From a virus, in IMG/VR virus record IMGVR_UViG_3300031718_000033, positions 1 to 33,942 of that record: a stretch of 33,942 nt of DNA, one strand, 5' to 3'. Below are positions 1 to 33,942 of this stretch, in pieces. Under the pieces are notes generated by a model. That model saw nothing but the letters and a program-made list of their open reading frames with translations. It had not been told where the DNA came from and ran no database searches. The position numbers were made by a program, and so were the translations under genes. Position 1 is the stretch's first letter. Each line of letters opens with the position of its first letter.

Positions 1-500
1 CGCGCCGCCAACCGCGCCGTCAACCGCGTCGCCAACCGCGCCGTGAACCGCGCCGCCAACCGCGTCGCCAACCGCGTCGCGAACCGCGCCGCCAACCGCG
101 CCGTGAACCGCGCCGTGAACCGCGCGGCCAACCGCGTCGCCAACCGCGTCGCGAACCGCGCCGCCAACCGCGTCGTGAACCACGTCGTGAACCGCGCCGC
201 CAACCGCGCCGTGAACCGCGTCGTGAACCGCGCCGCCAACCGCGCCGCCAACCGCGCCGCCAACCGCGTCGCGAACCGCGTCGTGAACCGCGCCGCCAAC
301 CGCGCCGTGAACCGCGCCGCCAACCGCGCCGCGAACCGCGCCGCCAACCGCGCCGTGAACCGCGCCGTGAACCGCGTCGTCAACCGCGTCGCGAACCGCG
401 CCGCCAACCGCGCCGTCAACCGCGTCGCCAACCGCGCCGTGAACCGCGCCGCCAACCGCGCCGTCAACCGCGTCGTGAACCGCGCCGTCAACCGCGTCGC
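1..500. repeat. 12-bp tandem repeat array, about 41 units
   Basis: The unit is AACCGCGYCGYS on the plus strand, tandem and without indels up to the left edge, so every unit stays in one frame. Read on the minus strand it is GTT SRC GRC GCG inside the partial gene that starts at 771. Variation is limited to three positions per unit. The only other departures I see are GCGGCC near 124-129 and CACGTC near 181-186. Confidence 0.95.
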
Positions 501-771
501 CATGGCCATCTTTCTTGATCAATGAAATCAAGAAAGCGGCAGTAGGGGCTGCAAAAGCCATCACTAATGGCGAGGAAACCCACACGACATTCCCATGCCA
601 TGGGATTTCGGCATAGTCGTAGCACTTCTTCGCGGCAGCCTCAAACTTAGGTCGATCGGCAGGAGCGGTGCGAAGGCCTATCTCGATCCAACGATCTGCC
701 CACTCATCGAAGCGAGCGGACTGCTCTGGTGTCAACGCATCAATGCGAGTGACTTTCTTAGTCTTGGACAC
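1..771 (-). CDS. Tetrapeptide-repeat protein, DUF6745-like N-terminus (partial, runs off left edge)
   Basis: Open from a GTG at 771 to the window edge (257 codons, no stop). AGGAG lies 7 nt upstream of the GTG, and the start overlaps the stop of the preceding gene (758), as usual here. Residues 1 to about 85 are non-repetitive and include WIEIGLRTAPADRP, FEAAAKKCYDYAEIPWHG and VVWVSSPLVMAFAAP. From memory this order resembles the N-terminus of DUF6745-type proteins of actinobacteria and other phyla, which also carry long short-period repeats. The rest is about 41 tandem tetrapeptides of form V-[G/H/D/R]-[G/D]-A. The C-terminus is outside the window. Function is unknown. The preceding 110-aa gene is, as I recall, a frequent neighbour of this family. 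The family name is inference; the gene itself is well supported. Confidence 0.75.
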   Translation of the reverse strand, partial: MSKTKKVTRIDALTPEQSARFDEWADRWIEIGLRTAPADRPKFEAAAKKCYDYAEIPWHGNVVWVSSPLVMAFAAPTAAFLISLIKKDGHGDAVDGAVHDAVDGAVGGAVHGAVGDAVDGAVGGAVRDAVDDAVHGAVHGAVGGAVRGAVGGAVHGAVGGAVHDAVRDAVGGAVGGAVGGAVHDAVHGAVGGAVHDVVHDAVGGAVRDAVGDAVGRAVHGAVHGAVGGAVRDAVGDAVGGAVHGAVGDAVDGAVGGA

Positions 772-1090
772 GGCGAAGCTCCTGCGGGGTGTATTCAACC
801 TGGACCGGGAGAAGCCACTTGCCCGCCGGCACGCGAGCGGTTGAGTGCTCTTCGTGCAGCAAGTCGGCAGGCGCACTCACATCGAGATACCGCGCGCCGC
901 TATGAGCTACGTAAAGCTTAATGCTCTGCGTCTCATCGAGAAATTCGAAGCGATGACAGTGTCCGGTCCGTTCCCCGTAAGCCAATATGATTTTATTGCC
1001 ATCGGGTTTTTGTTCGATAGCATCTTTTGGAATTTCGTTTACACGGATCAGAGCGACATCGCCCTGGCGTATGGTTGAATATGTCTTCAT
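758..1090 (-). CDS. 110-aa phage protein, possible independent start within the fusion
   Basis: An ATG at 1090 with GAGG 8 nt upstream could start a separate 110-aa protein: MKTYSTIRQGDVALIRV, then AYGERTGHCHRFEF, YLDVSAPADLLHEEHS and LPVQVEYTPQELRRVQD. From memory, small proteins with this pattern (GDV.L.RV, GE.TGH.HR, EYTP.E...V.D) often precede DUF6745-type repeat genes, which is the arrangement here: the repeat gene starts at 771, overlapping this stop. Function unknown. The same residues are also the C-terminal third of the HNH fusion frame. Whether the cell makes the fusion, the short form or both cannot be told from sequence. After the IS insertion, internal initiation is the simplest way to keep this protein expressed. 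Confidence 0.6.
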   Translation of the reverse strand: MKTYSTIRQGDVALIRVNEIPKDAIEQKPDGNKIILAYGERTGHCHRFEFLDETQSIKLYVAHSGARYLDVSAPADLLHEEHSTARVPAGKWLLPVQVEYTPQELRRVQD

Positions 1091-1672
1091 GTCTTGAACC
1101 TCGAAGCGCCATTGAAAACCGCCGTGCGTTCTACGCTTCCCTCGACAACAGGCGGATATGTGTTTAAAAGATAAGCCAGTGGCTCGTGCTGCGTCCATCA
1201 TTCCAGCGAATCTTGTGATGTCTCCGTCAGCGTTGAATTGAATCACTGGTTTAGAATGCGGATTGTCTGCGCCAAACTTTCCAGACCACGGTTTCCCTTG
1301 GCCGTGAGGGATAACGCCTAAAACCTGAAATGCGTGCGCGACATTGAGCGGATCATTCGTCCATTCCAGATTGCCTGATACGTTATTACTCTTAACGCCA
1401 TCCAGATGATTTACATCTGGCTTGTCTGGCGGTGCCTCACCATTGAACGCTTTGCATACTAATCGGTGAATCAACGCGTTTACATTGGTGCCATCTCCGC
1501 GATAAAGAATAACGGCAAAATATCCGCCGGTATCCTCACGCGCAGTGAGTATTTTTATACTAGGAACCATGCTTATCCGGTTAGCACCCATGACCACTAG
1601 CCCTAGGGTGTTGCCAATCTCCCGAATAAAGCTCGGCGTAGGTCGGCGCGGTAGCGTCGCCTCCGATCCCAA
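758..1672 (-). CDS. HNH homing endonuclease remnant fused to a 110-aa phage protein (5' end replaced by IS sequence)
   Basis: The present 304-codon frame starts inside the insertion sequence; its first 35 or so codons (1568-1672) are IS DNA read out of frame with the transposase. True HNH sequence starts at VPSIKILTAREDTGGYF (1567 downward). The HNH core follows: IHRLVCKAF, DVNHLDGVKSNN and GNLEWTN supply the expected H, NH and N residues. A NUMOD1-like segment comes next (SKPVIQFNADGDITRFAG to GGFQWRFE). It then runs without a stop into a 110-aa protein (MKTYSTIRQGDVALIRV...). The missing NUMOD4-type N-terminus is found at 3196-3293 on the far side of the IS. Rejoining through one copy of the target duplication gives an in-frame 299-aa protein. 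The endonuclease is probably inactive now. Confidence 0.8.
   Translation of the reverse strand: MGSEATLPRRPTPSFIREIGNTLGLVVMGANRISMVPSIKILTAREDTGGYFAVILYRGDGTNVNALIHRLVCKAFNGEAPPDKPDVNHLDGVKSNNVSGNLEWTNDPLNVAHAFQVLGVIPHGQGKPWSGKFGADNPHSKPVIQFNADGDITRFAGMMDAARATGLSFKHISACCRGKRRTHGGFQWRFEVQDMKTYSTIRQGDVALIRVNEIPKDAIEQKPDGNKIILAYGERTGHCHRFEFLDETQSIKLYVAHSGARYLDVSAPADLLHEEHSTARVPAGKWLLPVQVEYTPQELRRVQD
1560..1567. repeat. Target-site duplication, left copy
   Basis: CTAGGAAC directly abuts the left end of the IS and recurs at 3196-3203. Eight bases is the usual duplication for the IS1595 family. Confidence 0.92.
1568..1590 (+). repeat. IS terminal inverted repeat, left
   Basis: 23-bp imperfect inverted repeat matching 3173-3195 at 20 of 23 positions. 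The transposase stop codon (1581-1583) lies within it. Confidence 0.9.
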
Positions 1673-2612
1673 GCAGCGAGCGAAAGGCGTTGAACGGGTA
1701 AAACCTTCTGTTAAATCGGAACGTAAATTCGTTCAGGTAAGCCTGCAAGTGCTGTGGCGATACGCCGTGATGGCAACCACGCAACCAGCCTTTCAGGTTT
1801 GAGAAAATCAGATGCACGATAGGCAGATATTGTTCAGCGACATCGGGCTCCCCGCACTCCGCAACCGGCAGATGCGAGTAGCCGCGACTCTCAAGCGACG
1901 TGTAGCCAGTCCATGCGTCGGTGATGACCATCGAACCCGGCAACACCGCGCCTTCCACGAAGCCGCAGAGAGCGGCAGCGCCGCGATTCGGAACCACGTC
2001 GAGCCTCAAGCGGCCCGCGTAGCGTCCGCCGCGTCGAGCGGGTGCGCCTTCCTTCGGTTGCCGCTGTCGGACTTCAACCGCAGCCGCGACAAGGGTTTGA
2101 TCGTGGACGCCTTTGCCCTTACCGCGTGTAGCACCGCCCACCCAAGTTTCGTCAATTTCAACGTGGTCAGCAGTGCCCGGTTTGCCGATGCGATCCCGGT
2201 CAGGGCGGACCATACCGGCTCGCAGTTTGTGCAAAATCTGGAAGGCGGTTTCGTACCGAGTCAGCCCAAGCTGACGCTGGAACTGGGTGGCGCTCATGCC
2301 AGCCGTGTGGCTAGAAACGAGATATGCGGCCCAAAACCACGTGGAGAGGGGCGTTCGGGTGCGTTCCATGACCGTACCGGCGGTCAGAGCGATGTCACGG
2401 CGGCAGGACCGACAGCGCAGCACATGGGGCCGCGCCTTGAAGCGGAACGGCTCGCCACGGTCGCCGCAATGTTCGCAGGTAAAGCCCTGATCCCATCGGA
2501 TGTTTTCGAGGTACTTGGCGCACGCATCGTCGTTTGGGAACAGTTTTTGGAACTGCGGCAGCGACGTAGGGAACGGCAAGTCAGCGTGACGGAGAACGTC
2601 AGGAGGGCTCAT
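1581..2612 (-). CDS. IS1595-family (ISXO2-like) DDE transposase
   Basis: 343 aa, near the normal family length. Residues 46-70 form a zinc ribbon (C46-x2-C49 ... C67-x2-C70). The DDE-type domain has EIDETWVGG (D154), VITDAWTGY (D232), then VHLIFSNLKGWLRGCHHG with the His/Asn signature (H267, N272) and YLNEFTFRFNRR (E295). This is the D-D-N-E layout typical of IS1595 enzymes. All key residues are present, so it looks active. It should cut and rejoin the element ends at 1568 and 3195. The start overlaps the end of the upstream 94-aa passenger gene by 14 nt, and the stop is inside the left inverted repeat. Expression is probably from the promoter at the right end of the element. Confidence 0.95.
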   Translation of the reverse strand: MSPPDVLRHADLPFPTSLPQFQKLFPNDDACAKYLENIRWDQGFTCEHCGDRGEPFRFKARPHVLRCRSCRRDIALTAGTVMERTRTPLSTWFWAAYLVSSHTAGMSATQFQRQLGLTRYETAFQILHKLRAGMVRPDRDRIGKPGTADHVEIDETWVGGATRGKGKGVHDQTLVAAAVEVRQRQPKEGAPARRGGRYAGRLRLDVVPNRGAAALCGFVEGAVLPGSMVITDAWTGYTSLESRGYSHLPVAECGEPDVAEQYLPIVHLIFSNLKGWLRGCHHGVSPQHLQAYLNEFTFRFNRRFYPFNAFRSLLGIGGDATAPTYAELYSGDWQHPRASGHGC

Positions 2613-2883
2613 GCTGAGGCTCCTTTGTCTCGGCTTTCAGGCATTCATCGTGTGAATCTTTGGGCGGTCCGCTCGGGAATACGTCTAGCTCTATCGCGAG
2701 CCAATCAGATATCTCGATGTACACCCACATGCCAGCCCACTGGGTCAAATCTTCGTGCCAGTACTTACTTCCGTACCAGTTCACATAACCGCCCTTGTGT
2801 ACCTGCCGCCAGCCGTAGCAGGCAAAGCCGTCAGGACACTTCGTGTCGCTGGCGGCATTCCATGGTTTTACAGAATATGGCAT
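2599..2883 (-). CDS. 94-aa passenger protein of the IS, unknown function
   Basis: Lies wholly within the insertion sequence, between the 73-aa gene and the transposase, in the same direction. It starts 1 nt after the stop of the 73-aa gene and overlaps the transposase start by 14 nt, so the three genes form one transcript. It is rich in Trp and Tyr (GFACYGWRQVHKGGYVNWYG, YWHEDLTQWAGMWVYIEISDW) with a polar, charged tail, and shows no signal or membrane segment. I do not recognise a family. Some IS1595-group elements carry passenger genes, so an accessory role is possible, but nothing in the sequence shows one. Confidence 0.65.
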   Translation of the reverse strand: MPYSVKPWNAASDTKCPDGFACYGWRQVHKGGYVNWYGSKYWHEDLTQWAGMWVYIEISDWLAIELDVFPSGPPKDSHDECLKAETKEPQHEPS

Positions 2884-2884
2884 T

Positions 2885-3106
2885 TCAGTTCACAGCCTCT
2901 ACCGTCAATTCATCCGACAGCCTGGGGAACATCGCCAACCACTTGGCCGCGCCCTTCTGTGTCTTCCAGGTCAGCAACGCGCCGACCCCCACCCCTGTGA
3001 TGCTGTGGCCTGATTCGCGCCACTCTGGCAACGAGCGACTCTTGGCGGCGAACGTCTTGCGGCCGGTCCGGGTGCTGATTCTTGCTACGCAGTACGAGGT
3101 TTCCAT
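2885..3106 (-). CDS. 73-aa passenger protein of the IS, unknown function
   Basis: First gene after the right end of the IS. AGGAG lies 10 nt upstream of the ATG, and a promoter with a perfect TTGACA sits in the inverted repeat ahead of it. The protein is small and basic (ISTRTGRKTFAAKSRSLPEW, VGALLTWKTQKGAAKWLAMF). The central pattern resembles short phage or host proteins in which a Trp-Lys segment follows a loop, but I cannot name a family. It is coupled to the 94-aa gene with 1 nt between them. A role in transposition control is conceivable but not shown. Confidence 0.6.
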   Translation of the reverse strand: METSYCVARISTRTGRKTFAAKSRSLPEWRESGHSITGVGVGALLTWKTQKGAAKWLAMFPRLSDELTVEAVN

Positions 3107-3153
3107 GTTACTTAATCTCCTGTATAAATCGCGTTTCAGAGCCTACGATTTAA

Positions 3154-3182
3154 ATACTACACCTAGTATCGGTGGGTGTCAA
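3154..3182 (-). promoter_or_regulatory. Promoter inside the IS right inverted repeat
   Basis: On the minus strand TTGACA (3182-3177) is followed after exactly 17 nt by TAGTAT (3159-3154). It reads into the 73-aa, 94-aa and transposase genes. The -35 box is part of the inverted repeat; the left repeat has TTAGCA at the equivalent place. Confidence 0.6.
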
Positions 3183-3195
3183 GCGGATAAGCATG
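3173..3195 (-). repeat. IS terminal inverted repeat, right
   Basis: Partner of 1568-1590. Read inward it begins CATGCTTATCCG and ends CACCCA. Confidence 0.9.
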
Positions 3196-3203
3196 CTAGG
3201 AAC
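3196..3203. repeat. Target-site duplication, right copy
   Basis: CTAGGAAC immediately after the right end of the IS, identical to 1560-1567. Confidence 0.92.
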
Positions 3204-3293
3204 GTATCGACGCGGCAAACTCTTCACGCGCCCGAGATTTGATATCTCGTAACTGCCTTCAAAGCCTGCAATGGGTTTCCAGATCTCATTCAT
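3196..3293 (-). pseudogene. N-terminal fragment (NUMOD4-type) of the IS-interrupted HNH endonuclease gene
   Basis: The ATG at 3293 overlaps the TGA of the ATPase gene (ATGA). The frame reads MNEIWKPIAGFEGSYEISNL then GRVKSLPRRYVP, a clear NUMOD4-type motif (E-I-W-K-P-I-x-G-F-E-G-x-Y-E-I-S-N-x-G-R-V), and meets the IS at codon 33. The rest of the gene resumes at 1567 in the same frame. The intact ancestor was therefore a NUMOD4-HNH-NUMOD1 homing endonuclease joined to the 110-aa protein. A truncated peptide would now be made from this start. Confidence 0.88.
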
Positions 3294-4258
3294 ATCGTCG
3301 GTTCTTCGTCGCTATTAATAGCCGCTTCTTGCGGCGCTGTCAAAGTGTCTTTGGCCTTATCGTACGCATTCTGCAGGATTGCCATGTCGGAGGTATCGCC
3401 GGACTTCTTGGCTCGGGTGTAGGCGCGGGCGAAGGAAGTCTTGAGCGCCTCTAGCGACGTTAGCACACCGAATTCTGCGATAGCCGCAGTGACGTAGGAA
3501 TTTACGACCTTGCCACCAGATGCCCATGTTGCGATCTTGCGGCCAGATTCCTCGTCAATCGGCTGATTGAGCGGAAACATGACCTTATGTTGCTCTTGGA
3601 GCTTGATCGCTTTCGGCATGCCTGGCGCATCGGCAGTGAGCAGAAAAGAAGCCGTCAATTCAAACGGCAGATTCTTCTCACACACCGGCATCCAGCCATT
3701 TATACCGGTCAGCGAAGTCTTCGGCACAATTACGGTTTTTCCCTTGTCGTCCTTGATCATTTCGACCTTCTCTTCGGCGCGAAAGCACAAGATTAAGTGA
3801 GCGCGGACCTGCAGCAGCCGCTGGACCATTTTCTTATGGTCCATCTTAGGCTTAATCCAAGCGGCCATCTTGACGCGCTCGCGCTTGGCGTAATCATCGC
3901 CGGCCATGCGTTCGAGTTCATCTTCGTGCATCTCTAGGACGCCGCCTTCTCCGGCCCATTCGTGAGTACAGGAATCGACCACGATTGCAGGGTACCCAGC
4001 CATATCAGCCGCAAGAATCGCTTCGGCGTAGGCTTGCGGCGTGAAGGGTGGCTTCAAGTCGCCGTGATCGAAGTTAAATTGATCGGCGTAATGCAGGCCA
4101 CGGCTGGCTTCCGTGTCAATGAATGCGAAAGGCCTGTCACCGGAAATCCCCGCAGCTAGGCGCAACGAAGAGAAAGTCTTGCCAGAACCTGTGCCGCCTG
4201 CCAATCCTATTAGTAGGCCCGCGTTCTCGCGAATGGCTTTTTTAAACATGAAACTCAT
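3290..4258 (-). CDS. Phage P-loop ATPase (AAA/RecA-like recombination protein)
   Basis: 322 aa from the ATG at 4258. That start is chosen because it overlaps the upstream stop (ATGA) and has GGAGG 7 nt ahead; a longer frame to 4312 exists. Walker A is GGTGSGKT at residues 21-28, with a Walker B-like AIVVDS at 91-96 after FAFIDTEAS. The remainder is charged, with a sensor-like stretch (VRAHLILCFRAEEKVEM). This is the general layout of phage RecA-like NTPases encoded beside exonucleases; relation to Sak4-type recombinases is possible but not established. With the PD-(D/E)XK gene upstream it probably forms the phage recombination pair. Its stop overlaps the start of the interrupted HNH gene. Confidence 0.85.
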   Translation of the reverse strand: MSFMFKKAIRENAGLLIGLAGGTGSGKTFSSLRLAAGISGDRPFAFIDTEASRGLHYADQFNFDHGDLKPPFTPQAYAEAILAADMAGYPAIVVDSCTHEWAGEGGVLEMHEDELERMAGDDYAKRERVKMAAWIKPKMDHKKMVQRLLQVRAHLILCFRAEEKVEMIKDDKGKTVIVPKTSLTGINGWMPVCEKNLPFELTASFLLTADAPGMPKAIKLQEQHKVMFPLNQPIDEESGRKIATWASGGKVVNSYVTAAIAEFGVLTSLEALKTSFARAYTRAKKSGDTSDMAILQNAYDKAKDTLTAPQEAAINSDEEPTI

Positions 4259-5121
4259 TCCGATCCCTCCGTGATGGATGCCATTGCCGATTCTGCGCGT
4301 ATTAAATCCCACGGCTTAGGATCGGCGTAATGAATGCGCGTCGAGTAGCCATACCAGGAATTGGTGGTCATGCACTCGGCCCACAGGCGCTTAGCTTGCA
4401 TGACCTTGGCTCGTCCGACGGCTCGGTAGCTTTCGGCGAGCGACACTAAAGAGCACTCATACGGCGGACTCGTTTCCTGAGCCAAGAATATGAACGTGGG
4501 CTCATCTCCGCCGTTAAGGGCGGTAACTCCATCAATATAGAACTCAGCCTGCAAATCATATCCCATGCGGCCGATCTGCATAATAAATGCCTCTGGCGCG
4601 GCGTTAGGCGTGGACTTGTAGTCAAGTATGATTGACCTGTCGGCATTCAATCTATCTGGGCGGCAACGGCACCAACTGCCGCGCGAATCGTTCCATATGA
4701 CTGTCTGCTCGGACTCTCCGGCGCTGAATATGCCTTTAAGTTCAGTTCGATCAATGAATTGCCGCGCCGCGCGCACCATGCATTCGATATCGTTGTATTG
4801 CCGCTCAAGCACCGCATACTGTCCGTTCGCTTGGGCCGCGTCCCTCGCCTCGCGCGCTGCTTTCGTCCGCCAATCATCGGCCTGCACGCGTACGATGCAA
4901 TCGTCGCGCTGCTCGAGCAGCATGACATGTGCCGCAGAGCCTAAATCGAACTTCGATTCTTTGTCTGGCTCATAATTCGGATTCAACCGCGGATGCTTAA
5001 GCCACGCATGCGCCGGCGATTGATCAATCAGAATCTGCGCGATCGAATTAGATAGCGATGGGCGAATGGCCGGGTCTGCGTGATATTCGGCGGCGGTTAA
5101 AGGGAGGAGGGTGGCGTTCAT
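4255..5121 (-). CDS. PD-(D/E)XK exonuclease-like protein (RecE/exodeoxyribonuclease VIII type)
   Basis: 288 aa. Nuclease features in order: KFDLGSAAHVMLLE (58-70, the G-x-x-x-H motif), CRPDRLN (D156), IILDYKST (D167, K169), and YDLQAEFYIDG (about 187-198, the Q-x-x-x-Y motif). The order and spacing fit phage PDDEXK nucleases that resect double-stranded ends for strand annealing. It overlaps its neighbours by 4 nt on both sides (88-aa gene upstream, ATPase downstream), so the three are co-translated. The catalytic residues appear complete. The substrate is inferred from the family. Confidence 0.88.
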   Translation of the reverse strand: MNATLLPLTAAEYHADPAIRPSLSNSIAQILIDQSPAHAWLKHPRLNPNYEPDKESKFDLGSAAHVMLLEQRDDCIVRVQADDWRTKAAREARDAAQANGQYAVLERQYNDIECMVRAARQFIDRTELKGIFSAGESEQTVIWNDSRGSWCRCRPDRLNADRSIILDYKSTPNAAPEAFIMQIGRMGYDLQAEFYIDGVTALNGGDEPTFIFLAQETSPPYECSLVSLAESYRAVGRAKVMQAKRLWAECMTTNSWYGYSTRIHYADPKPWDLIRAESAMASITEGSE

Positions 5122-5384
5122 AGCGCTACCACCAGATGCGATGGCACCACGAAAACGCCTAATTCCTCACGCCAGAATCCCGTGCCGTGATCATCTCGTA
5201 GCTCGTGTGTCGGCTGATGATGTTCGCAGAACTTGGCGGATCGCGGCCATGCGTTGCCATCGCGCACAATAGGTCCATTGGCACGCACTACAATCGCACC
5301 AGCGACTTCGAATAAATCCGCATTGAATACCAAGTCATGTGGAATCATATGCATAATCGCGCCGGTTTTGATGCAAGCGTTCAA
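5118..5384 (-). CDS. Hypothetical phage protein (88 aa)
   Basis: ATG at 5384 overlaps the stop of the upstream gene and its own stop overlaps the nuclease start, both as ATGA. The protein has a hydrophobic-alternating first half (LVFNADLFEVAGAIVVRANG) and a His/Cys cluster (FCEHHQPTHELRDDHG) that could bind a metal. No family recognised. Its place suggests a small accessory of the recombination cassette. Confidence 0.75.
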   Translation of the reverse strand: MNACIKTGAIMHMIPHDLVFNADLFEVAGAIVVRANGPIVRDGNAWPRSAKFCEHHQPTHELRDDHGTGFWREELGVFVVPSHLVVAL

Positions 5385-5863
5385 AACGGCAACTCCGCAA
5401 CGATTTCGGCCTGCACACGTTCAACTGCTGGAAATGCTTCCGAGAGCGAAGACTCGCCGCACTGCGTCTCGTACACATCCTGCTCGACCATCTTGGTGCC
5501 AACCTTGACGCGCTTGCACACGCTGGAGGTGAAATAAAGCCATACGGATGTTGGGCACTCAGGATGTGTGTAGCGAGCGTACCATGTGGTGTCGCCCTGC
5601 TTGGGTCGATCGGAATTGGTTGTGAAACCGCTCGTGCGCAAGATGCGAACAACTGCGGCGAGCTTTGGCGCATCGCCCGAAAATGACACGTCAACATCTT
5701 GAGACAGCGACGGTTCAATGCCAAGCCGATGCAAGGCATTGACTATCGGGCGATAGAAATCCTTGATTGCCGTCCAGCGCTGGCGGATTTTCGCTAGCGC
5801 GATGGCTTTCTCGGCCAAGTCGAGTTCGATCGGATCTGAGATGGATTCGACGTTTGTATTCAT
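5381..5863 (-). CDS. Hypothetical phage protein (160 aa), first gene of the leftward operon
   Basis: Start ATG at 5863 has GGAGG 8 nt upstream; a longer frame to 5914 would begin before that site and is less likely. The N-terminal half is helical and charged (LDLAEKAIALAKIRQRWTA), followed by a beta-rich part (DVDVSFSGD, TTWYARYTHPECPTSVWLYF). It belongs to no family I can name. As the first leftward gene it follows the divergent promoter region and heads the recombination cassette. Confidence 0.8.
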   Translation of the reverse strand: MNTNVESISDPIELDLAEKAIALAKIRQRWTAIKDFYRPIVNALHRLGIEPSLSQDVDVSFSGDAPKLAAVVRILRTSGFTTNSDRPKQGDTTWYARYTHPECPTSVWLYFTSSVCKRVKVGTKMVEQDVYETQCGESSLSEAFPAVERVQAEIVAELPF

Positions 5864-5996
5864 TTTTGAGTCCTCCGTGAGAGATTGGTGATGTTGCGAG
5901 AAGCCGTTGTACACCTGGAAACTAAAAAAAACAATAGCCGCTATTTACTTTTTTGTATTGGTGGGCATATGATCGCGGCAAGGAGGAATCAGACAT
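5864..5996. promoter_or_regulatory. Divergent promoter region between leftward and rightward early operons
   Basis: Gap between oppositely oriented genes. Rightward: TTGTAC (5907-5912), 17 nt, AACAAT (5930-5935). Leftward: TTGTTT (5934-5929), 17 nt, TACAAC (5911-5906). Both use the same 30 bp, with each -10 lying on the other's -35. These are matches by eye to sigma-70 boxes of moderate quality. Confidence 0.4.
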
Positions 5997-6212
5997 ATGA
6001 AACGCCCTTGCCTGGAAGATCTATCTATGGCTGCCGAATGGCTGCGCTGCAACGAAGGCGCAGACGGAGAAGGAGAATCATGCTCCCGAGTGGCTACTTG
6101 GTTAGACACATATGCCAGAGAATTGGCAGAGCGCCAGGCGGCACGAAAAGTTGGTTGTACGGTAGGGTATTTCAGGAAATACATGGAAGATCGCTTGGGC
6201 GTGGTCAAATGA
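5997..6212 (+). CDS. Small phage early protein (71 aa)
   Basis: First gene of the rightward operon, with AGGAGG (5981-5986) 10 nt before the ATG. Acidic in the middle (RCNEGADGEGESC), then a helical segment WLDTYARELAERQAARKVG followed by YFRKYMEDRLG. The pattern W-L-x-C-N-E-G-x-x-G-E-x-x-x-C-x-R-V-A-x-W-L recurs, as I recall, in small early phage proteins of unknown function. Its stop overlaps the next start (ATGA). Confidence 0.8.
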   Translation: MKRPCLEDLSMAAEWLRCNEGADGEGESCSRVATWLDTYARELAERQAARKVGCTVGYFRKYMEDRLGVVK

Positions 6213-6436
6213 GAACACATGAAATACAGTTTGGAGTGGATTTTGAGACCGACAAGTCTATTCCGTTACATGTTGGTCGGTTATACATTGGAAAAGATCA
6301 GCAATTCGTGGTTCGCATGTTCTTCAATACCGAAGGAGCTCTTTGCTTAGTTCTTCCCGAAGCTGCAGTTAAGGCCGGGGCGGTGATCATCTATCCAGAT
6401 TTGCCTACTGGACCGATGGGGTTTCCATTGGCATGA
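6209..6436 (+). CDS. Hypothetical phage protein (75 aa)
   Basis: ATG at 6209 overlaps the stop of the 71-aa gene, and the TGA overlaps the helicase ATG at 6433. The open frame extends back to 5885, but that part reads through the promoter and the 71-aa gene and ends in an Arg run, so it is rejected. The protein is beta-rich (IPLHVGRLYIGKDQQFVVRM, ALCLVLPEAAVKAGAVIIYP). No family recognised. Confidence 0.75.
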   Translation: MRTHEIQFGVDFETDKSIPLHVGRLYIGKDQQFVVRMFFNTEGALCLVLPEAAVKAGAVIIYPDLPTGPMGFPLA

Positions 6437-7833
6437 TCATCCTTCGCCCCAAACAAATCACGTTCATAGACAGAATCCGTCAGGCATTCGCCGAAGGATT
6501 CAAGCGGCCATTGGCGCAGGCCCCCACGGGGTTCGGAAAAACCCGAGTACTGGCCCACATGGCCGAATCGGCTGAGAAACGAGCGAAGCGCGTGTTAGTG
6601 CTTTGTCATCGCGTCGAACTAGTGGATCAGATCGTTGATGCGCTTAGAGAATGTAATGTTTCTCCAGACATCATAGCGGCTGGTTTTCAGCGTAGCGCTG
6701 GCAGATTTCGCGCTAGTAATCGCGCGGTGGCCGTTGCTTCAGTGCAAACGTTAGTCAGACGATTAGACTCCTATCCCGCGCCAACACTGATATTCGTTGA
6801 TGAAGCTCATCATTGCGCGGGCGGCAATACTTGGTCGCAAATTCTTCGCGCGTATCCAAACGCGAAACTGCTAGGCCTCAGTGCGACGCCGCAAAGGCTC
6901 GATATGCGCGGGCTAGCAACTCATTTCGATAAACTGATAATCGGCCCAACTGTCAGGGAATTAATTGATGACGGTCATTTAGCTAAGCCAAGAGTCTTTG
7001 CTCCTCCTACCGTAGATACATCCGGGCTGCATATTCGAATGGGTGAATTTAAAGCAGACGAATCAGAAGCCTTGATGAATACCCCGTCGATAACAGGCGA
7101 TGCGCTTGGGCACTATAAAAAACATGCGGCCGGACTGCCAGCGCTTGTATTCTGCACTTCGATTAAGCACGCGCATGATGTTGCGGAGAGGTTCAGGAAA
7201 GATTCTATTTCTGCGATCGCATTGGATGGCGGAACTGACAAGGATCTTCGGCGTATGGCGGTGAGGGACTTTCGAGATGGAAAAATTAATGTAATCACTT
7301 CAGTAAATATTTTTTCCGAGGGCGTAGATCTTCCTGGCTGCCATGTCGGAATATTTCTCCGACCTACAGAATCCCTTGGTTTATTCCTGCAGCAATGCGG
7401 GAGAATATTAAGGCCGGCACCAGGTAAAACGCATGCCATGATATTTGATCATGTGAATTCCACCATGAAATTTGGACTCCCTGATGATCCGCGAGAATGG
7501 ACGCTCACGGACGATCTGGCACGGCGCAAGAAAAAGCCAGCGCCAGGGATTAGAGTCTGCCCCAAATGCTTCGCGGCAAGTCCGGCACGCGCGAGCGTCT
7601 GCGTCGAGTGCGGAGTGGCGTTTGAAGTCAAGCCAAGGCAGCAGGTCGAGGAAAAAGAGGGTGAGCTGGTGGAGTTGACGGCCGAGCAGATTGCGAGGAA
7701 GCGCGAGCGCCGCGAGCAGGGTCGCGCGCACGATCGCGCCGCGCTGATGGAGATAGCGCGAATCAAAGGAAGGAACCCGGCTTGGGTTGACCATGTGCTT
7801 GCGGGAAGGGAAGCTAAGAGGAGGAAGGCGTGA
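6433..7833 (+). CDS. DEAD/DEAH-box superfamily 2 DNA helicase
   Basis: 466 aa. Motif I APTGFGKT (30-37), Ia LVLCHRVEL, motif II VDEAHH (about 122-127), motif III SATPQRLD (about 150-157), a RecA2 domain with LPALVFCTSIKHAHDVAERF, motif V SVNIFSEGVDLP, and motif VI QQCGRILRP (about 320-328). A zinc ribbon follows (CPKCF ... CVECG, about 375-397) and then a charged tail. This is the architecture of phage and RadD-like SF2 helicases that unwind or remodel branched DNA. It overlaps both neighbours (ATGA upstream, GTGA downstream). Confidence 0.93.
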   Translation: MIILRPKQITFIDRIRQAFAEGFKRPLAQAPTGFGKTRVLAHMAESAEKRAKRVLVLCHRVELVDQIVDALRECNVSPDIIAAGFQRSAGRFRASNRAVAVASVQTLVRRLDSYPAPTLIFVDEAHHCAGGNTWSQILRAYPNAKLLGLSATPQRLDMRGLATHFDKLIIGPTVRELIDDGHLAKPRVFAPPTVDTSGLHIRMGEFKADESEALMNTPSITGDALGHYKKHAAGLPALVFCTSIKHAHDVAERFRKDSISAIALDGGTDKDLRRMAVRDFRDGKINVITSVNIFSEGVDLPGCHVGIFLRPTESLGLFLQQCGRILRPAPGKTHAMIFDHVNSTMKFGLPDDPREWTLTDDLARRKKKPAPGIRVCPKCFAASPARASVCVECGVAFEVKPRQQVEEKEGELVELTAEQIARKRERREQGRAHDRAALMEIARIKGRNPAWVDHVLAGREAKRRKA

Positions 7834-8009
7834 AGAAACCCGGAAAAGTACTTTCACTGGTTGAATTCATCGAACAATTCCATAGCGGATTTCGCGTACC
7901 ACCATGGCAGCGGCAAATTCTTGAGGAATTCGAGAAGCATCCGAATGAGAGACTGGAGATGACCTTCTCGAGAAAGCGTGGCCACCACTATCTATGGGTA
8001 CCAAAATGA
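7830..8009 (+). CDS. Hypothetical phage protein (59 aa)
   Basis: GTG at 7830 overlaps the helicase stop (GTGA), with GAGGAGG just upstream; TGA at 8007-8009 overlaps the next ATG at 8006. It reads MKKPGKVLSLVEFIEQFH, then FRVPPWQRQILEEFEKHP and MTFSRKRGHHYLWV. The W-Q-R-x-I-L...F-S-R-K-R-G pattern looks like the opening of a P-loop protein (terminase-like) without the Lys-Ser/Thr, but that may be chance. Overlap coupling on both sides makes it a real gene. Confidence 0.75.
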   Translation: MKKPGKVLSLVEFIEQFHSGFRVPPWQRQILEEFEKHPNERLEMTFSRKRGHHYLWVPK

Positions 8010-8218
8010 CCGACTCCGACCGCGAATCCCTAATAGACGCCGCCTACGATCAGATGATTGCCGCATCCGATGAGTCCATGCAGCGCCAACACTGGCGCGA
8101 TATGCTCTATCACATACGGCTGCGATCACCGGAGCAGATATTGAAGATGGAGACGGAGAGACGGATTAGCGCGAAATATGCTCCGCTTATAACTTATCAG
8201 ATGGGGGATGTGGCGTGA
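8006..8218 (+). CDS. Hypothetical phage protein (70 aa)
   Basis: ATG at 8006 (ATGA overlap) is preferred to the upstream in-frame ATG at 7994. Helical and polar, with ESMQRQHWRDMLYHIRLRSP and KMETERRISAKYAP. No family recognised. Ends in GTGA overlap with the next gene. Confidence 0.72.
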   Translation: MTDSDRESLIDAAYDQMIAASDESMQRQHWRDMLYHIRLRSPEQILKMETERRISAKYAPLITYQMGDVA

Positions 8219-8604
8219 TCAGTCAACTAGAATCAGTAGCTCGAGCCGACAACAATATGGACGAAATCGACGGGCCTCCGAGGGCTTATTTCCTTATTCC
8301 TTTCGGAGATAACAATTTTTTACGCATCGTCTACGTCACCATCATCTGGCCTATCACCCAAGAGCATGTCGAAGATAACATGCAAAAAGCTGTCGCCGGA
8401 GAATTGGTTACGGCCATAAAGGATGAGCTTTTCGCAATCGGCGGCGGCATTATTTGGTGGCGAAGCAGGCCTGATCTGGATGTCTACAACGGGCCAAACG
8501 GGCAGGTTTTTAAAGTCCGATGCCGAGTAGCGACGACGCCACCGTTGAGCGAAGAAGCGTGGAAGCGATTGCACCGGCACACTGACGGCGAGCAATTCGC
8601 ATGA
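8215..8604 (+). CDS. Hypothetical phage protein (129 aa)
   Basis: GTG start in a GTGA overlap; the stop overlaps the next gene. It is an alpha/beta protein: LRIVYVTIIWPITQEHVEDN, then a helix and GGGIIWWRSRPDLDVY. No catalytic motif or membrane segment is evident and I do not recognise it. Its position between helicase and nuclease genes suggests an early or replication accessory role only by context. Confidence 0.75.
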   Translation: MISQLESVARADNNMDEIDGPPRAYFLIPFGDNNFLRIVYVTIIWPITQEHVEDNMQKAVAGELVTAIKDELFAIGGGIIWWRSRPDLDVYNGPNGQVFKVRCRVATTPPLSEEAWKRLHRHTDGEQFA

Positions 8605-8864
8605 CCAAGCGCCACGCCAAACCAACCGCCGCCGCGCTCTCCGAGCGCACCTACCGTCACGTCCTAGCATTCAAGCGCACGCTGCTGAATCAAATGGCGC
8701 ACATCCGCCTTGATATCGCCGCCGCTAGGCGCGAGGATCGCGAGCATATGAAGACGCTCATCGATCATTGCGCGCGGCTTTTGCGCGAGAAGGAGACGCT
8801 GCAGCGGCAGTTAGAGGAAGCGCGTACGCCAGGCACTCAGCGCAGCATGGGGTTTTTCGGATGA
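8601..8864 (+). CDS. Basic coiled-coil phage protein (87 aa)
   Basis: ATGA overlaps at both ends. Starts MTKRHAKPTAAALSERTYRH and continues as one long charged helix (HIRLDIAAARREDREHMKTL, LLREKETLQRQLEEAR), which fits a short coiled coil, ending RSMGFFG. Function unknown. Confidence 0.75.
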   Translation: MTKRHAKPTAAALSERTYRHVLAFKRTLLNQMAHIRLDIAAARREDREHMKTLIDHCARLLREKETLQRQLEEARTPGTQRSMGFFG

Positions 8865-9052
8865 ACGACTTAAACGAAAAATCCCTAGAACAAGTCATTG
8901 ATGAAATCATGAAGCTAACCAAGGATCGCGGCAAACGTCTAAGCATTCGCCCCACGAAAATGTTGATGTTCCCCGGCGCAACTGAAGAAGACCGCGCTCA
9001 CGCAGTAGAAATTGAACGCAAAGCGCGCGAGAAATTCAATGACCGACAGTGA
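8861..9052 (+). CDS. Hypothetical phage protein (63 aa)
   Basis: ATG at 8861 overlaps the preceding stop. An upstream in-frame start at 8768 would read across the previous gene and is rejected. Reads MNDLNEKSLEQVIDEIMKLT, then RLSIRPTKMLMFPGATEEDR. Helical, acidic start and basic end. The stop overlaps the next gene by 14 nt. No family recognised. Confidence 0.72.
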   Translation: MNDLNEKSLEQVIDEIMKLTKDRGKRLSIRPTKMLMFPGATEEDRAHAVEIERKAREKFNDRQ

Positions 9053-9269
9053 GTTACTTGCCGCCCAACACCGCGTCATCGTGAATTTAGGCGGCTGCAC
9101 GTGCAATCTCGAATGGAAGCACGCCGACGATCAGCCGAAGTGCCAGACTTGCAGGGTCATAGATGCGTATATCAGGCATAAGCCGAGCGGCGGCACATGT
9201 AGTCACGGCACGCCATTGGGGTACGACTGTACGCCTTGTCCGCGGGGCGTGGCGCAGGTGATGGCGTGA
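9039..9269 (+). CDS. Cys-rich, probable zinc-binding small protein (76 aa)
   Basis: ATG at 9039 inside the end of the previous gene. It contains GGCTCNLEWKHAD, CQTCRVIDAYI, GTCSHGTPLGYDCTPCPRG: eight Cys arranged in CxC, CxxC and C-x8-C-x2-C pairs, suggesting one or two zinc sites. Similar Cys-rich short proteins are common in phage early regions. Ends in a GTGA overlap. Confidence 0.72.
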   Translation: MTDSELLAAQHRVIVNLGGCTCNLEWKHADDQPKCQTCRVIDAYIRHKPSGGTCSHGTPLGYDCTPCPRGVAQVMA

Positions 9270-9520
9270 GCGCCGATACCCCCCCCGACGACGAGGATAA
9301 AGTGGGCGGATTTATCGCTGTGCTTGAAAAGTTCGCCGACTATCGAGACCGAGCGTGTTTGGACATCACGCAGGCCACTGTTGCAGTGACTGAAAAGTAC
9401 GCGCGCAAGAAACTCGGTATTGAAAAGGATCTGCCCCTGACCTATCGCGGTATGACACTTCGATGTATTGGCTCGAAACTTTGGCGTGAAAGGCGATTTA
9501 GAGAGGCTGGCAATCGATGA
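9266..9520 (+). CDS. Hypothetical phage protein (84 aa)
   Basis: GTG at 9266 in GTGA overlap is chosen over the upstream frame start at 9236. Acidic N-terminus (ADTPPDDEDK), then a helical part (FIAVLEKFADYRDRACLDI, VTEKYARKKLGIE) and a basic end (GSKLWRERRFREAGNR). The stop overlaps the VRR-NUC start by 4 nt. No family recognised. Confidence 0.7.
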   Translation: MSADTPPDDEDKVGGFIAVLEKFADYRDRACLDITQATVAVTEKYARKKLGIEKDLPLTYRGMTLRCIGSKLWRERRFREAGNR

Positions 9521-9882
9521 CCGAGCGCGACATCCAAAACGATATCCAGCGCGAGTTATCGCGAGGGCGAACTCGCTTACTGCGCGTGAACGCGGGAATG
9601 TCATATCAAGGCCGCATCGTCGAGCAGACGCCCGATCGGCTAATCCTCTCACCTTGGTATCCGATCAAACTCGCAGCCGAGGGGGTGAGTGATTTGATTG
9701 GATGGACGACACCGCCGCACGGTGAGACGCTCGCCATCTTCACTGCCATCGAAGTCAAGGACCGCGGCAAGCCCACCCCCGAGCAGCTCGCCTTCATCGC
9801 CATGGTGCTCAAGGCGGGCGGGCGGGCGGGGGTGGCGCGGAGTGTGGAGGATGCGCGGGGGATAATTGAGGGAAACAATTGA
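9517..9882 (+). CDS. VRR-NUC domain nuclease
   Basis: 121 aa, the usual length for stand-alone phage VRR-NUC proteins of the PD-(D/E)XK fold. Seen in order: a glutamine-bearing N-terminal helix (ERDIQNDIQREL), RVNAG, VSDLIGWTT with the catalytic Asp, IEVKDRGKPTPEQLAFI (E-x-K and the Q-x-x-x-I motif), and GGRAGVARSVEDA. It is expected to cut branched or flap DNA. Lies in the coupled early chain with overlaps on both sides. Confidence 0.9.
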   Translation: MTERDIQNDIQRELSRGRTRLLRVNAGMSYQGRIVEQTPDRLILSPWYPIKLAAEGVSDLIGWTTPPHGETLAIFTAIEVKDRGKPTPEQLAFIAMVLKAGGRAGVARSVEDARGIIEGNN

Positions 9883-10118
9883 TAAATCAAATATGTATAT
9901 TCCTGTTCGGCATGACAGCCGTACTTTTGGTGAATGACCATCGCATAGGCGTCAGGAAATGGGGACCGATTCTAGGTCTGATCGCACAGCCATTTTGGTA
10001 CTACACGGCTTTTACGCACGGGCAATGGGGAATCTTCGCCAGCTCGTTTTTCTATACCGCTAGTTGGGCACGAGGTTTCTACAATTGCTGGATACGACGT
10101 GCAACCACTCGCGATTGA
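9879..10118 (+). CDS. Small two-pass membrane protein (79 aa)
   Basis: TTG at 9879 overlaps the VRR-NUC stop (TTGA). Two hydrophobic segments: ICIFLFGMTAVLLV (residues 5-18) and GPILGLIAQPFWYY to GIFASSFFYTASWARG (29-65). The pattern RKWGPILGLIAQPFW ... QWG.F..S.FYTASW matches, from memory, a widespread short phage membrane protein of unknown role. Overlaps the methyltransferase start by 20 nt. Confidence 0.75.
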   Translation: MINQICIFLFGMTAVLLVNDHRIGVRKWGPILGLIAQPFWYYTAFTHGQWGIFASSFFYTASWARGFYNCWIRRATTRD

Positions 10119-10869
10119 CCTATTTTGCGGACTCGGCGGCTGGACCGAAGGGCTGCTAGCCGAAGGCTATTACGTCGTCGGATTCGATATTGAGCAGCAT
10201 GTGTACGGCGAGCATAAATATCCCGCGCAATTAGTTATACAAGATGTGCTGACGCTGCACGGGAAGCAATTCAAGAATGCGGCGCTAATCGTCGGTTCAA
10301 GCCCCTGCCAGGAATTCTCATGGCGCGCCATGCCTTGGAAGGCGGCTAAGGCTGCGCCGCCACCATGGCTCGGAATGGAGTTATTTAACGCGCAGTTTAG
10401 AATCCAGCGTGAGGCGTGCGAAGCTGCTGGGCGGCATATTCCAATGATAGTCGAAAACGTGCGCGGAGCTCAGCCGTGGGTCGGGCGATCGCGGTGGAAT
10501 TACGGGAGCTATCATCTTTGGGGAGATGTGCCGGCGTTGATGCCGATGACTTCAAAGCGCGGGACTAAGGTTCCAGGTTTTAGCTTCGACGGCCGAAGCA
10601 CGTGTTTCAGACAGGCTGCTGTAGATCACATGAAGAACGCCGGCGGATCTTGGTTCGCTATTTCGCACAATAAGGTTCCAATGTCGCGCGGCGATCACAT
10701 AAAGCAGGGCGGCGATTGGTTTGGCGCGGATACAGACTCGAGTTCTATGCGGCACCAATGGTCAGGCAGCATCAAGCGCAAAATGGCCAGCGCGCAAATC
10801 GCCAAAATCCCACTCCCCCTCGCGCGCCACATCGCGCGCGTCTACCACCCGAAGTCTGTCAGCCAATAA
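10099..10869 (+). CDS. DNA (cytosine-5) methyltransferase
   Basis: 256 aa from a GTG at 10099. Motif I AIDLFCGLGGWTEGL (5-19) binds AdoMet; motif IV GSSPCQEFSW (about 67-76) has the catalytic Cys after Pro; motif VI VENVRG (about 117-122). It is shorter than host C5 enzymes, and a clear motif VIII/IX target-recognition region is hard to see, as in compact phage methyltransferases. No cognate restriction gene is nearby, so protection of phage DNA is the likely role. Overlaps the membrane protein gene and ends the first rightward operon. Confidence 0.88.
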   Translation: MQPLAIDLFCGLGGWTEGLLAEGYYVVGFDIEQHVYGEHKYPAQLVIQDVLTLHGKQFKNAALIVGSSPCQEFSWRAMPWKAAKAAPPPWLGMELFNAQFRIQREACEAAGRHIPMIVENVRGAQPWVGRSRWNYGSYHLWGDVPALMPMTSKRGTKVPGFSFDGRSTCFRQAAVDHMKNAGGSWFAISHNKVPMSRGDHIKQGGDWFGADTDSSSMRHQWSGSIKRKMASAQIAKIPLPLARHIARVYHPKSVSQ

Positions 10870-10878
10870 TTATTTTTT

Positions 10879-10917
10879 CTGTAGGCCATTGACGACAATA
10901 TTATGTCGTCCTACAGT
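10879..10917 (+). promoter_or_regulatory. Promoter embedded in a two-part palindrome (probable operator)
   Basis: TTGACG (10889-10894), 17 nt, TACAGT (10912-10917) reads toward the gene at 10967. It lies inside nested inverted repeats: CTGTAG (10879-10884) with CTACAG (10911-10916), and GACGACA (10891-10897) with TGTCGTC (10904-10910). No U-tract follows, so a terminator is unlikely. Confidence 0.6.
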
Positions 10918-10966
10918 CTCCCACCGACTGCAAATTATACGTACGTAACGTTTCTTGGGAGCCTTA

Positions 10967-11164
10967 ATGGGTACATTCGATAATTCAAAGCGCCGCGAAC
11001 GTGACCCAAACGGGCGCCGATTACCCGTAACCCTGTCGCTATCTCCCGAAACACACAACCACTTAGCCAGTATAGGCGACGGCAACAAATCGCGCGCCGT
11101 CGAGAAACTGGTTGAGGCCGAGGTCAAGCGCTCACGCCGTCGCGGCGCGCCAGTCACGGCCTAG
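10967..11164 (+). CDS. Small basic protein, possible ribbon-helix-helix regulator (65 aa)
   Basis: ATG at 10967 has GGGAG about 6 nt upstream; an upstream TTG (10955) is less likely. The stretch RRLPVTLSLSPETHNHLASI then NKSRAVEKLVEAEVKRSRRR has the strand-helix-helix pattern of CopG/Arc-type DNA-binding proteins. It is the first gene behind the palindromic promoter at 10879-10917, so autoregulation is plausible. Followed 6 nt later by the primase-helicase gene. Confidence 0.7.
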   Translation: MGTFDNSKRRERDPNGRRLPVTLSLSPETHNHLASIGDGNKSRAVEKLVEAEVKRSRRRGAPVTA

Positions 11165-11170
11165 CGCGCC

Positions 11171-13438
11171 ATGGCGATCACATTCGACGATGTCGGCTCC
11201 GCTGCACTCGCGGAAGCCCTAATCCTGCTCCCACAGTGGCTCTCTGGCGGCACGCGCCGCGGGCATGAGTATTTGGGTGAGCGCAAGGCCAATGGCGGCC
11301 CTGGGGACTCCTGGACAGTGAATTTGAACACCGGCGCGTGGATGCATGGCGCGGGCAGCGAGAAGGGCGGCGATCTCATTAGTCTCTATGCTGCGCTGAA
11401 TCATATCAACAACGGCGCCGCCCTCAAGCAGGTGGCCCAGTTGATCGGAGTGACCGACGGCCCGACCCCGCGCACGCTTCCCCGCACCATGCCCGCCAAA
11501 CCAAAGGAGAAGCCCTCAGAGCCGATCCCCGATAACCCGCCACAACCGCCCCCTCACCCGACCTTAGGCGTAGCTACCGCCACCTATCGCTACGGGCGGG
11601 CATTTTGGATCACTCGCTACGATCCACCAACAGGCAAAGAGTTCTGCTGGCACACGTGGCGCAATGGCAAATGGTACCGCCAGGGCTACTCGGGGCTACG
11701 CCCCGCCTACAACGCCGACCTCCTGGGCGCCCGCCCCGATGCCCCCGTGCTCATCGTGGAGGGCGAGAAATGTGCCGATATCGCCAGCCAGCAACTGCGC
11801 AAGTATGTCTGCATGACTTGGGCGGGCGGCTCGAACGCGGTGAAGCAGACCGACTGGACGTGCCTAGCCAGCAGAGACGTCATCATCTGGCCGGATGCCG
11901 ATGACACGGGACGCGCGGCCGGCGCGCAGCTAGCCGAAATATTGGCACCGATCGCCACGCGCGTGCGCATCGTGCAGCCCAATGGCCAGGATCCGGGGTG
12001 GGATATCGATGATGCGGTCAAGGAGGGCATGGGCCCGCATGAGATTGCCAAGTGGTGTGCGGCGCATATCACGGATAAGATATCGAAGCCGGCATCTGAG
12101 CCGGCGCCGACTACGGCCGCTGCAGTGCCGGATACGACCGAGCCTTCGCAAGAGGACTCGAGCGCTGCAACGGCGGAGCCGGGGACTTTGGTCAGTGAAT
12201 ACCTAGCCGCCGAAGATCACGATGAGGACTTCGAAAACGGCGCTCCTCGTCGTTCATTCTTGATGGAATGGCAATCCCTCGGACTGGCGGCCAATTCGAA
12301 TAAGATTCCCCATCCAACACTTTCAAACGCTAGCTCGATAATCCAAAAGCACGAGGAATTTCGCAACAAAATTTGGCTCGATGAATTCCGAGGCCGTGTC
12401 TATCACTCAATGTTTGGCAGGCCAGAAGAATTGGTCGATGCGGATGTGCGTCGAATAACCGCATTCATCCAGCAGTCTTTGGGGCTTTATAAATTTAGCC
12501 TAGCAATGGTGCACGAAGGAGTGCAGCACGCAGCGGAAGCAAATGCGCGTAATCCGTTGCTTGAATGGCTCAACTCTTTGGAGTGGGATGGCGAAGAGCG
12601 ATTAGAGACGTGGCTACTTGACTGTCTAGGCGCTTCGCTCACTCCATACACTATGGCTGTAGCAAAGAACTGGGCTATTTCTATGGTCGCGCGAGCATAT
12701 GATCCTGGGTGCAAAGCCGATCATATGCCAATCCTCGAGGGCGGCATGGGCGCAGGCAAATCCTCGTTCTTGGAAATTCTCGGCGGCGAGTGGTATGAGT
12801 CTGTCACTACTGAGATCGGTAGCTTGGAATTCCTCCAGGACATTCAGGGTATTTGGCTTGTAGAAATTCCTGATATGTCGGGCTTTGGACGTCGTGAACA
12901 TGGCCAAATATTGGCTGCCATTACGGTCAAGCGTGATCGCTATCGTCAATCTTACGGGCGATTATCGCAAGGTCATAAGCGAACGTGTATTTTTGCAGCC
13001 ACCTCTGAGAAAGATGATTACCTGAAGGATTTGCGCGGTCATCGTAGGTTTTGGCCAATTCGATGCGGAGAAATAAGCCTGGATGTACTGCGTGCGCAGC
13101 GCGATCAGATATTTGCGCAAGCGGTGAAGGAATATAAAGCTGGCACTATTTGGCATAAAATGCCAGCCGAGGCTATTCAAGAGCAACTTGATCGCGGTGA
13201 TGATGATCTTTGGTCGAAGGGTGTGCTTATGTATGCGCGGGATGCGATAGATCGCGCCGGCACTGGAAAGGTAATTTTATTCCCATCCGATGTGCTGCAT
13301 GATGTTCTTAAAATAGATCCGAAGGACCAAGGCCAATCTGAGAAAAATCGCGTAGCTAATATTCTACAACGTGACGGATGGGTGCAAACAAAGCACCGCG
13401 GCGATCGCTGTTGGACGAAGCCGCGGTCTGTGGATTAA
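11171..13438 (+). CDS. Phage primase-helicase (TOPRIM plus VirE-type P-loop ATPase)
   Basis: 755 aa. The N-terminal part (about 45-70, GDSWTVNLNTGAWMHGAGSE) resembles the zinc-less start of phage primases. The TOPRIM core has VLIVEGEKCAD (about 195) and VIIWPDADDTGRAAG (about 236-250). A Pro/Ala/Glu linker spans 315-345. The C-terminal half is a VirE-like helicase: EWLNSLEWDGEERLETWL, Walker A EGGMGAGKSS (about 522-531), Walker B IWLVEIPDM (about 560), sensor ATSEKDDYLKD and Arg finger LRGHRRFWPI (about 622). It should prime and unwind DNA at the origin, whose candidate lies 1 kb downstream. Converges with the tiny minus-strand operon, overlapping by 4 nt. Confidence 0.93.
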   Translation: MAITFDDVGSAALAEALILLPQWLSGGTRRGHEYLGERKANGGPGDSWTVNLNTGAWMHGAGSEKGGDLISLYAALNHINNGAALKQVAQLIGVTDGPTPRTLPRTMPAKPKEKPSEPIPDNPPQPPPHPTLGVATATYRYGRAFWITRYDPPTGKEFCWHTWRNGKWYRQGYSGLRPAYNADLLGARPDAPVLIVEGEKCADIASQQLRKYVCMTWAGGSNAVKQTDWTCLASRDVIIWPDADDTGRAAGAQLAEILAPIATRVRIVQPNGQDPGWDIDDAVKEGMGPHEIAKWCAAHITDKISKPASEPAPTTAAAVPDTTEPSQEDSSAATAEPGTLVSEYLAAEDHDEDFENGAPRRSFLMEWQSLGLAANSNKIPHPTLSNASSIIQKHEEFRNKIWLDEFRGRVYHSMFGRPEELVDADVRRITAFIQQSLGLYKFSLAMVHEGVQHAAEANARNPLLEWLNSLEWDGEERLETWLLDCLGASLTPYTMAVAKNWAISMVARAYDPGCKADHMPILEGGMGAGKSSFLEILGGEWYESVTTEIGSLEFLQDIQGIWLVEIPDMSGFGRREHGQILAAITVKRDRYRQSYGRLSQGHKRTCIFAATSEKDDYLKDLRGHRRFWPIRCGEISLDVLRAQRDQIFAQAVKEYKAGTIWHKMPAEAIQEQLDRGDDDLWSKGVLMYARDAIDRAGTGKVILFPSDVLHDVLKIDPKDQGQSEKNRVANILQRDGWVQTKHRGDRCWTKPRSVD

Positions 13439-13596
13439 CTGGAAGCAATCGCGCTCGCAGCCAGCACTGCGCAAAGCAATATCGCAAGTCCCACAGCGAC
13501 AGCGGCCGCATATCGATTGCGCGCCTCGTGATCGACGCGGCCGTTAACAGCGCGCCAATACCTAATCGATCGCGTATCGAGTCTGACGTTGTTCAT
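13435..13596 (-). CDS. Small C-tail membrane protein (53 aa)
   Basis: ATG at 13596 overlaps the stop of the 28-codon gene (ATGA). Polar, basic N-terminus (MNNVRLDTRSIRYWRAVNGR) and one C-terminal hydrophobic span (YAAAVAVGLAILLCAVLAAS). Last of three tiny overlapping genes. No family recognised; a lysis or membrane role is only a guess. The longer frame to 13665 crosses the previous gene and is rejected. Confidence 0.6.
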   Translation of the reverse strand: MNNVRLDTRSIRYWRAVNGRVDHEARNRYAAAVAVGLAILLCAVLAASAIASS

Positions 13597-13679
13597 GACT
13601 GCAACTCCTCTAGCAAACAGACGAAGCCGATCACTATAAGCGATGCGACGGCGAGCCAATACCACACATCAGCGTTCAC
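13593..13679 (-). CDS. 28-aa single-span membrane peptide
   Basis: GTG at 13679 in a GTGA overlap with the 51-aa gene; the stop is in an ATGA overlap with the 53-aa gene. Reads MNADVWYWLAVASLIVIGF then VCLLEELQS: nearly all one transmembrane helix with an acidic tail. It is short, but the coupling on both sides supports it. A longer frame to 13868 exists but its upstream part is antisense-like and Arg-rich. Confidence 0.55.
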   Translation of the reverse strand: MNADVWYWLAVASLIVIGFVCLLEELQS

Positions 13680-13831
13680 TTGCGCGGCCTCACGGTCATA
13701 CCTGCCGCACGCGCCCCCTGTTCGCGGCATGCGCGCATCCAATTGGCGCGCATCTTCGGATCGGCGCTCAGTTCCTCGCAGAGCTTGCGCAGCGCTGCGG
13801 CTGCGTCGGTCGTCGTCGGTTTGGTGTGCAT
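13676..13831 (-). CDS. Hypothetical 51-aa protein, first of a three-gene minus operon
   Basis: ATG at 13831, with GGAG 10 nt upstream and a plausible promoter at 13869-13897. Reads MHTKPTTTDAAAALRKLCEE, then LSADPKMRANWMRACREQG and a basic end. Helical and soluble, with Ala/Arg-rich helices. The stop overlaps the next start (GTGA). No family recognised. Confidence 0.6.
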   Translation of the reverse strand: MHTKPTTTDAAAALRKLCEELSADPKMRANWMRACREQGARAAGMTVRPRK

Positions 13832-13868
13832 AAATATTCATCTCCGTATGTTGCGTCAACTGACACAA

Positions 13869-13897
13869 ATAGTAGTTTACTTAGATACACCATGCAA
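13869..13897 (-). promoter_or_regulatory. Putative promoter for the tiny minus-strand operon
   Basis: On the minus strand TTGCAT (13897-13892), 17 nt, TACTAT (13874-13869), upstream of the ATG at 13831. CTGACAC (13859-13865) and GTGTCAG (13922-13928) flank it as a 7-bp inverted pair, a possible operator. Confidence 0.4.
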
Positions 13898-13925
13898 TAC
13901 CTGATGCGTTAATTGCGTCACAGTG

Positions 13926-14249
13926 TCAGTCCTGCATTCCCCAAGGCGTATGGACCTTCGGCGGGTCGATCGCTAGACCGTCCTTATCGACCTCAACAGA
14001 TTGGTATCCCTCATGAAGGATCCGTATCAGCCGTGACTCGCTCGAATAGTCAACTTCTCTCTTGGGTAATAGCGGCGCGCGCCTTAATGTGACGCGCTTA
14101 CCAGTTTTCTTCTCCTGCCAGATTACAGTGTAGATGATGTCTCGCAGCAGCTCGGAGCGCGTCTGATGTCTGTCTTTAGCCATGCGGTCTACGCTATCGA
14201 GAATCAGCGGATCGAAACTCACCAGAACTTTCTGCATTTGCCTGTGCAT
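13926..14249 (-). CDS. Ribbon-helix-helix DNA-binding protein (107 aa)
   Basis: ATG at 14249 with AAGGAG 8 nt upstream. The N-terminus (QKVLVSFDPLILDSVDRMAK then DRHQTRSELLRDIIYTVIW) has the strand-helix-helix layout of CopG/Arc repressors: a short strand KVLVSF, helix A, a turn, and helix B starting SRSELL-like. The C-terminal half is basic then acidic without a known domain. It borders the repeat-rich gap holding several GGACAGT sites, one of them only 37 nt from its start, so it may bind them as repressor or partition/initiator factor. Confidence 0.75.
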   Translation of the reverse strand: MHRQMQKVLVSFDPLILDSVDRMAKDRHQTRSELLRDIIYTVIWQEKKTGKRVTLRRAPLLPKREVDYSSESRLIRILHEGYQSVEVDKDGLAIDPPKVHTPWGMQD

Positions 14250-14285
14250 TTATATAACTCCTTGAATTATATGAACTTAATTATC

Positions 14286-14514
14286 ACTGTCCTACTTAAC
14301 TAATTGAATATATTGATAAATTGACGGTGGACAGTGTGGACAGCACTTTCCCATACCCTTACGTTCTATAGTATATAACTACGATATATAAAACAATTAT
14401 ATATTAATGCTATTATTACTCCCTATAGAATATTACTGTACTTACTGTCCTAGTGTCATAAAGATAACGGATTCATATACTTAAGAAGGACAGTTTAGTG
14501 GACAGTTGGACAGT
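14286..14514. repeat. GGACAGT iteron-like sites (seven copies, both orientations)
   Basis: Plus orientation: 14329-14335, 14338-14344 (GGACAGC), 14488-14494, 14500-14506, 14508-14514. Minus orientation: 14286-14292, 14444-14450. They cluster on both sides of the AT-rich stretch, as initiator or partition binding sites do. Confidence 0.75.
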
Positions 14515-14526
14515 CTTAAATGTCAG

Positions 14527-14623
14527 TTTAATAGACCGGCCTAATAAACGGGTTCAATCGGTTTAATAGAGCGGTCTATTGAGCGCATTCAATAGGCAGG
14601 CCTAATGAGCGGACTCAATAGAC
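14527..14623 (+). repeat. Degenerate 12-13-bp tandem repeat array, about eight units
   Basis: Units such as GGTTTAATAGAGC (14560-14572), GCATTCAATAGGC (14585-14597), AGGCCTAATGAGC (14598-14610), GGACTCAATAGAC (14611-14623), with shorter copies before them. Rough consensus GGNYTMAATRGRC. Each unit contains an RRYYTMAAT-like core, and several are partly self-complementary. Confidence 0.7.
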
Positions 14624-14761
14624 GCCAGCACTCCTTTGATCCATATGGAATTCGCTGCGATGCAGCAAAGCGCAATGCTGCGTTGCAACGAACGCTAACC
14701 CTGGCGAACTCGACAGACATTAGATCCCTGCCGCTGACTGGTATTGGTTTACACGAGCAAC

Positions 14762-14770
14762 TGTGGATAA
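14762..14770 (-). promoter_or_regulatory. Perfect DnaA box
   Basis: TGTGGATAA on the plus strand is TTATCCACA on the minus strand, the consensus DnaA 9-mer, 139 bp after the degenerate repeat array. Confidence 0.7.
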
Positions 14771-14799
14771 CTATTGGCGTTAGTAGTTAAGTTATTGAT

Positions 14800-14824
14800 A
14801 TGTAAAGCAATAGTGGTTTTACAT
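14800..14824. repeat. Inverted repeat ATGTAAA/TTTACAT
   Basis: Perfect 7-bp arms (14800-14806 and 14818-14824) separated by 11 nt. A possible operator for rightward transcription. Confidence 0.5.
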
Positions 14825-15163
14825 ACTAGGTATTATGCGAAGTACGAAGCGCGTCGTAATTAATGCGGCTCGAGGCGCGAGCTGGCGCGCGGAGATAGGC
14901 CGTAATGTAAATCGCGGGCTGCCTAGCACGCTGCCGACCGTCCGTCTAATAGGCAAAATCGACCCCGGTACCACCCCTTTTCTGGAAAAGTTGGTTCCAT
15001 CTGGTACCGGTCAGCGGCGCAATCGCTATTAGGCAAAAAGTACGATTCCGGGAATCAATCTGGAAATTGGGTCCCCTTTCGTCCTATACATCATAGTATC
15101 CAATATGGTATTATTTTAGGCCATAGTTAGCACGGTACATAGTAAGTATCACTAGGAGATAAT

Positions 15164-15649
15164 GTGACAAGTACGAAGAATCACGTCTGGGTCAACGTGC
15201 ATTTTCCAAAGGATGTCCACGCGAGCCTCAAAGCCTGGTGCATTCGAAACGGTCGCTCGATGCAGGATGGCTTAGTCGAAATGGTAGCCCTGATGTCTGG
15301 GCCGAACGGGTTGCGGCTAACTCAGCCAACAGCGGTGATGCCCACCGTGCATCGCGCGCCGGATCCGCTACCGCAGGCGGCCGCTGTGCCCGTGCGAACC
15401 GCGCCGCCGAAGCCAGCGCCACCGCCGGAGCCGCGCGGATTCAGGCCAGGCAGTGCAGGCCAGATATACCGCGACTGCTTCGGCGAGCCGCCACCGGGTA
15501 TGTATGACGAATACGGAAATACCATTGACACGTCTAGCCCAGATGATAGTATTGACGCAAATGAGTACTCAGACGAATACGGAGACGACGACACAGAAGA
15601 GGAAGCGGGTGAACCTGACGTTGACGCCAGAGACGCACGGCCGCATTAA
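15164..15649 (+). CDS. RHH-like protein with Pro-rich linker and acidic tail (161 aa)
   Basis: GTG at 15164 with AGGAG 5 nt upstream. Residues 8-45 (VWVNVHFPKDVHASLKAWCI, then RNGRSMQDGLVEMVALM) have the strand-helix-helix pattern of RHH or CopG proteins. A Pro/Ala linker follows (about 65-95, PPKPAPPPEPRGFRPGS) and a strongly acidic end (EYSDEYGDDDTEEEAGEPD). DNA-mimic-like acidic tails occur in regulators, but the role is unknown. Its first domain is similar to the next gene's, which is read in another frame over this tail. First gene of the rightward late chain. Confidence 0.78.
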   Translation: MTSTKNHVWVNVHFPKDVHASLKAWCIRNGRSMQDGLVEMVALMSGPNGLRLTQPTAVMPTVHRAPDPLPQAAAVPVRTAPPKPAPPPEPRGFRPGSAGQIYRDCFGEPPPGMYDEYGNTIDTSSPDDSIDANEYSDEYGDDDTEEEAGEPDVDARDARPH

Positions 15650-15752
15650 GGTCTGGTGCGCGCGGCGAGGGGTGACGATGCAGGCTCAGATTGAGAAATG
15701 GCTGGACGGTGTGGCCGAGACCGCGGCGCTGCGCGGGGAGGATGCGCAGTGA
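15561..15752 (+). CDS. Second RHH-like protein, overlapping out of frame (63 aa; start uncertain)
   Basis: The frame is open from before 15453, and the conserved part is KRKRVNLTLTPETHGRIKVW then CARRGVTMQAQIEKWLDGVA, an RHH fold. ATG at 15561 is the nearest start covering it, but no ribosome site is visible; 15543 and 15503 are alternatives. It overlaps the acidic tail of the upstream gene by 89 nt. The stop overlaps the next gene (GTGA). The second helix resembles that of its neighbour (KAWCIRNGRSMQ versus KVWCARRGVTMQ), so the two are probably paralogous. Confidence 0.65.
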   Translation: MSTQTNTETTTQKRKRVNLTLTPETHGRIKVWCARRGVTMQAQIEKWLDGVAETAALRGEDAQ

Positions 15753-15985
15753 ACGACGCTGCGAAGACGATGCCAAGCCGCCAATACAATCCGCGTTACT
15801 CGCAGCCTGTAACTGTAATGCTAGGCGATATCGACCGCCTACAGCTTGCGCTTGGCGCGGCATGCGACTATCTGCGATGGCTAGAGTTGAAGGGCCATAG
15901 GCACGGTGCGATCGATAGCGTGAGCCACTTGGTGAACGAGGCGCGTGAACTGGCGTATTTGTTGCGCAGCGATGGTGCAGCGTGA
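15749..15985 (+). CDS. Hypothetical phage protein (78 aa)
   Basis: GTG at 15749 in a GTGA overlap is preferred to the frame start at 15698. It reads VTVMLGDIDRLQLALGAACD, YLRWLELKGHRHGAID, SHLVNEARELAYLLRSDG: two helices after a short strand. No family recognised. Ends in GTGA overlap with the next gene. Confidence 0.72.
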   Translation: MNDAAKTMPSRQYNPRYSQPVTVMLGDIDRLQLALGAACDYLRWLELKGHRHGAIDSVSHLVNEARELAYLLRSDGAA

Positions 15986-16173
15986 ACGACGCTGACTTCG
16001 AGATGCTCAACGCCCGCGTACAGACCGCCAATAGCCTAAGCGTCGGCGACGTTGACGCGAGTTTCGATATGAGGCTACGAATTCTCGCGATTGAGTACGC
16101 TCTGAAAATGGGCACCGATGTGCACGCGAGTGCGGTGAAGTTTTACCAATTCATGAAGGGAGAGGTCGAGTGA
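15982..16173 (+). CDS. Hypothetical phage protein (63 aa)
   Basis: GTG start and stop both in GTGA overlaps. Helical, with FEMLNARVQTANSLSVGD and ILAIEYALKMGTDVHASAVK. No recognised domain. Confidence 0.72.
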   Translation: MNDADFEMLNARVQTANSLSVGDVDASFDMRLRILAIEYALKMGTDVHASAVKFYQFMKGEVE

Positions 16174-16448
16174 GAATCTACATCGTCAAGACGAACGGTG
16201 AGCCGGTCAGGTACGTGCGCGCGGCGAACCAGGCCGCGGCGATCAAGGCGGTGGTCAATGAGCGCTTCAGTGCTGTCGTGGCTACGACTGAGGATATCTA
16301 TGCGGCATCGAAGGCGGGGCGATTGGACGTGCTAGATGCATCGATTCCGGCGGTGCTGGCGGCTGCAAATGAGAAGGCGCCGACGCTCACCGATGAGGTG
16401 TCGGCCGCCGAAGTGCGCCATAACTCCCGCATGCCGGTGGATGCGTGA
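16170..16448 (+). CDS. Hypothetical phage protein (92 aa)
   Basis: GTG in GTGA overlap. Begins MRIYIVKTNGEPVRYVRAAN, then QAAAIKAVVNERFSAVVATT, a strand-turn-strand-helix pattern I recall from small phage proteins of unknown role that open with R-x-Y-I-V and an A-x-Q-A-A-x-x-x-V helix. The C-terminal half is Ala-rich. Overlaps the next gene. Confidence 0.74.
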   Translation: MRIYIVKTNGEPVRYVRAANQAAAIKAVVNERFSAVVATTEDIYAASKAGRLDVLDASIPAVLAAANEKAPTLTDEVSAAEVRHNSRMPVDA

Positions 16449-16696
16449 GCATTCCCGCCGGCGAGCGCCGCAAGCCAGGGACGTTTAACCGCTCGAAGAT
16501 GCTGGCACTCCTAAAGCGCCAAGCGCGTGCGCGCAAGCACGGCGAGAAGCCAGAGCCCGCGCGCCGCTGGACGAGCGCGATGATTATGCGCGCCGCCGGT
16601 CAGGTCGGGATGCTTTCCGTGCGCCGCGCTCGCTGGGTGTGCTGGTATCGGTGGGGCACGCCGAGCCGCTATGAGCCGGGGTGTGGCGCCAGATGA
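16445..16696 (+). CDS. Basic hypothetical phage protein (83 aa)
   Basis: GTG in GTGA overlap; ends in ATGA overlap with 16693. Very basic (FNRSKMLALLKRQARARKHG, MLSVRRARWVCWYRWGTPSR). Might bind nucleic acid; no family named. Confidence 0.68.
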   Translation: MSIPAGERRKPGTFNRSKMLALLKRQARARKHGEKPEPARRWTSAMIMRAAGQVGMLSVRRARWVCWYRWGTPSRYEPGCGAR

Positions 16697-16926
16697 GCGG
16701 CCCCCACGTCCCAATCACGACAAGCGCCGGGCACTATCTGTCCATGCAACCGGCGCAGCTCGGCGAGCCGCGCGATAAAGTCTGGTATCGAGGCAGCGAC
16801 TGGGACATAGTAACGGCCGAGCGGGATAAATTTCGCAAGGCCTTGCAGGAAGTCATTGCGGTGTTCGACAAAGAGGATATGGAAGTGCTGGATTTTTTGG
16901 AGATCGCTGAGAGGGCGCTAAAATGA
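16693..16926 (+). CDS. Hypothetical phage protein (77 aa)
   Basis: ATG at 16693 overlaps the preceding stop; the upstream start at 16681 is rejected. Reads WYRGSDWDIVTAERDKFRKA then LQEVIAVFDKEDMEVLDFLE, a helical acidic C-terminus. Stop in ATGA overlap. Confidence 0.7.
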   Translation: MSGPHVPITTSAGHYLSMQPAQLGEPRDKVWYRGSDWDIVTAERDKFRKALQEVIAVFDKEDMEVLDFLEIAERALK

Positions 16927-17114
16927 CATACTCGGGCGAGTTATCACCGACGGCGAGATTGCGATTTGTTGAGCGCGCGGTCTCGCTCGATGCGGAGAAT
17001 TGTCGCACGCTTAAAATACTGCAGCAGTTCTGGGCGCCGGATGTGCCTAAGTACATGGTTGATTCGAGCCAGGGTGAGTGGCGCGATATCCCAATGGGGG
17101 TCGAGACGCCGTGA
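16923..17114 (+). CDS. Hypothetical phage protein (63 aa)
   Basis: ATGA overlap at the start, GTGA at the end. Contains LSPTARLRFVERAVSL and LKILQQFWAPDVPKYM. This short layout (helix, then FWAPD...YM and a W near the end) looks like small phage proteins, but I cannot name one. Confidence 0.7.
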   Translation: MTYSGELSPTARLRFVERAVSLDAENCRTLKILQQFWAPDVPKYMVDSSQGEWRDIPMGVETP

Positions 17115-17530
17115 CAACGAATACCTCAATGGGGGCGACTACAGTCGGCCTGGAAACTCCCCTCGATAAAAATCCGCCCGTGGCGGCCGACACTGCCACG
17201 GGACAAATGCTTCGCAAGCAAGAATTCATTATCAGGTATTACGCGAAGGCGAGGCGGTACCTGGACGATCGCGGACGGCTTCTGCATGCGACTGAAGATC
17301 AGATAATCAGCACGGCCGAGTGGCTGAGATATCACGAATTCAGGCGCGCCATCGAACCGCTTGAAAGATATCGCAATAAAGCGATTACCGATTGGCTATC
17401 GATTCAAGCAAACGTCCACGCCGAGCAGCCAGACTGGCTCAAAGAGATTGTGTCTGGCTGGAATGAGCACATTGCTTTTGTGGCTCGCAGCGAGTTTGGA
17501 TATGACCCACAGCCAAGAGTGATCGCATGA
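17111..17530 (+). CDS. Hypothetical phage protein (139 aa)
   Basis: GTG at 17111 in GTGA overlap; the earlier frame start 17078 is rejected. Polar N-terminus, then helices IIRYYAKARRYLDDRGRLLH, STAEWLRYHEFRRAIEP, KAITDWLSIQANVHAEQPDW and GWNEHIAFVARSEFG. No catalytic motif is seen. Stop in ATGA overlap with a 26-aa gene. Confidence 0.72.
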   Translation: MTTNTSMGATTVGLETPLDKNPPVAADTATGQMLRKQEFIIRYYAKARRYLDDRGRLLHATEDQIISTAEWLRYHEFRRAIEPLERYRNKAITDWLSIQANVHAEQPDWLKEIVSGWNEHIAFVARSEFGYDPQPRVIA

Positions 17531-17607
17531 GCGCCGAACGCCTGCTAGCCTCGATACTCACTGCCGGAATGCTTTTCGGAGTTTGCGTCTGGGCGGTGTG
17601 CGCGTGA
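17527..17607 (+). CDS. 26-aa single-span membrane peptide
   Basis: ATG at 17527 overlaps the preceding stop; TGA at 17605-17607 overlaps the next GTG at 17604. Reads MSAERLLASILTAGMLFGVC then VWAVCA, a short amphipathic start followed by one hydrophobic span. Coupling on both sides supports it. Role unknown. Confidence 0.55.
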   Translation: MSAERLLASILTAGMLFGVCVWAVCA

Positions 17608-17798
17608 GGCAAGAGCCCTTACCCGCGCGTCGCGGAGTCGTCTGGTTCATTGAGGCGCGCTATGGCAGATCGTGGCGTGCGCAGTTAAATTCATTCTGGC
17701 CTACACGGCGTGAGGCGGTGGCGTATCTTCGGGCGGTATACCAGAAGGACCCGGAGTACAGGGTGATGAGATACCGAAGAGTAGCGGAGAGAAAATAA
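17604..17798 (+). CDS. Hypothetical phage protein (64 aa)
   Basis: GTG at 17604 in GTGA overlap; the upstream frame start at 17583 is rejected. Basic, with VVWFIEARYGRSWRAQLNSF, WPTRREAVAYLRAVYQKDPE and YRVMRYRRVAERK. An alpha/beta small protein; no family named. Confidence 0.7.
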   Translation: MRQEPLPARRGVVWFIEARYGRSWRAQLNSFWPTRREAVAYLRAVYQKDPEYRVMRYRRVAERK

Positions 17799-18041
17799 AT
17801 GGCAGCCTATTGGCTCAATTTCACCGACGGCACCTCTGGATGCTGCGAGGGAGTGTCTCTCGCGCCCGCGATCACCAAGGCCGAAGACTTGACCGGCAAG
17901 ACGGTCTGCGGCGGGAAATCCTTGCCTTACTTCGCCGTCCCCGTGATCTGGCAGGCAGGCGATGAGCCAGCGTTTTGTCATAATCCGGTTAGGTGCGCGG
18001 GGCGCTCGTCGTGTCCGATGGATTATGCGTGCACGGAATGA
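17799..18041 (+). CDS. Cys-rich hypothetical phage protein (80 aa)
   Basis: ATG at 17799 directly after the preceding stop, with GGAG 11 nt upstream. Contains SGCCEGVSLAPAITKAED, LPYFAVPVIW and FCHNPVRCAGRSSCPMDYAC. Seven Cys in all; the C-terminal four (C-x6-C-x5-C-x5-C) could bind zinc. Begins YWLNFTDGTSG, a pattern seen in short phage proteins of unknown function. Confidence 0.72.
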   Translation: MAAYWLNFTDGTSGCCEGVSLAPAITKAEDLTGKTVCGGKSLPYFAVPVIWQAGDEPAFCHNPVRCAGRSSCPMDYACTE

Positions 18042-18044
18042 ACT

Positions 18045-18251
18045 ATGGCGTCCAACCGCACGGCCCACATCGCGTTCACTGTCACGCCTAGATTGAAGAC
18101 GGAACTTGAATTGGAAGCATGGGAGTCCGGCATGAAATTAGGCGAGTACATCCGATATCTGCTCGACACCCGCGGCAAATATGCTCGCAGCGTCGGTAAA
18201 GCTGGCGGCTACGCAGTGATTGGTCCTGCGAAGGCGGGGAGCGGGATATGA
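18045..18251 (+). CDS. Small probable RHH DNA-binding protein (68 aa)
   Basis: ATG 3 nt after the preceding stop. HIAFTVTPRLKTELELEAWE then SGMKLGEYIRYLLDTRGK matches the strand-helix-helix fold of Arc/MetJ-type repressors. A third such protein near the late chain. Stop in ATGA overlap. Confidence 0.72.
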   Translation: MASNRTAHIAFTVTPRLKTELELEAWESGMKLGEYIRYLLDTRGKYARSVGKAGGYAVIGPAKAGSGI

Positions 18252-18451
18252 GTAATGATCATGATGACTCAGATGGAGTCTGCGTCAACTGCCAGCTAAC
18301 GCGCGTACTCACCGATTGGAAAGACGCTGGCGGCGAAGTCTCCGATGTGGTCGAAGCGATCCGCGATATCGTGAACAACATCGTCTACGCGGCGCTGGAT
18401 GAGATTTTCGAGGACGCCGAGCCTGAGCGGCCGGTGACGCTCGATGGGTGA
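18248..18451 (+). CDS. Acidic hypothetical phage protein (67 aa)
   Basis: ATGA overlap at the start. Very acidic: NDHDDSDGVCVNCQLTRVL, then EVSDVVEAIRDIVNNIVYAA, FEDAEPERP. One CxxC pair near the N-terminus. Its end overlaps the small terminase start by 8 nt. No family recognised. Confidence 0.7.
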   Translation: MSNDHDDSDGVCVNCQLTRVLTDWKDAGGEVSDVVEAIRDIVNNIVYAALDEIFEDAEPERPVTLDG

Positions 18452-18992
18452 CGAACTGCCCGACGTCCCCGACGAGAAGCGCGAAGCCATCACCCTGTGG
18501 GTGAAGTCTCGCCTCGAAGAGTCCGAGAAAGCCCACCAGGATCGAATCGAGTTGCTAAGGACGGCGGGCGAACACCCAAGCCCGATTTATCAAAGATTTG
18601 TACGTCTCGCGGGCGAGTTAGGATTATCCAAAGCGCTCGCCGCAAAGCAGCTCGGCATCACAGTTGCCACACTGACGACGCATTACGCCGACGATTACGA
18701 ACTCGGAGCGGCCGAGATTCTCTCCGCCATCGCGGCAAATATGAACCGCAAGGCGATATCGGATACGGATCCAGCAGCGGCGAAAATCGGTCTTGCGATT
18801 ATGGAACGCAGGGGCGGTGAGGAATGGAAGAATCCCGCGCGCCGTATCGAGATGGATCACAATCCAAGCAAAGCGCCGGTGATCGACTCATCGAAGCTTA
18901 CTTACGATGAGCGTCAGACTCTGCGCGCCATGATCGAGCGCGTGCAAAACGGCGGCGAGGGAGACCCGCCAGACGATGAACCAATTATTTGA
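18444..18992 (+). CDS. Terminase small subunit-like protein
   Basis: 182 aa. The central part FVRLAGELGLSKALAAKQLG then ITVATLTTHYADDYELGAAE is a helix-turn-helix as in TerS proteins, followed by a long helix and RRGGEEWKNP, a phrase common in small terminases. The C-terminus is acidic and Pro-rich. It is placed upstream of the large terminase with three short genes between. Expected role: DNA recognition for packaging. Confidence 0.78.
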   Translation: MGDELPDVPDEKREAITLWVKSRLEESEKAHQDRIELLRTAGEHPSPIYQRFVRLAGELGLSKALAAKQLGITVATLTTHYADDYELGAAEILSAIAANMNRKAISDTDPAAAKIGLAIMERRGGEEWKNPARRIEMDHNPSKAPVIDSSKLTYDERQTLRAMIERVQNGGEGDPPDDEPII

Positions 18993-19010
18993 TAAAACCA
19001 GGAGAATAAT

Positions 19011-19217
19011 GTGCCTTTATTTGAAGTAGCAATCGTCAAGCAGCCGACCAAGAAAGAGCAGGAAGAAGGTACCGGCGTCGAAGAGCTTCTGTTCGGACCC
19101 CAAGCCGTACTGGCCCGTGATGCGCAGACCGCTGCAATCGCGGCCGTAACCGGCCCGAAGGCTCCCACGGGACTCGACATGACGCGCGCACAGGTACTCG
19201 TACGCCCTTTTGCGTAA
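19011..19217 (+). CDS. Hypothetical phage protein (68 aa)
   Basis: GTG at 19011 with AGGAG about 8 nt upstream. Starts PLFEVAIVKQPTKKEQEEGT, then GVEELLFGPQAVLARDAQTA. This opening (F.VAI...PT.KE.EEG..EELL..P..VVA.D) recurs, as I recall, in short phage proteins near terminase genes. Possibly a virion component; role unknown. Confidence 0.74.
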   Translation: MPLFEVAIVKQPTKKEQEEGTGVEELLFGPQAVLARDAQTAAIAAVTGPKAPTGLDMTRAQVLVRPFA

Positions 19218-19222
19218 CGCCT

Positions 19223-19423
19223 GTGGCGAAGGCTGCGGCGCCCCTGGCCGCAGTTCCACAGGCGGCGAACCAGTCGTTCGAGCAAATGATTCGAGACGCT
19301 GCGCAGTCCGCTAAGTTCGGGGCGGCAGGAACGGGAATCTTAAATATGGGCGGCGTGAACTATTTAGGTTCTGTGGCTGGCACACAAACGTATTCCGCAC
19401 AGTCATTGGCTGGCAGTCGGTGA
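19223..19423 (+). CDS. Hypothetical phage protein (66 aa)
   Basis: GTG start 5 nt after the preceding stop. Ala/Gly-rich, containing FEQMIRDAAQSAKFGAAGTG and GVNYLGSVAGTQTYSAQS. Stop in GTGA overlap. No family recognised. Confidence 0.65.
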   Translation: MAKAAAPLAAVPQAANQSFEQMIRDAAQSAKFGAAGTGILNMGGVNYLGSVAGTQTYSAQSLAGSR

Positions 19424-19623
19424 GCGGCCGCCCCCACGCCCTAACCTACCCAAAAATCCGCCGCATCGATGCCTGGCGAGCGCAGCCAGGGCGCTTGAAA
19501 TCCCCGCCATGGAAAGTCATGGCGCATGAGATGGGAGTATCGTTGCGAACGCTCTATAACGTGACGCGGCGACGGTATGGGTATGCGAAGGTGCCGAGGG
19601 AATTGGACCGGCCGCGCTCCTGA
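19420..19623 (+). CDS. Small helix-turn-helix protein (67 aa)
   Basis: GTG in GTGA overlap. Contains KVMAHEMGVSLRTLYNVTRR, a clear helix-turn-helix pattern, within a basic protein (YPKIRRIDAWRAQPGRLKSP). Directly before the large terminase, so it may act in DNA recognition or late control. Confidence 0.68.
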   Translation: MSGRPHALTYPKIRRIDAWRAQPGRLKSPPWKVMAHEMGVSLRTLYNVTRRRYGYAKVPRELDRPRS

Positions 19624-19638
19624 CGCTATGCTCGCCTG

Positions 19639-21276
19639 ATGATCCCAGGCTTTGACCTATCGAAGATCGATCCAAAACTCCAGCTCGCCGATCTAGACCG
19701 TGCAGATTGCGAAGATTCTCTTTACGAATTCTATAAAAGCGCATGGCCATATATTGACCCGGCTCCGTGGGTCGATTCCTGGGCGATCGATGCGGTAGCG
19801 GAGCATTTGCAGGCTGTCATTGACGGACAGATTCGCAAACTTCTCATCAACATTAGCCCAAGATCTTCAAAGTCAGGACTCGTGTCGGTTGCCCTGTTGC
19901 CGTGGTGTTGGGCGCAGCCGAAAATTACCCCCATCAGCGGGCCAGGGATTCCATTTCTCTACGCCTCGTACGCAAATCAATTATCACTGCGCGATTCGGT
20001 GAAATGCCGGCGCTTGATCGAATCCGCGTGGTACCAAGGACGCTGGGGGAATCGCTTTTCTCTGACTTCAGATCAAAATACTAAATCGCGCTTCACGAAC
20101 GATAAAGGCGGCGAGAGGCTCATCACCAGCATTGACGGCACGACCACTGGCGAAGGCGCTCAGATCCTAATCGGCGATGATCTAAACGCCGCGAATGAGG
20201 CTTTTTCTGAAGCTTCGATCAAAGCGACTACCGACTGGTGGGATTCTGTGGCTTCGACGCGCTTAAATGATCCTAAGACCGGCGCATTCATCGTCATCCA
20301 GCAGCGCCTTGCCGAGAACGATATCAGCGGGCACATTCTCGAAAAAAATTCCGGCGAATGGTGTCATTTGATGATTCCGATGCGCTACGAGCCTGAACGT
20401 TCATTCATAACGACAATCGGATGGAAAGATCCGCGCACCGTGCCGGGTGAATTGATGTGGCCGGAGAGATTCGGCGAAGAAGAAGTCGCCTCGCTTGAGC
20501 GTGCACTAGGTCCCATGATAGCAAACGGCCAGTTGCAGCAGCGCCCAGAGCCCGCGGGTGGCGGCATCATCCCGCGCGATTATTGGAAGCTGTGGGAGCG
20601 CGATACATTTCCGCAGATGGATTTTGTAATGGCATCACTCGATACTGCCTACACTGAGAAGACATCTAACGATTTTTCGGCTCTCACCGTGTGGGGAGTA
20701 TTCTCCGGCGAGCGATCGCTCATCAGTGAGCCAAATCGCGTCATCGACCGGCACGGTCAGTCTCAGCCGATGTATCGAGACAATGAAATGTACGAGGCGG
20801 CGACCTCGCCAAAAGTTATTCTTATGCACGCATGGCAGGATAGATTGGAATTGCATAAGCTCGTTGAAAAAGTCGCTGAGAGTTGCACGAAATTAAAAGT
20901 AGACCTTTTACTGGTGGAGGCAAAGGCGGCCGGACACAGTGTGGCGCAGGAAGTTCGTCGTCTTTACGCGAACGAACGATTTGGTGTGCAACTCTATGAT
21001 CCAAAGAGCCAAGATAAACTCTCGCGGCTTTTCTCCATTCAGCATCTGTTCGCCGAAGGGATCATCTATGCGCCAGATCGCAAATGGGCTGACATGGTGA
21101 TATCGCAAGTAGCTCAATTTCCGTACGGCAAATTTGACGACCTTACGGACACAGTATCCCAGGCGCTTAGGCATATGCGCGACAATGGGCTCATAGCTCG
21201 CGCGCCGGAGAAAGCCGCCGAACTTGAGGAACTACAGCGATACAAAGGGCGGCAAGAACCGCTATATTCGGTGTAA
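19639..21276 (+). CDS. Terminase large subunit
   Basis: 545 aa, within the normal range. ATPase domain: ISPRSSKSG (about 73-81, variant Walker A) and AQILIGDDLNA (about 174-184, Walker B region). Nuclease domain of RNase H type: FVMASLDTAYTEKTSNDFSA (about 330-349, first Asp), LLLVEAKAAGHSVAQEV (about 423-439), and KFDDLTDTVSQALRHMR (about 498-514, last Asp pair). It should drive DNA into the prohead and cut it. 3 nt before the next gene; the portal follows. Confidence 0.95.
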   Translation: MIPGFDLSKIDPKLQLADLDRADCEDSLYEFYKSAWPYIDPAPWVDSWAIDAVAEHLQAVIDGQIRKLLINISPRSSKSGLVSVALLPWCWAQPKITPISGPGIPFLYASYANQLSLRDSVKCRRLIESAWYQGRWGNRFSLTSDQNTKSRFTNDKGGERLITSIDGTTTGEGAQILIGDDLNAANEAFSEASIKATTDWWDSVASTRLNDPKTGAFIVIQQRLAENDISGHILEKNSGEWCHLMIPMRYEPERSFITTIGWKDPRTVPGELMWPERFGEEEVASLERALGPMIANGQLQQRPEPAGGGIIPRDYWKLWERDTFPQMDFVMASLDTAYTEKTSNDFSALTVWGVFSGERSLISEPNRVIDRHGQSQPMYRDNEMYEAATSPKVILMHAWQDRLELHKLVEKVAESCTKLKVDLLLVEAKAAGHSVAQEVRRLYANERFGVQLYDPKSQDKLSRLFSIQHLFAEGIIYAPDRKWADMVISQVAQFPYGKFDDLTDTVSQALRHMRDNGLIARAPEKAAELEELQRYKGRQEPLYSV

Positions 21277-21278
21277 GT

Positions 21279-21545
21279 ATGCTAAACGGCCACAAATCCC
21301 CATTAATCACCGGCGACCCGGTGCGCGTCCTGTGCAGTTGCGTGGTGGATTTAATCTCCCGCGTTCAGCGCCCGTGGCTATTTCGGGTGACGGTAACCGG
21401 ACTTCCGCCACACAATTGCACGCGGGTCTATGAAATTGCTGCAAAAAGTGATAATGATGCCGCATTATTGGGCCTGAAGATTTTTGCTGACCAAATGTCC
21501 ACCCTCACACCTCTTATGGACTATCTCGCCGAGCGATCGCACTGA
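21279..21545 (+). CDS. Hypothetical phage protein between terminase and portal (88 aa)
   Basis: ATG 3 nt after the terminase stop; its TGA overlaps the portal ATG by 1 nt (TGATG). Hydrophobic and beta-rich (GDPVRVLCSCVVDLISRVQR, WLFRVTVTGLPPHNCTRVYE), then a helix. No family recognised; placement suggests a packaging or head accessory. Confidence 0.74.
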   Translation: MLNGHKSPLITGDPVRVLCSCVVDLISRVQRPWLFRVTVTGLPPHNCTRVYEIAAKSDNDAALLGLKIFADQMSTLTPLMDYLAERSH

Positions 21546-23935
21546 TGGCCGCCGCCCCCGGCCTAGGCAACGCCAATCTAAGGATTCCGGGTCCGGAGGC
21601 GCCCACGCCCCAAGCCGACATCACGGTTGAATTCGCGCCAGACTCTCCGGACACGCCAGAACTCGACACCAAGGGCAATATCCTAAAAATAGTGCACGGC
21701 GACGGGTCAGTGTCGGTATCGCTCGATGGCCGGCCGCTCGATGGCAGTAAGGCTGCCAATGACGACCCCTTGAAGTGGTTCGATAACCTGGTTGATAAGA
21801 TCGATTCTGGCACGCTCTCAGGCATTGCAGATGATTTGCTGCGCGCTGTCGATGAGGACTTGGAGTCACGCCGAGAATGGGTAGAAGATCGCGCCCTAGG
21901 CATCAAGCTTTTGGGTTTAAAAATCGAACTCCCCAACGTCCAGGGCGCTTCCGATGGCGCGCCGGTCGAAGGAATGTCCAAGGTCAGGCACCCACTCCTT
22001 TTAGAAGCGGTGCTACGTTTTCAGGCCAACGCCAGATCAGAATTACTCCCCACTGACGGTCCGGTCAAGATTCGAAACGACGACAACAACGCGCAGCTCG
22101 CCGAGGATGAACTCGCGAACGATTATGAGCGCGACATGAATCACTATTTAACCGCGCGGGCGACCGAGTACTACCCGGACACGGACCGGATGCTTTTGAT
22201 GCTCGGCTTTGGTGGGACGACATTTAAAAAAGTGTACTTCTGCCCCACCCGCGGCCGTCCGGTATCAGAGTCGGTCGATGCCGAGGACATCATCGTCAAT
22301 CAATCGGCGGTGAATTTGGCGAACGCGCGCCGCGTCACGCATCGCACGTATCTTCGAAAATCCCAAGTCAAGCGCCTGCAGATCCTAGGCGTCTACAAAG
22401 ACATCGCGCTATCAGACCCGTTGCCGCGCAAAGAGGACGAACTAGACGAGGCGAAGAAATCCCAGCAAGGGCTCACAGTCAATAACTATCGCCCCGATGA
22501 CCGGGATCGCGAGATTTATGAAATCTGCTGCGAACTCGATATCGCAGGATTCGAACATGAGATTAAGGGCAAGCGCACGGGTCTCGAGATACCGTATGTA
22601 GTGACGATCGATGTCAGCACGCGCGAAGTTTTAGCAGTCACGCGCAATTTCGATGAGGATGATCAGACGCTGCCCACCGCGCGCACGCGATACGTGAAAT
22701 ACACCTTCGTCCCTGGGCTTGGCTTCTACGACATCGGCCTGCTGCATATCTTGGGCAACACGACTAATGCGGTGACGGCTGCCTGGCGCGAGATGCTCGA
22801 TAACGGCATGTATGCGAACTTCCCAGGCTTCTTAACCGCCAAGAGCGGCACGCGCCAAAATACGAATATTTTTCGCATTCCTCCAGGCGGATCCGCACAG
22901 ATCGATACCGCAGGCATGCCGATCGGGCAATTTGCGATGCCGCTGCCATATGAGACTGCGCACATGGCGCCGATGATGGCCCTGGTGCAGGACATGGTGC
23001 AGACCGGGCAGCGCGTTGGGGGAACTTCCGAGATGCAAGTAGGCGAAGGACGCGCGGAGGCGCCAGTCGGGACTACGCTCGCGCTGATTGACCAGGCGGT
23101 TAAGATCATGAATTCGGTGCATAAGCGGCTGCACGCAGCTCAAGCGGAAGAGTTTCAGTTGATCGTGAAGTGCTTTGTGGAGCATCCGGAATCCTTTGCC
23201 GGCCCTAAGTGCAAGTCTAAGTGGGATACGGCGAGATTCCTTCAAGCGGCGACGAATTGCGAGCTGGTGCCGCAGGCGGATCCGAATACGGCCAGTATGG
23301 GGCAGAGAATTCTCAAGTTGCAGGGTTTAGCTACCCTACAAACCACTTTCCCGAGCTTGATGGACCCAGTGGCCATCTGCAAGGCAGCCATACGTGGTAT
23401 CGGTTGGGCAAACCCGCAGCAATTTATGGTACCGCCAGCAGCCCAAGGCGCGCCGCCTCCGCAGCTTCAAGAGATGCAGGCAAAGATGTCCAACGAGAAG
23501 GCCGAAACGCAGGCCAAGCTCATGGAGGCACAAGCCAAAACGACCGAAGCTCAAGCGGCCGCCGCGGAGACGAAGGAAAAAATCACCAGCGGTGCCCTCA
23601 AGCCAAAACTCGACTCCGCCGCGCCCTCCGCTCCAGAACAAGTCGATACGCCAGTGGATCAGGCTTTGGCGCAGGCGAAACTCATTGATGCAAAATCCAA
23701 ATCTCGCGAGGTTGGCGTGCGCGAGCGTGAGGTTGCGGTGCATGAGATGGAAGCGCGAACAGAGAACCAAAACCGCGACTTGGACCGAGAGGATAAGTTG
23801 AAGGAAGCGGCCATCGGGTTAGCCGGAGAGGTGATCCGAGCTCCGACGACGGAGGCGGGCGGGCAGGTTGGCGTCTCAGGAGTCGGTAAAAAGGCTAGCC
23901 GCATCATCAAAGACGTTGATAAGGGCTTGAAGTAA
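21545..23935 (+). CDS. Portal protein (P22-like, large form)
   Basis: 796 aa, the size of podovirus/P22-type portals. A disordered N-terminus (1-70) is followed by the portal core (RHPLLLEAVLRFQANARSEL, then GFGGTTFKKVYFCPTRGRP, EDIIVNQSAVNLANARRVTH, DIGLLHILGNTTNAVTAAWR). The C-terminal 150 residues are a charged Gln/Ala-rich coiled coil (AQAKTTEAQAAAAETKEKI), probably the barrel. It forms the DNA entry ring of the head. Follows the large terminase as usual. Confidence 0.88.
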   Translation: MAAAPGLGNANLRIPGPEAPTPQADITVEFAPDSPDTPELDTKGNILKIVHGDGSVSVSLDGRPLDGSKAANDDPLKWFDNLVDKIDSGTLSGIADDLLRAVDEDLESRREWVEDRALGIKLLGLKIELPNVQGASDGAPVEGMSKVRHPLLLEAVLRFQANARSELLPTDGPVKIRNDDNNAQLAEDELANDYERDMNHYLTARATEYYPDTDRMLLMLGFGGTTFKKVYFCPTRGRPVSESVDAEDIIVNQSAVNLANARRVTHRTYLRKSQVKRLQILGVYKDIALSDPLPRKEDELDEAKKSQQGLTVNNYRPDDRDREIYEICCELDIAGFEHEIKGKRTGLEIPYVVTIDVSTREVLAVTRNFDEDDQTLPTARTRYVKYTFVPGLGFYDIGLLHILGNTTNAVTAAWREMLDNGMYANFPGFLTAKSGTRQNTNIFRIPPGGSAQIDTAGMPIGQFAMPLPYETAHMAPMMALVQDMVQTGQRVGGTSEMQVGEGRAEAPVGTTLALIDQAVKIMNSVHKRLHAAQAEEFQLIVKCFVEHPESFAGPKCKSKWDTARFLQAATNCELVPQADPNTASMGQRILKLQGLATLQTTFPSLMDPVAICKAAIRGIGWANPQQFMVPPAAQGAPPPQLQEMQAKMSNEKAETQAKLMEAQAKTTEAQAAAAETKEKITSGALKPKLDSAAPSAPEQVDTPVDQALAQAKLIDAKSKSREVGVREREVAVHEMEARTENQNRDLDREDKLKEAAIGLAGEVIRAPTTEAGGQVGVSGVGKKASRIIKDVDKGLK

Positions 23936-23957
23936 GAGTAATTTACGGAGCACCGAT

Positions 23958-24656
23958 ATGTCAGACCTATCCAAGAAAGCCCGAGCCGCCGCCGAAGACA
24001 AGGCAGAGCGCCTCACGCGCTCAAGTAACGGCAAGATCGACGCCAGCGACTGGCGAGAACCCTTGGGCGAAAAAGGCGGTATCCAAACAGGCCCCAGGCC
24101 CGTCTCCCGTCCCGCCTTCAAAGCCGGCGGCAAAGTCACCGGCTCGAAAGCCATCATGCACGCAGGCCGAAAGCCTCGCGCCTCAGGCGGCATGACGGCG
24201 AATGATTTCATGAATCGCGATATGAAAGTGGCTAACGAAAGCCGCGCTGGCGAAAAACACATCGGCGGCATGAAGAAAGGCGGCCGCTGTTCTGGCGGCG
24301 CGGCTTACGCCAAAGGCGGAAGAATCGATGATGGTACGCGCCCGGTTGGCGATCGCATCGCGCGCGCTTCGGGCGGAAGGTCCAAGAAGGGCATGAACGT
24401 AAATATCGTCATCGCCCCGCAAGGTGGTGGCGCACGTCCGCCGATGCCAATGGCGGGTCCCTCTCCCAGCCCTGCCGGAATCCCCGCACCGCCCCCGGCC
24501 GCGATGGCGCCTCCCGCCGGCGCGCCGCCTCCGATGGGACCGCCTCCGATGGCGCGAAAGAATGGCGGGCGCACGAATTACCCGATTGATACCGGGTCTG
24601 GCGGCGGACTCGCACGCTTGGAGAAAATGCGCGCTTATGGGGCGCGCCAAGCCTAA
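23958..24656 (+). CDS. Lys/Gly-rich head-region protein (232 aa)
   Basis: ATG at 23958 with CGGAG upstream. Repeats of the form (A)-[K/R]-[K/N/G]-GG-[K/R] occur throughout: FKAGGKV, MKKGGRCSGG, YAKGGRI, ARKNGGRTN. There is a HAGRKPR element near residue 68, a Pro-rich stretch (PSPSPAGIPAPPPAAMAPP) and a C-terminal GSGGGLARLEKMRAYG. Low complexity and basic; the GG-K/R repeats also occur in other phage proteins near portals. Shares HAGRKPR with the 118-aa protein at 30181. Perhaps packaged with or bound to DNA, not shown. Confidence 0.75.
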   Translation: MSDLSKKARAAAEDKAERLTRSSNGKIDASDWREPLGEKGGIQTGPRPVSRPAFKAGGKVTGSKAIMHAGRKPRASGGMTANDFMNRDMKVANESRAGEKHIGGMKKGGRCSGGAAYAKGGRIDDGTRPVGDRIARASGGRSKKGMNVNIVIAPQGGGARPPMPMAGPSPSPAGIPAPPPAAMAPPAGAPPPMGPPPMARKNGGRTNYPIDTGSGGGLARLEKMRAYGARQA

Positions 24657-24860
24657 GTGCAGACTCTCAACACCCAGTTCGAACACGAATTAAAAAAACT
24701 CATTGAAGCCGAGATCGAGCGAATAAAAGACATCTTATCCGTTGGAATGTCCGTCAAAGACTATGCCGAGTATCGCTTTCACGTCGGGCAAATCGAAGCG
24801 CTCAATAAGGTCTCCGCATCGTATTGCGATGAAGCCACATCGATAATCAACAAGAGGTAG
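24657..24860 (+). CDS. Helical hypothetical phage protein (67 aa)
   Basis: GTG directly follows the preceding TAA. LKKLIEAEIERIKDILSVGM then FHVGQIEALNKVSASYCDEA and TSIINKR. The AEIER...VGQI.AL.....YCDEA...IN pattern is, as I recall, common to small proteins next to phage head genes. Role unknown. Confidence 0.76.
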   Translation: MQTLNTQFEHELKKLIEAEIERIKDILSVGMSVKDYAEYRFHVGQIEALNKVSASYCDEATSIINKR

Positions 24861-24863
24861 TCC

Positions 24864-25301
24864 GTGCCGTCCGCACTCAAGAAGTCCGATCCCTCAGTAG
24901 ATGAAAAACAAGCCATTCTCGACAAATTGGGCGATTTATCGCAGGTTCAGATCGCGCAAAACGAGTTGCTGGTAGCGATCTATGTGCGCCCAGAGTTCGC
25001 GCCGGGCGGAATGATTGCCCTCACTCACAAGACGCGCAAGGAAGATATCTACCAGGGTAAGGTTGGACTAGTCGTAAAGATAGGTAGCGCGTGCAAATTC
25101 GAGCGCACTTCGCCAGAAGGGATCACCTACGGCATCCCGATTAACCTACATGACTGGATCGTGACGCGCCCGAGCGACACGTGGGCGCTGGATTTCAATC
25201 CAAACGGCACCGCGTACGATCCGGAGAACTCCATTACCTGCCGGCTCGTCTTTGACGATCAAATTCGCATGAAAATTCCGAATCCAACGATGGTCTGGTA
25301 G
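24864..25301 (+). CDS. Head-region protein with a possible GroES-like fold (145 aa)
   Basis: GTG start, 3 nt after the previous stop. NELLVAIYVRPEFAPGGMIA, then EDIYQGKVGLVVKIGSACKF and INLHDWIVTRPSDTWALDFN, ending CRLVFDDQIRMKI. The order (a first strand, a mobile GG-I loop, a GKV/VKIG strand, a HDW-I strand, and a final strand) follows that of Cpn10/GroES co-chaperonins such as T4 gp31. This is by pattern only; no family search was possible. It sits among head genes, where a folding co-factor for the capsid would fit. Confidence 0.72.
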   Translation: MPSALKKSDPSVDEKQAILDKLGDLSQVQIAQNELLVAIYVRPEFAPGGMIALTHKTRKEDIYQGKVGLVVKIGSACKFERTSPEGITYGIPINLHDWIVTRPSDTWALDFNPNGTAYDPENSITCRLVFDDQIRMKIPNPTMVW

Positions 25302-25306
25302 CCAAA

Positions 25307-26230
25307 ATGTCAGCCTCAACCGACGAAATTAAGATCGATCTAGACGAAATCGACGCCAAAGCGGCCAAGGAGCCGAAGAAAAAGGCTCCAGCCAAGGACG
25401 ACGCACCAGTAATCGAGACGCCAGCGACGCCCGCAGCCGCCTCCGACACCGAAGAAGGCATCAAAAAGCTCAAAAAGCAGCTAGAAGACGAGCGCGCCGC
25501 GCACGCAGCGACCGCAGCGCGTGCGCGTGAGGCTGAATCGGGTGAAATTAAGGCTAAAACCGACGTTCAAGCCACCCAACTTGATCTAGTGAAGGGCGCA
25601 ATCGCCACCGTGACGCAATCGCTGGACGTTTTGGAAGGAAAATACGCCGAAGCGGCCGCCGCGGGTGACTGGGCGGCAGCCGCGAAGGTGCAGCGTGAGA
25701 TTGGCACGAACTCTGCTCGCCTGCTGCAGCTTGAGAACGGCAAATCAGCGCTCGAGAAGGCGCCAAAGCCGGTCGTGCGAGAATCCAACGACCCAGTTGA
25801 GCAATTCACCGCCAATATGACGCCGCGCTCAGCCGCTTGGGTGCGCTCACACCCCGAGTACGTGCGCGATGCGCGCTTAAATCGCAAAATGATCCGCGCA
25901 CACGAAGATGCGACCGATGAGGGCATCAAACCAGACACGGATGAGTATTTCAGTGCGATTGAGAAATCTTTAGGTCTCAGCACCGCGCCATCTGGCGATG
26001 ATGCTGGGGATACTGAAATTGCGCTCTCAGATGCGGCGAAGCCGACCTCTCAGCGCTCACCACCACCCGCAGGCGCGCCAGTCTCACGCTCAGGCAATGG
26101 TAACGGCTCACGGCCCAATGTCGTGCGATTGACAGCCGAGCAGCGCGAGATTGCGAAATTGAACGGCATGACGGATGAGGAATACGCGCGCCAAGTAGTT
26201 GCGCTGCGCAGTGAGGGGCGTTTGCAATGA
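25307..26230 (+). CDS. Scaffold-like coiled-coil head protein
   Basis: 307 aa, with an acidic and Lys/Ala-rich N-terminus (KIDLDEIDAKAAKEPKKKAP) and a long coiled coil (KKLKKQLEDERAAHAATAAR to about 150). A helical C-terminal domain contains AWVRSHPEYVRDARLNRKMI and KPDTDEYFSAIEKSLGL, a pattern found in phage scaffold and head-assembly proteins. The last 40 residues are Ser/Pro-rich then LTAEQREIAKLNGMTDEEYA. Two genes before the capsid module. Probably the scaffold. Confidence 0.72.
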   Translation: MSASTDEIKIDLDEIDAKAAKEPKKKAPAKDDAPVIETPATPAAASDTEEGIKKLKKQLEDERAAHAATAARAREAESGEIKAKTDVQATQLDLVKGAIATVTQSLDVLEGKYAEAAAAGDWAAAAKVQREIGTNSARLLQLENGKSALEKAPKPVVRESNDPVEQFTANMTPRSAAWVRSHPEYVRDARLNRKMIRAHEDATDEGIKPDTDEYFSAIEKSLGLSTAPSGDDAGDTEIALSDAAKPTSQRSPPPAGAPVSRSGNGNGSRPNVVRLTAEQREIAKLNGMTDEEYARQVVALRSEGRLQ

Positions 26231-26430
26231 GCGAAATTAGCAAAGATCTGCAGGACCAATTGAGGGGCGGGTTCGATCCGCTGTTGCGTCGATTCCTGGA
26301 GAAGAAGCCGGGCTATGACGGTCCGACGCTCACCGAAGCAGATGAGGACAAAATCAAGGCGCAAGAACGCGCCGAAGAGCGCATGAAAGAAATCGAGGCG
26401 CGATTGCGCTTTGAGGAGAAAATTCGATGA
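26227..26430 (+). CDS. Helical hypothetical phage protein (67 aa)
   Basis: ATGA overlaps at both ends. LRGGFDPLLRRFLEKKPGYD followed by AQERAEERMKEIEARLRFEE, a charged coiled coil. No family recognised; placed with head genes. Confidence 0.7.
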   Translation: MSEISKDLQDQLRGGFDPLLRRFLEKKPGYDGPTLTEADEDKIKAQERAEERMKEIEARLRFEEKIR

Positions 26431-27044
26431 ACGACGACAAAGACCCCCTCATCGGCGACCCAGAGCCGCGCCGCCGCTCAGGCCCACATGCGCCTCTGCC
26501 CACTGCCGGATTAGGCGCCGCATCTGTCCAGCCACCAGTGCCGCCTAAGGCCCAACCTGAGCGCTTCGCCGAGGAAGACTCCCGCACGCGCGCCGCGCGC
26601 CGCGCCGCGGAGCTTCACGAGCACTTGGGCACCGGCCTCGATGATGATGGCGTGAATGAGTTCTACATCGACCCGCGCATCATTCCCGATGGCTGGAGTT
26701 ATGAGTGGAAGCGCTTCACGGTGTTAGGCGCGCAGGATCCGAGCTACCAAGTCTCGGTCGCCATGAAAGGATGGGAAGCCGTCCCCGCCTCGAGGCACCC
26801 GGAACTGATGCCAGATACCTACAAAGGCGTCACGATTGAGCGCAAGGGCATGATGCTGATGGAGCGCCCCGCGGTGATCACCGCCGAAGCGGTTGCGCGC
26901 GAGCATCGCAAAGCCGTCGGCCAGGTGCGCCAGAAGGAAGAGCAACTCAATGGCGCGCCTCCAGGAACCTTTGATCGTGACAACAAGGGCACGAAGATGG
27001 TGAATGTGAAGCGCGGCTTTGAGCCGATCGCGGTCCCGAAGTAG
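26427..27044 (+). CDS. Phage head-region protein (205 aa)
   Basis: ATG in ATGA overlap. Pro-rich N-terminus, a helix, then FYIDPRIIPDGWSYEWKRFT and VSVAMKGWEAVPASRHPELM, and a C-terminal charged segment (KGTKMVNVKRGFEPIAVPK). The PDGWSYEWKR...Y.V....KGWEAVPASRHPE.M pattern is, from memory, conserved in proteins near major capsid genes of many phages. Function unknown. Confidence 0.75.
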   Translation: MNDDKDPLIGDPEPRRRSGPHAPLPTAGLGAASVQPPVPPKAQPERFAEEDSRTRAARRAAELHEHLGTGLDDDGVNEFYIDPRIIPDGWSYEWKRFTVLGAQDPSYQVSVAMKGWEAVPASRHPELMPDTYKGVTIERKGMMLMERPAVITAEAVAREHRKAVGQVRQKEEQLNGAPPGTFDRDNKGTKMVNVKRGFEPIAVPK

Positions 27045-27137
27045 TCGAACCCTCACGCCACATCGGCGCGAGCACTGACATATTGCTGTTATTTATCGGC
27101 CGACCTCGCGCATTTCGGTAACGCCAGTGGTGCGAAA

Positions 27138-27316
27138 ATGAACATCATTCCGTTGATCATTCAGCTATTCGCGTTGGTTTTCCTATTTTTCGCGGCGTTA
27201 ACCTCTTCACCGGTCCAGCGCCGAAGCCCGCTTGGGGCTGGCTTGGCATGGCGCTTTGGCTGCTATCGCTGATGGTTTCCGGCATTCAGTTGCATGCGAC
27301 TTACGGCACACATTAG
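27138..27316 (+). pseudogene. Small membrane protein gene broken by a -1 frameshift
   Basis: ATG at 27138 gives MNIIPLIIQLFALVFLFFAA then a poor tail stopping at 27272. The -1 frame carries NLFTGPAPKPAWGWLGMALW then LLSLMVSGIQ to the TAG at 27314-27316. Joined between about 27186 and 27205 the two make a normal two-span protein with a P-K-P-x-W-G-W-L-x-x-A-L-W-x-L-S-L core, as in small phage membrane proteins. One base is probably missing (an assembly error or a real mutation); the run of five Ts at 27186-27190 is a candidate site. Confidence 0.65.
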
Positions 27317-27318
27317 CC

Positions 27319-27391
27319 TATAATTAACGGACGCCGCGGTGCTGATTACACCGCGACATCCTAACCACCATATGCTTTACAGGAGCACAAA
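27319..27391 (+). promoter_or_regulatory. Leader before the HNH-like gene: TATAAT box and hairpin
   Basis: A perfect TATAAT (27319-27324) has only a weak match at the -35 position (GCGACT, 27296-27301). It is followed by CGCGGTG/CACCGCG (27335-27341 and 27349-27355), a perfect 7-bp stem without a U-tract. AGGAG lies 7 nt before the ATG at 27392. Confidence 0.35.
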
Positions 27392-27919
27392 ATGGCTGAA
27401 CGTCAGATTATCACGCCGGGTACCAAGTTTGGTCGTCTGACCGTTCTTGGCTTCGAAGAGATGCGCCATACACCTGGCGGAAGAAGATTATTCCATCAAT
27501 GTGCGTGCGATTGCGGGGTAGTAAAATTCATCAGTATTTACTGCCTTACTAGGGGTACGACAGTCAGTTGCGGATGTTTCTTGGCTGAACAGACATCCAA
27601 GAGAAGCCTGACGCATGGATTCTCAAGAGCAAACAAAAGGGTGTATCGGATCTGGTCGTGCATGATCACCAGATGCACGAATAAAAAAGCTTCGAATTAC
27701 CCTCGATACGGCGGTCGCGGCATAACTATTTGCGAGCGTTGGCTGAAATTCGAGAATTTCTTAGCAGACATGGGTGAACCTACAGACGATCAAAGCATTG
27801 ACCGCGTAGATAATAACGGCAATTACTGCAAAGAAAATTGCGAATGGGCTAGTGCTTCTCAGCAAAGCCTTAATCGTCGTCCTCGAAAAAAGAAATCGCA
27901 AAATTTGACAAGCGCATAA
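27392..27919 (+). CDS. Free-standing HNH-like homing endonuclease-type protein (175 aa)
   Basis: N-terminal Cys motif HQCACDCGVV ... TVSCGCF (about 36-67), then a linker, then VYRIWSCMITRCTNKKASNY, YGGRGITICERWLKFENFLA, and MGEPTDDQSIDRVDNNGNYC to NCEWASASQQSLNRR. The SIDRVDNNGNY...NCEWAS ending is a hallmark of a phage HNH/AP2-associated endonuclease family. AGGAG precedes the ATG at 27392. It sits alone between head genes, where mobile endonucleases often insert. It is more AT-rich and Asn/Lys-rich than its neighbours, suggesting recent arrival. Confidence 0.85.
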   Translation: MAERQIITPGTKFGRLTVLGFEEMRHTPGGRRLFHQCACDCGVVKFISIYCLTRGTTVSCGCFLAEQTSKRSLTHGFSRANKRVYRIWSCMITRCTNKKASNYPRYGGRGITICERWLKFENFLADMGEPTDDQSIDRVDNNGNYCKENCEWASASQQSLNRRPRKKKSQNLTSA

Positions 27920-28033
27920 ACGCGTGGCATAACGTCCTACAACAGGCCGCCCGGTGTGGCTTATTGATTTAAAGAATTTTGTAGGTCTTCCTTTGCTCCG
28001 GTAGCTAAGCGACCTCCGTTCAGGAGTAGTCCC
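27920..28033. other. Leader between the endonuclease gene and the head gene at 28034
   Basis: Contains CCTACAA (27936-27942) and TTGTAGG (27979-27985), 7-bp inverted arms with a 36-nt loop, and the AGGAG at 28022-28026 for the next start. I see no promoter of good quality. Confidence 0.4.
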
Positions 28034-28648
28034 TTGGCCAACCAGAATTCGCCATTTGGCTTCAGACAGTTCACCGGAACTGGAAGCGCCCCAACTTACG
28101 AAGTCGTAACTTTCGGCAACGGCGGCATCGACTTCAACACCGCCGCGATTTTTTACGGCGATCCGGTCCAGCGCGCAGGCGCCGGCGACGGCACCATCAT
28201 TCCTTCAACGACCGCGACCGCTGTTGCGACGTGCGGCGTCTTCCAGGGCTGCAAATACCTCTCCACCTCGCAAAAGCGCACCGTGTGGAGCAACTACTGG
28301 CCAGGTACCGATGTAGTCGTCGGCGCACAGCCCACGATTGAGGCGTACGTGATCAACGATCCGAACGCGCAATTCGTGGTCCAATCGGATGCCACGGGCG
28401 CCACGCAAGCGCAGATGGGCTCGAACGTGAATCACAACATGGGCACCGGCACGGCCGCCAATGGTCTCTCCGGCGCTTTCATTACCCCAGGAACCACGGC
28501 CGCGGTCACCGCGACTCTGCCTTGGCGCATGGTGAGGCTGCTGCTTGATCCGCCAGGATCGAACGGCACCCAGACGGGGGCGTTTAACTACGTGGTCGTA
28601 GCCTTCAACAACACGGAGACGAGAGTGACTCTCTCGGTGGTGGCATAA
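28034..28648 (+). CDS. Head decoration-like / structural protein (204 aa)
   Basis: TTG at 28034 with AGGAG 7 nt upstream. Begins ANQNSPFGFRQFTGTGSAPT, then beta-rich Gly/Thr/Ala sequence (DPVQRAGAGDGTIIPSTTAT, GCKYLSTSQKRTVWSNYWPG, VVVGAQPTIEAYVINDPNAQ). The opening N-x-x-P-F-G-x-x-P/Q is common in phage proteins directly before the capsid gene. It is probably a virion surface protein; the capsid gene follows 1 nt later. Confidence 0.78.
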   Translation: MANQNSPFGFRQFTGTGSAPTYEVVTFGNGGIDFNTAAIFYGDPVQRAGAGDGTIIPSTTATAVATCGVFQGCKYLSTSQKRTVWSNYWPGTDVVVGAQPTIEAYVINDPNAQFVVQSDATGATQAQMGSNVNHNMGTGTAANGLSGAFITPGTTAAVTATLPWRMVRLLLDPPGSNGTQTGAFNYVVVAFNNTETRVTLSVVA

Positions 28649-28649
28649 A

Positions 28650-29564
28650 ATGGCCGTTAATCTTAGTGCGATTAAAGACCTGCTGCTGCCAGGACTGCGC
28701 GGTATCACTGGCAAGTACGAGCAGATACCGAATCAGTATTCGAAAGTCTTCACGAAATTCGATTCCAAGCTCGCCCTCGAGCGCACCGCCGAAATGCGCT
28801 ACTTAGGTTTAGCGCAGCTCAAGACCGAAGGCGGCCAGACAGGCTTCGATAACAACTCGGGCGAGCGCTACGTCTACAACCAAGAGCACATCGAACTCGG
28901 GTTAGGATATGCGATCACGCGCAAAGCGATCGATGACAACCTGTACAAGACGCAGTTTCACCCCAGTAACTTAGGGTTGATTGAGTCTTTCAGCCAAGCG
29001 CTTGAGATCTACGCCGCGAATGTGCTGAATACGGGTGCAACTTATAACGCATCCATTGGCGGCGATGGCGTAGCGCTATTCTCTGCGGCACACCCGATCG
29101 ATGGCGGGACGATTGCCAATACGCCGACAACGCAAGTTGATCTGAACGAAGCCACCTTGCTCAACACAATGGTTTCCATCCGCACGAACTTCAAAGACCA
29201 AGCTGGCCTGAAGATGTTCGCGCGCGGACGAAAGCTGATTGTGCCGCCGCAGTTGGAACCGGTCGCGATTCGGCTTTTGAAGACCGAACTTCGCCCCGGC
29301 ACCGCGGACAACGACGTGAACGCGATCCTGACCACCGCCGGCGGCGTGCCAGAGGGCTACATGGTCATGGACTTCCTAACCTCATCCTTCGCATGGTTCA
29401 TGCTGACGAATATCGCGGGCCTGGCGTTTATGAGCAGAATTCCGTTTGAAACGGATATGCAGGTGGATTTCACTACGGACAACCTCCTTGTGAAGGGCTA
29501 TCAAAGAATGTCATTTTCGTATTTCAATCCCAGAGCCGCCTTCGGCAACTTCCCGACATCGTAA
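28650..29564 (+). CDS. Major capsid protein
   Basis: 304 aa, typical length. Order: an N-terminal helix (LSAIKDLLLPGLRGITGKYE), QIPNQYSKVFTKFDS, YNQEHIELGLGYAITRKAID, NLGLIESFSQALEIYAANVL, then LFSAAHPIDGGTIAN (a shell-protein hallmark), a P-domain-like middle, and a beta-rich end (VDFTTDNLLVKGYQRMSFSY). This is the HK97-fold arrangement seen in Mu-like and related capsid proteins. No proteolysis site is evident. The most expressed virion protein is expected here. Confidence 0.9.
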   Translation: MAVNLSAIKDLLLPGLRGITGKYEQIPNQYSKVFTKFDSKLALERTAEMRYLGLAQLKTEGGQTGFDNNSGERYVYNQEHIELGLGYAITRKAIDDNLYKTQFHPSNLGLIESFSQALEIYAANVLNTGATYNASIGGDGVALFSAAHPIDGGTIANTPTTQVDLNEATLLNTMVSIRTNFKDQAGLKMFARGRKLIVPPQLEPVAIRLLKTELRPGTADNDVNAILTTAGGVPEGYMVMDFLTSSFAWFMLTNIAGLAFMSRIPFETDMQVDFTTDNLLVKGYQRMSFSYFNPRAAFGNFPTS

Positions 29565-29578
29565 GCGGGGCGCGCTAA

Positions 29579-30163
29579 ATGGCAACCTACATCGTCCCCA
29601 CCAGCGGTCAGACCTACCCGGACATCACCGGCGGCCAACTCACGCAAACCAACGGGGATCCGGTCTTCCCTGGTACCGTACTGACAGGCCCGGTCATCGC
29701 TGGGAATATCGTCCAAAGCGATGGCACGAACAATCTCGCTGGCTTAGGCAGTCAGTCTGGAACGGCGAATCAAGGCTATGCCACGATGGGCCAGTCCTGC
29801 GTGATCACGCAGGCAACGAATACCGGCGTTGCCGGTCAGTTCGCCTGCCCGATCGTCATCCCGGCGCAGAGTCAGATCAAGTCCATCAAGCTGATGGTGA
29901 CAACCGCTTTCTCTGGCACTGCGACAACGCTCGGCATTGGCACCTCGGCGAGCGCGGTCGCTCTCACGGCAGCGAATGCGGTTGTGACCTCAGGTGCTTT
30001 GGGTCAGGTGACCATCACGCCTGGAACCTCGCTCACCCAGATTGCGAACTGGGATAACGTCGGCAACCAGGACGTGCAGATTGTGGTTCTGTCCACCAAT
30101 ACCGGCACTGGCGTCGGCACGCTCAGCGTAGAATATTTGCAAGGCATAAATCTGGCGTCCTGA
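29579..30163 (+). CDS. Structural protein, beta-rich (194 aa)
   Basis: ATG at 29579, weak ribosome site. Thr/Gly/Ala-rich: YIVPTSGQTYPDITGGQLTQ, then QSCVITQATNTGVAGQFACP, and VTTAFSGTATTLGIGTSASA. Low charge and a regular beta pattern suggest a virion surface or decoration protein. Follows the capsid gene directly. Not assigned to a family. Confidence 0.72.
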   Translation: MATYIVPTSGQTYPDITGGQLTQTNGDPVFPGTVLTGPVIAGNIVQSDGTNNLAGLGSQSGTANQGYATMGQSCVITQATNTGVAGQFACPIVIPAQSQIKSIKLMVTTAFSGTATTLGIGTSASAVALTAANAVVTSGALGQVTITPGTSLTQIANWDNVGNQDVQIVVLSTNTGTGVGTLSVEYLQGINLAS

Positions 30164-30180
30164 CGCCCTGGAGATATCGA

Positions 30181-30537
30181 ATGAAGGGTCGTAAGCACAA
30201 AGAAACCGGCGGCGTGAACGAGCCCGAGGCCGACGTCAAGACCAAGAACGAGGCGCGCACGAATGCGAAGGAAATCGACTCCGAAGCCGAGGAACTGAAA
30301 AAAGGCGGTCGCGCGAAGAAGAAGCGCGGCGGCAAAGCAGGTTTCGGTCCCGAGAAGCACGGGAGCGATGAGCCGAAAGTCGGCGGCGATAAGCCCAACA
30401 CTCACGCGGGGCGCAAGCCGCGCAAGGCGGGCGGACGCACCGGCTCTGAGGCACAACCATTCACCTCAGCGCGTAAGGGCACCGACGCGCCGGGGCGAGA
30501 ATTGATGAAGGGTGAGTACGGCATGGGTGAGGATTAA
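30181..30537 (+). CDS. Lys/Gly-rich basic protein (118 aa)
   Basis: GGAG 7 nt before the ATG. Highly charged: KGRKHKETGGVNEPEADVKT, EELKKGGRAKKKRGGKAGFG, DKPNTHAGRKPRKAGGRTGS, ending ELMKGEYGMGED. Shares KKGGR and HAGRKPR with the 232-aa protein at 23958. Low complexity; it may bind nucleic acid. It ends the operon before a terminator at 30577-30604. Confidence 0.74.
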   Translation: MKGRKHKETGGVNEPEADVKTKNEARTNAKEIDSEAEELKKGGRAKKKRGGKAGFGPEKHGSDEPKVGGDKPNTHAGRKPRKAGGRTGSEAQPFTSARKGTDAPGRELMKGEYGMGED

Positions 30538-30576
30538 GATCGGCCGACGAGGGCACCGCTGGCCCATGGCATAACG

Positions 30577-30604
30577 ACGGGCCCAACTGGGCCCGTTTCA
30601 TTTT
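30577..30604 (+). terminator. Rho-independent terminator
   Basis: ACGGGCCC (30577-30584), loop AACT, GGGCCCGT (30589-30596), then TTTCATTTT-like tail at 30597-30604. It sits between the 118-aa gene and the gene at 30617 and divides the head and tail transcripts. Confidence 0.85.
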
Positions 30605-30616
30605 GGAGAGTAGTGA

Positions 30617-31261
30617 ATGCGTCCCATCACCGTAACTGTAGGCCCGCTAACCGCCTCGAGCGGCAATAACATTGCGCAAAGCCAGACCCCTGGCGCCGCT
30701 GGCAATCTGACTTTGAACGGCTCAACGGTGGTAAACGGCGTGGCAGTACTCACCGCCGCGCAAGCGATCACCCTCGCCAGCACCGATTCCACGCACACAG
30801 CGACGATTTTTGGCACCAGTTGGGCAGGGGATCCGATCAGCGAGACGGTGGCCTTAAATGGCACGGCGGTGACGAGTGTGCTGAGTTACAAAACCATCAC
30901 GCGAATTTCGGTCAATGCCGCCCTTACCGCGGCGATCACGGTGGGCACCAGTGGCATTGGCGCCTCTCCTTGGGTGCGCTTGGATGAGTGGGCATTGGCT
31001 CAAGTGGCAATCCAATGCGACACCTCTGGCACGGTGAGTTACACCATTCAGCAAACGCTCGATGATCCGAATTCGCCCACCAACCCTGTCGCCCCTAACT
31101 TAGTGACTTGGGTTAACAGTTCCGATACCAACGCCGTGAACGCGACAGGACCGATTCAAAGCAATTACGCCTTTGCGCCGACTTTCGCTCGAGTGCTCCT
31201 AAACAGTGGGTCAGGATCCGTGACGGCGACCTTCGTGCAGCTCGGCGTGGCGCCCTACTGA
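30617..31261 (+). CDS. Structural protein, beta-rich (214 aa)
   Basis: ATG at 30617 with GGAG 8 nt upstream, just after the terminator. Reads RPITVTVGPLTASSGNNIAQ, then AITLASTDSTHTATIFGTSW and VSYTIQQTLDDPNSPTNPVA, ending VLLNSGSGSVTATFVQLGVA. The ending (FARVLLNSG..SVTATFVQ) is reminiscent of proteins found next to tail genes of many phages. A virion component; exact role unknown. Its TGA overlaps the next ATG by 1 nt. Confidence 0.76.
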   Translation: MRPITVTVGPLTASSGNNIAQSQTPGAAGNLTLNGSTVVNGVAVLTAAQAITLASTDSTHTATIFGTSWAGDPISETVALNGTAVTSVLSYKTITRISVNAALTAAITVGTSGIGASPWVRLDEWALAQVAIQCDTSGTVSYTIQQTLDDPNSPTNPVAPNLVTWVNSSDTNAVNATGPIQSNYAFAPTFARVLLNSGSGSVTATFVQLGVAPY

Positions 31262-31365
31262 TGCACGGCGGGCACTCTCAAGGGCATGGGTTATCCAGCG
31301 GAAACGGCAATGGTACAGGCAGCGGTGGCCACGGCACCTCTCAGGGCGGTGGCTTAAGTGGCTAA
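31261..31365 (+). CDS. 34-aa Gly/His/Ser-rich peptide
   Basis: ATG at 31261 overlaps the preceding stop by 1 nt, TAA at 31363-31365. Reads MHGGHSQGHGLSSGNGNGTG then SGGHGTSQGGGLSG: His and Gly dominate. Its end overlaps the fibre-like start (31358) by 8 nt. The composition suggests an unstructured peptide, possibly metal binding; no family recognised. Confidence 0.5.
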   Translation: MHGGHSQGHGLSSGNGNGTGSGGHGTSQGGGLSG

Positions 31366-33942
31366 CGAGAAAATCTCCGAACTCCCCGCAGGCTCCCCGG
31401 CGCAGCCCTCGGATGCAATCCCGATCGCGCGCGGTGGTGCGAATTTCTCAATTGCCGTCTCTGATATAGGCGGTGGCGGAGGGGGCGGCGGCGGGATTAA
31501 TGCATCCTTTGGCGGCAACACCGCAGGCGTGCTGTCGCTCGTCTCAACCGGCACGCTATTCTTAGCGGGCGGCAATAACGTCACGCTCTCGCAGAATGGC
31601 AATTCGGTCACCATTTCAGCCAACACGGCGGCGGCTGCGAATATCTCAATCAGCGCGGGCACTCAATCGAATGCATTCGGCGGCATCACCTTCGGCAACT
31701 CGAACAATATCTCCTTTGGCCTCAATAACGGCACTATCACGGCGACTGCCAGTCAGTCTAATCAGACCGATGGCGTGTATATATTCGGTAATACCACTGG
31801 CCAGTCAACATCCAATACCCATGACGCGCGATCACTGTCGATAATCGCAAGCGGTCTGGTATCGGCTGGATGGAGCGCCGGAGCCATATTGCTGTCGGCC
31901 CCAACGTTGCCGCCGCTGTTCTCAGGAGTAGGCATCTCCACTGGCGGAAACTCGGCTGGTATCACAGGCGTTCAGTCGCAGCAACTCGTGCTGGTAGGCG
32001 GTAGCAACGTCACCTTGTCAGGCTCTGGAGCGGCCGGATCCGGCACTGTTACTATCAACGTGCCTAGCCAGACGGTCCAGACCTTAGGCGTTTACGCGCA
32101 GTCTCAGACCTTCGGGCAGTCATCATCCAGCACGTATGACGCGCGCTCGCTGTCTATCGTCGGCCAGGGAAACGTCGTCATTGGCCAGTCGGGCGCCTCA
32201 ATATTCATATCAGGAGCATCGAACTCTGGTGCTTCTGGGGATGTCTTTGCGACTGGCAACACAACAGGACAGTCATCCAGCAGCGCGTATCCTCTCAATA
32301 GCCTAAATGTCTCATTCGCCGGAATCATCTCTGGTGGCTGGTCATCTAACAGCCTAATCATCTCGGCGCCCGCGAGCACCGGGATTAGTCAGTCGATGTT
32401 TGCCGCCTCGAATACAACTTTAGGAACCAGCGGCACGCAGACGATAGGCCAGTTGTCACTCGCCGGTGCCGGTAATGTCTCCGTGGGAGTAAGCAATGGC
32501 TCGTATGTCATCAGCGGCGCGGGTGGTGGCGGGGGAGGCGGCGTTAACTTTGGCGTCTCCACAGCAGGAAATACCGCAGGTGCCACTGGTACGGTATCCA
32601 CTGGCAATGTGGTCCTCGTGGGCTCCGGCCCGATCTCTCTCTCACAAGCCACTGGGGCGGCAGGATCCGCAGCCACCATCACAATCAACGCTCCAGCCAC
32701 CTCTAGCATCAGCGGTACCGGGCAAGTTTCGGTAGCAGTTGCAGGCTCTACGATAAGCCTAGGTGTGCCGACGCAGACGATTTTTGCAACCGGCAATACG
32801 ACCCAAGGCAGCAGCGGAACGTTCACAAACGGTAGTTTCTTAGTCAATGCACTTGGCAACATTTCCGCTGGCTACAGTAACGGCTCTCTGGTGCTCTCGG
32901 GTGCCGGAGGGGGCGCAGGGCTATCGCTTGGTGTCTCGACTGGCGGTAACACCTCTGGAAATACTGGAACCTACAGCGGCCAAGTAGTGTTCGCTGGCGG
33001 AAACAACATCACGCTGTCCGTCTCTAGCGGCGCGGCTGGTGCGCAGACGATCACTATCTCTGGTGCCAATGCCGGAGGTGCGCAGACAGGTATCAGCAGC
33101 GTAATCGTCTCGAATACTACCTATACGTCTGGAGCTATTTCATTCAGCAATGCGAATGGTATTTCCTTCGGTTCTAGCGCAGGGCAGGCAATCACCGCCT
33201 CATACACGCAGTCAGGCCAAGCATTCTCAGCGAGCGGCGGTTCAAGCACGTTCTCGACGCTCGTATTTACAAACAGCGGAGGGGTGACGTTCACCAATAC
33301 CGGCGGAAGTTTGGGCGCGATTGTGGCTACTACGCAGGCACTGTTCTTCCTAGGAAACACGACAGGGCAGTCTTCCAGCAGCAGCATTGCTGATCAGACA
33401 ATTTCTCACTCCTTTGGAGGCGCCATATCCGGAGGCATGTCTGGCGGCTCAATACTTATTTCAGCACCCGCGACATCCTCTATTTCTGGTACAGGCTTAG
33501 TTTCCGTCGTCGTCAACGCCTCGACTATTTCGATTGGCGCCGCGATTCCGCAACTATCGTTCTTCCAGCCTCTAGGGCCAATGCAGAACACGACGGTCAC
33601 GCAAAACGGGTTAGGCAGCGTGCAGGTATATCCTGCGATCGCGCCATTCCCATTTACCGCGAGTCGCGCTGATATCATGATATCGGCATCCGCTGCGGCA
33701 CTGGCGCTATCGACGCAAGCGCAAACTATATCCGCGTATGTTGGCTTGTATACTCTCAACGGCTCAACATTATCGCTTGCCTCGAGCGGCTCGCAATCCT
33801 ACGCGATGACCAATTCCAGCAACGCATCTAATGCCTCTATCACTGGAATCAGACGCCTTTCTGTGCCGATCAATGTTAACTACACAGGTGGCTTTGATCT
33901 ATTCATTGGCCAAATGACCAACACTACATTTGCCAACACCAA
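31358..33942 (+). CDS. Large beta-repeat tail-fibre-like protein (partial, runs off right edge)
   Basis: Open from GTG 31358 to the window end (861 codons, no stop). Begins VANEKISELPAGSPAQPSDA then IPIARGGANFSIAVSDI, an opening used by phage tail proteins. The body is Gly/Ser/Thr/Asn-rich beta repeats of two alternating kinds: STGGNTAG...-LVFAGGNNVTLS-...-TITIS and GNTTGQSSSS-type units. The C-terminal part seen (SFFQPLGPMQNTTVTQ, PFPFTASRADIMISASAAAL) is less repetitive. The family resembles beta-strand repeat proteins of metagenomic phages. It is probably a receptor-binding or tail fibre protein. Confidence 0.85.
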   Translation, partial: MANEKISELPAGSPAQPSDAIPIARGGANFSIAVSDIGGGGGGGGGINASFGGNTAGVLSLVSTGTLFLAGGNNVTLSQNGNSVTISANTAAAANISISAGTQSNAFGGITFGNSNNISFGLNNGTITATASQSNQTDGVYIFGNTTGQSTSNTHDARSLSIIASGLVSAGWSAGAILLSAPTLPPLFSGVGISTGGNSAGITGVQSQQLVLVGGSNVTLSGSGAAGSGTVTINVPSQTVQTLGVYAQSQTFGQSSSSTYDARSLSIVGQGNVVIGQSGASIFISGASNSGASGDVFATGNTTGQSSSSAYPLNSLNVSFAGIISGGWSSNSLIISAPASTGISQSMFAASNTTLGTSGTQTIGQLSLAGAGNVSVGVSNGSYVISGAGGGGGGGVNFGVSTAGNTAGATGTVSTGNVVLVGSGPISLSQATGAAGSAATITINAPATSSISGTGQVSVAVAGSTISLGVPTQTIFATGNTTQGSSGTFTNGSFLVNALGNISAGYSNGSLVLSGAGGGAGLSLGVSTGGNTSGNTGTYSGQVVFAGGNNITLSVSSGAAGAQTITISGANAGGAQTGISSVIVSNTTYTSGAISFSNANGISFGSSAGQAITASYTQSGQAFSASGGSSTFSTLVFTNSGGVTFTNTGGSLGAIVATTQALFFLGNTTGQSSSSSIADQTISHSFGGAISGGMSGGSILISAPATSSISGTGLVSVVVNASTISIGAAIPQLSFFQPLGPMQNTTVTQNGLGSVQVYPAIAPFPFTASRADIMISASAAALALSTQAQTISAYVGLYTLNGSTLSLASSGSQSYAMTNSSNASNASITGIRRLSVPINVNYTGGFDLFIGQMTNTTFANT

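Follow-up and report, generated by a model that had tools for sequence, protein, structure and literature searches.

P28 and P53, two minute genes that lie end to start on the minus strand facing a phage primase gene, are very likely real genes in which purifying selection acts on the protein. We judge them to be real because both frames show an excess of silent changes between two related phages. Our comparison of their sequences indicates that the two form a stable unit and that the genes ahead of it can be exchanged, and the pair constitutes a new small family of a familiar kind, the small phage membrane proteins that have no assigned function.

Layout of the locus and properties of the peptides

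The window, by which we mean the whole stretch of DNA that was analysed, is the viral record IMGVR_UViG_3300031718_000033, with a length of 33,942 bases. It was compared chiefly with G001, the record IMGVR_UViG_3300050821_004237 (68,871 bases), a relative that was reached via its primase. The primases of the window and G001 are 63% identical and the terminases 90% identical. The features of the locus are collected in Table 1.

Table 1. Features of the window in and around the P28-P53 pair
Feature	Position	Strand	Description
VapE-like primase/helicase	11171..13438	+	Pfam VapE-like 3e-63; PHROG DNA helicase 4.7e-75
P53	13435..13596	-	53-aa peptide, basic N-terminal half, one C-terminal membrane span
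P28	13593..13679	-	membrane peptide of 28 aa with a single span; starts with GTG; net charge -3
P51	13676..13831	-	soluble, basic ORF of 51 aa that heads the chain; not proven to be coding
Leader	13827..13851	-	25 bp with ribosome-binding site and start codon; 100% identity over 25 bp in G001
Promoter-like TTGCAT-17-TACTAT	13869..13897	-	weak; 7/12, read by eye
RHH gene	13926..14249	-	107-aa ribbon-helix-helix (CopG-type) protein; Pfam RHH_1 22.2 bits, cut-off 20.5
A+T-rich stretch	14266..14560	.	68% A+T; six GGACAGT copies, four on one strand and two on the other

The original prediction described three nested tiny genes on the opposite strand. The 51-, 28- and 53-aa ORFs are indeed found at that place and on that strand, and with the predicted junctions, but they overlap at their ends, the stop of one with the start of the next, and none is nested within another: P51 and P28 share the 4 nt GTGA (13679-13676), while P28 and P53 share the 4 nt ATGA (13596-13593). 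The primase/helicase gene is convergent with P53 and there is a 4-nt overlap between the two stops. Shine-Dalgarno-like sequences precede the starts of P51 (GGAG), P28 (GAGG) and P53 (GAGGAG), the last of these being embedded in the final codons of P28. A longer version of P53, extended upstream in frame to 76 aa (start at 13665), was considered and rejected, since five of the six additional codon differences from G001 alter the amino acid.

Two of the three products had been expected to be single-span membrane peptides, and this is borne out by one hydrophobic span in each of P28 and P53, whose best 19-residue Kyte-Doolittle means are 2.40 and 2.67, respectively; the corresponding value for P51 is -0.03. 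The first 29 residues of P53 carry a net charge of +4 and P28 has no basic residue. By the positive-inside rule, the N-terminus of P53 is expected to be inside. A structural model of P53, built from a two-row alignment, consists of one helix covering residues 3-52 (mean pLDDT 82.6, pTM 0.37). We looked for a clear basic face on this helix and rejected it: the moment of the arginine and lysine residues is at best a weak indication, being equalled or exceeded in 443 of 10000 shuffles for residues 3-20, in 540 for residues 3-16 and in 1818 for residues 3-29, and the hydrophobic moment of P53 is not significant.

Selection on P28 and P53, and the genes in front of them

G001 carries P28 and P53 at the same place and in the same order, coupled by ATGA and convergent with the primase gene. 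The two versions of P28 are identical at 27 of 28 amino acids when the start, which is ATG in G001 and GTG in the window, is read as methionine, and those of P53 at 48 of 53. We counted substitutions between the two phages with start codons and shared ends left aside, that is, in codons 2-27 of P28 and 3-51 of P53. The nine substitutions in P28 change one amino acid where 5.7 changes are expected, a result as low being given by 4 of 20000 random placements; the 23 in P53 change four where 14.4 are expected, and none of 20000 random placements was as low. Third positions account for 7/9 of the changes in P28 and 17/23 of those in P53. When the stretch occupied by P53 is read in the other five frames, 6-20 residues change, and each of these frames contains a stop in at least one of the phages. 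The selection was measured on a single pairwise comparison and the peptides are known from only two phages. The counting of silent changes between two relatives makes a clear case of how such tiny genes can be validated.

The divergence of the pair at third positions (0.27 and 0.35) is lower than that of the terminase gene (0.51). This difference may reflect a further constraint, for instance from the ribosome-binding site embedded here, or the stretch may have a common origin that is more recent.

Neither the overlapping architecture nor the codon usage could be accepted as proof of coding, because both fall within the range of chance. Chains of 25-80-aa ORFs linked by NTGA are common by chance in the window, where 33 starts open chains of three and seven open chains of four, and G001 gives 39 and five, respectively; these are counts of start positions and not of independent chains, many starts being common to one chain. 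The codon-usage scores of P51, P28 and P53 were equalled or exceeded by 287, 271 and 970, respectively, of 4000 stop-free wrong-frame windows and so could not be separated from these nulls, whereas a 72-aa ORF of G001 that is discussed below alone stands out, with 27 of 4000 nulls as high. What does go beyond chance is the conservation of the P28 and P53 frames in G001.

The same observations bear on the proposal that the frames are spurious and that the DNA has been kept for another reason, for example an antisense RNA or a 151-aa plus-strand ORF of the window. The commonness of NTGA chains and the failure of codon usage to discriminate leave room for it, as does a plus-strand frame, part of the 151-aa ORF, that likewise shows just one change in 25 codons over the P28 stretch. 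However, the 151-aa frame alters 20 of 49 amino acids over the P53 stretch, where G001 has a stop, and over the P28 stretch G001 has no plus-strand ORF of at least 20 aa in the frame that corresponds. We rejected the 151-aa ORF as a gene on these grounds and, the changes in the minus-strand frames being so concentrated at third positions, we regard spurious frames as highly improbable.

Frame conservation in relatives, on which the original prediction was to stand or fall, separates P51 from the other two ORFs: P28 and P53 keep their frames, and for P51 no conserved frame was found. No match to P51 or to the RHH gene was found in G001, and in place of P51 that phage has ORFs of 72 aa and 43 aa that are coupled by ATGA to each other and to the pair; the coding status of all three of these ORFs (51, 72 and 43 aa) is unproven. 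No relative of P51 is encoded by 60 candidate stretches from the viral_contigs collection, nor did P51 match anything in the phages collection or, apart from the window itself, in 107 loci. The prediction that the three genes form one set is therefore not supported; the pair is conserved and the gene ahead of it varies. The 72-aa ORF of G001 begins from the same 25-bp leader as P51, and the gene that follows the leader differs between the phages. A 20-base core of this leader has one exact place in viral_contigs, which is G001, although the window's own record was perhaps excluded from that scan.

The predicted promoter belonging to the chain itself proved to be weak in the window. A scan of positions 13200-14700 found no site directly upstream of 13831, leaving just the promoter-like sequence in Table 1; the best minus-strand site in the scan (10/12) is at 14293-14266, before the RHH gene. 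The scan gave four promoter-like sites where 2.6 are expected in shuffles. G001 has a site, TTGACA-17-TACCAT (10/12), before its operon, and two sites there compare with 1.5 expected. The promoter-like sites of the two phages were not aligned to each other by MAFFT. The RHH protein, encoded upstream of the chain, is probably a local regulator. The A+T-rich stretch with the GGACAGT copies, which were counted without a shuffled control, is a possible origin or operator.

We searched widely for other members of the family. Neither P28 nor P53 has a match above cut-off in Pfam or NCBIfam, or any match at E 1 in PHROGs or PADLOC, including the defence and exclusion families, and tblastn found no match to them in 50,697 phage records or in 72,556 plasmid records. 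Nothing usable was returned for P51 from PHROGs, Pfam, NCBIfam or PADLOC. Weak lines for P28 (PDR_assoc, E 0.032; LAXTG_small_WW, 0.093) and for P51 (PGR5, 0.013; EexN, 0.066) lie far under the curated cut-offs and were taken as chance. The RHH protein has no match in the phages collection and no relative in viral_contigs. In viral_contigs, G001 is the sole relative for P53 and also for P28. Scans of genome_contigs produced no relative of P53 in ten stretches and none of the primase in 15 aligned stretches, so no host can be named. Such short genes, 28 and 53 codons long, readily escape annotation, and the pair is absent from the libraries that were searched. None of the papers brought up by literature searches on small phage membrane genes and DUF932 appears to describe the P28-P53 pair.

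Eight records yielded a primase of this type (the window, G001, G002, G003, G006, G042, G044 and, in part, G045), a survey step covering 49 records having contributed to this list, and the P28-P53 pair is present in two of the eight, namely the window and G001. It is absent from the inspected stretch after the primase in G002, G003, G006, G042 and G044, and in G045, where the primase match is partial, it was not found by P53 profile or tblastn searches. The 49 records comprise 47 of the best 80 of 565 terminase-bearing relatives together with G002 and G003. A P53 profile matched none of the 49 at E 1, but this search had no positive control and its empty answer shows little; 33 of the 80 terminase loci were left out of it, and two of these 33, L015 and L093, are the G001 and G002 records again. 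A tblastn search over 107 loci (E 0.05) did hit G001 and otherwise only the window.

Possible functions of the pair

Our tentatively preferred explanation, which we put forward as a possibility and not as the probable answer, is that P28-P53 is a translation-coupled accessory module of the inner membrane that acts on the host envelope, with superinfection exclusion or some other alteration of the membrane as its most likely effect. P28 followed by P53 would be a two-gene unit whose coupled translation yields two single-pass inner-membrane peptides; their opposite charges and coupled translation suggest that they would sit together in that membrane, with the N-terminus of P53 inside. The antisense transcript would arise beside the replication genes and apart from the late genes, a timing that is suggested by position only. 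Acting on the envelope as an accessory host-interaction module, the peptides would most likely hinder the entry of another phage's DNA, or would otherwise alter the membrane during infection; of these, superinfection exclusion is the effect that we would name first. An accessory module fits better than a core part of the replication machinery because the pair is patchily distributed (two of eight records) and its neighbours are swapped. No integrase family is found among the Pfam matches of 73 of the 89 ORFs of G001, so exclusion of the prophage type is not indicated and any exclusion would act in lytic infection; the 89 ORFs were picked greedily, eight were scanned singly and part of the rest were matched by family and not by ORF, and the 16 that lie outside the scan are mostly probably spurious or cut by locus ends.

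Among the known systems with which the pair can be compared are superinfection exclusion proteins. SieA is located in the inner membrane. This protein of phage P22 and the small protein DicB are both phage-encoded and protect the cell from other phages (PMC10883804; PMC6832061). P28 and P53 differ from these examples in being two tiny peptides where SieA and DicB are each one protein.

The pair, being small, coupled, single-span and oppositely charged, could also serve lysis or its timing: P28 would be a minimal holin and P53, whose N-terminus is basic, would antagonise it. We consider this unlikely given that the genes are on the strand opposite to the structural genes and adjoin those for replication. 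The original prediction had already set the tiny genes next to replication genes and not in a lysis cassette, and no recognisable lysis gene is seen beside the pair. When 73 of the 89 G001 ORFs of at least 70 aa were run against Pfam, the sole cell-wall hydrolase domain to emerge was that of an SLT transglycosylase encoded at 10143-11078. The pair (at about 56.4-56.7 kb) lies about 45 kb from it along the record; were the record circular, the two would be about 22 kb apart in the other direction. The ends of the record have an exact 25-base repeat in common that may be just the tandem array. The lysis genes of G001 cannot be placed firmly by this means, since the best PHROG match of the SLT gene is to a lytic tail protein (1.3e-22), ahead of endolysin (2.1e-19); on these matches the enzyme may be part of the virion, with the lysis genes elsewhere, which is a point in favour of a lysis pair. 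Against it, G001 encodes other membrane proteins without a family that could be holins, one of 148 aa (11035-11481) beside the SLT gene and one of 106 aa with two spans (52294-52614). In Rz/Rz1 spanins the outer-membrane partner has a lipobox and the other a periplasmic domain; P28 and P53, inspected by eye, have no lipobox and no room for a periplasmic domain, which does not suit a spanin pair. Some small phage genes, for example the cytotoxic ones of mycobacteriophage LeBron, are growth-inhibiting on overexpression, and one of them encodes a single-span protein of the lysis cassette (PMC13148394), a toxicity in keeping with a lysis function. P28 and P53 resemble such small phage proteins in size and in the single membrane span that some of those have, but differ in being an antisense, coupled and conserved pair beside a primase gene.

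The location beside the primase gene, the RHH gene and the repeat-rich A+T stretch could also suit a membrane anchor for replication or segregation, in which the basic cytoplasmic helix of P53 would lie near the DNA or the replisome and P28 would aid insertion. The modelled single helix of P53 and its +4 charge are consistent with such a role; a basic face is at best weakly indicated, and the pair was not found in six of the eight primase-bearing records, unlike a core replication part, and we find an anchor doubtful. The third alternative, a growth-inhibiting membrane peptide of the type I toxin kind accompanied by a protective partner, draws on the length and single span that P28 has in common with TisB (29 aa), DinQ and ShoB (PMC8309996), and convergent overlapping genes could give rise to an antisense RNA. 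According to the same paper, type I toxins that act on membranes usually carry positively charged residues towards the C-terminus; P28 has none and differs from these toxins also in being coupled to a second membrane peptide, although the charge is a weak point of distinction given that IbsC, ShoB and DinQ are exceptions (PMC8309996). There was also no match in PADLOC, and we think it improbable that P28 is such a toxin.

The position facing the primase in related phages

G044 lacks the pair and has on the minus strand facing its primase an RHH-like ORF of 86 aa (its 18.8 bits for Pfam RHH_3 fall short of the cut-off of 21.6), a DUF932 gene, a 155-aa ORF and, coupled by ATGA at the end of the operon, a 39-aa single-span peptide. 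The RHH protein of the window is 33% identical over 55 aa to the ORF that heads this operon. The G044 operon is like that of the window in its place facing the primase, in the RHH-like ORF at its head and in the tiny, coupled, single-span peptide at its end, but the 39-aa peptide is unrelated to P28 and P53 in sequence, tblastn detecting no similarity to either at E 0.05. The slot seems to be of one kind in both phages, filled in G044 by different genes, although it is a single case and may be a coincidence. The presence of an unrelated single-span peptide at the same place suggests that the slot may favour tiny membrane peptides.

A bolder and, in our estimation, quite improbable extension of this idea is that this group of phages has a dedicated slot, in which an RHH regulator controls a fast-changing operon with one or two tiny, coupled membrane peptides at its end. 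The small complex that these form would, at the start of replication, either tether the regulator and the origin region with its many repeats to the host membrane or close that membrane to rival phages. Such a layout is seen in the window, in part in G001, which has the pair without the RHH gene, and in G044 with its unrelated peptides. Were the antisense slot truly to recur, it would be a place in which to seek host-membrane effectors in phages that are known from sequence only. The primase is matched in 940 phage records, all at less than 60% identity; none of the three whose surroundings were inspected, VarioGold, Mica and Aval, has an antisense pair beyond the primase gene. A membrane peptide of 31 aa is encoded in Mica on the strand that carries the primase gene.

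The repeat-rich stretch and its flanking genes

Beside the minus-strand RHH gene (14249-13926) lies a repeat-rich stretch whose counterpart place in G001, the relative that carries the 28-aa and 53-aa membrane-peptide genes (the pair), holds CTTACAGT three times by raw count. The same sequence occurs six times by raw count in G002, and the counterpart place in G006 and G044 has AAGTGTC/GTGTCTA; these three primase-bearing viral records are without the pair. Because the repeat word varies among the relatives and the layout is constant, the stretch in the window is, judging by its sequence and by raw repeat counts, a likely candidate for an origin or operator. It is flanked on one side by the RHH gene and on the other by the 161-aa gene, whose weak ParG match suggests that its product is possibly RHH-like as well. 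With the repeats between them, the RHH gene and the 161-aa gene may be arranged as in a plasmid, for partition or copy control.

Positions of the features discussed
Feature	Location	Strand	Description
12-base tandem array	window 1-502		about 42 copies; left end of window
151-aa ORF	window 13378-13833	plus	spans entire minus-strand chain
A+T-rich stretch	window 14266-14560		six GGACAGT copies, both strands
161-aa gene	window 15164-15649		ParG match 20.1 bits, below cut-off 21.4
106-aa ORF	L013 294-614 (G001 52294-52614)		two hydrophobic spans; about 4 kb from the pair
31-aa membrane protein	L105 5100-5195 (Burkholderia phage Mica)	same as primase	annotated
Antisense operon	L089 4618-6473 (G044)		RHH-like ORF, DUF932, 155 aa, 39-aa membrane peptide

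Other reading frames and small membrane proteins

The 151-aa frame, which a gene caller might mistakenly choose, is uninterrupted over the chain in the window and not in G001. The 106-aa ORF of G001 is a possible holin; Pfam and PHROG searches gave no match to it. The Mica membrane protein lies a few genes downstream of that phage's distant primase and is unrelated in sequence, as judged by eye.

Record ends and a terminator-like hairpin

In G001 the record opens (L010 1-534) with an ORF made of repeats resembling the 12-base array of the window. The assembly may have been broken by the tandem array. In G044 a terminator-like hairpin and T run, seen by eye, follow the antisense operon.
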